The translations under genes and the position numbers were made by a program. This document shows positions 1 through 51,016 of a stretch of DNA of 51,016 bases, in pieces. Each line of letters begins with the position of its first letter. Position 1 is the stretch's first letter. The stretch spans positions 1 to 51,016 of the forward strand of contig CANFLZ010000014.1 in assembly GCA_947448135.1 (NCBI GenBank). The letters are read 5' to 3'. The notes beneath the pieces are model-generated. The model was not told the DNA's origin and searched no databases. It saw nothing but the letters and a program-made list of their open reading frames with translations. This DNA comes from Flavobacteriales bacterium (GTDB lineage Bacteria; Bacteroidota; Bacteroidia; Flavobacteriales_D; Sanyastnellaceae).

Positions 1-3000
1 ATCGGAGTTGTTCGCAACCAAGTTTCCTGTTGGAGAACAAGTATAAACCGCTGCAACTGTTGCATCACCAAAAGTATCGCCATCCAAATCAGGATAATAG
101 GCCAAAGGAGTAATACAGTTTGAAGCACAGAAACTGAAGTTAATCAAACCAGATGAGTACGCCCACAAAGAAACATAAATTGGAGTGCCCGCAACTTGAC
201 CAGTGATGGTCAATTGTGGCATCAAGCCAGGACCTGAGTCATCATCACAACCCAATTGGGTATAAACTCCAGTCGCTGCATCATACGTATAAGCAGCCAT
301 ACCAGCATCTACTGTTCCTTGAGGATTCAAGAACAAGGTATCATTCGCTGGGACATTTAACAACACCCAAACTTCAGGATTTGGAGAAGCTGCAGTATTT
401 CCAGCACAACCAGGTGCGGGCACCAAAGTAGTGATGGTATAAGTAGCAGGGTCTACAGTTACATCAATACATCCAGTTGCAGGATCTGCAGTGAAAGCAT
501 TGAAAGGCTCGTCACCTGCTATTGCACTCGTGATTCCCACACAAGTACAAGTTGCATCATAAGTATCACCAAAAGTTCCAGGATTGCCATCATCGCAAGT
601 TCCACCTGTCCAAATGGTTGGATCGTTATCATTACAGTCACCGTTACAAGAAGTAAATCCATCACCATCAACATCAAAACCTTCGTCGATTACTGCATCA
701 CAGTTGTTGTCGATTAAGTCACAAATCTCAGTAGCACCAGGATAAACTGTTGGGTCATTGTCATTACAATCTAAAGCTGTAACAACACCATCACCATCGA
801 CATCTGTTGTGCATCCTTCATCCACTTGTCCATCACAGTTGTTATCGATTCCATCAGCACAAACCTCAGTTACGGAAGTATTGACAGCAGGATCTGTATC
901 ATTACAATCGGTTCCGTTGGTTACCCAAGTTGGATCTGGCGTACAAGTCAAAACGGCAGGCGTATTGGCATCACCAAAAGTATCACCATCCGTATCTGGC
1001 CAATATGAAACAGCAGTAGTACAAGAAGCTGCACAGAAGCTGAAGTTGATGAAACCAGAAGAATAAGCCCAAAGAGAAACATAGATGGGTGTACCAGCAC
1101 CTTGACCAATGATGGTCAATTGTGGCATCAAGCCAGGTCCTGTATCATCATCACAACCCAATTGCGTGTATGTATTGGTAGTAGCATCGAAAGTGTAAGC
1201 CGCCATACCAGCATCTACTGTACCTTGAGGAGATAAGAACAATGTGTCATTCGCAGGAACATTCACCAATACCCATACTTCAGGATTTGGAGACGCCGCA
1301 GTATTTCCAGCACAACCAGGAGCAGGAACAGCAGTAGTAATTGTGTAAGTTGCAGGGTCAACAGTAATGTTGATACAACCAGTCGCAGGATCTGCAGTAA
1401 AGGCATTGGTAGGCTCATCACCCAAAACACCTCCACAGGTACAATCTGCTTGAATCAAATCATTCGTTGTGTTTGGATTTCCATCGTCACAAGTTGCTCC
1501 GATCCAAACCAAAGGATCTGCATCATTACAGTCGCCATTACAAGAAGTAAAACCATCACCATCCACATCAAATCCTTCGTCAATTACACCGTCGCAATTG
1601 TTGTCAATCAAATCACACAACTCTGTTGCGCCAGGATTGATTGTCGGATCGTTGTCATTACAATCTGTAGCTGCGGGATATCCATCTAAGTCAGTATCCT
1701 GACCCGCGCAGAACGCTGGAGCAGTGAAGGTTACAGAACCCAAACATGCAGGAGCATTGCTATAGGAAGCAGCCAAAGTATGGCTCAAACCATCCGAAGT
1801 AAGACCAGTGATGTTCACCGGAATAATTGAGTTAAATGGAGCGGTCAAACTTTGAATCAAGTTACCATCCAAAGTGATGTCCATGGTTCCAGCAGCTGGA
1901 GCCAATTGTGTAGAAATATAGTTATTTTGAGCAACAGTCAAATCGTACATGTTGGTCAATGTGTCACAAGCAGAGGGCGTTGCGCAATAAGGGAAAGTGA
2001 TGTCACAGCTTGTAACTGCTGTTGCAGGATCAATGATATAGGGTTCGATTGGACAGCCCGTTGTGGAAGTGTAACTTCCGAATTGGCTATCACCACCTGA
2101 GGCCACACCAATCCAAAGATCTGTCGTTCCTACCGTAGTTGAAGTAAAGCACATGCTCATGACGCATGAACCAGCATCACCCCAGTCAGCGCCACCGTTT
2201 CCGTCGTTGTTGTAGTCATAATAATATCCACCGAAGTAAGAAGGATAGGCCTGTCCGCCTGTTGGCACGATCGTATCTTGCCAAATCCAGTTACCGGGTC
2301 CGCCATTACATTCGATTGGTGCTTGAACAGGGGTTGGATAAGCCCAACCAGCTCCCAAAGAGATGGCCATACCATCCAACCAGTCACCCGAATTTTGTCC
2401 ATAATCCAATGTATAGCAGATAGTCACTGGTGTTCCAATTGGCCAAGATCCACCTGTAGGTGCTGGATCAAAAGAGATACTTTGTGGACCAAGACAAGTT
2501 GTAATCGTTGTACCACCACCACAAGTACAATCAGGCTGAATTACCTCACCTACCGTGGTTTCGTTTCCATCGTTACATGGTGCATTTGGATAAATAGCGG
2601 CACAGTTATCATTACAATCTACTGTTGAATCAAAACCATCACCATCATTATCCGCAGCTACGCAACCTTCATCAATTTGAGCATTACAGTTGTTATCGAT
2701 ATTGTCTCCACAAACTTCTGTGGCTGTCGTATTGATTGTCGCATCATTATCATTACAGTCGCCTGTAGTGGCTACACCACAAGGATCCACAGTGGCACCA
2801 CCTTGACCATCACCATCTACATCGGTGTAAGTCATCATGGTATCATCGCAATCGTCCAAGTTGGCTACAGCACCAGCAGGTTGTGTACAAGCTTCGATAG
2901 GTGTGTTTACATCACCAAAGCCATCACCGTCAGCATCAGCATAAAAAGTAGTTGTAACAAATTCATCAATTTGACCATCACAATTGTTATCAATCAAATC

Positions 3001-4545
3001 ACAAATCTCGATTGCCGCTGGATTAATTGTAGGATCTGCATCGTTACAATCTGTAGTCGTATCAAAACCATCACCATCAGCATCTACTACACCAACGCAG
3101 TTGTCATCAACAACTCCATTACAATCATTGTCTAAACCATCGCACAATTCCGTAGCACCGGTGAAAATTGCAACATTGCTATCATCACAGTCTGTATTAT
3201 TGGTGACCCATGTTGGATCTGGAGAACAAGTCAAAGTCAGTGTAGCATTGGCATCACCAAAAGTATCACCATCCACATCAGGCCAATAAGCCACTGCGGT
3301 GGCACAAGTTGCTGAACAGAAACTGAAATTGATAAATCCAGAAGAATATGCCCACAATGAAACATAGATCGGTGTTCCAGCACCTTGACCAATGATGGTC
3401 AATTGTGGCATTAAACCAGGACCCGTATCATCATCACAACCCAACAAAGTGTACGTGTTGGTTCCGGCGTCATAGGTATAAGCCGCCATACCAGCATCTA
3501 CAGTTCCTTGAGGGGACAAAAATAAAGTATCGTTCGCAGGAACATTCAACAAAATCCACAACTCTGGATTTTCAGAACCTACTAAATTTCCGGCACAACC
3601 GGGCGCTGTGACAGCAGTTGTAATCGTGTAGGTAGCAGGATCAACTGTAATATCAATACAACCCGTTGCCGGATCGGCTGTAAAGGCGTTTGTTGGTTCG
3701 TCACCTAATATTCCTCCGCAAGAACAATCCGCTTGAATCAAATCATTGGATGTAGCAGGATTTCCGTCATCACATGTTGCTCCAATCCAAACAGTAGGAT
3801 CGTTGTCGTTGCAATCTCCGTTACAAGTGGTGTAACCATCACCATCTATATCAAATCCCTCATCAATAACTGCATCACAGTTATTATCTATCAAGTCACA
3901 AATCTCTAACGCTCCAGGGAATACTGCAGCATTATTGTCATCGCAATCCGTTCCAACAGGGAAACCATCGGCGTCATTATCCGACATGGGTGTTCCAACA
4001 TAAGCTGCCAGTGGGCAATCTGTTGTATAAGATCCCATACTTCCATCTCCACCTGTAGTTACTGAAACTGACATGTCTGTATTGTCCACATATTGAGCCG
4101 TGATACAGAACCCGATGGTACAGCTTCCTGCATCACCATAATCATTACCACCATCACCATCAAGGTTAGTATCGTAATAATAGCCCTGGCCCCAAACCAA
4201 ACCTGAACCTGTTGCCGTTAAACTTGTTTGCCAGATCCATTGTCCTGTTCCCGCCGTTGCACAAGCAGAAGGTGCTGTTAGCGGCGTAATGTTGGTCCAA
4301 CTGGTGCCCAATAATACCTGAAAACCATCCACCCAACTTCCTGAAGCTTGGGTGTAATCAACAGTGTAACAAATTGTCACAATGTCGCCTGGGTTATAAA
4401 CGCCTGCCGTTGGCATTGGAGAAAAAGAGATACTCTCGTTGGCCACGCACTGTGCTTGTGACTGAATGTTCGTCAACATCAACAATGCCGCGAAAACAAA
4501 AGCAAAAATTCTACATTTTCCTTGGAATAAAACTTTAAAGTCCAT
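1..4545 (-). CDS. Giant secreted MopE-type repeat protein, 5' part (runs off left edge)
   Basis: The reverse strand is open without a stop from ATG at 4545 to base 1, giving 1515 codons; the C-terminus lies outside the window. Residues 1-32 form a signal peptide ending near SQAQC. The rest is low-lysine, Asp/Asn/Cys-rich and built from repeats: MopE-like metal-binding motifs of the form EICDLIDNNCD...IDEG followed by DxDGDG and DCND (for example around 3990-3780, 3180-2960, 2720-2560, 1650-1490 and 870-620), plus two larger modules that recur. A ~400-bp module lies near 4440-4010 and 2480-2050; another lies near 3720-3300, 1440-1010 and 540-100. The MopE motif (PF11617 type) is known from secreted proteins and its acidic loops probably bind metal, likely Ca2+. 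Such giants in Bacteroidota are usually type IX cargo, but the C-terminal sorting domain would be off-window. Role unknown; adhesion or surface coating is a guess. It is divergent from rel. Confidence 0.85.
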   Translation of the reverse strand, partial: MDFKVLFQGKCRIFAFVFAALLMLTNIQSQAQCVANESISFSPMPTAGVYNPGDIVTICYTVDYTQASGSWVDGFQVLLGTSWTNITPLTAPSACATAGTGQWIWQTSLTATGSGLVWGQGYYYDTNLDGDGGNDYGDAGSCTIGFCITAQYVDNTDMSVSVTTGGDGSMGSYTTDCPLAAYVGTPMSDNDADGFPVGTDCDDNNAAVFPGALEICDLIDNNCDAVIDEGFDIDGDGYTTCNGDCNDNDPTVWIGATCDDGNPATSNDLIQADCSCGGILGDEPTNAFTADPATGCIDITVDPATYTITTAVTAPGCAGNLVGSENPELWILLNVPANDTLFLSPQGTVDAGMAAYTYDAGTNTYTLLGCDDDTGPGLMPQLTIIGQGAGTPIYVSLWAYSSGFINFSFCSATCATAVAYWPDVDGDTFGDANATLTLTCSPDPTWVTNNTDCDDSNVAIFTGATELCDGLDNDCNGVVDDNCVGVVDADGDGFDTTTDCNDADPTINPAAIEICDLIDNNCDGQIDEFVTTTFYADADGDGFGDVNTPIEACTQPAGAVANLDDCDDTMMTYTDVDGDGQGGATVDPCGVATTGDCNDNDATINTTATEVCGDNIDNNCNAQIDEGCVAADNDGDGFDSTVDCNDNCAAIYPNAPCNDGNETTVGEVIQPDCTCGGGTTITTCLGPQSISFDPAPTGGSWPIGTPVTICYTLDYGQNSGDWLDGMAISLGAGWAYPTPVQAPIECNGGPGNWIWQDTIVPTGGQAYPSYFGGYYYDYNNDGNGGADWGDAGSCVMSMCFTSTTVGTTDLWIGVASGGDSQFGSYTSTTGCPIEPYIIDPATAVTSCDITFPYCATPSACDTLTNMYDLTVAQNNYISTQLAPAAGTMDITLDGNLIQSLTAPFNSIIPVNITGLTSDGLSHTLAASYSNAPACLGSVTFTAPAFCAGQDTDLDGYPAATDCNDNDPTINPGATELCDLIDNNCDGVIDEGFDVDGDGFTSCNGDCNDADPLVWIGATCDDGNPNTTNDLIQADCTCGGVLGDEPTNAFTADPATGCINITVDPATYTITTAVPAPGCAGNTAASPNPEVWVLVNVPANDTLFLSPQGTVDAGMAAYTFDATTNTYTQLGCDDDTGPGLMPQLTIIGQGAGTPIYVSLWAYSSGFINFSFCAASCTTAVSYWPDTDGDTFGDANTPAVLTCTPDPTWVTNGTDCNDTDPAVNTSVTEVCADGIDNNCDGQVDEGCTTDVDGDGVVTALDCNDNDPTVYPGATEICDLIDNNCDAVIDEGFDVDGDGFTSCNGDCNDNDPTIWTGGTCDDGNPGTFGDTYDATCTCVGITSAIAGDEPFNAFTADPATGCIDVTVDPATYTITTLVPAPGCAGNTAASPNPEVWVLLNVPANDTLFLNPQGTVDAGMAAYTYDAATGVYTQLGCDDDSGPGLMPQLTITGQVAGTPIYVSLWAYSSGLINFSFCASNCITPLAYYPDLDGDTFGDATVAAVYTCSPTGNLVANNSD

Positions 4546-4568
4546 TCTAATAAATTTTGGTTAAGTGC

Positions 4569-4599
4569 CAAAAATAAACAATTTGGGGTAGTTTACCAA
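4569..4599 (-). promoter_or_regulatory. Putative promoter of the MopE-type gene
   Basis: On the reverse strand TTG (4599-4597) is followed after 20 nt by TATTTTTG (4576-4569), a full match to the Bacteroidota -33/-7 pattern TTG-N17-23-TAnnTTTG. The ATG at 4545 is 23 nt past the -7 element, so the mRNA would have a short leader of about 19 nt. The remainder of the 4546-4681 gap holds only the facing rel promoter. Confidence 0.55.
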
Positions 4600-4646
4600 C
4601 AAAACTTTTTCAGCTATTCACTTTTAACAATTTCAGCCTTACGTGC

Positions 4647-4677
4647 TTGACCCAAAGTGGTTTGTCCGTTAGTTTCG
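4647..4677 (+). promoter_or_regulatory. Putative rel promoter, leaderless arrangement
   Basis: TTG (4647-4649), a 20-nt spacer and TAGTTTCG (4670-4677) resemble TTG-N-TAnnTTTG with one mismatch in the -7 box. The GTG start of rel at 4682 follows after exactly four bases, so transcription would start at or next to the start codon. Confidence 0.4.
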
Positions 4678-4681
4678 AACC

Positions 4682-6895
4682 GTGGAAATAGATTTAGTTG
4701 AAGAAAACAAGGAGATTGTCCGCCGATACCGTGGCCTTCTCCGCGTCTGCAACCGCTCCAAGAGCAGGGCAGATCGAAATAAAATTCGCAAAGCCTTTGA
4801 TGTGGCGCTTGAAGCGCACAAAGACATGCGCCGAAAAAGTGGGGAGCCGTACATCTACCACCCTTTGGCTGTTGCCAAAATTGCCGCTGAGGAATTGGGG
4901 CTTGGCACGCTGGCCATCGTTTGTGCCTTGCTTCATGATACCGTAGAAGATACGTATATCACATTAGACGATATTGAGAATCTGTTTGGTAAAAAAGAAC
5001 GAATTGTCATCGATGGTTTGACCAAAATATCGGGTGTTTTCGATCACCAAACCACCAGTCAACAGGCCGAGAACTTCCGCAAAATGTTGCTTACATTGAG
5101 CGATGACGTGCGTGTCATTTTAATTAAGCTAGCTGATCGTCTACACAACATGCGCACACTGGACCACATGTCCCGTGAGAAGCAGTTGAAAATTGCGAGT
5201 GAAACACTTTTCATGTACGCTCCTCTCGCCCATCGCTTGGGCTTGTACAACATCAAAACAGAGTTGGAAGATTTGGCGCTCAAGTTTCAAGATCCTGAAG
5301 CCTTTGATGATATCACCAATCGATTGCAAAAGACCCAAGCGGTGCGCACACGATTCATCAATCAATTTACACTTCCCATTCGCAGAGCGCTTGACAATCT
5401 TGGCCTGCAGTATGAAATCAAGAGTCGCACGAAATCGGTATTTAGCATCTGGAATAAAATTCACCAGAAGGGTGTGCCTTTCGAAGAGATTTACGACCTC
5501 TTCGCCATCCGCATCATCATCAAAAGTGACGAAGACCATGAGAAGAGTGATTGCTGGCGTGTTTATGCCGCTGTGTCCGATCACTACCAACCCAGTCCAG
5601 AAAGATTGCGCGATTGGATCAGTATTCCAAAATCGTCTGGATATGAGGCTTTGCATACAACAGTGATGTCACCTACCGGGAAATGGGTAGAAGTACAAAT
5701 CCGATCGGAGAGAATGGACGAGATGGCCGAGAAAGGATATGCTGCACATTGGAAATACAAGAGCGCCTCTGAATCACCAGAATCCAAATTGGACAAATGG
5801 TTGAGTCAAATTCGTGAGGTCTTGGAAAGTCCAAGTGACAATGCAATTGAATTTATTGACAACTTCAAGCTTTCTCTTTTCTCGGAGGAGATTTATGTTT
5901 TCACCCCAAAAGGAGAATTAAAAACACTTCCAAAAGGCAGCACCACCTTGGATTTTGCCTTCCACATTCACTCGCAAATCGGCAGTCAATGCATTGGTGC
6001 AAAAGTCAATTTCAAATTGGTTCCATTGAACCACGTATTGCGCAGTGGAGATCAAATTGAAATTCTCACTTCTAAAAAACAAAAACCAAAAGAAGAGTGG
6101 TTGCACATTGCCATCACCGCCAGTGCTCGACAAAAAATCAAGGCGGTTTTAAAGGACGAGCGCAAGCACATTGTTGAAGAAGGAAAAGAGCATTTGCAGC
6201 GGAAACTCAGCCATCTCAAAGTAGAATGGCTCTCCGTTAATATTGATGAGTTGGTTAAACACTTTGAGACGTTTTCTGCAACTGAGCTCTATCTCCGCAT
6301 TGCCAAAGGAAAAATTGACTTGACCAAACTGAAAGGTTATAAAATTGAAGGTGGACGGATCAAGTTTCCCAAGAAAAAAGAAGTTGATCAAGAGGAAACA
6401 GACGCAACTAAAATCGTCGCTACACCTGGAATTGCGGAGACGGTTCTCATTGGAGACAAACCTGAGAAGATCGATTTTACACTCGCGGCCTGTTGCAATC
6501 CCATTCCAGGGGATGAAGTATTTGGATTTACGACCGTTGATGAAGGAATCAAAATTCACAGAACCAACTGTCCCAATGCCCAGGAGATGATGAGCAAATA
6601 CGCTTATCGCGTAATCAAAGCAAGGTGGAGCAGCCAGAATTTGGTTCAATTTGAAGTGGGTCTAAAATTCTCCGGAATCGATGATGTTGGACTGGTTCAA
6701 AAGATCACCAACATTATTTCCACCGACATGAATGTGAACATGCGCGCCATTTCTTTTGAGGCGAATGCCGGAATTTTTGAAGGGAAAGTCGTCGTGCTCG
6801 TGCACGATACAGCGCATTTGAACGATTTAATCAGCAATCTTAAAGCGGTTGAAGGCGTATTGAATGTCGATCGAATTGAGTCAGAATTTTCGTAA
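4682..6895 (+). CDS. rel: Bifunctional (p)ppGpp synthetase/hydrolase (RelA/SpoT family)
   Basis: Makes and degrades (p)ppGpp, the stringent-response alarmone, in the cytoplasm. The 737-aa length fits a long Rel. The N-terminal HD hydrolase domain has H60 and the H85-D86 pair in LLHDTVEDT, plus HNMRT further on; all are intact, so hydrolase activity is expected. The synthetase domain follows (SGYEALHTTVM), then a TGS domain (VFTPKGELKTLPKGSTTLDF) and a C-terminal zinc-finger/ACT region with AACCNPIPGDEV. The start is GTG at 4682; there is no ATG before residue 49, which already lies inside the HD domain. The first gene of a rightward run with fur and purA. Divergent from the MopE-type gene. 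Confidence 0.95.
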   Translation: MEIDLVEENKEIVRRYRGLLRVCNRSKSRADRNKIRKAFDVALEAHKDMRRKSGEPYIYHPLAVAKIAAEELGLGTLAIVCALLHDTVEDTYITLDDIENLFGKKERIVIDGLTKISGVFDHQTTSQQAENFRKMLLTLSDDVRVILIKLADRLHNMRTLDHMSREKQLKIASETLFMYAPLAHRLGLYNIKTELEDLALKFQDPEAFDDITNRLQKTQAVRTRFINQFTLPIRRALDNLGLQYEIKSRTKSVFSIWNKIHQKGVPFEEIYDLFAIRIIIKSDEDHEKSDCWRVYAAVSDHYQPSPERLRDWISIPKSSGYEALHTTVMSPTGKWVEVQIRSERMDEMAEKGYAAHWKYKSASESPESKLDKWLSQIREVLESPSDNAIEFIDNFKLSLFSEEIYVFTPKGELKTLPKGSTTLDFAFHIHSQIGSQCIGAKVNFKLVPLNHVLRSGDQIEILTSKKQKPKEEWLHIAITASARQKIKAVLKDERKHIVEEGKEHLQRKLSHLKVEWLSVNIDELVKHFETFSATELYLRIAKGKIDLTKLKGYKIEGGRIKFPKKKEVDQEETDATKIVATPGIAETVLIGDKPEKIDFTLAACCNPIPGDEVFGFTTVDEGIKIHRTNCPNAQEMMSKYAYRVIKARWSSQNLVQFEVGLKFSGIDDVGLVQKITNIISTDMNVNMRAISFEANAGIFEGKVVVLVHDTAHLNDLISNLKAVEGVLNVDRIESEFS

Positions 6896-6908
6896 GCATG
6901 TATCTTTG
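6876..6908 (+). promoter_or_regulatory. Putative fur promoter inside the end of rel, leaderless
   Basis: TATCTTTG (6901-6908) matches TAnnTTTG exactly; a TTG at 6876-6878 lies 22 nt upstream, within the rel coding region. The fur ATG at 6913 is four bases past the -7 element, predicting a leaderless transcript separate from rel. Confidence 0.5.
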
Positions 6909-6912
6909 ATTT

Positions 6913-7356
6913 ATGGTTTCAGAGGAATTACAGGACAAGGTGAAAGAGATATTCCGAATTTATTTGGAAGAAAATCAACACCGGAAAACACCTGAGCGTT
7001 TTGCGATTTTACGGGAGATCTACAATCTCGATGGGCATTTTGACATTGAGTCGCTGTACACGCGCATGAAGATGCAGAAATACCGCGTTTCTCGCGCCAC
7101 ATTGTACAACACTATTGAATTATTGATAAATTGTCATTTGGTTAGAAAAAATCAATTCGGTCAAAACACGGCCCATTTCGAAAAAGCTTTTCAGAACCAA
7201 CAACACGACCACATCATTTTAACCGATTCTGGTGAGGTAATTGAATTTTGTGATCCGCGCATTCATCAAATTAAAAAAACACTCGAAGAGCTCTTTGGCG
7301 TTGAGATAGAGCACCACAGCCTCAACTTTTATGGAAAGCGTTTGACAAAAAAATAA
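6913..7356 (+). CDS. Fur-family transcriptional regulator
   Basis: 147-aa metal- or peroxide-responsive repressor of the Fur superfamily. The N-terminal winged helix is clear ([14 protein letters not shown] and [13 protein letters not shown]), followed by the dimerisation domain with HDHIIL...[11 protein letters not shown]. The usual structural-zinc CxxC after the HDH motif is replaced by leucine and serine (IILTDSG), and only one cysteine is present nearby, so this member lacks the classical Cys4 zinc site. Whether it senses Fe, Zn, Mn or peroxide cannot be told. It lies 17 bp after rel and 42 bp before purA. Confidence 0.88.
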
Positions 7357-7375
7357 TTCGGATTCATTTTCGGTT

Positions 7376-7383
7376 TATTTTTG
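7376..7383 (+). promoter_or_regulatory. Putative -7 element for purA
   Basis: TATTTTTG is a full TAnnTTTG match in the 42-bp gap after fur. No convincing -33 TTG is seen at the right spacing. It overlaps the possible TTG start at 7381, which argues for the downstream ATG at 7399 as the true purA start. Confidence 0.4.
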
Positions 7384-7398
7384 CGCTTTACCAATAGT

Positions 7399-8676
7399 AT
7401 GACTCAAAAAACTGCGGTTCTCCTTGGATTACAATGGGGAGATGAAGGAAAGGGGAAAATTGTCGATGTACTGACCCCACATTACGATATCATTGCTCGA
7501 TTCCAGGGTGGTCCCAATGCAGGACACACGTTGTTGTTTGATGGCATCAAGCATGTATTACACACGATTCCTTCCGGGATATTCCACAACAATGTTCAAA
7601 ATGTAATTGGCAATGGTGTAGTCATCGACCCCATCATCTTCAAAAAAGAATTGGACAAATTATCGGAAAGAAATATTCCATTTGCAGATCGACTATTGAT
7701 CTCGAGAAAAGCGCATTTGATTTTACCAACACATCGCCTGCTGGATGCCGCTTCAGAGGCCGCCAAAGGCAGCGCTAAAATTGGTTCTACACTCAAAGGA
7801 ATTGGACCAACGTATATGGACAAAACCGGAAGAAATGGTTTGCGCGTTGGTGACATCCTCGAATCTAACTTTGCTATCAAATACAACGAACTCAAAGAGA
7901 AACACTTGAAGATGTTGTCGCAATATTCTTTCGAATATGATTTGAGTAACATGGAGCAAGAGTGGTTGGATAGTATTGAATACTTGAAGACATTGACCAT
8001 CATCGATAGTGAGCATTACTTGAACAACGCCTTAAAATCTGGCAAAAAAATATTGGCGGAAGGCGCTCAAGGTTCACTATTGGACATCGACTTCGGTTCT
8101 TATCCATTTGTCACTTCAAGCAACACAGTTACTGCTGGAGCTTGCACTGGATTGGGTGTTGCACCCAATAGAATCGGTGATGTATTCGGAATTTTCAAAG
8201 CCTATTGTACGCGAGTTGGTTCTGGACCTTTCCCTACAGAGTTGCATGATGAAACGGGAGAAAGAATGCGCCAAGAAGGCCATGAGTTTGGATCAACCAC
8301 GGGTCGTGCTCGACGTTGTGGATGGTTGGACATTCCTGCTTTGAAATATGCTTGTATGATCAATGGCGTTACTGAATTATTCATGATGAAGGCTGACGTT
8401 TTGAGCATATTTGATGAAATTCAAATCTGCACGCACTACGAATGGAAAGGTGAGAAAATTGATTACTTGCCATACGATAGTCATGCTGAAACATTGGTTC
8501 CCGTTTATACCAGCATTCCCGGATGGAAACTAGATTTGACGCAGCTAGAAAACAAAAGCCAGTTTCCAAAAGAATTGAATGATTACATCCAATTTATCGA
8601 ACAAGCATTGGAAATTCCAATCACTTACGTTTCTGTTGGCCCCGATCGAAAGCAAACCATAAACATGAAGGCATGA
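7399..8676 (+). CDS. purA: Adenylosuccinate synthetase
   Basis: Catalyses GTP-dependent condensation of IMP and aspartate to adenylosuccinate, the first committed step from IMP to AMP. The N-terminal P-loop region LLGLQWGDEGKGK with catalytic Asp, NAGHT, and the IGSTLKGIGPTY and GSTTGRARRCGWLD motifs are all present. I chose ATG at 7399 (425 aa) rather than TTG at 7381: family members begin a few residues before the QWGDEGKGK motif, and the -7 element covers the TTG. The final ATGA overlaps the start of the OstA-like gene, so the two are probably translationally coupled. Confidence 0.96.
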   Translation: MTQKTAVLLGLQWGDEGKGKIVDVLTPHYDIIARFQGGPNAGHTLLFDGIKHVLHTIPSGIFHNNVQNVIGNGVVIDPIIFKKELDKLSERNIPFADRLLISRKAHLILPTHRLLDAASEAAKGSAKIGSTLKGIGPTYMDKTGRNGLRVGDILESNFAIKYNELKEKHLKMLSQYSFEYDLSNMEQEWLDSIEYLKTLTIIDSEHYLNNALKSGKKILAEGAQGSLLDIDFGSYPFVTSSNTVTAGACTGLGVAPNRIGDVFGIFKAYCTRVGSGPFPTELHDETGERMRQEGHEFGSTTGRARRCGWLDIPALKYACMINGVTELFMMKADVLSIFDEIQICTHYEWKGEKIDYLPYDSHAETLVPVYTSIPGWKLDLTQLENKSQFPKELNDYIQFIEQALEIPITYVSVGPDRKQTINMKA

Positions 8677-10178
8677 TGATTTTTCGCTTGTTCCTATTGG
8701 GATTGCTACTCATAGCCAACCTACCCAATATGATGGGACAAGAGAAAGTGCAACTTGTTTTTTCGGACAACATTTATTATTCCAAAAAATTAGTCGATGC
8801 GCAACGCGTCATCGGCAATGTACATTTCGAAAGAGAGGGCAACCACCTTTATTGTGATAGCGCCTACTGGTATGAAAATCGTGATTTTAAAGCGTTTGGA
8901 AAGATTAAAATTATCAAGCCTGGTGATTACACCATTACTGGGAACGAGTTATTTTATCGAAACGATGAGAACAAAGCCTATTTGAACGGCAATGCCATTC
9001 TGGTGGATGAGAACATGACCCTCACTGCACCCAAAATGGACTATCAATTGACGCAAAAATGGGCCAGTTATTCTGGCGGAGGGAAAATTGTTTCTTCGAA
9101 TAAAAAAAACACATTGACCAGCCAACGCGGCACATACAATACCGAAACGGGTATTTCATTTTTTGAAAAAAATGTACAGCTGAAAAATGAACAATACACC
9201 CTTCACACCGACAAATTGAAATACGACAATTTGAAAGAAGTCGCTCATTTTATTGCTCCCACAACGATTGTTTCAAAGACAGAAAAACTACATTGTTCCA
9301 AAGGTTTTTATCAAACCAAAACGGAATACTGCGAGATGTTTGATCATCCCTTGGTAATTTCCGAATCACAAAAACTATCTGCAGACACCATCTATTTCAA
9401 TGGAAATGAAGGGTGGGGAAAAGCACATTCCAAAGTTGTCATTCATGACACTTTAGAAAACAAATGGGTTACCGGCGGATACGGTGAATACCATGAAAAA
9501 GAGAAGATTCAATGGGTGACCCAAACGCCTCAATATTTCCATTTGATGGAGACCGACACTTTATTGCTCAAAGCTGATACGCTTTGGATGCAACAAGACA
9601 GTGTTGCCGGCGATCGTGTTAAAGCCTTTCACTCCGCATCGTTTTTCCATCCTGACTTTCAAGGGGTAGGAGACTCCATCGTCTTCCAATCTATTGACAG
9701 CACTTTGCACTTTTATACAGCTCCCATTCTTTGGGCAGGAGCCAGACAAATTACTGGGGACAGCATGTATGTTGAAATTAAAAACAACAATCCTCATCGT
9801 TTTTATGTTCGCTCCAATTCTATGATCATCGGTCAGACAATCGTGAACGATACCAATTATTATGATCAAATAAAAGGACGAGATGTCATCGGTTTTTTTG
9901 AAGACGGTCAATTGTATCGAATTGACGTAAAAGGCAATGGACAACTGATTTATTTTCCTCTTGAAAAAGAAGAGAGTACCAGCCCAATAGGGCTCAACAA
10001 AGCCGATTGCAGCAATATTTCGGTATTGGTAAAGGATAGAAAGATCAGACAAATTGCGCTGAAGAAAGAACCCGACTCACACTTTATTCCGCAACAACAA
10101 TCGGAAGGAGAAGAGAAAAAATTAAAAGGATTTCGTTGGCTTGAAAAACAACGACCCTTGCGAAATCAATTTCAATAA
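8673..10178 (+). CDS. OstA-like protein (LptA-related, LPS transport candidate)
   Basis: 501 aa with an N-terminal signal peptide ending near LPNMMGQ. The mature part starts with repeated short beta-strand units typical of the OstA/LptA jelly-roll ([21 protein letters not shown], then [17 protein letters not shown] and similar units). Proteins of this type in Bacteroidota are thought to stand in for LptA in carrying lipopolysaccharide across the periplasm. It is much longer than enteric LptA (~185 aa), with a poorly conserved C-terminal half. It overlaps purA by four bases and is followed after 11 bp by glyA. The family call is firm, the LPS role inferred. Confidence 0.8.
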
Positions 10179-10189
10179 AAGAAAAGAAA

Positions 10190-11461
10190 ATGAAAGACCA
10201 AGCGATTGCTCAGCTCATATCAGAAGAGTTGAAAAGACAAACAGAGGGTATTGAAATGATTGCATCAGAAAACTATGTTTCTGATCAAGTGATGCAAGCC
10301 GCAGGCTCTATTTTAACCAACAAATACGCGGAAGGATTGCCGCAAAAGCGCTACTATGGCGGCTGTGAAGTTGTCGACCAAGTGGAACAATTGGCCATTG
10401 ATCGATTGAAGAAATTGTTTGGCGCCAGCTGGGCCAACGTACAACCCCATAGCGGAGCCAATGCCAACAGTGCTGTCATGTTGGCGCTATTGAAACCAGG
10501 AGATAAAATTTTGGGATTGGATTTGTCTCAAGGCGGTCATTTGACACACGGTTCACCCGTCAATTATTCTGGAAAATTGTACCAGTCCCATTTCTATGGA
10601 GTCAACCCAGAAACCGGAAGAGTTGAGATGGAAACCGTTCGTCAAAGAGCGCATGAAGTAAAACCCAAAATGTTGATTGTCGGTGCTTCTGCATACAGTC
10701 GCGATTGGGACTATGCAGCTTTTAGACAAATTGCAGATGAGGTAGGCGCTATCTTATTGGCCGACGTTTCTCATCCTGCGGGATTGATTGCAAAAGGATT
10801 GTTGAACAACCCCATTCCACATTGCCATGTTGTTACAACAACCACTCACAAAACGTTGAGAGGTCCTCGAGGAGGCGTTATCATGACTGGAAATGACGGT
10901 CCGAATCCTCTCGGAATCACAAACAACAAAGGCGAATTGAGAACCATCAGTAGTCTTTTGGACAGCGGCGTTTTTCCAGGCATGCAAGGAGGCCCATTGG
11001 AACACATTATTGCAGCCAAAGCAGTAGCATTTGGAGAAGCATTGGAAGATTCTTTCAAAACTTATGGTGAGCAAGTCATTAAAAACGCACATGTTTTAGC
11101 TGAAACCTTGGTAGGTTTAGGATACAACATTGTCAGTGGTGGAACCGACAACCACTGCATGCTCATTGATGTGCGTAGCATGAATGTCACCGGAAAAGAA
11201 GCAGATGCCGCTTTGGGCAAAGTGCATATTACGGCCAACAAGAACATGATCCCTGGTGACCCTCAATCACCCATGGTAACATCGGGAATTCGCTTGGGCA
11301 CGCCAGCGATTACTACCCGAGGTTTGATCGAAAGTGATGTTCAAATGATTGGAGAGTTGATCCATGAGGCCATTCTCTATCGTAACGATGATCAAAAAAC
11401 AAAATCGATTCAAGAGAAAGTGCATCAATTGATGGCCCATCGTCCTTTATTTTCTGCATGA
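10190..11461 (+). CDS. glyA: Serine hydroxymethyltransferase
   Basis: PLP enzyme that interconverts serine and glycine while loading one-carbon units onto tetrahydrofolate. 423 aa, normal length. The PLP lysine is K221 in [14 protein letters not shown]; upstream are the [15 protein letters not shown] substrate loop, HSGANAN, and DVSHPAG. A purine-rich, A-rich stretch (AAAAGAAAAGAAA) precedes the ATG, as is common for Bacteroidota. It sits between the OstA-like and YyaL-like genes, overlapping the latter by an ATGA. Confidence 0.97.
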
Positions 11462-13437
11462 ACGAGTTAAAAGACCACGCCAATCTTTACCTCCGACAAC
11501 ACGGCAGTAATCCCATTTTTTGGAAGGCTTGGTCTGAAACTATTTGGCACAAAGCACAACTAGAAAACAAACTTGTCATTGTCAGTATTGGCTACAGTGC
11601 TTGTCATTGGTGCCATGTCATGGAAAAAGAATGCTTTGAAGATTCGGAAGTAGCTGCTCTCTCCAATGCCCATTACATCAGCATCAAGGTTGATCGTGAA
11701 GAGCGTCCAGACATTGATCAGAGTTTTATGAACGCCATTCAATTGATGGGTAAACCAGGAGGTTGGCCATTGAATTGCATTTGTCTCCCCAATGGCGTTC
11801 CAATTTTTGGCGGGACTTATTTCCCAAAAGGAAGGTGGATAAAAATCTTGGAAGAGATTCATCGTTTGCATCAAACTGAGCCTGACACTTTGAATGGATA
11901 TGGTCAAGAAATTGAAAAAGCCATTCATGATTGGGATCATCGAGATGGAAGCGCTGCGCTTTCGTTGCAGATTGATCATGACACCATTCAAAGTTGGATA
12001 GCTGACCAAGACATGGAAAACGGCGGCACCCAAGGCGCTCCAAAATTTCCCATGCCTCCCCTTTTGAACTCCATGATCCTGTATGGCACATCGTATCCAA
12101 TTGCAAGGAATTGGGCTTTGCACACCTTACAAAAAATGAAAGAAGGTGGCATTTATGACAATGTGCATGGCGGCTTTTGTCGATACTCAGTAGACAGTGA
12201 ATGGCACATTCCGCATTTTGAAAAAATGCTCTATGATAACGCCCAACTCCTAGGAAATTATACCTTGGCAGCCCTCTTTGAAAATCGTGTCGAATACAGA
12301 CAGTCCATTGCGGGCATCGACCACTGGATCAGCCAATACATGATATCAGAAGACGGTCTCATTTATTCGGCGCAAGATGCAGATACCGACGGAGAGGAAG
12401 GTAAATTCTATTGTTACAACATAGCTGAAATCCAAGCCGCCGCAGGTGAGCAATTTCATTCGTTGCAAAATTTGTATGACTTTGAAAAATTTAGTCATTG
12501 GGAGCATGATCGGATTGTTTTCAGACAAAAAATTAGTTTAACAGAATGGGCTTTGGAATTGGAGAAAAATATCGATGATGCCATTGTCATTCAAAAAGAA
12601 TTTTTCAAAAATTTACAGTCTATTGCCGCTACAAGAAACCGTCCACAGATAGACACCAAAATATTGACCAGTTGGAATGCCCTGGCAGTAAGCGGTTGGA
12701 CGATGGCTTCCTACATTGAAGAAGAATATTTGTCCAAGGCGCAAAATCTATTTTCCAAAATGAAATTGCATTTAAAGTCAAATCATGTATGGAGGCAAGG
12801 CAAATATTCGTCCGATTTTTTACCGGTATTGTTGTCTGATACCTTGGCGCATGTTCAGCATGCCGCCTTGCAGTTGTTAATGCGGACTGGAGAAGATCAG
12901 TATTTTCATGAAATCGAACATTGCGCAGTCGCTTTAGAAGAATATTGGGATGAAAATGACCACCTTTATTTTCTGGGTCATTCGAAAGATGTTTTTGTTC
13001 AGAAGAAAGAAATTACCGACAGCGTCACTCCTTCAGTGAATGCCCAAATTTGCCAAAACCTGTTCGTACTCGGCATCTTGAGTGGAAAACAAAAATATGT
13101 TCAGAGAAGTGAACAGATGATGACCCGTGTGCAGGAGTTTGGACAGCAACCAGCGTATAGTGCACAATGGTTACAGCAATGGCTTTACCGAGAACACGGT
13201 GGAATCATCATTGCCCAAAATGCCGACACAACAGAAATTCAAACCATCCGAAGCTGGGGAATTTTTGTTTTCGAAATAAAAGGACAAACGACCATTCCTG
13301 CATTTCAAGGTAAAGACCATGCACAAAAGCAATTTCATCTTTGTACCTTCGCTTCATGCTCAACTGGATTTTCCGATTTGCTTTCACTGGAACAGTACTT
13401 CTTATCCTTGAAGTCCCTGTCTGCCGCGGGCAAATGA
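11458..13437 (+). CDS. Thioredoxin-domain protein of the YyaL/DUF255 (SPATA20-like) family
   Basis: 659 aa. The N-terminal DUF255 thioredoxin fold carries the signature [13 protein letters not shown] with C49 and C52, followed by [12 protein letters not shown] and [11 protein letters not shown]. The C-terminal two thirds look like an (alpha/alpha)6 barrel ([43 protein letters not shown]). No signal peptide, so cytoplasmic. Biochemical role is not established for this family; a redox or sugar-related activity has been suggested by fold alone. Its last 82 bases are overlapped by the next gene in another frame. Confidence 0.9.
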
Positions 13438-14252
13438 TCAACAATAAAGATGGTAAAGCTTTTGAAAGTCCCATTACTTTCAATCGCAGTTTTATCTGGG
13501 AAAATAAAATTTTATTAATTGAAGAAAACGTCTTGGTCAAAATGCCCGGACGCCCTATCGATGATCTGCAACAAGACATTCACTACTATTTCGGAAATAC
13601 TGGAATTTTAGAAAAAAAAGAAACGATTGCCCCGCGGAATTGGGTGCAGGATACCACTTCGATTTTGTATAGAAGAAATGATATCGGTCAATTGTTTTCC
13701 ATTGAATCCAAGAATATTCAAGAAACCACCATTGTGCAAAATGCGTACGACAGCAATGGTAAAATCATTCGTCAAGACACCAAACAAATCATCCCATCAA
13801 GCAACCATGAGAATCGAGAAATCTTGGTGGAATCGAATTCGTATGAATATCAATTTCCGCATCCCCATATTGTTGTTAGAAACAACATCAACAATTACGG
13901 TCTCACATACAGTGCCTTTACTACAGAAAGGAATGAACAAGGTTTCTTGATCAAAGAAAAAGAAGAGTATTTTATTTCACAACGCATCATTGAGGCCATC
14001 TATCAATACAATGAAAAAGGTTGGGTAAGCGCAGTTGTCCGCACGGATAGTCAAAACCAAGAAGTAGAAAAGACGACATATGACTACGACGCCAAGGGCA
14101 ATGTGCTGTTTGCCAAAAAGTTCATCAACAATCAACCTGTTGAAGAATATGAGGTGTTGTATCAAAATGCCTCGCTGGTGAAAGCTATATTGCATCAAGA
14201 CTTGAGCAGTCAAGTTATTACCATTCACAAATACGAATATCGATTTCGATGA
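13356..14252 (+). CDS. Hypothetical secreted protein with RHS/YD-like short repeats
   Basis: Not recognised as a named family. From ATG 13356 it encodes about 298 aa beginning with a signal peptide ([19 protein letters not shown], cleavage likely at CRGQ). The body has recurring 'Y-x-Y-[DN]-x-x-G' units (NAYDSNGKIIRQ, YQYNEKGWVSAVV, TYDYDAKGNVLFAKKF), resembling YD/RHS-type beta repeats in secreted proteins. The 13356 start overlaps the preceding gene by 82 bp; the alternative ATG at 13434 gives the usual ATGA junction but would remove the signal peptide, so I prefer 13356. A TTG at 13341 is a less likely start. It overlaps the next gene by four bases. Confidence 0.65.
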   Translation: MLNWIFRFAFTGTVLLILEVPVCRGQMINNKDGKAFESPITFNRSFIWENKILLIEENVLVKMPGRPIDDLQQDIHYYFGNTGILEKKETIAPRNWVQDTTSILYRRNDIGQLFSIESKNIQETTIVQNAYDSNGKIIRQDTKQIIPSSNHENREILVESNSYEYQFPHPHIVVRNNINNYGLTYSAFTTERNEQGFLIKEKEEYFISQRIIEAIYQYNEKGWVSAVVRTDSQNQEVEKTTYDYDAKGNVLFAKKFINNQPVEEYEVLYQNASLVKAILHQDLSSQVITIHKYEYRFR

Positions 14253-14539
14253 AAAAATTATTTTTGATTGTTGCTTTTTTTTCACTTGGTTTTTTAACCC
14301 ACGAATTGCATGCACAAAACAAACCACCGAAGCAAACCGATGTGGTTACACCAGCAGATGGTGCGAATAAGCAAAAAGAGAACCGAAGAAGAAAAGAAGA
14401 AGAATACCAGATGAAGCGTGAAAAGCATGAGGCCATTCAAGACAAGGCTACGCGCAAACGCATGAAAGAAAGTCGAAAAAAATCGAACAAAACAGGCAAT
14501 GCCAATCGCCTGCCTTGGTATAAAAAAATATTTTGGTAA
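14249..14539 (+). CDS. Small basic secreted hypothetical protein
   Basis: 96 aa. A signal peptide (KKLFLIVAFFSLGFLTHELH, cleavage after HAQ) is followed by a short Pro/Thr linker and a highly charged Lys/Arg/Glu helix-prone segment (about residues 45-85) that ends in LPWYKKIFW. No family is recognised. The charged stretch could bind nucleic acid, peptidoglycan or an anionic polymer, but nothing proves it. The ATG overlaps the previous stop (ATGA), and the next gene starts 10 bp downstream, so it is part of the same operon. Confidence 0.7.
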   Translation: MKKLFLIVAFFSLGFLTHELHAQNKPPKQTDVVTPADGANKQKENRRRKEEEYQMKREKHEAIQDKATRKRMKESRKKSNKTGNANRLPWYKKIFW

Positions 14540-14549
14540 AACAAATCAC

Positions 14550-16112
14550 ATGAAAATGAAAAAACTGTTTTTATTGTTTGCGTTGGTCTCGTTACAACGC
14601 ACAGTAGTTGCTCAAAATTGGAGTCAAGACGTTGCGCCTATTTTGTATGACCATTGCACGAAATGTCATCATCCAGGGGGAATTGGACCTTCTAGTTACA
14701 TGACCTACAACGATGCCTACAACAACAGCGCATCGATTCTTAGCGCTATTACAACTGGCTACATGCCTCCCTACCCTGCCAACACCAACTACAGACATTT
14801 CATGGATGAAAATGTTCTCACCGACACAGAGAAACAGTCCATTCAAAACTGGGTAAGTGGCGGATCTGTCAGTGGTGATTTGTCACTAGCTCCGACAGCC
14901 CCCGTATATGACAATACCAGTGCTTTAAATCACGTCGATTTTTCTGGCACCACACCATTGAATACCAGTTTGGCTTCGACTCACGATTACTACAGAACTT
15001 TTGTACTCAGTCCGAATTACACCGTCGATCAGTTTTTAGAAGGAATTGAAATCCTACCCGGCAACAGCAATATTGTTCACCACGTTGTCATTTATTACGA
15101 CCCCACCGACGATTGTTTGGCATTGGATGGAGCAGATGGCCTTCCTGGTTTTACAACAAATGGGACGGGCGGAGGAATTCCTACCAATGCCTATTTTGTA
15201 GGAGCCTGGGCACCAGGAGGTGGTCCTATGTTTTTACCAAATGGTTTCGGTATCCGCGCTACAGCTGGAGGTCACTTTTTGGTAGAAATGCATTATCCAT
15301 CCGGATCCAATGGACAGCAAGATCAAACCGTCATCAACATACAACACAGTCAGGATCCTACTCCAAGAGAAGCTTGGTACAATCCCATCATTACACATGA
15401 TCCGGCCACGTTAGATGAGCCAGCATTGATTATTCCAGCCAACACTGTTAAAACATTTCATGCCACCTACAATGTCCCAACCAATGTTTCACTGATTGGG
15501 ATATTTCCACACATGCATTTGATCGGTAGAAGTATTTCCAGTTTTGATGTTGCTGCCAGTGATACCATTCCGTTGATTGACATTCCGCAATGGGATTTTA
15601 GATGGCAATTGGGCTATGCTTATCCTCAATTGATTAAACTTCCAGCCGCTTCCCAAATAAAAGCAGTTGCTACATATGACAATACCACCAACAATCCATT
15701 TCAGCCCAACAATCCTCCGCAATTGGTGACTTGGGGAGAACAGACAACCGATGAAATGATGGTCATTTTTTATCTGTACTCCTACTACGTGAATGGTGAT
15801 GAGAACATCGTTGTCCAGCACAACACTGCCAACGAAGTAGAGAACATTGCGCCTTCGGATACTTGGAATTTTTATCCTAATCCAAGCAATGGTGAATTGC
15901 ATTGGTCCAGCTTTGTATCACGATTTGGTGCGCAAAAAATTCAGCTTTTTGATCTGACCGGAAAACTCATTTTCGAGCAAAAGCTCCTGGTGAATGGCGG
16001 GGTTGATTTTGGAACACTTCACTTATCTCATTTGCCAAAAGGGATGTATGAAGTGGTGGTCAACAATATCGATCAACAGTCTGTATTTCAAACGCGCATC
16101 GTATTGGAGTAA
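14550..16112 (+). CDS. Cytochrome c-like/PHM-type copper monooxygenase with type IX sorting domain
   Basis: About 520 aa. After the signal peptide (cleaved near VVAQ), one heme c motif C36-x-x-C39-H40 lies in the DVAPILYDHCTKCHHPGG region. A copper type II, ascorbate-dependent monooxygenase-like module follows, with candidates for all ligands of peptidylglycine hydroxylating monooxygenase: H177-H178 (IVHHVVIYY), H248 (HFLVEMHY), H321 and H323 (FPHMHLIG), and M403/M404 (TTDEMMVIF). The C-terminus, from WNFYPNPSNGE to the end, is a type IX type A sorting domain, so the protein is probably exported by the SprA translocon and surface-bound or released. Substrate unknown. I start at ATG 14550 rather than further upstream because the signal peptide begins there. 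Confidence 0.85.
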   Translation: MKMKKLFLLFALVSLQRTVVAQNWSQDVAPILYDHCTKCHHPGGIGPSSYMTYNDAYNNSASILSAITTGYMPPYPANTNYRHFMDENVLTDTEKQSIQNWVSGGSVSGDLSLAPTAPVYDNTSALNHVDFSGTTPLNTSLASTHDYYRTFVLSPNYTVDQFLEGIEILPGNSNIVHHVVIYYDPTDDCLALDGADGLPGFTTNGTGGGIPTNAYFVGAWAPGGGPMFLPNGFGIRATAGGHFLVEMHYPSGSNGQQDQTVINIQHSQDPTPREAWYNPIITHDPATLDEPALIIPANTVKTFHATYNVPTNVSLIGIFPHMHLIGRSISSFDVAASDTIPLIDIPQWDFRWQLGYAYPQLIKLPAASQIKAVATYDNTTNNPFQPNNPPQLVTWGEQTTDEMMVIFYLYSYYVNGDENIVVQHNTANEVENIAPSDTWNFYPNPSNGELHWSSFVSRFGAQKIQLFDLTGKLIFEQKLLVNGGVDFGTLHLSHLPKGMYEVVVNNIDQQSVFQTRIVLE

Positions 16113-16676
16113 TTACTTTTTGATAATTCGATCTGGATTCTGGGTAAGGAATGATTTCCAAGAATTGGTTTTGGTTCCGAGCAAAGGATTAGACGTTTGA
16201 TAAAAGTGACACACTGCGGCAGCAAGGCCGTCGGTAGCATCCAATTTTTCAGGCATGTCCGCTTGTTCTATTTTTAATAAACGCTGAATCATGGCCGCCA
16301 CTTGCTCCTTGCTGGCATTTCCATTTCCAGTTATACTCTGCTTGATTTTGCGCGGCGCATATTCTGTGACGGTTAATTCACGGCTAAGCGCAGCTGCAAT
16401 CGCAACACCTTGCGCTCTGCCCAATTTTAACATCGACTGAACATTCTTTCCAAAAAAGGGTGCTTCAATGGCCAATTCATCCGGATGAAAACCATCGATT
16501 AACTCAATGCACCGCTCGAAGATCTTTTTTAATTTCAACGCGTGGTCATCAATTTTATCCAATCGAACGACACCCAAAGCGACCAACTTCATTTGCTTAC
16601 CTTTGACCTCAATAATACCATAGCCCAAAATGGAAGTACCTGGATCGATGCCCAATATGACCCGCTCTTTATTCAT
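16113..16676 (-). CDS. ruvC: Crossover junction endodeoxyribonuclease RuvC
   Basis: Resolves Holliday junctions by symmetric nicking during recombination repair, acting with RuvAB. 187 aa from ATG 16676 (a TTG at 16688 would add four residues but lies in the putative -7 box). Catalytic acidic residues are visible in [19 protein letters not shown] and the C-terminal [12 protein letters not shown]. Its stop codon abuts that of the preceding convergent gene with no spacer. ruvA lies separately at 29648-30241, so the ruv genes are dispersed. Confidence 0.95.
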
Positions 16677-16685
16677 GTGATTATT

Positions 16686-16693
16686 CAAAAATA
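16686..16693 (-). promoter_or_regulatory. Putative -7 element for ruvC
   Basis: On the reverse strand 16693-16686 reads TATTTTTG, a full TAnnTTTG match, nine bases before the ruvC ATG at 16676; this predicts a leader of about five nucleotides. It directly abuts the divergent glycosyltransferase ATG at 16694. No clear -33 element. Confidence 0.35.
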
Positions 16694-17743
16694 ATGCTTC
16701 TCTCCCTCAGCATCATCATACTGTCGCTCTATTTTATACAATGGATGAAATGGCACACCGCGCAGAAAGAGGAGGATACAGGCTATCAGTACATTCCAGA
16801 CTGTACCATTGTCATTCCATTTCGAAACGAAGAAAAAAATTTACCTCGACTACTTCATGCATTGCAACGAAATTTTCCCGATCGTTGGCGGATTATTTTG
16901 GTTGATGATCAAAGCGAAGACAATTCCCGTGGAGCCATTGCGCCCTATATCAATTTTCAGACACAGCTTATTTCCTCAAAAGGAGAAGGAAAAAAAGTGG
17001 CGTTAAGAACGGGTATAGAGCTTGCCTATACACCATGGATCGTGACCATGGACGCCGATTTAATTTTAAAGCCAGGATGGGAAGCCACTTTGTATCAATC
17101 AGACTGGTCCAGCGACATGATTATATTCTCGCTAGAGATTGAAGATGGTTATTCACACCTGGAAAATTGGCAGCAAATTGAATTTTCAATCTTTCAATAT
17201 ATCACAAAAAAATCTTGTTACAAAGGACAACCACAACTTTGCAATGGCGCCTTTCTGGGTTTTAAAAGAAGATCTTTCATTCAAGTAGGCGGTTATCAAT
17301 CACATGAAGAAATTGCCAGTGGCGATGATCAATTTTTACTGGCTTCTTTCCGACAGCTTGACAAAAAAATAACGTACCACAGCACCCAAGAGAAAGCACA
17401 TGTAGCGGGGGTTCGTAGTTGTCGAGCGTTGCTTCAACAGCGCTTGCGATGGGCTGAAAAATCGAAAGATTTGCCGATTGCCGACATGCGTCAATTGGGC
17501 ATGATTACTTTGCTAGCCAATGCGATTGCGCTTCTTTTGCCCTGGATTACATCACCATTGATCGCAACCGCGCTGCTCTTACTGAAATGGCTTCCTGAAT
17601 ATTTTGCCATTTCCAATAAACTCCGAAGTCAACACAGACTATTCACCATCTTCTTTTTAATAACCTATCCCATCTATGTACTGATCGTTGCCATTGGTAT
17701 TGTAATTTTCCCTATTGAATGGAAAGGCAGACGAATCTCATAA
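16694..17743 (+). CDS. Family 2 glycosyltransferase, membrane-associated
   Basis: 349 aa. An N-terminal hydrophobic segment ([16 protein letters not shown]) precedes a GT-A domain: [18 protein letters not shown] (nucleotide binding), [11 protein letters not shown], the metal-binding MDADLI, and a Q-x-x-RW-like acceptor motif [10 protein letters not shown]. Two or three C-terminal hydrophobic segments anchor it in the inner membrane. It presumably adds a sugar to a lipid-linked or membrane acceptor; the donor and acceptor are not predictable. It is divergent from ruvC by only 17 bp and overlaps the downstream permease gene by 25 bp. Confidence 0.88.
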
Positions 17744-18654
17744 GGTGGGAATTTTGGCGCAAGTTTAAGAAAGACAAGCTGGCCATGGCTGGTTTTGTAT
17801 TTATGGGCCTCCTCGCTCTCATTGCCCTTTTGGGAAGTGCCATCCGACCCGATGATAGTGAAAATGCCAATCAACAAAACTTATTCATTTCTAAAAAAGG
17901 GCCATTGACACAAATTGACTTTCATGACAATGGAGAAATTTGTTCCAACGCTTCTTGCATTGCGCATCATCAAATCAAAACCTATTACTTGGGGACAGAT
18001 CGTTTGGGACGAGACGTTCTTTCTCGGCTTATGGCCGGGACCCAAATCAGTCTGATGGTAGGTGTTATTGCTGTTGCTATTTCATTGTTGGTGGGAATTA
18101 CCATTGGCTTGATTGCAGGATACTATCGCGGATGGGTGGATGGAATATTGTCTTGGGTAATCAATGTGATTTGGTCGATTCCTAGCTTGTTGATTGTGAT
18201 GGCCTTTATATTGGCGTTTGGAACAGGCTTTTGGAAAGTGTTTTTTGCCATAGGGCTCACCATGTGGGTGGAGGTTGCGAGAATTGTGCGAGGTCAGGTA
18301 TTGAGTATTCGCGAAAAGGAATACATCGAAGCCGCCAAAGCCATTGGGATTTCTGATTTTAAAATATTGTTCCAACAAATATTGCCCAATATTTGGCCTG
18401 CTATTATTGTTGTCTCTTCCGCCAATTTTTCTAGTGCTATTTTGGTCGAAAGTGGGATGAGCTTTTTGGGCTTGGGCGTTCAAATCCCAACGCCCAGTTG
18501 GGGAAATATGATTCGAGAAAATTACGCCTTGTTGCCCACCCAACAAGCTTATTTGGCATTGGCACCCGGCATCTGTATCATGACTACTGTGCTTGCATTG
18601 ATGTATATTGGCAATGGATTGCACAGTGCATTTGATCCAAAAACTGAAGGATAA
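17719..18654 (+). CDS. ABC transporter permease, OppC/DppC type (orphan)
   Basis: 311 aa inner-membrane permease of the binding-protein-dependent family, peptide/nickel subgroup. It has an N-terminal OppC-like cytoplasmic helix and first TM ([19 protein letters not shown]), the [14 protein letters not shown] motif typical of DppC/OppC, and the EAA loop [20 protein letters not shown] that docks the ATPase. No OppB, ATPase or binding protein is nearby, so partners must be encoded elsewhere. Its start lies inside the glycosyltransferase gene and its stop TAATG overlaps the fcl start, indicating coupled translation. Confidence 0.92.
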
Positions 18655-19586
18655 TGAAAAAAGAAGATAAAATTTTTGTTGCAGGGCACAGAGGCATGGT
18701 AGGCTCTGCTATTGTTCGCAAATTACAAGACGAGGGGTATCACCACATTCTTACGCGTTCATCACAGGAACTGGACTTAATGAATCAGTCTGCGGTGCAA
18801 TCATTTTTTGAAACAGAAAAACCGCGATATGTTTTTTTGGCCGCGGCCAAAGTTGGGGGAATTCATGCCAACAATACTTTCCGTGCAGAATTCTTGTACA
18901 ACAATTTGATGATAGAAGCCAATGTCATTCATGCTGCGCATCAATTTGGAGTAGAAAAATTGTTGTTCTTGGGATCATCCTGCATATACCCCAAACTGGC
19001 TCCACAGCCCTTAATAGAGAATGCGTTACTTACTGGTGAGTTGGAATCGACCAACGAACCCTACGCCATTGCTAAAATTGCTGGGATCAAACTTTGCGAA
19101 AGCTATCGGGACCAATACGGATCCAACTTTATCTCAGCCATGCCCACCAATTTGTATGGTCCCAACGACAATTATGACCTCAACAACTCGCATGTTTTAC
19201 CTGCTTTGATTCGCAAATTCCACGAAGGAAAAATCAACCAACAACCTTCAGTCGAAGTTTGGGGTTCGGGGTCTCCGCTTCGTGAGTTTTTACATGTCGA
19301 TGATTTGGCTGATGCCTGTTACTTCCTGATGCAACATTACAATGAGAAAGAATTTGTGAACGTGGGTACCGGCGAAGATCTTTCCATTCGTTCTTTAGCA
19401 GAAATGATTCAAGAAATTGTTGGATATCCTGGCGAAATCGTTTGGAATACAAGCAAGCCAGACGGAACGCCCCGTAAATTGATGAATGTATCAAAGATTG
19501 AATCCTTGGGTTGGAAGCATCGAATCAATTTGAGAAACGGCATCGAATCGGTTTATTCTGAATTTGTACAAAAAAACAACGCATGA
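18654..19586 (+). CDS. fcl: GDP-L-fucose synthase
   Basis: NADPH-dependent epimerase/reductase converting GDP-4-keto-6-deoxymannose to GDP-L-fucose for surface glycans. 310 aa SDR fold with dinucleotide motif [11 protein letters not shown], catalytic Ser in LGSSCIYP and the YxxxK pair in [16 protein letters not shown]. The partner GDP-mannose 4,6-dehydratase is not in this window. It overlaps the genes on both sides by 1-4 bases. Confidence 0.95.
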
Positions 19587-21133
19587 GAAACTTCATTCTC
19601 TTTATCTTTTGTTCCACTTCCTTTATCGCCTTGGGTCAACCCTTGCCGATATCCGATTATTGGAACCGAGAATTGGAGAGAGTAGAGCACCTCAACGGGC
19701 ATGCTGTATTTACGAGTTACAAGCCCGTATTGAAATCGGAAATCAACTATAGAAAACTAACTGGTGAAGTCAAGGATTCAGCCAAGTACTATTCCACGCT
19801 CAGCCGACTTTTCTTTCGCGATCATTTATTGGAATACAAGAAAGACGACGCCGTGATTACTGTTGATCCTTTGTTTCAATTCGAATATTATAAGGATCAA
19901 AAAAATCCGACCTATCATCTCTCTCGATCCAAGTTGTACCAAAACACAAGAGGTGTTTGGCTTCAAGGAAAACTTGGGAAGGAAATTGAATTTCAATCCA
20001 CTTTTATGGAATCGCAGAGCATGTTGCCTTATTATCAGGATACGATTGCCCAAATTTTGGGAGTCATTCCAGGAATGGGGCGTCACAAGCCTTTTAAAAA
20101 GGTAGGATACGACTATGCCATTTCACAAAGCCAAATCACCTACTCTCCAAAATCATGGTGGGCCATCACCCTGGCTTATGGAAAACAATTCATAGGGAAT
20201 GGTTACCGTTCTCTGTTGTTGTCCGATGCTTCCATGTGTTATCCGATGATGCGATTCAGCATTATGAAAAGCAGATGGCAATACCATAGTTCTGCCGCTA
20301 TTTTACAAGAACAAGAGCGCATTCCGTTGGGAAGTACGGGAGAATCGTTGTTCAAAAGGAAAACTGGATTGTGGAATTATTTGATCTTTCTTCCCACACC
20401 TCATTTGGAGATTGGCATCATGGAAGCCTGTATCGATGCGAGATGGACCGCCAATGGCATTGTATCTCCTCCAATTCATTCTTATGTTCCTATCATTGGA
20501 TTGCGCGGTTTTATGGCCCAAAAATCAACCAGCAATTACACTTTGTACGGATTGAATTTGAAATGGAATTTGAATACAAAAGCCACTTTCTATGGTCAGT
20601 ATGTGTACACCGCTCATGGATTGGGACATGATGGTTTACAGATAGGGGCGTTGTTCACTGATATTGGTGTTCAGAATTTAGATGTCCGTGTGGAGTACAA
20701 CCAATCTTCATCACAACTTTATACTTCTTCTTCTCAAAATTTATTGGGGTATACCCAGCAATCACAGTCCTTGGGCTTTATTCAAAATGGACAAAGTTCG
20801 GAATGGATAACCCGCATTCATTATCGCCACAATCGCTGGTTATTCGATGGACACTACAACCAAATGAGTCAGAAATTGGGTGCAGGATCCAATCCGTATG
20901 CGGACCAATCCGTTCTTGAGACCGGTGATCGATCACTGCAGCAAATGCAAATTGAGCTCGGTTATCTCATCCATCCACACACCCGAACCTGTTTGTATAT
21001 TGGGTTCTTGAATCGCCAAGACATCCACCGCTACTTGCCTTCAGCCTCTCCCAAACCCACCGAACATTGGGATTCACAATTACTAACCGTTCGATTTGCT
21101 TGCGACATTTCTTCTCGTTACTTCGACTTTTAA
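19583..21133 (+). CDS. Predicted outer-membrane beta-barrel protein (Wzi/RemB-like candidate)
   Basis: 516 aa with a signal peptide ([17 protein letters not shown]). The mature protein is rich in alternating aromatic/polar strands (for example [20 protein letters not shown] and [20 protein letters not shown]) and ends in aromatic Phe (SSRYFDF), typical of an outer-membrane barrel. Position between fcl and a WecA-type transferase suggests a link to surface polysaccharide assembly, as in Wzi, or to the gliding-motility protein RemB, which is annotated for similar proteins in flavobacteria. Neither assignment can be confirmed from sequence reading alone. ATGA overlap with fcl. Confidence 0.7.
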
Positions 21134-21136
21134 AGA

Positions 21137-21169
21137 TTTCGGTTTATATTCACCTAACCAAAACCGAAA
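21137..21169. repeat. 9-bp inverted repeat before the WecA-type gene
   Basis: TTTCGGTTT (21137-21145) and AAACCGAAA (21161-21169) form a perfect inverted repeat with a 15-nt spacer in the 39-bp gap between the barrel-protein stop and the transferase start. There is no U-tract directly after it, so an operator or attenuator-type hairpin is as likely as a weak terminator. Confidence 0.35.
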
Positions 21170-21172
21170 ATT

Positions 21173-22255
21173 TTGTTACTGGATTTAACACTAGCCTTCT
21201 TCACTGCTTTTATGTTGGTGATGATTGCCATGCCCTCTTTGATCAAGGTGGCTAAATTGAAACACCTTGTCGACGAGCCTGGCGATCAGCGAAAACTGCA
21301 CAATAGAAGCGTTCCCACCATTGGTGGTATCATGATCTTTGCCGGTACTTTATTCGCTTATTGTCTTTTATTTCCCTCTAAAGAAAATTGGATGATGGGC
21401 AATAATTACGATCCTCTTTCCGCTCTCAATGAATTCAAATACTTGGTCGCCTCCATGTTTGTCTTGTTTTTTCTAGGTCTCAAAGACGATATCATTGGCG
21501 TTTCTCCCACTAAGAAATTGTACGTGCACGCCCTGGTGGGCGTGATATTGGTTTACTTGGCTGATATTCGCATTACCAGCTTTTGGGGTCTGTTTGAAGT
21601 CAATGATTTGCCTTATTGGTTCAGCATCGCACTCAGTCTTTTCACCTATATCGTGATTGTCAATGCCATGAATTTGATTGATGGTGTGGATGGATTGGCT
21701 GGCGGAATCGGAGTAATTGCGTCGTCCACCTTTGCATTTTGGTTTTACACGACGGGTGATTTGCCCCTAGCGCTATTGGCCATCAGCCTTGCGGGTGCAT
21801 TGATTGGCTTTTTGGTTTTTAATTTTCAACCTGCAAAAATCTTCATGGGCGACTCGGGCTCGTTGATCTTAGGAATGGTGTTGTATGTCTTAGCGATGAA
21901 ATTGATCGAGTTTCCACCCAGCCGGCTCAATGGCATTTTGCAGCACGTCTCCAAACCTGTTTTGGTGATAGCCATCATGGCGTATCCCCTTATGGATACA
22001 TTGCGCGTTTTTGCGGTTCGAATTGCCAATAAACAATCTCCTTTTAAGGCCGACAAAAACCACATTCATCACAAACTTTTATCCATGGGATTCAGTCACC
22101 GTCAAGTTTGTTTTATCCTGTATGCCTTTACCATTGGCATTATCACTTTGACATTTCTAATGCCTCACGATACGCCCAACATCAGCTTTGTTGTTGTCTT
22201 TTTTGTCACCTTGATTTTATCCACCTCGATCTTTTGGGTTGGAAAGAAATCCTGA
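21173..22255 (+). CDS. WecA/MraY-family undecaprenyl-phosphate sugar-1-phosphate transferase
   Basis: 360-aa polytopic inner-membrane enzyme that moves a HexNAc-1-phosphate (probably GlcNAc) from UDP-sugar to undecaprenyl phosphate, starting synthesis of a surface polysaccharide. Motifs: DEPGDQRKLHNRSVPTIGGI, FLGLKDDIIGVSP (Asp-Asp), NAMNLIDGVDGLAGG, IFMGDSGSLILG, and the C-terminal DKNHIHHKLL, which favours WecA over MraY. The start is TTG at 21173; the next in-frame ATG (21212) would remove part of the first TM. It ends directly against the sprA stop codon. Confidence 0.9.
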   Translation: MLLDLTLAFFTAFMLVMIAMPSLIKVAKLKHLVDEPGDQRKLHNRSVPTIGGIMIFAGTLFAYCLLFPSKENWMMGNNYDPLSALNEFKYLVASMFVLFFLGLKDDIIGVSPTKKLYVHALVGVILVYLADIRITSFWGLFEVNDLPYWFSIALSLFTYIVIVNAMNLIDGVDGLAGGIGVIASSTFAFWFYTTGDLPLALLAISLAGALIGFLVFNFQPAKIFMGDSGSLILGMVLYVLAMKLIEFPPSRLNGILQHVSKPVLVIAIMAYPLMDTLRVFAVRIANKQSPFKADKNHIHHKLLSMGFSHRQVCFILYAFTIGIITLTFLMPHDTPNISFVVVFFVTLILSTSIFWVGKKS

Positions 22256-25200
22256 TTATCCGTTCAATGTAAATCGAATCGCAATACCCGTATTCATGTT
22301 GGTATTGTTGAATGAGTTGGAAATCTTGGGATGGTTGAATTGATAATCGTAGAAGAAACGAATGGTCAATTTATCGCTCACGGCCATGTCTGCACTTGTC
22401 TTTAAACTCCACAACGTTTGTCCTGCCGTAATCTGATTTTGCTTCTCAGTAATTTTTCGGATCATCGTAACGTTATCGCGCATGGTCAGATCTGCTCTTA
22501 AATTGATGGTTGTACTCTTGGCCAATTTCAATGGGAACTTTTGTCCTTTGATTTTAGCCAACGGATTGGGGATGTCGGTAAACTTATACCCTGTTCCTAT
22601 AACAAAGCTATTACTTCTATTTTCCGTCACTTGGTTATTGCTCAACCCCAAGGCTATCGTTCTATCGCGTTTCATCTCCACTTTGAATTGTGGGTCATTG
22701 CTCTTTTTGGTTTTGATCGTCATATCAAATCCAATCAACGGAGACATGGATTCCGTGATAGTAATGGTATTGATTTGTTGCTTTGGAATCCAGTTGGGCA
22801 CTTCGTTAGCATCCAATGCGGTTGGACGGCCTGATGCATCTGCGGCGTAGTTCAGGTTGGTCACATAACTGGCGTTCAGTGTTGAGCGATATTGGTGATT
22901 GACCGTGAATTGCTTGAAGTATTTTTTGACACTTTCTAGTTTCGTCAATCCATCATAGCTCACTTTCCAGTTTGGCTGAGACATTGTTTTAAAAGGATTC
23001 AATGCCACCTCTTGCGCCGATTTACCCGTGTATGCCGCAATGAAAGCCGGAATCACAACCTCTTGGGCTGTTCCACCATACCCTTGGTAGTATCCGGTTG
23101 GTTCTGCGTTGGTCAAATGATAATTGGCTTCATTCAAACGAGCAGAAATGATTTGTCTATTTGCCAACAAAGCCGCAAAGGTTTCCGACATGTTTCCATT
23201 GCTCTTGTCATCGCGTTTAAATGCTGTCGACCAAGTATTGACTGAGGCGCTGAAGTTTCCTGTTTCCAAAGGCGATTGGAATTGGTATTCCATCGAATCT
23301 GGGTTGAATCGGAAGAAGCTGGCCAAATTTCGACCATCTTGTCTGTTGGCAGATAATTCAATTTTCAAATACTTGATTGGCTCCAAAGATGCCTTAGCAC
23401 TCCAGTTGGTCGAAGCGGTTTCGGTGTATTGATTGTTGAGATAGGGCGATGAAACCAAAAATCCTCCCTTGGCCATTTCCATTGCAAAATTGCGATCCGT
23501 CAATTGGCCTTGCCAATCTGTATTTTGTTGTCCAAACGCAAAGCCCAATCCGGGAGCATTAAATTGTCCATTCTGTCCAAGCATGCCTGCCTTTTGATTG
23601 TATCCGGGCAACATCATTCCTTCGGTCTTGGCGTAAGTTAGATTGGCGTTACGCACCATCATCAAGAATCGCAATGACACATCCACCCAATTGATCTTCT
23701 CTTTCTTTTCTTTCTTCTCTAAATCTTTTCCAAATCCATCTTTATTATCTGGATTGTTGGCATCCTTTCCTTTGTCCTTCTTATCATCCTTCTTGCCTTG
23801 ATTGACCTCCTTCAATCTGGGAACCTTGTTGTACAGCGTCTCAAAATTGGCGGTGGCGTTCCAGTTCAAATTCCTCGAATTTTGAATACGGTGGCCCAAA
23901 GTATCTTGCGTAAACGGCGCTCTATCCCATCGGAAACTAGAGCTATATTTTACATCGGAACTAACAAAATCGATCAATGGGAATTTGTCCAAAGGCAGTT
24001 TGTAGGTGGCATTGAATTGATGATTGTACACTGTACTTTCTCCCATCTTCATGATGTTGCGGGTGACAGTATCCTTGTACGCGGTGTACCAATCTTGGTT
24101 GTCTTTTTGGATAACTCCGCGTGGCTCAACAATCAAAGCGGTGTTGGCAGCGGCAAAATCCAATTTGATACTCTTGGTTAAATCGTATTTGACATTGTAA
24201 TTGCGGTTCCAACTCCAGTTCTTTTGTGCCTGGGTTTGAATCAACATATCACTGTACTGACCCGTCAGTTCCAAAGTATTGTTTCGAATCCTACTGGTCT
24301 CGTAGGTTCTGTTCATGTCGGTATGGAATGCCACTTGCTTGATACCGGGATAGAAATTAAATTCCTTTACCCATTTCAAATACGGAGAAGATTTGACGAC
24401 GGGAATTTTTGCAAACGGCTTGATCTCTTTTGGCTTGTTATTGAAAGAATAATCAAATGCACCCGTGTATTGCTTATTCAGACGGAAATCGATATTGATA
24501 TCGCGGAAATAAATTTCGTTGTAGGCATAGCTGACCGAAAAATTATCGATCGCATAAAACTTGGGTGTATCAGACTGCCCGCCCGATGTGGGTGAGGCTG
24601 CTGGCGTTGTCGGTCGACCCGCAGCGGCAGGATCGGCTCCTTCTTCACCTCCCGTCTTCTTGGGAACAATCTTTAAATTGGTAACGTTGATACTTCGACG
24701 CCGTGTAACCGTCTGTGACTTCTTTTTCAGCGGCTTTGATAAAGTGGGCAATTCTGCCAATTCCAAATCCGGCTGTAACGGGCTGTAACGCGGTGTGGAA
24801 ACATTCTCGGAATATCCCATATACAAAGGCATTTGCACGCCCCAATTCTCTGGGAAGAATTTTCCCATTTGAATGGTGGTACTGGCATCAATTCCCGTTT
24901 TGGTCTCTTGCTGACGTTGCTGCACTTTTTGTTCTACAGAACCCCAACCGGGTGTACTCATGTTTCCAGCAACATTCACGGTAGCCAAATCAGCCACTTG
25001 TGCTGTCATCCGACCCAAGGCAGCCCATCCGGAGGTATTGTCAAAATCAGAAAGTCGCAATTCGTTCACCCAAACCACGGCGCACTTGGCTTTGGCGTCA
25101 TCTTGAGAAGTAAATGTGTTCTTTTTATCATCTGGATTTCGAACACCAATCATCAACACCGTCACATTGGATACGTTGGGATTTCCTTTAACCGATATAC

Positions 25201-28200
25201 GCACATTTTCAGAGAGCATCTTGGAATACTCTTGCATCGCTGAAAATCCAACAGGCCTTGTTGCCTTGAGCTCTTGCAAATCTTTGATGACGATGTCGAA
25301 ATTATTTTTCTCTGGCCATATTTCGTTATCGTCGTTGGTGTACCAAGGCGTAACGGACATGGGCATTTCATATTCATAATAGTTCTGATCAAAGTCTGAT
25401 CCCAAACGAACAAACACGGTCAAGTCTTTGTCTTTTAATGCATTTTCTGTTCCCTTCGCTTCAATGTGCGCATACATACGCAAGCGCTTGTACTGGCGCA
25501 TATCAAAGGACACATTGCGATACGCTGCTTTGGCATCACCATCATTTAAATTACAAACGGACATTGCCAAACTCTGTTCGTTCATACTGCGCAAATTGGC
25601 TGAGGCAACGTCTTGTTCACGGATGATTCCAGGAGGAACAGTGTAAGGCACGGGCTCACGATTTCCGTTTTCTTCGATGTTCACCGCTGCAATGTCAAAT
25701 TGGGTCGGCTCATCGTCATTGGGCTCTACTTCTTGTGGTCCTAAAAGACTACTGTCAAATTTTCTCCACTCTCCGCGCACCAATTCCAATCGAGCAAAGC
25801 GAAGGGTGACAGGCTCCTTCCATCCTTTCAAAAACATTCTGATATAGCGGATCGAACGAAAGTCTGGGATGTTTCCGATACGGGATTCAAATTCCTTGAT
25901 GGGCACTTTGAATTGATACCAACGGATGTTGCGCTCCTCGCCGTTGGCGGTAGTTTTTGTCGTTACAAAACTATCGGTGATGTAATTGCTACCGATGTTG
26001 TTCTCACCCAAATCACCCGGGCGCATGCTGACGCGATATTGGAAATAACTTTCAATTTGATTTAAAGTAATGTCTTGGTTGATGTCTTCCGTATTGGGCA
26101 CAGTAGAAGCCGTTATCGGATAACCTTCAGGGCTAGAAGTATTGGAGTTTCCTTCATAACCGTTGAATTTTTTGTATCGTTCTATGGTGTTTAAGTTGGC
26201 TTGGTCGTTGGCCGAGCTGCGGAAATAATTGTAATCATCCGCTGAGGGATCCTGCACAATTTTCACATACGATTCAGGTGTAACATAGTTCTGAACTGAT
26301 GCCAACCATTGCGAGAAAAACGTTTGTTCTTGTGAAGAGTTCAAACCATCCAACCCGATGTCTTGTTGCTCGTAAGTTCCACTGGTGTTATCAAAAGCAT
26401 TGACCACATTAAAGGTGGAAGGATTGGGGAAAATACCCCAGTTGCCCGTTAATGTGGGCAATGGATTGTTGTCCGTTGGAAATCCATTTTCAAAAGAAAG
26501 ATGTGAGTCGTTCAAGACATCCTCAGAGACGTTCCCCAAGTTGAAATACAAGTCACCTCCATTGATGTTTTCAGAATCTTCATTGAAAGGATCCATGACC
26601 CAGAATTGGATAAATTGAACATTGCTCAACTCAAAGTCAGTCGTGGTCAATGCCCTTTGAATACCTCCCCATCTTGTTTCGGGTTCATTCAACAAACCAT
26701 CGGTTGCCAAACCAGAAGAATAACCAGGTGCTCCAGCGGGTGGATCATAATTGTATGGGCCCCGTTCCTCTGGATAATACGTCAAATCCAATGTGGCGAT
26801 ATTGGGAGGGGTTCCAGGGGGTAGCTGTCGGTTGGGGAAAACTTCCGCCTCTAATACCTCCCGCATGCGGTGATCACTCTGCATTTCAGCGTCGACATTG
26901 GGAGGGGTTAAAGCATTTTTCCGATAGAACAATGGATCGATAATATACCAACTCAAACGCGCTCTGTTGTAGTTGTAAATCAAACTATCTTCAATATTTC
27001 CTTCAGGGAATAGGGATTGCTGCATTTTAGGAGTGCTCGCCAAAAACCATTGGTTGATGGTCCGCAAGTCAATGATGCTTTGACTTCCCTCAAAATCATC
27101 GATGTAAGAATTACCAATTTTTGAAATCGCCTTGCTGTGACCTGGGAACATTTTCGCCGCCTCCCCACTGAAGGAAATTGTCGACTTGGCTTTGGTTTTC
27201 ACAAAGGGCAATCGGTCTACCATCTCGGTGAGGAAAGGAACCTCTTCTTGGTAGTTCACATCAGCACCCACTACCCAGTTGTTCACTGGCTCGTCTCCCA
27301 TGTTTACTTTTTGGGTGAGGGGACGTTCACGCAGATTCATAAACGTGGATCCCACCGAGAGTTTGTCGCTAAACTTATAATCGAACCGGCTACCCATCAT
27401 GGTCTTGAACTGCATGTTGAAAAGCGAGTTGCTCTCCACCGACACCTTGATCGGGTTGCCGCTGTTCATCACACCTTCATTGATGATTTTGACGCGACCC
27501 AAATTGTAATCCACCGTAAAATCTTGACCCTCGACCAATTTGATGCTTCCAGAAGTCACAGAAACCGATCCCTGCGGAATGTTCATGGCATTCAAAGAAA
27601 TTTCAGAACCGGAAGCGGATTGATATTGTCCTTTAATTCTAAATCGATTCAGTTGAGGAAAATTAATTTGCGCCGCTGTTTTTGTCGAATCGTACAACGG
27701 CTGAAAGACCACTTGACTGATCATTTGTTGGGCCTGTGTGGTAAGACCACCAAATCCATCGATAATTTCATTGGCCAAATGTTGTCCGAATGGCTGAATG
27801 TGTGGGAAGAATATCCTTCCCGTTTGTGCATCAATCAAACCCCCTTGCGTAGAGGCATTGGGCACAAAGTCAAAGAAGGCATCGGGATAAGGCATCTGCT
27901 GGTTATCGATCCTATCGAGATCCAAAACTTGTAACAACAATCGACCAGAAAGAGGATCACGTTGGATGCTGTTCATGTTCACACCCGTTGCCGGATTGTT
28001 GTACCAAACATCCAAACGGAAATTTTCTGGAGAAACACCAAAAGCGCCTAAGTTGTAGACGTTCTTCATCATGTTTTGCCACAAAGGAGCTGGCGATCCA
28101 TCGGTCAATTTAACCATGGTAATCGAGGCTTTTAGCATTTTTAAAACCAGGGCTTGTGGCGCCGCAATTCCGTCTTGTGACAAAGTTCCAACTTGATACG

Positions 28201-29647
28201 TTTGACCATTCAAAGTATACTCAAACGAAACGCCCAAAACCTCCGCGTTGTTCAGCGCTTGCTTCAACGAGATAAATCCCAACTTGGAATTGTAGGTGAA
28301 TTCTGATGCATTTAATTTTCGGGCATTCCCCACTCTTTCGTAGTGAATCCCTTGGCGCATGTTCAATCCCAACGCTTGGATGGCAGGATTGGCATTGGTA
28401 AAATTCAAAATCTCTTGATTACCCATCATGGTAGCATACAAGTCGTTGTTGTCATTGTCTGGATTAACCGGTTGGGGCAAGTTGACCAAACCTTGATAGG
28501 AATAATCCGTTGACATATAATTCTGTGATTCTCCCAAATCGGAAAAGGCCAAAATATTTCTTACATCTTGTGTGTTGGCCTGCTGATTGACCACCCACAC
28601 TTCGATACGGGTGATATTGGCGCCACTGTTTACAACAGGCAGCGTCGACATCGCCTTATCATAGTTATCACGGAAATAACCCGACAAAAAGTAGTGACGA
28701 TTGGCTTCGTAGTTATCGACTGGAATATCAAACTGCGTTGTCTGCGCACCACCTTGCACAGTAATCTCCTTGCGTTCTCCCTTTTGTTGCGATAGGACTG
28801 TGGTGTTTTTTAGTTTCCCCCACTGCGTTTCTACTTTGGCACCGAACAAGCTCGAACTTCCTTGGATCAATGATCCCGACAATGGCATTTGAACCGTACC
28901 CAATTCAATTTTCTTGATGATCTGGTCCTCATCACCGGTGTAAGCCAATTTCATTTGGTTCTCAAAATCAAATTGGCTCTCCGTGTTGTAATTGAAGTTA
29001 AACTTCATGCGGGTTCCAACATTCCCGGTGACATTCAATTGGATTTTTTGGTCGAAATCGAAAGTGGTGACACGACGCTGTCTGACCGGAATACGTGGGT
29101 TTTCTACGTTGGACATTTTCAATCCAAAAGTCAATTCAGCACTTCCCTGAGGACGGAACTCAATCTCGTTGGAACCGAAAATATTTTCAAATGCTTTTGA
29201 GTCAATTTTGAAAGTCGGAGCAAATTCACGCTTGGCTTCGTCCTCTTGCTTCACCAATTCTTTCCAATAAGCAGTGACATTATCGCGCATTTGAAATTGC
29301 ATGAACTCCTCACGGGTCATCTGGGTTGAATTTCTGAAATCGATGCGATCACCTATTTTTTGTGACACTTCGTACATGCCCGTTTCCGGATTGTACTCAA
29401 TATGGTACTTGATATTTTTGGGCAGCGGAACCGCAATCCCAGAATTTTGTGGTGACGGATTAATGGGGTCTGAATTGGGCCAGATGGGAGTAACAGTGGT
29501 ATCCGCCTGGGCTTCGATGGATTTGGAAGAACGAATGATGTAGACAGGAGAACTCATCGTCGTGATGGACCATGCCCACCATGACGAGAGCAAACTAATG
29601 CCCACAATCGCTACCCATTGTATGATATGCCTCGGCTTAACCTTCAC
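22256..29647 (-). CDS. sprA: Type IX secretion translocon, cell-surface protein SprA
   Basis: 2463 aa. SprA (Sov in Porphyromonas) is the huge outer-membrane barrel forming the export channel of the type IX system, which moves cargo with C-terminal sorting domains to the surface and supports gliding in motile relatives. Visible are an N-terminal signal/TM segment (residues 10-30), SprA-N-like sequences (FRPQGSAELTFGLKMSN; DIPVDNYEANRHYFLSGYF), DDFEGSQSIIDLR in the middle, WVNELRLSDFD further on, and long beta-rich barrel blocks with lysine-rich linkers (near 23700-23800). It starts with GTG at 29647, directly against the ruvA stop, so it is co-transcribed with ruvA. Its cargo plausibly includes the 14550-16112 protein. 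Confidence 0.95.
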   Translation of the reverse strand: MKVKPRHIIQWVAIVGISLLSSWWAWSITTMSSPVYIIRSSKSIEAQADTTVTPIWPNSDPINPSPQNSGIAVPLPKNIKYHIEYNPETGMYEVSQKIGDRIDFRNSTQMTREEFMQFQMRDNVTAYWKELVKQEDEAKREFAPTFKIDSKAFENIFGSNEIEFRPQGSAELTFGLKMSNVENPRIPVRQRRVTTFDFDQKIQLNVTGNVGTRMKFNFNYNTESQFDFENQMKLAYTGDEDQIIKKIELGTVQMPLSGSLIQGSSSLFGAKVETQWGKLKNTTVLSQQKGERKEITVQGGAQTTQFDIPVDNYEANRHYFLSGYFRDNYDKAMSTLPVVNSGANITRIEVWVVNQQANTQDVRNILAFSDLGESQNYMSTDYSYQGLVNLPQPVNPDNDNNDLYATMMGNQEILNFTNANPAIQALGLNMRQGIHYERVGNARKLNASEFTYNSKLGFISLKQALNNAEVLGVSFEYTLNGQTYQVGTLSQDGIAAPQALVLKMLKASITMVKLTDGSPAPLWQNMMKNVYNLGAFGVSPENFRLDVWYNNPATGVNMNSIQRDPLSGRLLLQVLDLDRIDNQQMPYPDAFFDFVPNASTQGGLIDAQTGRIFFPHIQPFGQHLANEIIDGFGGLTTQAQQMISQVVFQPLYDSTKTAAQINFPQLNRFRIKGQYQSASGSEISLNAMNIPQGSVSVTSGSIKLVEGQDFTVDYNLGRVKIINEGVMNSGNPIKVSVESNSLFNMQFKTMMGSRFDYKFSDKLSVGSTFMNLRERPLTQKVNMGDEPVNNWVVGADVNYQEEVPFLTEMVDRLPFVKTKAKSTISFSGEAAKMFPGHSKAISKIGNSYIDDFEGSQSIIDLRTINQWFLASTPKMQQSLFPEGNIEDSLIYNYNRARLSWYIIDPLFYRKNALTPPNVDAEMQSDHRMREVLEAEVFPNRQLPPGTPPNIATLDLTYYPEERGPYNYDPPAGAPGYSSGLATDGLLNEPETRWGGIQRALTTTDFELSNVQFIQFWVMDPFNEDSENINGGDLYFNLGNVSEDVLNDSHLSFENGFPTDNNPLPTLTGNWGIFPNPSTFNVVNAFDNTSGTYEQQDIGLDGLNSSQEQTFFSQWLASVQNYVTPESYVKIVQDPSADDYNYFRSSANDQANLNTIERYKKFNGYEGNSNTSSPEGYPITASTVPNTEDINQDITLNQIESYFQYRVSMRPGDLGENNIGSNYITDSFVTTKTTANGEERNIRWYQFKVPIKEFESRIGNIPDFRSIRYIRMFLKGWKEPVTLRFARLELVRGEWRKFDSSLLGPQEVEPNDDEPTQFDIAAVNIEENGNREPVPYTVPPGIIREQDVASANLRSMNEQSLAMSVCNLNDGDAKAAYRNVSFDMRQYKRLRMYAHIEAKGTENALKDKDLTVFVRLGSDFDQNYYEYEMPMSVTPWYTNDDNEIWPEKNNFDIVIKDLQELKATRPVGFSAMQEYSKMLSENVRISVKGNPNVSNVTVLMIGVRNPDDKKNTFTSQDDAKAKCAVVWVNELRLSDFDNTSGWAALGRMTAQVADLATVNVAGNMSTPGWGSVEQKVQQRQQETKTGIDASTTIQMGKFFPENWGVQMPLYMGYSENVSTPRYSPLQPDLELAELPTLSKPLKKKSQTVTRRRSINVTNLKIVPKKTGGEEGADPAAAGRPTTPAASPTSGGQSDTPKFYAIDNFSVSYAYNEIYFRDINIDFRLNKQYTGAFDYSFNNKPKEIKPFAKIPVVKSSPYLKWVKEFNFYPGIKQVAFHTDMNRTYETSRIRNNTLELTGQYSDMLIQTQAQKNWSWNRNYNVKYDLTKSIKLDFAAANTALIVEPRGVIQKDNQDWYTAYKDTVTRNIMKMGESTVYNHQFNATYKLPLDKFPLIDFVSSDVKYSSSFRWDRAPFTQDTLGHRIQNSRNLNWNATANFETLYNKVPRLKEVNQGKKDDKKDKGKDANNPDNKDGFGKDLEKKEKKEKINWVDVSLRFLMMVRNANLTYAKTEGMMLPGYNQKAGMLGQNGQFNAPGLGFAFGQQNTDWQGQLTDRNFAMEMAKGGFLVSSPYLNNQYTETASTNWSAKASLEPIKYLKIELSANRQDGRNLASFFRFNPDSMEYQFQSPLETGNFSASVNTWSTAFKRDDKSNGNMSETFAALLANRQIISARLNEANYHLTNAEPTGYYQGYGGTAQEVVIPAFIAAYTGKSAQEVALNPFKTMSQPNWKVSYDGLTKLESVKKYFKQFTVNHQYRSTLNASYVTNLNYAADASGRPTALDANEVPNWIPKQQINTITITESMSPLIGFDMTIKTKKSNDPQFKVEMKRDRTIALGLSNNQVTENRSNSFVIGTGYKFTDIPNPLAKIKGQKFPLKLAKSTTINLRADLTMRDNVTMIRKITEKQNQITAGQTLWSLKTSADMAVSDKLTIRFFYDYQFNHPKISNSFNNTNMNTGIAIRFTLNG

Positions 29648-30241
29648 TTAAATCTGTTTCAAAACCCATTTGATCCACTCTTCCAAACTTCCGTTTGGAT
29701 GCTCTTTCATCACTTTATCCAAATTTTTCTCCGCCTTGGACTTATCCAATCCTAACGACGAAAGGGCTAATAACGCATCCTGGCGTTGGATATTGTATGC
29801 GATTCCTGATTTTTCAGACAATAAAACTCCTTCCATTTTGCCCATCTTATCGTGAAGATCGATGATCATTCGCTCGGCCGTTTTTTCACCAATGCCCTTG
29901 ATGCGCTTCAATCCAGAAACATCCTTGTTGATGATAATGGCTCTGAGCTCATCAGCGCTCAAGCTGGACAACACCATGCGAGCGGTGTTGGGTCCCACGC
30001 CACTCACTGAAATTAATTTTTTAAAAATCTCGCGATCTTCTGCATTGCTGAAACCATACAAGACCAATGAAAAATCATTTCCATTGATGTGCATGTGGGT
30101 ATACAATGTCACCTCACCTCCATCTGGAAGCTGACTGAAAGTGCTCAAGGGTATCTGCACCAAATAGCCTACACCATTGACTTCCACAACAGCATGTACC
30201 GGACTTTTCTCCAGTATCTTTCCACGAATAGAGTGTAACAT
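29648..30241 (-). CDS. ruvA: Holliday junction branch-migration protein RuvA
   Basis: 197 aa, normal length. RuvA tetramers bind four-way junctions and load the RuvB motor. The N-terminal OB domain starts MLHSIRGKILEKSPVHAVV; two helix-hairpin-helix motifs are seen as ISVSGVGPNTARMVL and LKRIKGIGEKTAERMIIDL; the C-terminal domain III (ALLALSSLGLDKSKAEKNLD) binds RuvB. Situated between maeB and sprA in the same direction; a hairpin lies right before its ATG. Confidence 0.96.
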   Translation of the reverse strand: MLHSIRGKILEKSPVHAVVEVNGVGYLVQIPLSTFSQLPDGGEVTLYTHMHINGNDFSLVLYGFSNAEDREIFKKLISVSGVGPNTARMVLSSLSADELRAIIINKDVSGLKRIKGIGEKTAERMIIDLHDKMGKMEGVLLSEKSGIAYNIQRQDALLALSSLGLDKSKAEKNLDKVMKEHPNGSLEEWIKWVLKQI

Positions 30242-30264
30242 CGCCTTTCTTTTTTTGAAAGGCG
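30242..30264 (-). promoter_or_regulatory. 8-bp hairpin abutting the ruvA start codon
   Basis: On the ruvA mRNA, CGCCUUUC (30264-30257), a 7-A loop and GAAAGGCG (30249-30242) form a perfect 8-bp stem directly followed by the AUG. The purine-rich GAAAGG just before the AUG, the only Shine-Dalgarno-like sequence there, lies inside the stem, so folding could limit translation initiation. Confidence 0.45.
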
Positions 30265-30287
30265 TGAAAATACAAAAAATCCAGTGA

Positions 30288-32567
30288 CTATGCGCGTCCC
30301 GTTCCCTTGAATTGTGCGTCTACAACAGCAATTCGAATCATGTTGATAATTTCACGAACAGAGCATCCCATTTGTAAGATGTGATAACTGTGGTTCATGC
30401 CCAACAATACTGGTCCGATTACCTCGCAACCTGCCGATTCTTGAAGGAGCTTGTAAGCGATATTTCCTGCAGAAAGATTGGGGAAAATCAAGGTGTTTAC
30501 CTGATGACCGACCAATTTTGAAAACGGGAAATTCTCTTGCATCATTTCATTGTTCAATGCGAAGTTGGCTTGCAACTCACCATCGACCAACAAATGTGGA
30601 TAATCTCGCTGTAATATCTCTGCCGCCTTGGCCATTTTTTGTGGGTCTTTGCCTTTGGCTGAACCAAAGTTGGAATAACTCAACAAGGCCACGCGTGGCG
30701 TAATTTTCATCTGACTGATGGCGTCTGCCACACGCAAAGTGATTTCGACAATATCTTCTGCAGTAGGATCTTCATTGACCGTGGTATCGGCAAAGAATAA
30801 TGGTCCTTTCAATGTTTGAACGATGTACATCCCACAAACTTTCTTCACTCCTTTGGCAGGACCGATGACCTGTAATCCGGGACGAATTACTTTAGCGTAA
30901 TTTCGGGTCATTCCGCTAATAAGCGCATCCGCCATGCCCGTCTCTACCATCATCGCTCCAAAATAATTTCGCTCTCGCATGGATCGAACGGCATCTGTGT
31001 AAGTAATTCCACGACGTTGCTTCCTATCAAAATATATTTTTCCAAATCGCTCGCGAATGCTATCATTGGCCTCGATTCTGGGGTCAAAAATTTGTACCCC
31101 TTCCAAATCAATATCCCATTCTTTGATCAACTCACGAATACGCTTTTCATCTCCCAACAAAATTGGAATTGCGCATCCTTCATCTTTTGCCGCTTCCGCT
31201 GCCTTCAAAATTTTGACATTCTCTCCTTCTGCAAAAACAACTCGTTGTGGCGACTTCTTGGCGCGTTCTGCGATTCCTCTGGAAAGTGCGTTGTCACGAC
31301 CAATTCGACTCAACAATTCTGCCTTGTAAACAGCTTCATCTTTCAATGGCAACTTGGCAACACCGCTTTCTACAGCCGCTTTGGCAACTGCCCCGGATAC
31401 AACATAAATCAAACGAGGGTCCAATGGCTTTGGAATGATATAGTCTCTTCCAAAAGTGATCGAATTCAAATTATACGCTTGCATCACCTCCTCTGGAACC
31501 GACTCTTTTGCCAAGGAAGCCAAGGCATGCACAGCAGCCAATTTCATTTCGTTGTTGATACAACGCGCTCTTACATCCAATGCACCTCTAAAAATAAATG
31601 GAAATCCCAATACATTGTTCACTTGATTGGGATGATCACTTCTACCTGTCGCCATGATCACATCAGGGCGGGCAGACATGGCATCATCATAAGAAATTTC
31701 AGGATCTGGATTGGCCAATGCAAATACGACGGGATTGCTGTCCATGGATGCTACCATTTCTTTAGAAACGATATTGCCTTGTGATAATCCAAGGAAAACA
31801 TTGGCTCCTTTCATGGCATCTTGCAAAGTACCGATGTTGTGTTCTGTAGCAAAACGACGTTTGCGGTGATCCAAGTCGGTGCGATCAGCGGTAATCAATC
31901 CTTTCGAGTCATACATGTAAACATTCTTCGGGTCAGCGCCCAATTGAATCATCATGTCGACACAAGACAAAGCCGCAGCTCCAGCCCCACTCACCACGAT
32001 TCTCACTTCGCCAATTTTCTTTTCGGCAATTTCCAATGCGTTGATCAAAGCAGCACTCGAAATAATGGCCGTTCCATGTTGATCATCATGCATGATGGGA
32101 ATGTCCAATTCCGCCTTCAATCGTTCTTCGATTTCAAATGCTTCTGGCGCTTTGATGTCTTCCAAATTGATTCCACCAAATGTGGGAGCAATGTTCTTGA
32201 CGGTGCGAATAAAATCTTCTACATCCGTCGTGTCAACCTCGATATCAATACTATCAATGTCCGCAAAAATCTTAAACAACATCCCCTTCCCTTCCATCAC
32301 TGGCTTGGACGCTGCAGGACCCAAATTTCCCAATCCCAAAATGGCCGTTCCATTGGAAATAACACCAACCAAATTTCCTTTGGCTGTGTACTTGTACACA
32401 TCATCTGGATTGGCCGCGATGGCCAATACTGGCTCAGCTACACCTGGCGAATACGCCAATGCCAAATCACGTTGTGAACTATGCGGCTTGGTTGGAATAA
32501 TCTCTAACTTCCCTGGTCTTCCTTGCGAATGATAATCCAACGCATCCTTTTTCTTAATCGCTTCCAT
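30288..32567 (-). CDS. maeB: NADP-dependent malic enzyme with phosphotransacetylase-like domain
   Basis: Oxidatively decarboxylates malate to pyruvate, giving NADPH. 759 aa, the standard length for the MaeB two-domain form. The N-terminal malic enzyme domain has RDLALAYSPGVAEPV, ILGLGNLGPAASKPVMEGK and IMHDDQHGTAI; the NAD(P)-binding domain follows (RIVVSGAGAAALSCVDMM). The C-terminal third (from about residue 430) is phosphate acetyl/butyryltransferase-like (RVVFAEGENVKILKAA ... GPVLLGMN) and is usually regulatory in this family. Upstream is a strong SD. The maeB-ruvA-sprA order is conserved in flavobacteria. Confidence 0.95.
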   Translation of the reverse strand: MEAIKKKDALDYHSQGRPGKLEIIPTKPHSSQRDLALAYSPGVAEPVLAIAANPDDVYKYTAKGNLVGVISNGTAILGLGNLGPAASKPVMEGKGMLFKIFADIDSIDIEVDTTDVEDFIRTVKNIAPTFGGINLEDIKAPEAFEIEERLKAELDIPIMHDDQHGTAIISSAALINALEIAEKKIGEVRIVVSGAGAAALSCVDMMIQLGADPKNVYMYDSKGLITADRTDLDHRKRRFATEHNIGTLQDAMKGANVFLGLSQGNIVSKEMVASMDSNPVVFALANPDPEISYDDAMSARPDVIMATGRSDHPNQVNNVLGFPFIFRGALDVRARCINNEMKLAAVHALASLAKESVPEEVMQAYNLNSITFGRDYIIPKPLDPRLIYVVSGAVAKAAVESGVAKLPLKDEAVYKAELLSRIGRDNALSRGIAERAKKSPQRVVFAEGENVKILKAAEAAKDEGCAIPILLGDEKRIRELIKEWDIDLEGVQIFDPRIEANDSIRERFGKIYFDRKQRRGITYTDAVRSMRERNYFGAMMVETGMADALISGMTRNYAKVIRPGLQVIGPAKGVKKVCGMYIVQTLKGPLFFADTTVNEDPTAEDIVEITLRVADAISQMKITPRVALLSYSNFGSAKGKDPQKMAKAAEILQRDYPHLLVDGELQANFALNNEMMQENFPFSKLVGHQVNTLIFPNLSAGNIAYKLLQESAGCEVIGPVLLGMNHSYHILQMGCSVREIINMIRIAVVDAQFKGTGRA

Positions 32568-32575
32568 TTTTTAAT

Positions 32576-32580
32576 CTCCT
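32576..32580 (-). promoter_or_regulatory. Strong Shine-Dalgarno site of maeB
   Basis: The reverse strand reads AGGAG eight bases before the maeB ATG at 32567. Clear SD sequences are uncommon in Bacteroidota and almost none of the other genes in this window has one, which makes this site worth noting and confirms the start. Confidence 0.6.
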
Positions 32581-32584
32581 AATT

Positions 32585-33580
32585 TTACAAAGGTAAATGA
32601 GTCCGCATTTTTGATCCTGTTTGATGAATCACTTCTGCCATTGACTCAAATTTAAAATTCAATTCTTTCTCTATTTTTTCTGAACTAAAATACTTGAACT
32701 GTGCCGTATTTCTAATGGCTTCTGATGTGATGGAAGCTTTTTTAATACCCAATTTCTCTTTTAAAAAATCCAATGTCCACAAGGCTTTGAGGTGAATAGG
32801 CTTTACCTTCCATGTGGGTTTTTTGATTTGCAATGAATCCGCTATTTGCTCAAATGCCCATTGCATCGATTGATTTTCAGCTACCAAAATATAACGCTGT
32901 CCCCAACATTTTTTTTGCACCAATTGCACCATTGCCTTGGCCACATCAGCTGCAGAAACCCAACCTGTCCCCCCATCAGGATAACCTCCCCATTTTCTGG
33001 CAACGGTATCAAACAAAACACCCGTACTTTGATGGGGAAGGCAATCGCCAATCACCACACCCGGATTGACCAACACAACATTGCCGCCTTCTTCATGACC
33101 TCTCCATACTTCCATCTCTCCTAAAAACTTGGTTCGGGCATATTCCGTATGCTCTTTGGAAGGTTGCCAATAACAATTTTCATCGGCCTTCTTTCCTTCA
33201 GGCGCCTTGCCAATAGCGGCGATTGAACTAACATGGCACATGTCCACTTGGTATTCCAAACACCAATTCACCCATTGGCCTGTCTCTTCTACATTGACCC
33301 GATTCATGGCCCCATGATCAGCTGAATGGTAACTCACCACTGCTGCACAATGCATCAAAACTGTAGGCTCAGATGGCGCTTCTTCCCAAGACCAAGAATG
33401 GCAATCGCGCCAAGACAATTGTGTCAATTGGATGTCAGAAATGTCCTGGGATTTTAACCACTGTAGGGTATCTTCTGGAGAATGACGGTGAAAAAAAGCC
33501 ACGACCGACTCGTTGCGCTGCAACAAATACGCGAGAACATGTTTTCCTATTAAACCCGTGGCTCCTGTCACCCAATACAT
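32585..33580 (-). CDS. NAD(P)-dependent epimerase/dehydratase family protein
   Basis: 331 aa, extended short-chain dehydrogenase. The N-terminal dinucleotide motif is VTGATGLIGKHVLAYL, the catalytic pair YxxxK is in TEYARTKFLGEMEV, and VNPGVVIGD follows in the usual position. This resembles the dihydroflavonol reductase-like subgroup; the substrate is unknown. No signal peptide, so cytoplasmic. It lies 17 bp upstream of maeB in the same direction and diverges from uvrC across a 40-bp palindromic promoter region. Confidence 0.85.
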   Translation of the reverse strand: MYWVTGATGLIGKHVLAYLLQRNESVVAFFHRHSPEDTLQWLKSQDISDIQLTQLSWRDCHSWSWEEAPSEPTVLMHCAAVVSYHSADHGAMNRVNVEETGQWVNWCLEYQVDMCHVSSIAAIGKAPEGKKADENCYWQPSKEHTEYARTKFLGEMEVWRGHEEGGNVVLVNPGVVIGDCLPHQSTGVLFDTVARKWGGYPDGGTGWVSAADVAKAMVQLVQKKCWGQRYILVAENQSMQWAFEQIADSLQIKKPTWKVKPIHLKALWTLDFLKEKLGIKKASITSEAIRNTAQFKYFSSEKIEKELNFKFESMAEVIHQTGSKMRTHLPL

Positions 33581-33581
33581 G

Positions 33582-33617
33582 TGGCGAAGTTAACCCACAA
33601 TCTCTTTAACTTCGCCA
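33582..33617. promoter_or_regulatory. Palindromic bidirectional promoter between epimerase gene and uvrC
   Basis: TGGCGAAGTTAA (33582-33593) and TTAACTTCGCCA (33606-33617) form a perfect 12-bp inverted repeat around a 12-nt centre, filling the gap between the two divergent start codons. Each arm contains TAACTTCG, a one-mismatch version of the -7 box, oriented toward its own gene: four bases before the epimerase ATG and six bases before the uvrC TTG. It may serve as paired promoters, an operator, or both. Confidence 0.45.
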
Positions 33618-33620
33618 TCG

Positions 33621-35429
33621 TTGAAAACAAGCATTCATATCGATCAAATTTTAAAAACACTTCCAGAAAAACCTGGCGTGTATCAATACTATGACGATCA
33701 AGGAAATCTGCTGTATATCGGGAAAGCCAAGGTTCTCAAGAATCGTGTCTCCAGTTATTTCTCGAAGATAAAATTTGATAGTGCCAAGACTTTTCAACTC
33801 GTTAAAAAAATCGCGGACATCCGATACATTGTTGTAGCGACAGAATCGGACGCTTTACTGCTTGAAAATTCACTGATCAAGCAATACAAACCCAAGTACA
33901 ATATTGCATTAAAAGATGACAGAACTTATCCGAGCATTGTCATCAAAAACGAGCGTTATCCGCGGGTATTTCCAACCCGAAATATCATCAAAGACGGATC
34001 GCTTTACTTGGGCCCTTTTACCAGTGTAAAAGCCATGCACCAAGTGTTGGATTTGGCCAAAAACCTTTATCCAGTAAGGACTTGCCAACTTCCACTTACA
34101 CCGGAGAATATCGAAAAAGAAAAGTTCCGCGTATGTCTTGAATACCACATCGGCAACTGCAAGGGTCCGTGTGAAAACAAACAATCGGAAGAGGAATACA
34201 ACCAGCACATTCAAAACATCAAAAGAATCGTCAAAGGCTATTACGGCGATGTATTGCGAGATCTCAAATCTGAAATGCAATCCAAAGCGGCGGCGTTAGA
34301 ATTTGAAGAAGCGCATAAAATCAAAGAAAAAATTGATGCGCTCGAAACTTTCCAAGCCAAAAACACGATCGTTCATCCGTCCATTTCCAACATCGACGTT
34401 TTCTCTGTCATCTCCGATGAGCAAAATGCTTTCGTGAACTACTTGCAAATCATGAATGGTTCCATCTCCATCGGATACAACTTGGAAGTGAAAAAAAGAA
34501 TGGCAGAATCCGACGAAGAGATTTTACAATTTGCGATGATTGAAATTCGAGAAAAATTTCAATCCAAAGCCAAAGAAATTTTAAGTCCGATCGCAGTAGA
34601 ATGGCCATGGGAGGATAGTAAAATTATTGTGCCGCTGAGAGGCGATAAAAAAAAGCTCTTGGACCTTTCAGAGCGAAACGCCAAACAGAGTTTGATACAT
34701 TCCCACAAACAAGTTGAGCTGACAGATCCCGAGCGACATACCGAACGCATCTTATCCACACTTCAAAAAGATTTACACCTGAAAGACTTGCCACGTCACA
34801 TTGAGTGTTTTGATAACTCCAACATTCAAGGAACCAATCCCGTCAGTGCTTGTGTCGTTTTTAAAAATGCAAAATCGAGTAAAAAAGACTACCGCATTTT
34901 CAATGTAAAAACGGTTGAAGGTCCTGATGACTTTGCTACCATGCGAGAAGCCATTTTTAGAAGGTATCAACGTGTACTCGAAGAGAATGAACCACTCCCG
35001 CAACTGCTCATTATTGATGGAGGAAAAGGACAATTGAGTGCCGCCATGGAAAGCATCACATTGCTGGGACTAAAAGGGAAATTAGCGGTCATCGGCATCG
35101 CTAAAAAATTAGAGGAAATCTATTTCCCCGGAGATTCCGATCCACTTTATTTGGACAAAAGATCGGAGTCACTCAAGCTCATTCAACAACTGCGAGATGA
35201 AGCCCATCGTTTTGGTCTTTCCAAGCACCGAAACCGCCGAAGCAAAGAGGCCTTGCAAACCGAGTTGACACAAATCCCAGGACTTGGAATCAAGTCTGCC
35301 CAAAAGCTGTTGACACAATTTGGCAGCGTTGAAAATATCAAAAAGCAAACTGTAGAATCCCTTCAATCCGTACTCTCCAAGCCCACTGCGCAGCGGGTTT
35401 TTCAATATTTTCAGTTCCCAGAATCATGA
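33621..35429 (+). CDS. uvrC: Excinuclease ABC subunit C
   Basis: Makes both incisions in nucleotide excision repair after UvrA/UvrB damage recognition. 602 aa, standard length. GIY-YIG nuclease domain at the N-terminus (PGVYQYYDDQGNLLYIGKAK), UVR UvrB-binding motif around residues 215-245 (AAALEFEEAHKIKEKIDAL), the RNase H-like second nuclease (IECFDNSNIQGTNPVSACVV), and C-terminal HhH (IPGLGIKSAQKLLTQFGSV). The start appears to be TTG at 33621; no in-frame ATG exists before the GIY-YIG domain. Confidence 0.96.
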   Translation: MKTSIHIDQILKTLPEKPGVYQYYDDQGNLLYIGKAKVLKNRVSSYFSKIKFDSAKTFQLVKKIADIRYIVVATESDALLLENSLIKQYKPKYNIALKDDRTYPSIVIKNERYPRVFPTRNIIKDGSLYLGPFTSVKAMHQVLDLAKNLYPVRTCQLPLTPENIEKEKFRVCLEYHIGNCKGPCENKQSEEEYNQHIQNIKRIVKGYYGDVLRDLKSEMQSKAAALEFEEAHKIKEKIDALETFQAKNTIVHPSISNIDVFSVISDEQNAFVNYLQIMNGSISIGYNLEVKKRMAESDEEILQFAMIEIREKFQSKAKEILSPIAVEWPWEDSKIIVPLRGDKKKLLDLSERNAKQSLIHSHKQVELTDPERHTERILSTLQKDLHLKDLPRHIECFDNSNIQGTNPVSACVVFKNAKSSKKDYRIFNVKTVEGPDDFATMREAIFRRYQRVLEENEPLPQLLIIDGGKGQLSAAMESITLLGLKGKLAVIGIAKKLEEIYFPGDSDPLYLDKRSESLKLIQQLRDEAHRFGLSKHRNRRSKEALQTELTQIPGLGIKSAQKLLTQFGSVENIKKQTVESLQSVLSKPTAQRVFQYFQFPES

Positions 35430-35505
35430 ATTGAACCGCAATAGAAATGAGCAATTGCTTGTTGATAGCCCAAGATGAAAATCCACTGAGCGAATCTCCA
35501 AAACG

Positions 35506-35513
35506 TATATTTG
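35506..35513 (+). promoter_or_regulatory. Putative -7 element of the PBP1A operon, leaderless
   Basis: TATATTTG is a full TAnnTTTG match ending four bases before the ATG at 35518. No -33 TTG is evident at the normal spacing. The 88-bp gap 35430-35517 holds nothing else recognisable. Confidence 0.45.
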
Positions 35514-35517
35514 TACT

Positions 35518-37944
35518 ATGGAAAAATTCTCTCCAGACGTAGTCAAAAAGTACAATAAAATCATCATTTGGGTAGGCGCTTCTCCGGTCATTTTGGTGTT
35601 TCTGATATTGCTGATCACCTTGTTCAGCGGGCTTCCTAACGTTGAGGCGCTGGCCAATCCCAAGGTAAGTTTAGCTTCCTCCATCTACAGCTCAGATGGC
35701 AAATTAATTGGATCGTATTTCAAGGAAAATCGAGCGGATGTTAAATTCAATGAATTGCCCAAACACCTCATTGACGCTTTGGTGTCAACCGAAGACGAGC
35801 GATTTTACCAGCACAGTGGAGTTGACTATTTGGGTCTTTTCCGTGCCATGTTCAGTCTTGGTCAAGATGGCGGAGGTTCTACGCTCACGCAACAATTGGC
35901 CAAACAACAGTTTACCAAGAATTTCGAAAAAGTGGGGAAGGTTAAACGTGCTTGGCAAAAAATTCGAGAATGGATCATTGCTTGCCGCCTAGAACGACTG
36001 TACACCAAGGAGGAGATCATTACTCACTACTTGAACCAATATGACTTTCTGAACCAAGCGGTTGGAATCAAATCCGCAGCATTGGTGTATTTTAATACCA
36101 CGCCAGAGAAACTCAAAGTAGAGCAATGCGCGATGCTGGTGGGAATGCTCAAAAATTCTTCCTTGTTCAACCCCATCAAAAGAGAAGAAAAAGTAACCAA
36201 ACGCCGTGAGGTGGTTTTAAAGCAGATGGTTAAAAATGGGTACTTGGCTGAAGAAACCTATGATTCTCTCCGTGTATTGCCACTTGGACTAGATTTTCAA
36301 AAAATCAGTCACACAGAAGGAATGGCGCCATACTTCAGAGAGGTCTTGCGCTTGAAAATTCAAGATATTTTTGAAGAGAAAAATGCCGACGGCCAACTCA
36401 AATATGCCAAAGCCGATGGTACTCCGTACAACATTTACAAAGACGGCTTAAAAATTTACACCACCTTGGATTCTCGTTTACAGCAATATGGCGAATACGC
36501 CGTCGAAGAGCATCTGAGCAAGGAGTTACAAAAAGCATTTACCAACGATCTCAAGTCGCGAAAAAAAGACAACTATCCGTTTTACAATGGCATCACTGCA
36601 TCGGATAGAAAGAACATCATCGACCAGTCTATCAAGCAAAGTGATCGCTACAAAGTGATGTCAGGAACAATGTGCCCTGAGTGCAAACGACCCAAGAGCT
36701 ATATTTCACACCAAGGCAATGAGTTTGTTTGTGACGATAACGACGGCGGATGCGGAGAGCACTGGCCTTACCGCTCTGCGCAGGATATAGATCAAGTTTT
36801 CAAGACGCCGGTCAAAATGAAAATTTACACCCATTCCGGTGGAAAGGACACAACGATGAGTCCGTTGGATAGCATCCTGTATCACAAAGCCATATTGCAC
36901 GCCAGCTTGATGTCAATCGATCCACACACAGGTCATGTCAAAGCTTGGGTCGGTGGCATAGATTACAACTACTTCAAATACGACAACGTCTATCAATCCA
37001 GAAGGCAAGTAGGATCTACCTTCAAGCCATTTGTTTATGCCACAGCATTGCGCATGGGCAAAAAGCCTTGCGATCCTGTCGTTGTGGCCTCTCCTTGCAT
37101 CCCTTTGCCCACCGGCGAAAGATGGTGTCCAAGAGGGGGTGGCGCAGGTCGATACATCATGAACAAAGCATTGGCCGCATCGGTCAACACGGTAGCCGCC
37201 CAATTGATTGCCGATTATGGTATCGATGCAGTAATTGCCTTGGCCAGAAACTTAGGAATCAAAAGTGATATTCCCCATACCTATTCCATCGCCCTGGGGG
37301 TAGCTCAATTATCGTTGTTTGAAATGGTGGGAGCCAATGCAGCCTTCGTCAATCAAGGGATGTACATTGAACCGACCTATCTTTTGCGCATTGAAGACCG
37401 CAATGGAAATTTGATTTACGAAGCAGATCCGCAAATCAGTCAAGCCCTGGATCCGAATGTTGCGTACGCTCTAGTGGACATGATGAAAGGAGTGTGTAAT
37501 TTTGGAACTGCCGCGCGTATTCGAAGCGGAAGACCCTACGGTAATCTTCGTTATCCTTTGGCTGGAAAAACCGGAACAACACAGAACAATACCGATGGTT
37601 GGTTTATTGGAATGACTCCCGATTTGGTGACTGGTGTTTGGGTGGGTGCTCAAGATCCTACAGTCCGATTCTCCAGTACCAACCTGGGACAAGGCGCCAA
37701 TACAGGGCTTCCGATTTTTGGTTACTACATGAACAAAGTTTACGCAGATAGCAATATCAAGATTTCCAAAGGAGATTTCAAACGACCCGAAAACTACGAT
37801 ACCTTGCGATTTGATTGCAAGGCAGCAGCGCCCAATGCCATCTTCTCCGATGAAGACATCTTCAATGAAGGCGGTGGTGATGATGGGTTGTATGACAATG
37901 GAGAAATGTTCATGGGTGGCGTAGATTCAACGATAAAAAAATAA
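35518..37944 (+). CDS. Penicillin-binding protein 1A, bifunctional glycosyltransferase/transpeptidase
   Basis: Polymerises and cross-links peptidoglycan from the inner membrane. 808 aa: N-terminal TM (about 20-42), GT51 glycosyltransferase domain with catalytic Glu in [15 protein letters not shown] and [12 protein letters not shown], and a transpeptidase domain with S500-x-x-K503 (GSTFKPF), SVNT (SxN) and [13 protein letters not shown] (KTG). Between the domains is an unusual cysteine-containing insertion, C386-x2-C389-x15-C405-x6-C412 (CPECKRPK ... [14 protein letters not shown]), which looks like a zinc ribbon or a pair of disulfides. The C-terminal tail is acidic and Gly/Asp-rich. scoA follows 2 bp later. 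Confidence 0.93.
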
Positions 37945-37946
37945 TT

Positions 37947-38651
37947 ATGGGGTTCAATAAAGTTGTAAATAATGCCCACGAAGCTTGCGCGGGAATTCAA
38001 GATGGAATGACGCTCATGGTGGGTGGATTTGGGTTGTGTGGCATCCCGGAAAATAGCATCAGCGAGTTGGTGAAAATGGGGGTTAAAAATCTAACCTGTA
38101 TTTCCAACAATGCAGGAGTTGATGATTTTGGATTGGGGCTTTTGTTACAAGGGAAGCAAGTCAAAAAAATGATCAGTTCCTATGTTGGAGAAAACGCTGA
38201 ATTTGAAAGACAAATGTTGTCAGGAGAATTGGATGTTGAGCTTGTTCCGCAAGGAACACTAGCCACGCGTTGCATGGCCGCGGGCTACGGAATGCCTGTG
38301 ATTTATACGCCTGCCGGTGTAGGAACAGAGGTCGCTATTGGCAAAGAAACCCGCGTCTTCAATGGCAAAACCTATTTGATGGAATACGCCTTTGATGCAG
38401 ATTTTGCGATTGTAAAAGCTTGGAAAGGAGACACCATGGGAAACTTAATTTTTAGGAGTACTGCCAGAAATTTTAATCCCATGATGGCCATGGCGGGAAA
38501 AATCACCATCGCTGAAGTGGAAGAATTGGTGCCTGCTGGAGAATTAGATCCCGACCACATCCACACCCCTGGAATTTACGTGCACCGCATCTTCCAAGGT
38601 GTTGGTTACGAAAAGAGAATAGAACAAAGAACCACCCAAAAACGCGCTTGA
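37947..38651 (+). CDS. scoA: 3-oxoacid CoA-transferase, subunit A
   Basis: Family I CoA-transferase alpha subunit, 234 aa, forming a heteromer with the downstream subunit. It transfers CoA between succinyl-CoA and a 3-oxoacid such as acetoacetate, serving ketone-body or branched-chain degradation. Motif [19 protein letters not shown] near the N-terminus is the family's CoA-binding glycine-rich segment, with [11 protein letters not shown] and YTPAGVGTE further on. Starts 2 bp after the PBP1A gene, so it is probably transcribed with it, though no functional link is evident. Confidence 0.92.
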
Positions 38652-38653
38652 TC

Positions 38654-39304
38654 ATGTTGGACAAAAATGGAATTGCAAAGCGTATCGCTAAAGAAGTAAA
38701 AGATGGAATGTATGTCAATCTTGGAATTGGCATCCCCACTTTGGTCGCCAATTATGTTCCCGAGCACATTGAGGTAGTCCTTCAATCAGAAAACGGTTTG
38801 TTGGGCACAGGTCCCTTCCCTTTCGAAGGTGAAGAGGACGCAGACTTGATCAATGCGGGAAAACAAACCGTGACCACACTCCCCGGATCGTCCATATTTG
38901 ATAGTGCCATGAGCTTTGGAATGATTCGCGCTCAAAAAGTGGATCTTACAATCCTCGGCGCTATGGAGGTAAGTGAAAACGGTGATATTGCCAATTGGAA
39001 AGTCCCTGGAAAAATGGTCAAGGGCATGGGCGGCGCAATGGACTTAGTGGCCTCTGCCAAAAAAATAATCGTTGCGATGCAGCATTGCGACAAGGCTGGA
39101 AACTCCAAACTTCTACCCCATTGCACCTTGCCACTGACGGGCGTGCATTGTATTCAAAAGGTAGTGACAGATTTGGGGGTATTTGATATTCATGATGGTG
39201 CTTTTATCTTGTTAGAAAGAGCCGCCGATGTGAGCATCGAAGAAATAAAGGCCAAAACCGCTGGAAAGCTCATTATTCCTAACCACGTAGGCATCGTAGA
39301 ATAG
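38654..39304 (+). CDS. scoB: 3-oxoacid CoA-transferase, subunit B
   Basis: Beta subunit of the same enzyme, 216 aa from ATG 38654. The catalytic glutamate is in QSENGLLGTGPFP, where CoA forms a thioester intermediate; VNLGIGIPTLVANYVP lies at the N-terminus and GAMEVSENGDIANWKVPGK in the middle. A TTG at 38648 would add two residues; ATG at 38654, 2 bp after the scoA stop, is preferred. Confidence 0.93.
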   Translation: MLDKNGIAKRIAKEVKDGMYVNLGIGIPTLVANYVPEHIEVVLQSENGLLGTGPFPFEGEEDADLINAGKQTVTTLPGSSIFDSAMSFGMIRAQKVDLTILGAMEVSENGDIANWKVPGKMVKGMGGAMDLVASAKKIIVAMQHCDKAGNSKLLPHCTLPLTGVHCIQKVVTDLGVFDIHDGAFILLERAADVSIEEIKAKTAGKLIIPNHVGIVE

Positions 39305-39315
39305 CCTTTTTTACT

Positions 39316-39323
39316 TATCATTG
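39316..39323 (+). promoter_or_regulatory. Putative -7 element of the amidohydrolase operon, leaderless
   Basis: TATCATTG matches TAnnTTTG with one change and ends four bases before the ATG at 39328, repeating the spacing seen upstream of rel, fur and PBP1A. It lies in the 23-bp gap after scoB. Confidence 0.35.
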
Positions 39324-39327
39324 CAGT

Positions 39328-42300
39328 ATGCGAAAACTCTTTACGTGTGCTGCACTCTTGGTTACATTTTGTATCCAAGGTCAACCTACTTTTCCAAGCA
39401 ATGGAGCAAGGGAAAAAGATGGTGTATACACTGCTCTGACCCACGCCACCGTGCATGTTAACGAAGTGACATCTTTGGACGATGCTACTGTGTTGATTTA
39501 CCAAGGCAAAATCGTGAATGTGGGTCATCAAATTCAATTGCCCAAAGGCACGATTGAAGTGGCCTGCCACGACAAACACATTTATCCTTCGTTCATCGAT
39601 CTCAGTTCCTCCTTTGGACAACCGGCTATTCAGGTTGGTGAATGGTCACCATTTCCGCACATGGATCGGGATAGAAAAGGTGCTTTTGGTTGGAATGATG
39701 CCATTCATGCTGACTACGCTGCCAGTTATCATTACCAATACGATGCTCAGCAAGCCAAGTCTTACATTGATGCGGGATTTGGTGCAGTATTGAGCCATCA
39801 AAAGGATGGAATCGTTCGGGGAACTGGCGCTCTCATCGCTTTGCATGAAAATGAAAATATCGGTTTACTCAAATCACAAACTTCAGCGCATTATTCATTT
39901 AACAAAGGAAGCAGCCAACAAGACTATCCTTCAAGCCTCATGGGCAGTATTGCACTGCTGCGTCAAACATACTTTGATGCCCAATGGTACCAAGTGGATG
40001 GTCATCATCAAGAAAGAAATTTAAGCTTAGAGTCTTTCATCCAATTGCAACAATTTCCGGCGTTTTTCGAAACCGACGACAAGTGGAATGTCTTGCGCGC
40101 TGATAAAATTGGTGATGAAATGAATGTGCAATACATCTTCAAAGGAAGTGGTAATGAATACCAACGAATGGATGAGATGAAAAACACCAAAGGTTCATTC
40201 ATTTTGCCGTTGAATTTTCCAGGGCCCATGGATTTAATCGATCCCCTTTTGGCCAGACAAGTTCCGTTGGAAGAAATGAGACACTGGGATTGGGCTCCCA
40301 GTAATGCTGCGCAATTCAAGTCTGCTCAAATCCCGTTTGTATTTACCGCTGATGGTTTGGAAGACAAGTCACAAATATTAAAGCAACTTCAAAAGGCAGC
40401 AAAATATGGATTGACCGAACAAGATGTTTTTGCAGCCATGATCACACGTCCCGCACAATGGATCAAATCGTATGATATCATTGGGTCCATCGAAAAAGGG
40501 AAATACGCCAATCTATTGATTACAACAGCACCGTTGTTGGACCATCATTGTCAAATCGAATACAATTGGGTCATGGGGCAAAGCCATGAAGTGAAAAAAG
40601 AAACCAAAAATGAGTGGTGGGGAACCTACGATTTAAGTTGGAAAAACGACGCGCCCAGCGCAACAGAAATTCACCTCACAATTGAAGTGACCGATTCTCC
40701 CAAAGGCCTCACCGCAAAATGGATTCAAGACGGCGACACATTGACCAATGATGGCACAGTCAAAACCGACGATGCCCGCATCAGCTTCCAATTGAAACCG
40801 GACCTCAAAAACAAAAAAGACAGCACCGCTAAAGCGCAGCAAACCATCGAAGCCGAATACATCACGCTTCAAAAAAACAATGGTACTGTTGACGGTTGGA
40901 TTTTGGTTTTCCAAAATCAAGACCAACGCAATTTTCCCATCACTGGTACTTTCACTTGGGTAGACAACTCAACCGCACACCCTGTTTCGGATGAGGCCGA
41001 AGAATGGATTACTCCTCATACGGAAATGACTTATCCATTTGGTGCCTATGGAAGAACTGAAATTCCCAAACAAGAAACGGTCTGGATCAAGAATGCAACT
41101 TTATGGACCAACGAGGCGGAAGGTATCATTCAAGGTGATCTTTTAATTCAACAAGGAAAAATTGTTCAAGTTGGAAAAGTATCAGCCCCAGCCAACGCTG
41201 TTGTTATCGATGCCACAGGCAAACATGTTACCTCAGGAATTATTGATGAGCACAGTCACATCGCTTTGATGTCCGTCAATGAACATACACAATCGTCCAG
41301 TGCCGAAGTAGAAGAAGCACGCGTCATTTGGCCCGAGGATATTGATATTTATCGCCAATTGGCGGGTGGTGTAACGGCAGCGCAATTGTTGCACGGCAGC
41401 GCCAATGCCATCGGCGGACAAAGCGCTTTGGTCAAACTCAGATGGGGTGCCAACGCAGATGCAATGCGCATTGAAAACGCGGATGGCTTTATCAAATTTG
41501 CTCTGGGTGAAAATGTCAAACAAAGCAACGCTGGAGATTTCAATAGCGTGCGCTTCCCGCAAACCAGAATGGGCGTAGAGCAAGTGTATTACGACCACTT
41601 CCACCAAGCCCGTGAATATGGCTTGGCTTGGAAAAATTACAATGCTTCCATCAAATCAAAAAACCCATTGCCCAAACCCAGAAAAGATTTGGAGATGGAT
41701 GCTTTGCTGGAGATTTTAGAGAAAAAACGATTCATTACTTGTCACAGTTATGTGCAAAGTGAAATCAACATGCTCATGCACATGGCGGACAGCATGGGCT
41801 TATCCATCAACACTTTTACCCACATCTTAGAAGGCTACAAAGTGGCAGACAAAATGAAGGCACACGGTGCAGCGGCCTCTACTTTCAGTGATTGGTGGGC
41901 GTATAAAATGGAAGTGCGTGACGCCATTCCATACAACGGCGCTTTGATGCACCAACAAGGATTGGTTGTTGCTTTTAATTCAGACGATGCTGAAATGGCA
42001 AGACGCCTGAATCAAGAAGCCGCCAAGGCAGTCAAATATGGTCATGTATCCGAAGAGGAGGCTTGGAAATTTGTCACCCTCAATCCTGCCAAGATGTTGC
42101 ATTTGGATCAACACATGGGCTCACTTAAATCAGGCAAAGATGCCGACGTTGTTATTTGGAGCAACAATCCTTTGAGTGTTTATGCGGTGGCCGAAAAAAC
42201 ATTTGTTGATGGTCGCTGCTACTTCGACCGAGAAGAGGATTTATTCCTGCATCAAGAACAATGGAATGAGCGCAAATTACTCATGGACCAGATGCAGCAA

Positions 42301-42420
42301 GCAATAGCCAATGGGGACCATCCGCAAAAACCCAGTGGTAGAAAGCGCAGACATTTCCACTGCGATTCCGATGGAGACCTATACCAATTCCAAGACGTTG
42401 ACCATGAAAACCATCATTAA
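39328..42420 (+). CDS. Large secreted amidohydrolase-family protein, two amidohydrolase-like halves
   Basis: 1030 aa with a signal peptide (FTCAALLVTFCIQGQ). The N-terminal half (about 30-420) follows the amidohydrolase plan but lacks the first metal-binding HxH: HIYPSFIDLSSSFG stands in its place. The C-terminal half (about 590-1000) retains the full set: H642-S-H644 (DEHSHIAL), H806 (TCHSY), H832 (THILEG) and D886 (FNSDDAE). So one half is probably catalytic and the other degenerate. Members of this secreted group in Bacteroidota are annotated only as amidohydrolases; the substrate (cyclic amide, peptide or similar) is unknown. The 3' end overlaps the next gene by 17 bp. Confidence 0.88.
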   Translation: MRKLFTCAALLVTFCIQGQPTFPSNGAREKDGVYTALTHATVHVNEVTSLDDATVLIYQGKIVNVGHQIQLPKGTIEVACHDKHIYPSFIDLSSSFGQPAIQVGEWSPFPHMDRDRKGAFGWNDAIHADYAASYHYQYDAQQAKSYIDAGFGAVLSHQKDGIVRGTGALIALHENENIGLLKSQTSAHYSFNKGSSQQDYPSSLMGSIALLRQTYFDAQWYQVDGHHQERNLSLESFIQLQQFPAFFETDDKWNVLRADKIGDEMNVQYIFKGSGNEYQRMDEMKNTKGSFILPLNFPGPMDLIDPLLARQVPLEEMRHWDWAPSNAAQFKSAQIPFVFTADGLEDKSQILKQLQKAAKYGLTEQDVFAAMITRPAQWIKSYDIIGSIEKGKYANLLITTAPLLDHHCQIEYNWVMGQSHEVKKETKNEWWGTYDLSWKNDAPSATEIHLTIEVTDSPKGLTAKWIQDGDTLTNDGTVKTDDARISFQLKPDLKNKKDSTAKAQQTIEAEYITLQKNNGTVDGWILVFQNQDQRNFPITGTFTWVDNSTAHPVSDEAEEWITPHTEMTYPFGAYGRTEIPKQETVWIKNATLWTNEAEGIIQGDLLIQQGKIVQVGKVSAPANAVVIDATGKHVTSGIIDEHSHIALMSVNEHTQSSSAEVEEARVIWPEDIDIYRQLAGGVTAAQLLHGSANAIGGQSALVKLRWGANADAMRIENADGFIKFALGENVKQSNAGDFNSVRFPQTRMGVEQVYYDHFHQAREYGLAWKNYNASIKSKNPLPKPRKDLEMDALLEILEKKRFITCHSYVQSEINMLMHMADSMGLSINTFTHILEGYKVADKMKAHGAAASTFSDWWAYKMEVRDAIPYNGALMHQQGLVVAFNSDDAEMARRLNQEAAKAVKYGHVSEEEAWKFVTLNPAKMLHLDQHMGSLKSGKDADVVIWSNNPLSVYAVAEKTFVDGRCYFDREEDLFLHQEQWNERKLLMDQMQQAIANGDHPQKPSGRKRRHFHCDSDGDLYQFQDVDHENHH

Positions 42421-43684
42421 TTTTATTTGCATTTTCGCAGCCGCTGTAGCAACTGCGCAATATGCCCCAGCCCCCAAACAATCAAAATCAATTTTGATTC
42501 TCCATGCAACGACGCATTTGGGAACTGGTGAGGTGATTGAAAACGCCGCTGTGGGATTTAAAAATGGAAAGATTGAATTGGTCGGTGATGCACGCACCAT
42601 CAAACTGAGTGCACAAGCTTACGACCAAACCATTGATGCCGCAGGACAACATTTATATCCCGGTTTCATCGCGCCGGCGATTCATTTGGGCTTGATCGAA
42701 ATGGAAGCGGTAAGAGCAACTTCGGATTACATGGAAGTGGGTGAAATCAATCCCCATATTCGCTCGCTGATTGCCTTCAATACGGAGTCTGAAATTATTC
42801 CAACAGTCCGATCCAATGGAATTTTAATTGCGCAGCCTACCCCACAAGGAGGTGCGATCAGCGGTACTTCATGCGTGGTACAATTGGACGCTTGGAACTG
42901 GGAAGATGCAGCCATCCGATCTGAGGACGGGGTTCACCTGCATTGGCCCCAACCCTATCATCGTTCAGCGGGAGGATTGGAAAACAATCCACAGTATGCG
43001 GACGAGAAAAAATCCCTCCAAAATTTCTTGGACAAAGCCAAGGCCTATGCCAGCGGACACAATGAAACGGATCCAAGATTGGAGGCCATGATTCCTGTGA
43101 TCAACGGAACCTCCAATTTGTACATTCATGCCAACAGCGAACGACAAATCATCGAAGCGGTTCAGTTTAAAAAATCCAACCACATTGCACACATGCACAT
43201 CGTCGGAGGAAATGATGCCGCCTATGTCACCCAACTTTTAAAAGATGAAAATGTGGGTGTCATGATTCCCCGAGTTCATCGCTTGCCACAAAATGCAGGG
43301 GACGAAATCGATGCACCATTCACATTGGCCCAACAATTACACGCCGCAGGTGTTTTGTTTTGCTTCCAAAATTCCGGCGATATGGAAGCCATGAATAGCC
43401 GAAACTTGCCATTCTTGGCTGGTACCGCCGTTGCCTTTGGATTGCCCTATGAAGAAGCCGTAAAAGGCCTCACTTTGAATACCGCTAAAATGCTGCAAAT
43501 TGATCAGCAATATGGGAGTATTGAAGTTGGAAAAAGTGCCACCTTCTTCCTCTCCTCGGGCGATGCCCTCGACATGCGCACCAATCAACTTTCGCATGCC
43601 TTCATCGATGGAAGAGAAATAACATTGCGCAACCGACAATCGGATCTTTACGAGAAATATCAGAAAAAATATTCAGAAAAATGA
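42404..43684 (+). CDS. Secreted amidohydrolase-family protein, probably lacking catalytic metal site
   Basis: 426 aa from ATG 42404, where a signal peptide begins (KTIINFICIFAAAVATAQ). The overall amidohydrolase pattern is kept (YDQTIDAAGQHLYPGFIAP and the C-terminal LTLNTAKMLQIDQQYGSIEVGKSA), but the HxH is replaced (APAIHLG) and the late Asp lies in a changed context (FQNSGDMEA). It may be a non-catalytic partner of the preceding 1030-aa protein, with which it overlaps by 17 bp. A strong terminator follows. Confidence 0.82.
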   Translation: MKTIINFICIFAAAVATAQYAPAPKQSKSILILHATTHLGTGEVIENAAVGFKNGKIELVGDARTIKLSAQAYDQTIDAAGQHLYPGFIAPAIHLGLIEMEAVRATSDYMEVGEINPHIRSLIAFNTESEIIPTVRSNGILIAQPTPQGGAISGTSCVVQLDAWNWEDAAIRSEDGVHLHWPQPYHRSAGGLENNPQYADEKKSLQNFLDKAKAYASGHNETDPRLEAMIPVINGTSNLYIHANSERQIIEAVQFKKSNHIAHMHIVGGNDAAYVTQLLKDENVGVMIPRVHRLPQNAGDEIDAPFTLAQQLHAAGVLFCFQNSGDMEAMNSRNLPFLAGTAVAFGLPYEEAVKGLTLNTAKMLQIDQQYGSIEVGKSATFFLSSGDALDMRTNQLSHAFIDGREITLRNRQSDLYEKYQKKYSEK

Positions 43685-43724
43685 TACCCTTTGCGTCAAC
43701 GAAAGGATGTTGATTAATCCACAG

Positions 43725-43757
43725 GAAGCCCGTTTTTTGAACGGGCTTCTTTTTTTT
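43725..43757 (+). terminator. Intrinsic terminator after the amidohydrolase genes
   Basis: GAAGCCCGTT (43725-43734) and AACGGGCTTC (43740-43749) make a perfect 10-bp stem with a 5-nt loop, followed by eight T (43750-43757). This is the clearest rho-independent terminator in the window; the T-run also borders the promoter region of the next gene. Confidence 0.9.
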
Positions 43758-43783
43758 CTTTGATCTCTATAATCAAAAGAGAA

Positions 43784-44788
43784 ATGAATGTTATCGTACC
43801 CATGGCGGGAATGGGAAAACGCCTCCGTCCGCACACACTAACCACACCAAAACCACTGATTCACGTGGCGGGAAAACCCATCGTGCAAAGACTGGTTGAA
43901 GAAATTGTCAAAGTGAGTGATCAAAAAGTGGAGCACATCGCCTTCGTAACAGGCCGATTTGGTGAGGCGGCAGAGCGTCACTTGATCGAAGTGGCAGAGG
44001 CCCTCGGCGCCAAAGGAAGCATTCATTACCAAGACCAAGCCTTGGGTACAGCTCATGCGGTCTTGTGCGCAGCTGAGCATCTGTCTGGTCCCGTTACCAT
44101 CGCCTTTGCAGATACACTTTTCAAAGCCAATTTCTCTCTCGACGAAAGTGCCGATGGTATGCTTTGGTGCCAACGAATAGATGACCCTCGTCAATTTGGT
44201 GTCGTTGTTACAGACGAAGTGGGCACCATTCGTGAATTTGTCGAAAAACCGCAAACCTTTGTAAGCGACCTCGCCATGATTGGAATTTACTATTTCAAAA
44301 ATGGGGATTGGTTGAAAAAAGAATTGCAATTCTTAGTGGACAACAACATCACCAATGGTGGAGAATATCAATTGCCCGATGCCTTGCGCAACATGATGAA
44401 ACAAGGTGCCAAATTCACTCCGGGTACTGTCAACGATTGGATGGACTGCGGTAACAAAGCAGCCGTGGTAGAAACCAATCAAAAAATTCTCGGCTATGAA
44501 CCACAATATGCGGCAGCCCTGAACATCGGAGAAAATTCACAAATCATCCCGCCTTGCTTCATTGCAGATGATGTTGTTTTGAAAAACGCAATTGTCGGTC
44601 CTTACGTTTCATTGGAAAAAGGATCCAAAATTATCAATAGCAAAATTGAAAACGCCATCGTCAATGCCCATTCGGTAATTGCCGAATCGCAAATTGAAAA
44701 CGCCATGATTGGCGCGCATTGCCACGTTCGACATTACAACGGCGACCTGAACTTAGGGGACTACTCAACCATCGGGAACATTGAATAA
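43784..44788 (+). CDS. Sugar-phosphate nucleotidyltransferase with hexapeptide C-terminus
   Basis: 334 aa from ATG 43784. The NTP-transferase core begins with the nucleotide-binding signature VIVPMAGMGKRLRPHT and has KPLIHVAGKPI; the acceptor region includes GTAHAVLCA and DWMDCGNKAA. The C-terminal third shows left-handed beta-helix repeats (NAIVGPYVSLEKGSKIINSK, IENAIVNAHSVIAESQ). Likely activates a sugar-1-phosphate to NDP-sugar for surface glycan synthesis; whether glucose, mannose or another sugar is not clear. The upstream TTG at 43760 is within the promoter/terminator area and rejected as start. Confidence 0.88.
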   Translation: MNVIVPMAGMGKRLRPHTLTTPKPLIHVAGKPIVQRLVEEIVKVSDQKVEHIAFVTGRFGEAAERHLIEVAEALGAKGSIHYQDQALGTAHAVLCAAEHLSGPVTIAFADTLFKANFSLDESADGMLWCQRIDDPRQFGVVVTDEVGTIREFVEKPQTFVSDLAMIGIYYFKNGDWLKKELQFLVDNNITNGGEYQLPDALRNMMKQGAKFTPGTVNDWMDCGNKAAVVETNQKILGYEPQYAAALNIGENSQIIPPCFIADDVVLKNAIVGPYVSLEKGSKIINSKIENAIVNAHSVIAESQIENAMIGAHCHVRHYNGDLNLGDYSTIGNIE

Positions 44789-46454
44789 ATTTCTCTTCAT
44801 AGCGATCATTGCATTGATTTTTGGAAGTTGTTCCAAAAACCAAAAAGCTATTTTCCTCTCCAAGGAACAACGCAAAGAAGCCAATGACCAATTCTTTTTG
44901 GGCTTGCAAGATAAAAATGCAGAAAAATGGGAATCCTCCGTTCAGCATTTCAATCAGTTTCTCACCCTGCTTCCCAATGAGCCCAGTGCCCATTATGAAA
45001 TGTCAAGAATTCAAAGAGAACGGTTGTATGCCCCTACTGTGGCTTTGGAACATGCTGAATTTGCTGTCAAAACCGATCCCACCAACAAGTGGTATTTATT
45101 GGAATTGGCACGTTGTCAAATGGCCAACAACAATCCAAAAGTTGCCATTAAAACCTACGAAAAAGCATCAGATATCGATCCCTCTTGGACATTGGTCCTT
45201 TCAGAATGGGCGGAGTCTTGCGCGCTGGCCAAGGATGAAAAAGGTGCCATTGCCGTGTGGAATAGATTGGAAAAAGTGATCGGTGTAGATCCCTACATCA
45301 TCAACCAAAAACAATCCTTGTACTTTCAACTGAACGATCAAGATGCTGCCGGTTTGGAACTGGAAAAATTAGCCGCCGCTTTTCCGCATGAGAAACAATG
45401 GGTCATTCAAGCGGCTGAATATTACACCAACATTGGCCAACCCAATAAAGCCAATGCTGTATTGGAAAAATACCCCATTCCCAATAGCGGAATTTCCTAC
45501 TATCTTCAATACAAATCAGCGGTCAAATCACAAAAAGGTAATCCCCTCGAACACCTTCACCTTTTGGAAAAAGCTTGTTCCTTTGAAGATGTCTCCATTG
45601 ATCAACGTGTAGTAGCCCTGGCGCCTCTGGTGTACCAACAGTTTCCTGAAGAATGGAATAGCATTATCGAAAATTGCATCACGCAAACCATGACGCTCTT
45701 CCCCAACGAAGCAAAAGCATTTTCACTGGCAGGGGACTTTTATAACAACCAAAATAATGTAGAAAAAGCCAAGGCTTGCTTTCAAAAAACAATCGCCCTC
45801 AATCCTTCTGAATCGGCAGTTTGGAAAGCGCTGCTCGAAATTTTCGAATTCCAAATTTCAGCGGATCCAACAGCCTATAGCCAAACGGCTCAAGAAGCCG
45901 CTTTGCAGTTTCCTTTCATGCCAGAATTCAAGGCGCATGAAGTAGTTGCCTTGTCGAGAAGCGGCGAATACGAAGCGCTACTCGATGCCGCTGATGCAGG
46001 ATTGGCCATTGTCATCGACCAAGTTGAAGCAGAAGCTGCATTGTACATCAATAAAATTCAAGCGCTGTATGCCTTGGGAAGAAAAGAAGAGGCGATTCAA
46101 ATTTCAAAAAACGCTTTGCAATTGCCACAACTTCAAATCCCCATTGTCATTTTTCAAATCGAATGGATGAATGAATTTTTCGAAGGAAACAATTCCGCCA
46201 TTCGTGATCGCTATTACAACGCCTTGAATGTGCAAAAAGAAGGTTCATTGGCTTGTCAACACATCGTAGCCATTAAAAAGAATGAAACCCTTACCAAAGA
46301 AGCCTTCCAAACCAACAATTGGCAAGATTGTCTCAACGGTTTTTATTACTTCAAGAAAAATAATCAATCCTCCACCACCTGCGAATTCCTGGAAAAAGCT
46401 GCTGAAATCATGCCGTATAATCCGTGGATTCCCTCATTGTATAATTGCCCATGA
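44781..46454 (+). CDS. TPR-repeat lipoprotein
   Basis: 557 aa. A lipoprotein signal with lipobox IFGSC (Cys17) directs it to the periplasmic face of a membrane. The remainder consists of helical tetratricopeptide-like repeats (for example WESSVQHFNQFLTLLPNEPS, PKVAIKTYEKASDIDPSW, VEKAKACFQKTIALNPSE), expected to bind protein partners. The start is TTG at 44781, overlapping the previous stop by 8 bp; without it the lipoprotein signal would be lost. Neighbours DUF4292 and EnvC-like genes suggest an envelope function. Confidence 0.85.
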   Translation: MNKFLFIAIIALIFGSCSKNQKAIFLSKEQRKEANDQFFLGLQDKNAEKWESSVQHFNQFLTLLPNEPSAHYEMSRIQRERLYAPTVALEHAEFAVKTDPTNKWYLLELARCQMANNNPKVAIKTYEKASDIDPSWTLVLSEWAESCALAKDEKGAIAVWNRLEKVIGVDPYIINQKQSLYFQLNDQDAAGLELEKLAAAFPHEKQWVIQAAEYYTNIGQPNKANAVLEKYPIPNSGISYYLQYKSAVKSQKGNPLEHLHLLEKACSFEDVSIDQRVVALAPLVYQQFPEEWNSIIENCITQTMTLFPNEAKAFSLAGDFYNNQNNVEKAKACFQKTIALNPSESAVWKALLEIFEFQISADPTAYSQTAQEAALQFPFMPEFKAHEVVALSRSGEYEALLDAADAGLAIVIDQVEAEAALYINKIQALYALGRKEEAIQISKNALQLPQLQIPIVIFQIEWMNEFFEGNNSAIRDRYYNALNVQKEGSLACQHIVAIKKNETLTKEAFQTNNWQDCLNGFYYFKKNNQSSTTCEFLEKAAEIMPYNPWIPSLYNCP

Positions 46455-47368
46455 GTATACGTCCCATTTTAATTCTGCTTTCTGCTGTCATCACCTTGTC
46501 GAGTTGTCATACAAAACAATCCGTTGTTGAGGTCGTTGACAAACCCAGACCGCGTACTGCCCTATTCGTCCTCAAACAAAATGAAAAAAAATGGATGAAC
46601 TACCACCAAGCGGGCATGAAGGTCGAAGGAAACTTTATAAGTCCTGAAGAAGAAATCTCCTTCAAAGCCAATGTCAGAATTTCAAAGGATAGCGCAGTAT
46701 GGATGTCCATTTCTCCTGCATTGGGAATTGAAGTGGCCCGCACCCTGGTGCTCCAAGACTCGGTGAAGATTTTATCCAAGATTCCAGATAATAAATTCTA
46801 CTATACCACCGGCATCGAAGACTTAGAAAAGTTCGTTCACTTTGATCTTGATCTGGAAGATTTGCAAAATCTGATCTTTGGAAAACCAATTGGTATCGAT
46901 CGAATTGGTGGAAAATTCAAAAGCGAATCAGAAGATCAATCGTATATGATCCAAACCCGTTACAAAAGAAGAATCAAAAAATCGTTGGCATTGATCCAGA
47001 ATAACAACGATTCCATCGATGATAATTCCATCGAAAAAGACCACATCAAACTTCGTGAAAAACGCATGCAGCAAAGGATGGAAGAAGATGGTTTGATCCT
47101 TTCCAAATATTGGTTTAACGTCGAGAATTTTCTTTTGGAAAAAACAGAATTCAACGACGCCTACAACGGACGTATCGTGAGTATCCAATATTCCAATTGG
47201 AACATGGACAACCCCGATCAACAATATCCTGGCTTGATTCAAGTTATCGTACAAGACAACGGAAAGAAATTTGAATTCGATTGGGAAGTCAACAAATGCG
47301 TGACCGACAGAACATTTGAATTTCAATTTGAAATCCCAGAAGGATATCCCATTAAAAAGAACTTATGA
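46451..47368 (+). CDS. DUF4292 family lipoprotein
   Basis: 305 aa from ATG 46451, overlapping the previous stop (ATGA). Lipobox LSSC (Cys19). The rest matches the pattern of DUF4292, a Bacteroidota family with an antiparallel beta fold resembling LolA/LolB-type carriers (SFKANVRISKDSAVWMSISP, ALGIEVARTLVLQDSVKIL). It might handle lipids or lipoproteins, but that is inference from fold likeness. The next gene starts in the usual ATGA overlap. Confidence 0.82.
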   Translation: MSIRPILILLSAVITLSSCHTKQSVVEVVDKPRPRTALFVLKQNEKKWMNYHQAGMKVEGNFISPEEEISFKANVRISKDSAVWMSISPALGIEVARTLVLQDSVKILSKIPDNKFYYTTGIEDLEKFVHFDLDLEDLQNLIFGKPIGIDRIGGKFKSESEDQSYMIQTRYKRRIKKSLALIQNNNDSIDDNSIEKDHIKLREKRMQQRMEEDGLILSKYWFNVENFLLEKTEFNDAYNGRIVSIQYSNWNMDNPDQQYPGLIQVIVQDNGKKFEFDWEVNKCVTDRTFEFQFEIPEGYPIKKNL

Positions 47369-48708
47369 AAAAATGGATTTCACTTGCATTAGCCATTGGG
47401 GCCATCTTCGCAGGAATGATGCTCAGTCAATGGGCTTTGGCGCAAAACAAAAAAGATGCGCTCAAATCACAACGCGATGAAATCTCAGCCAAGATCAAGG
47501 AGACCAAAGCCATGATCGCGGACTCAGAGAAAAAACAAAAGTTAACCGCCAATCAAATTGCCATTCTCAATGAGCAAATTCACTACCGTGAAAAAATGAT
47601 TGAAAGCATCGATGGAGAATTGGGACAATTGGATCAAAATATCCAATCCGAACAAAGCCAGATCCAATTGCTCGAATTCCAATTGGCCTCCCTCAAGAGC
47701 GAATACGCCAAAATGGTGTATCAAGCTTACAAAAATCGATCTTCCTACAATTCCATCGTCTTCATCCTGTCTGCAGAAGATTTTTATCAAGCGTACAAGC
47801 GTTTTAAAATCATGCAAGCCTTGTCAGAGGGGAGAAAAAAACAAGTAGAAATAATCAAAGAAACGGAAATTACTTTGAGCAAAAGCATCGAGCAGCTCAA
47901 AGGAAGTCGGTTGGAGGTGGCCTCATTGAAAAAGGAACAAGAGTTGGTCAAAACAGAAATTGACGGCGACAAACAAGCGCAACAAGAAAAGCTCAATAAA
48001 CTCAAAAAAGAAGAGTCCAAATTGCGCGCACAACAAAAGAAGCAAGAGTCTGATCGCAAAAAATTAAACAGCAAAATTCAGGACATCATCAACAAGGAGT
48101 TGGCGGAAGAGAGAAAGCGAGAAGAGCAAGAGCGCATCAAAGCATTGGCTTCTGTTGAAAAAGCGAAAGTGGAAAAAGGAAATGTTACTAGTCCAAAATC
48201 CACTAATGTTCCCAAAGTGGAGGCAATTGCAAAAACAGAAACCAAATACACCAAAATCGAATTGGCACCTGAAGTTGTCAGCATGAACAGCAATTTCGAA
48301 GGCAACAAAGGCAATCTACCGTGGCCTGTGAGCCATGGCGCCATTACCTCTCACTTTGGAAAACATGCTCATCCCAGCTTAGAGGATATTGTCCTCAATA
48401 ACAACGGAGTGGATTTCACCACGCAACAAGGCGAAGCCGTTTTGAGTGTTTTTAGCGGAAAGGTAACTTCGGTATTTAGCATTCCAGGTGCGGGTTACAA
48501 CATCATTGTAACACACGGAACATACAAAACAGTGTACTCGGGATTGGCGCAAGTCAATGTCAAGGTAGGAGACAAGGTCTCTGCGAAACAAAATTTAGGT
48601 TCAGTAGGATTAACCGATGATGAGGCCGTGTTGCACTTTGAATTGTGGTCGGTAAACAGCACCAAAGGAGCAGCCCAGAATCCCGAATCATGGATGCGCA
48701 AGCGTTAA
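47365..48708 (+). CDS. EnvC-like murein hydrolase activator (coiled coil plus degenerate M23 domain)
   Basis: 447 aa. Signal peptide (ISLALAIGAIFAGMMLSQW, cut after ALAQ), a long coiled coil of about 230 residues (KDALKSQRDEISAKIKE to ELAEERKREEQERIKAL), then a LytM/M23 domain (about 315-447). Two usual ligands appear lost: the His of HxGxD is N346 (NNGVD) and the first His of HxH is V422 (VLHFELW), while D350, H384 and H424 remain. This fits EnvC, which has no hydrolytic activity but activates cell-separation amidases. The 3' end overlaps the convergent PLP-enzyme gene by 21 bp. Confidence 0.88.
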   Translation: MKKWISLALAIGAIFAGMMLSQWALAQNKKDALKSQRDEISAKIKETKAMIADSEKKQKLTANQIAILNEQIHYREKMIESIDGELGQLDQNIQSEQSQIQLLEFQLASLKSEYAKMVYQAYKNRSSYNSIVFILSAEDFYQAYKRFKIMQALSEGRKKQVEIIKETEITLSKSIEQLKGSRLEVASLKKEQELVKTEIDGDKQAQQEKLNKLKKEESKLRAQQKKQESDRKKLNSKIQDIINKELAEERKREEQERIKALASVEKAKVEKGNVTSPKSTNVPKVEAIAKTETKYTKIELAPEVVSMNSNFEGNKGNLPWPVSHGAITSHFGKHAHPSLEDIVLNNNGVDFTTQQGEAVLSVFSGKVTSVFSIPGAGYNIIVTHGTYKTVYSGLAQVNVKVGDKVSAKQNLGSVGLTDDEAVLHFELWSVNSTKGAAQNPESWMRKR

Positions 48709-49590
48709 GCTTGCATTGCCCTGTATTCCGCCTGTGTGAACGATCAATAACCGTTTATCTTTCCATGTCGCTGCCCAATCATGCGTGATACTATGCATCA
48801 TCTTGGCGGTATAAACCCTATCCCACACTCTCCCAGCTTGTTGTTCCGCTTGCATCCAATCCACCAACGCTGGTTTGATTTTTCCATATCCACCCCAACG
48901 CTGATCAGAGTATACCACCAATCGATTCAAATACTCGGCTTGAATTTCAGGTTCCTGAATCACCCACCGCAATTGGGCACGCACCATCTCTCTTAACGCT
49001 TCATGTCCTGCTTTCAAAGCAAAAAACACATGAACCCGATGGTGAGATTTTGTTTTCAATAACAATCCAGCAGCCGTGGTCCCCGTGCCTCCAGCAACTG
49101 CAAAATCAGTGAAGTTCTCAAGATCGGATTGGGTAAGCATCTCCATACAGCCCATCAATCCCAAGTAATTGGCTCCGCCTTCAGGGATGTAATACGCATG
49201 CGGGTAATGATCGTGCAGCCAAACTTTAAAATCTTCCGTTCCTCGTAAATCGTATATCGCCGTATCAATGCATTTGAGCATCATCCCATTGTCCTGCATC
49301 TTTTTCATGCTCTCCGTTGGTTGCTCTATATGCCAACTTCCTCTAATCAATCCCACCGCTTGTATTCCTTCTTCTTTCGCACATTCTGACAAGGCTACCA
49401 AATGATTGCTCCAAGGACCTCCCAACGATACAATGGTGCGCTGGCCCTTTTGTGCTGCATCCAACAAATTGTAGCGCAACTTAAACCATTTGTTGCCCGA
49501 TTGCCATTCCGAATCCGAAATCCACCGCTTGATTTTCCAGTTGATCGGAAAATCATGAGATGGGTCATATATGGGCACTAAACTTTTCAT
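48688..49590 (-). CDS. PLP-dependent enzyme, ACC deaminase/D-cysteine desulfhydrase family
   Basis: 300 aa fold-type II PLP enzyme. The PLP lysine is in SGNKWFKLRYN; the phosphate-binding loop is GGTGTTAAGLLLKT and LGGPWSNHLVAL lies downstream of the lysine. The family deaminates 1-aminocyclopropane-1-carboxylate or degrades D-cysteine; sequence reading alone does not separate them. It ends inside the EnvC-like gene on the opposite strand. Confidence 0.88.
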   Translation of the reverse strand: MKSLVPIYDPSHDFPINWKIKRWISDSEWQSGNKWFKLRYNLLDAAQKGQRTIVSLGGPWSNHLVALSECAKEEGIQAVGLIRGSWHIEQPTESMKKMQDNGMMLKCIDTAIYDLRGTEDFKVWLHDHYPHAYYIPEGGANYLGLMGCMEMLTQSDLENFTDFAVAGGTGTTAAGLLLKTKSHHRVHVFFALKAGHEALREMVRAQLRWVIQEPEIQAEYLNRLVVYSDQRWGGYGKIKPALVDWMQAEQQAGRVWDRVYTAKMMHSITHDWAATWKDKRLLIVHTGGIQGNASLTLAHP

Positions 49591-49598
49591 TTACTTTT

Positions 49599-49626
49599 TT
49601 GTTTAATGTTCAATCAACGATTTTTG
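49599..49626 (+). promoter_or_regulatory. Putative promoter of the DUF5522 gene, leaderless
   Basis: TTG (49599-49601), 17-nt spacer and GATTTTTG (49619-49626; one mismatch to TAnnTTTG), then four bases before the ATG at 49631. Same arrangement as rel, fur, PBP1A and the amidohydrolase gene. Confidence 0.35.
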
Positions 49627-49627
49627 A

Positions 49628-49801
<174 letters not shown>

Positions 49802-50119
49802 TTACGCATGCTCATGGAGAATCTCCAACACCGTGCGAAATGCCGCCGTATGCGCTCCATATTTTTCTTGATGTGAAGCCTGCAAGCCTGGTGCTTGATG
49901 CGCTTGGTATTCCTCCAAATCCTGCATGCTTTTACTGATATACTGCACTGCATAAGTAATGCCTCCCTCCTCAAATCCATGAACGCGACACAAACGGTTT
50001 TCTAAAAAATAGCCCGTCTCCATTACTTCTGGAATATGAATGGTTCTCATCCATTCCAACCACTCCAAATGAACGGCCTCATCCACACTCACCGTTACAT
50101 TGTACATTACTTTATTCAT
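49802..50119 (-). CDS. DUF4286 family protein
   Basis: 105 aa cytoplasmic protein with the DUF4286 layout (MYNVTVSVDEAVHLEWLEWM, HIPEVMETGYFLENRLCRV, YAVQYISKSMQDLEEYQ), a ferredoxin-like fold seen in Bacteroidota, function unknown. ATG at 50119; an internal ATG at 50107 (MYNVTV) is the alternative. A CATTTTTG box lies four bases upstream. Confidence 0.88.
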   Translation of the reverse strand: MNKVMYNVTVSVDEAVHLEWLEWMRTIHIPEVMETGYFLENRLCRVHGFEEGGITYAVQYISKSMQDLEEYQAHQAPGLQASHQEKYGAHTAAFRTVLEILHEHA

Positions 50120-50123
50120 AATT

Positions 50124-50131
50124 CAAAAATG
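50124..50131 (-). promoter_or_regulatory. Putative -7 element of the DUF4286 gene, leaderless
   Basis: The reverse strand 50131-50124 reads CATTTTTG, one base from TATTTTTG, and AATT separates it from the ATG at 50119, again exactly four bases. Confidence 0.35.
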
Positions 50132-50139
50132 AGAAGACT

Positions 50140-50166
50140 TTGTTTCATTTCAAAAGGTTATATTTG
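50140..50166 (+). promoter_or_regulatory. Putative promoter of the small membrane protein/cytochrome operon
   Basis: TATATTTG (50159-50166) is a full -7 match with TTG at 50140-50142, spacing 16. The ATG at 50185 is 18 nt past the box, so this transcript would have a short A/T-rich leader, unlike the leaderless group. Confidence 0.45.
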
Positions 50167-50184
50167 TCTTTATAATAAAAAACT

Positions 50185-50619
50185 ATGACTGGACTTTTGC
50201 ATTTGCATTCTTTCTTGCGCTACGCCGCAGTATTCTTGATGATCTGGACCATTGTCCATGCTTACATGAACATGAAAAAATCAGATGCTGTAGCCAGCAA
50301 ATGGTCCATGTTGAGCATGACTGTTTTGCATACCCAATTTTTGATCGGTTTGGTTTTGTGGATCATGAAATTGAAAAGCACGCCCGCAGGTGAATTGATG
50401 TCCGTAAAAGACAATCGCTTCTTTATCATGGAGCACTCGTTGATGATGTTGATTGCAATTGTTTTGGTAAGTGTCGGTCACATCAAAGGCAAAAAATCAG
50501 CGGATATGCAGAAGCGCTACAAAACCATCTTCACTTTCTTCGTGATTGGTTTTATCCTGATGATGGTGATGATTCCATGGCCATTCTTGTCTCACACGCC
50601 ATATAGAGGTTGGTTCTGA
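50185..50619 (+). CDS. Small four-helix integral membrane protein
   Basis: 144 aa with four predicted TM helices (about 8-27, 45-63, 80-98, 113-133). Several histidines lie in or near the helices (LHLHSF, LHTQF, MEHSL), which is reminiscent of small b-type cytochromes; homologues in flavobacteria are sometimes labelled cytochrome B, but heme binding is not shown by the sequence. The next gene, a cytochrome c, starts by overlapping its stop, supporting a redox role. Confidence 0.7.
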   Translation: MTGLLHLHSFLRYAAVFLMIWTIVHAYMNMKKSDAVASKWSMLSMTVLHTQFLIGLVLWIMKLKSTPAGELMSVKDNRFFIMEHSLMMLIAIVLVSVGHIKGKKSADMQKRYKTIFTFFVIGFILMMVMIPWPFLSHTPYRGWF

Positions 50620-50933
50620 TGAAATTGTTTTTTGTTTTTGCTTTTTCATTGATGCTCTGGTCGGCCTGTGGTGATGGAAACGAAAAATCCCATTCTTCGC
50701 AAGCCATCAACGCCCAAGACCTTTATCTAACGCGCTGTGCTGGCTGTCATGGAACCGATGGCAACTTGCAACTGTCTGGTGCCAAGGCGCTGCCTGCTTC
50801 GACTTTGAAAAAAGAAGAAGTTGTCTCACAAATCAAAATGGGAAAAGGCAATATGCCTCCATTTGAAGGGCGTTTAACCGACCCAGAAATTGCCGCTTTG
50901 GCGGATTATGTTCTTTCATTTCGCGCCAAATAG
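50619..50933 (+). CDS. Cytochrome c lipoprotein, class I mono-heme
   Basis: 104 aa. Lipoprotein signal (KLFFVFAFSLMLWSAC), then a cytochrome c fold with the heme motif CAGCHG and a distal methionine in GNMPPFEGRL; C-terminal helix EIAALADYVLSF. It probably shuttles electrons at the periplasmic membrane face. Starts at ATG 50619 (ATGA-type overlap with the upstream gene); an upstream TTG at 50610 is not needed. Confidence 0.88.
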   Translation: MKLFFVFAFSLMLWSACGDGNEKSHSSQAINAQDLYLTRCAGCHGTDGNLQLSGAKALPASTLKKEEVVSQIKMGKGNMPPFEGRLTDPEIAALADYVLSFRAK

Positions 50934-50936
50934 TTC

Positions 50937-51016
50937 ATGGCAAAATTAATCTCGACTTCTAAACCGCAAGAGACTTGTGTCTTGGTGGGCATCATTACCC
51001 AATCCCAAAATCGGGC
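50937..51016 (+). CDS. hflX: Start of GTPase HflX (truncated by window edge)
   Basis: Only 26 codons are visible. The sequence ETCVLVGIITQSQ matches the N-terminal beginning of bacterial HflX, a ribosome-associated GTPase that splits stalled 70S particles. No further motif is in the window; the P-loop would lie off the right edge. Four bases after the cytochrome c stop. Assignment is tentative. Confidence 0.55.
   Translation, partial: MAKLISTSKPQETCVLVGIITQSQNR

Follow-up and report, generated by a model that had tools for sequence, protein, structure and literature searches.

The bacterial heme-copper protein reported here is real and conserved. It is encoded by a single gene of the window, that is, the whole stretch of DNA that was analysed (51,016 nucleotides from a Flavobacteriales bacterium; GenBank assembly GCA_947448135.1, contig CANFLZ010000014.1), and in it a mono-heme cytochrome c domain, a dicopper module of the PHM/DBH type and a type IX sorting tail follow one another. 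All ten presumed metal ligands (C36, C39, H40 and M72 of the heme; H177, H178, H248, H321, H323 and M403 of the coppers) are invariant in 56/56 rows of an alignment of the window protein with 55 homologs, whose identity to it goes down to 25%. In animals, PHM and DBH serve the synthesis of hormones and transmitters, and both require ascorbate, from which they draw their electrons; DBH is the one that makes noradrenaline. The most likely reading of the window protein is an exported monooxygenase of this type II dicopper group that carries its own mono-heme cytochrome c, the heme presumably standing in for ascorbate.

Protein architecture and export

The gene lies in an ORF extending from 14499 to 16112, in which an in-frame ATG at 14550 directly precedes the signal peptide. 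Its features, together with two other genes of the window, are as follows:

14249..14539, + strand: protein of 96 aa with a hydrophobic N-terminus followed by a highly charged part, possibly co-transcribed (ORF list)
14550..16112, + strand: complete gene for an exported protein of 520 aa, made up of cytochrome c, PHM/DBH-type dicopper module and type IX sorting tail
14550..14615, + strand: Sec-type signal peptide, residues 1-22 (called by eye from the sequence)
14616..14879, + strand: mono-heme cytochrome c domain, approximately residues 23-110 (invariant residues; weak c-type cytochrome matches)
14655..14669, + strand: heme attachment motif CTKCH, residues 36-40 (sequence; C36, C39 and H40 invariant)
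14763..14765, + strand: M72 of the MPP motif, probable distal heme ligand as judged from its invariance
14919..15821, + strand: PHM/DBH-type dicopper module, approximately residues 124-424 (Pfam and profile matches)
15078..15083, + strand: H177-H178, two presumed CuH ligands (rat PHM H107, H108; register with PHM/DBH, invariant)
15291..15293, + strand: H248, third presumed CuH ligand (rat PHM H172; register with PHM/DBH, invariant)
15510..15518, + strand: H321-M322-H323, with two presumed CuM His ligands (register with PHM/DBH, invariant)
15756..15758, + strand: M403, candidate CuM Met ligand (invariant; within the Cu2_monoox_C match, residues 311-414)
15873..16100, + strand: type A sorting domain of type IX secretion at the C-terminus, residues 442-517 (scores exceed the Pfam and NCBIfam cut-offs)
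22256..29647, - strand: SprA of the type IX system (SprA_N, E 1.7e-177)

The architecture given in the preliminary description, namely a heme c motif, a PHM-like copper module and a type IX tail in one chain, is confirmed by the CTKCH and MPP motifs, by weak copper-domain matches in the right order and by a sorting domain above the cut-offs. The latter is recognised both by Pfam (Por_Secre_tail, residues 442-517, 36.4 bits, cut-off 27) and by NCBIfam (TIGR04183, residues 442-512, 31.1 bits, cut-off 23). SprA acts at the outer membrane, and the 2.5 Mb genome of the window holds 85 sorting-domain matches, that of the heme-copper protein included; the two marks of type IX cargo, a sorting domain on the protein and a translocon in its genome, are both present. 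Neither an Rfam family nor a tRNA was found when the window was scanned for them. AlphaFold2, supplied with six input sequences, returned two predictions with a mean pLDDT of 40.4 and 36.9.

Among the 56 aligned rows, 45 carry a C-terminal extension, 39 match Por_Secre_tail and 11 have no extension. On the tree, the distribution of the tail-less rows needs one label change, with one group weakly supported (70/0); ten of these rows form one clade (98/93), and the eleventh is a separate long branch. Since the tail-less members retain the heme and copper ligands, either one branch gained the export tail or the other lost it. The type IX tail of the earlier proposal therefore stands for the window protein itself and falls as an essential part of the family.

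Conservation of the presumed metal ligands

The first search found five loci in named MAGs, whose proteins are 61-68% identical to the window protein, and the heme-copper profile built from these loci and the window matched 25/395 genomes of the phylum and 129/199 genomes of the window's own order, both samples including the window's own genome. Both halves and all ten ligands were present in 62/64 loci (L014-L077), some of which duplicate each other; the remaining two, L036 and L047, are halves that lie at contig edges of a single genome. The 56 rows of the alignment are these 62 loci minus seven, plus the window: L015, L018, L019 and L048 were dropped because they duplicate L049, L050, the window and L043, respectively, L063 because its ends equal those of L061, L076 for masked letters and L077 because it is cut by a contig edge. 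The homologs are the best-scoring loci of each search, so the alignment, with its 28 invariant columns, favours well-matching members; in 16 more distant loci, motifs of the same kinds are found.

The heme ligands are as invariant as the copper ligands. In three homolog pairs dN/dS was 0.02-0.03 (0.011/0.34, 0.035/1.24 and 0.039/1.62), so these pairs are under strong purifying selection; in two codon comparisons that included the window itself, synonymous sites were saturated. Chance occurrence of the motifs is ruled out by the invariance of the ligands over the 56 rows together with these dN/dS values. F350, W352, Q353, D377, N378 and N382 are among the invariant residues that are not ligands, and the positions F-x-W-Q and D-N...N...P to which such residues belong are candidates for a family-specific pocket.

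Searches of viral contigs found no relative of the heme-copper protein, and searches of plasmids gave no match to the core of the window protein or to one tail-less homolog. With a redoxin-fused homolog as query, nine plasmid records were retrieved, eight through the redoxin part and one, actinobacterial, through the copper part. One record titled as a Chryseobacterium gleum MAG (L015) encodes a protein 63% identical to that of the window; its gene order matches that of MAGs titled Flavobacteriales bacterium, and the title is probably wrong.

Relationship with the animal copper monooxygenases

Taken as a single sequence, the window protein matches PHM barely (E 0.5), and its matches to the two Pfam families of the module, Cu2_monooxygen (20.4 bits, cut-off 30, E 6.2e-4) followed by Cu2_monoox_C (16.8 bits, cut-off 23, E 4.9e-3), stand in the expected domain order and below the cut-offs. 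A copper-module profile built from the 56 rows, when compared with the PDB, had as its twelve best matches one DBH and eleven PHM sequences, with E 9.6e-10 for DBH (human, 4zel) and E 7.7e-7 to 2.8e-5 for PHM. Positions 18-257 of the 301 profile positions align with DBH and 8-253 with PHM. Judged by sequence score, the module is thus closer to DBH than to PHM, and of the label "PHM-like" in the preliminary description, the dicopper module is retained and PHM as nearest relative is given up.

In the printed profile alignments, H177/H178 fall on PHM H107/H108, H248 falls on H172, and the HMH of the bacterial family falls on the HTH of PHM, which we take to be H242 and H244 of the rat enzyme. Five of the six copper ligands (HH, H and HxH) are accordingly in register with both DBH and PHM. 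The profile alignment to the solved chains ends before the Met, and for M403, whose counterpart is presumably rat PHM M314, a C-terminal profile gave chance matches only and the single sequence gave none. M403 is proposed as the sixth ligand from its invariance, its position inside the Cu2_monoox_C match and the DEM motif that PHM carries. All six ligands remain the candidates proposed at the outset, each of them without exception in the alignment.

The likeness to DBH also includes the stretches around the motifs WDFxWQ and YDNT of the bacterial family, which align with it. The part of DBH that aligns, however, is without a heme domain, whereas in the bacterial protein a cytochrome c is fused to the module and an export tail is present. 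PHM and DBH contain disulfides, and Cys occurs only three times in the window protein (at 36, 39 and 189), once outside the heme motif, so disulfides like those of PHM/DBH are impossible in it. The bacterial family shares with PHM (rat, 1opm and others) the module and the copper ligands, but differs from it in two peptide-contact positions, treated below. A further difference is that the PHM-bearing protein requires ascorbate (PMC6123673).

Cytochrome domain and its link with the dicopper module

The residues C36, C39, H40, M72, P73, P74, L90, W101 and G109 are invariant in the cytochrome domain over the 56 rows. The heme-domain profile gave weak but consistent matches to c-type cytochromes, the best being hydrazine synthase alpha (E 0.0015), and it also matched CcoP, c6 and a few unrelated chains. 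With these mono-heme cytochromes the domain shares the CxxCH start, and with the cytochrome domain of hydrazine synthase alpha also the end motif LTxxE..I..W..G; it differs from them in being joined to a dicopper module, and the matches themselves are weak. M72, as an invariant candidate for the second ligand, would fit an electron carrier rather than a peroxidase. Two Cytochrom_C_asm matches were found in the genome of the window.

In order to avoid a biased count of the heme-copper fusion, the phylum sample was searched again with the copper module only. The module was found in 39/395 genomes at 44 places (28 close and 16 distant), and a heme motif (CX2-4CH) lies upstream at 43/44 of them, as CX2CH in 33, CX3CH in 3 and CX4CH in 7. 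The sole place without a motif is a half gene at a contig edge in G023, and a heme half stands at the edge of a different contig of the same genome. A check of the ligand pattern was passed at 41/44 places; of the three that missed it, L045 and L046 have all ligands in the profile alignment, and L159 has HS in place of HY at the third His, the His itself being kept. As for the wider motifs, CX3CH or CX4CH replaces CX2CH in 10/16 distant loci (L149, L150, L153-L158, L161 and L163). A tally of how often CxxCH and the PHM module occur together had been suggested as a check, and its outcome is favourable, partly through the wider forms of the motif. Because the heme ligands are as invariant as those of copper and a heme motif is found at nearly every place, a functional link between the heme and the copper centre is supported at the level of sequence.

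A PHM-like ORF of Nonomuraea gerenzanensis (L169:2365-3693) shows the dicopper-module motifs HH, VHY, HMH and DEM and differs in that, by eye, neither a CX2-4CH motif nor a sorting tail is seen in it. From this heme-less actinobacterial relative it follows that the fold does not require the heme and that the fusion is a feature of the present branch.

Neighbouring genes

Neighbours were compared at 40 loci (39 genomes) picked by hand from the match lists of the phylum and the order, with wider flanks. A gene of the AhpC/TSA-Redoxin type directly adjoins the heme-copper gene at 14/40 loci and is fused N-terminally to it at one more; 3 of the 14 adjacent redoxins were family-scanned. The count of 15/40 is possibly too low, since five loci are cut by contig ends (L080, L084, L090, L096 and L110). 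By their family labels, the 14 loci span eight families. A CPxC motif is common in the fourteen redoxins, its first Cys being invariant and the second nearly so, and a C-terminal GCxI is invariant. No adjacent redoxin was found in the window, in the 16 distant loci (with shorter flanks) or at 25/40 loci. We propose that the redoxin assists in loading copper, in reducing thiols before heme attachment or in supplying electrons. The oxygenase had been imagined as "self-contained", which is doubtful given an adjacent or fused redoxin at 15 of 40 homologous loci.

Several other arrangements were observed. In the window's own genome, the best redoxin match ends in the motif SVGCKI and lies immediately next to a multicopper oxidase that carries a type IX tail (L165:3007-5327; genome G000, contig C44), so that another copper enzyme destined for export has a partner of a similar sort. 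At L108:4708-9505 and L110:6015-9507, the heme-copper gene is present in tandem copies with a redoxin gene in between. At L091:343-10754, L092 and L094, tail-less homologs and a redoxin stand beside pairs of large secreted proteins that by eye are SusC/SusD-like, with an FG-GAP/ASPIC-UnbV repeat protein nearby in the scan of L091 only; this neighbourhood is possibly an uptake locus.

Upstream of the heme-copper gene, the 96-aa protein occurs at 9/46 loci, in nearest relatives only and with two duplicates among them, and has no convincing family in Pfam or NCBIfam. The gene before it (13341-14252, + strand, with a TTG start as listed) has a weak RHS/YD-repeat match and is likewise confined to the nearest relatives. 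L098 and L099 share contigs with L015 and L018, so two of the 46 loci are duplicates; the neighbour families listed (up to 30) are those found in at least three loci. A conserved operon was considered and rejected, as the two upstream genes and RuvC recur in 8, 9 and 9 of the 46 loci, in nearest relatives only.

Proposed mechanism and alternative readings

For an exported heme-copper monooxygenase, the following course may be proposed. In the periplasm, the heme would be attached and copper loaded into the protein, which the type IX system would then move through the outer membrane to the surface. There a putative external or outer-membrane donor would reduce the heme, and the heme would hand electrons singly to CuH and onward to CuM, where O2 would be activated and a C-H bond of an extracellular substrate hydroxylated; the substrate is probably not a glycine-extended peptide. 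We infer the loading of the heme and its route, the loading of copper, the electron transfer, the oxygenase chemistry, the surface location and the substrate. A heme c fixed ahead of the dicopper module is most simply read as the point of electron entry, and the heme as a substitute for ascorbate, as first suggested for this protein, is plausible. It may also be proposed, as a less likely reading, that these proteins form a previously unrecognised class of ascorbate-free dicopper monooxygenases of Bacteroidota, in which a thiol redoxin, heme c and CuH/CuM would make one relay, and to which the type IX tail of the window's lineage would add surface attack on extracellular substrates.

Peptide amidation, which had been offered as a possible function, was judged by the residues that contact the peptide in PHM. 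Residues 240, 316 and 318 of PHM presumably hold the peptide carboxylate. The position of Arg240, which precedes the first HxH His by two residues, was placed through the profile alignment to PHM and holds Arg in 0/56 rows; that of Asn316, placed by counting from the Met, holds Asn in 1/56. At the position of Tyr318 there is Tyr in 26/56 rows, and at that of Gln170 there is Gln in 25/56; in the window protein, the positions of 240, 316, 318 and 170 are occupied by Phe, Val, Phe and Glu. Gln170 is part of the water network that binds the peptide (PMC6123673). Amidation is disfavoured by the loss of Arg240 and Asn316, on which it was rejected as the main function. A true peptidylglycine hydroxylase, which would amidate glycine-extended secreted peptides and use the heme merely as an extra electron source, is thus very improbable: it would account for the shared module and copper ligands and for the Tyr and Gln kept in about half of the rows, but not for the two lost contacts or the residues of the window protein, and no partner lyase was recognised in the scanned part of the neighbours.

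The same loss of presumed substrate contacts, the equal conservation of heme and copper and the thiol redoxin adjacent or fused at more than a third of the loci would also suit a redox protein with heme and copper but no oxygenase activity, in which the PHM/DBH-type site would reduce or oxidise a small molecule or metal (e.g., NO, nitrite, peroxide or Cu) and the heme would bring or remove the electrons. This reading is unlikely, since every presumed ligand of the PHM/DBH dicopper site is kept and no such pathway was recognised by eye among the recurrent neighbours, the smaller part of which was scanned. A surface protein that handles or senses copper without catalysis is less likely still; the multicopper oxidase beside the best redoxin match of the genome hints at a copper theme, but the invariant residues other than ligands (F350, W352, Q353, D377, N378, N382 and others) suggest that the frame of an active site has been kept.

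Implications

Most of the family escapes the curated Cu2_monooxygen profile, which reached its cut-off in 1/296 genomes and E 0.001 in 6/296, against 39/395 genomes for the copper-module profile of the family. Among the matches listed in open-licence literature, where most subscription papers are absent, no title named a bacterial heme-copper fusion. The redoxin gene beside the heme-copper gene is a new observation of this analysis, and as a recurrent neighbour it opens a new approach to how copper is loaded or electrons are supplied. A bacterial branch with a cytochrome of its own would reveal an alternative way of feeding electrons to the copper pair, and it provides a direct test case for the electron route to CuH. 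PHM and DBH depend on ascorbate, and the recurrence of the heme-copper protein in related bacteria suggests a way in which enzymes of this kind could operate in them without vitamin C.
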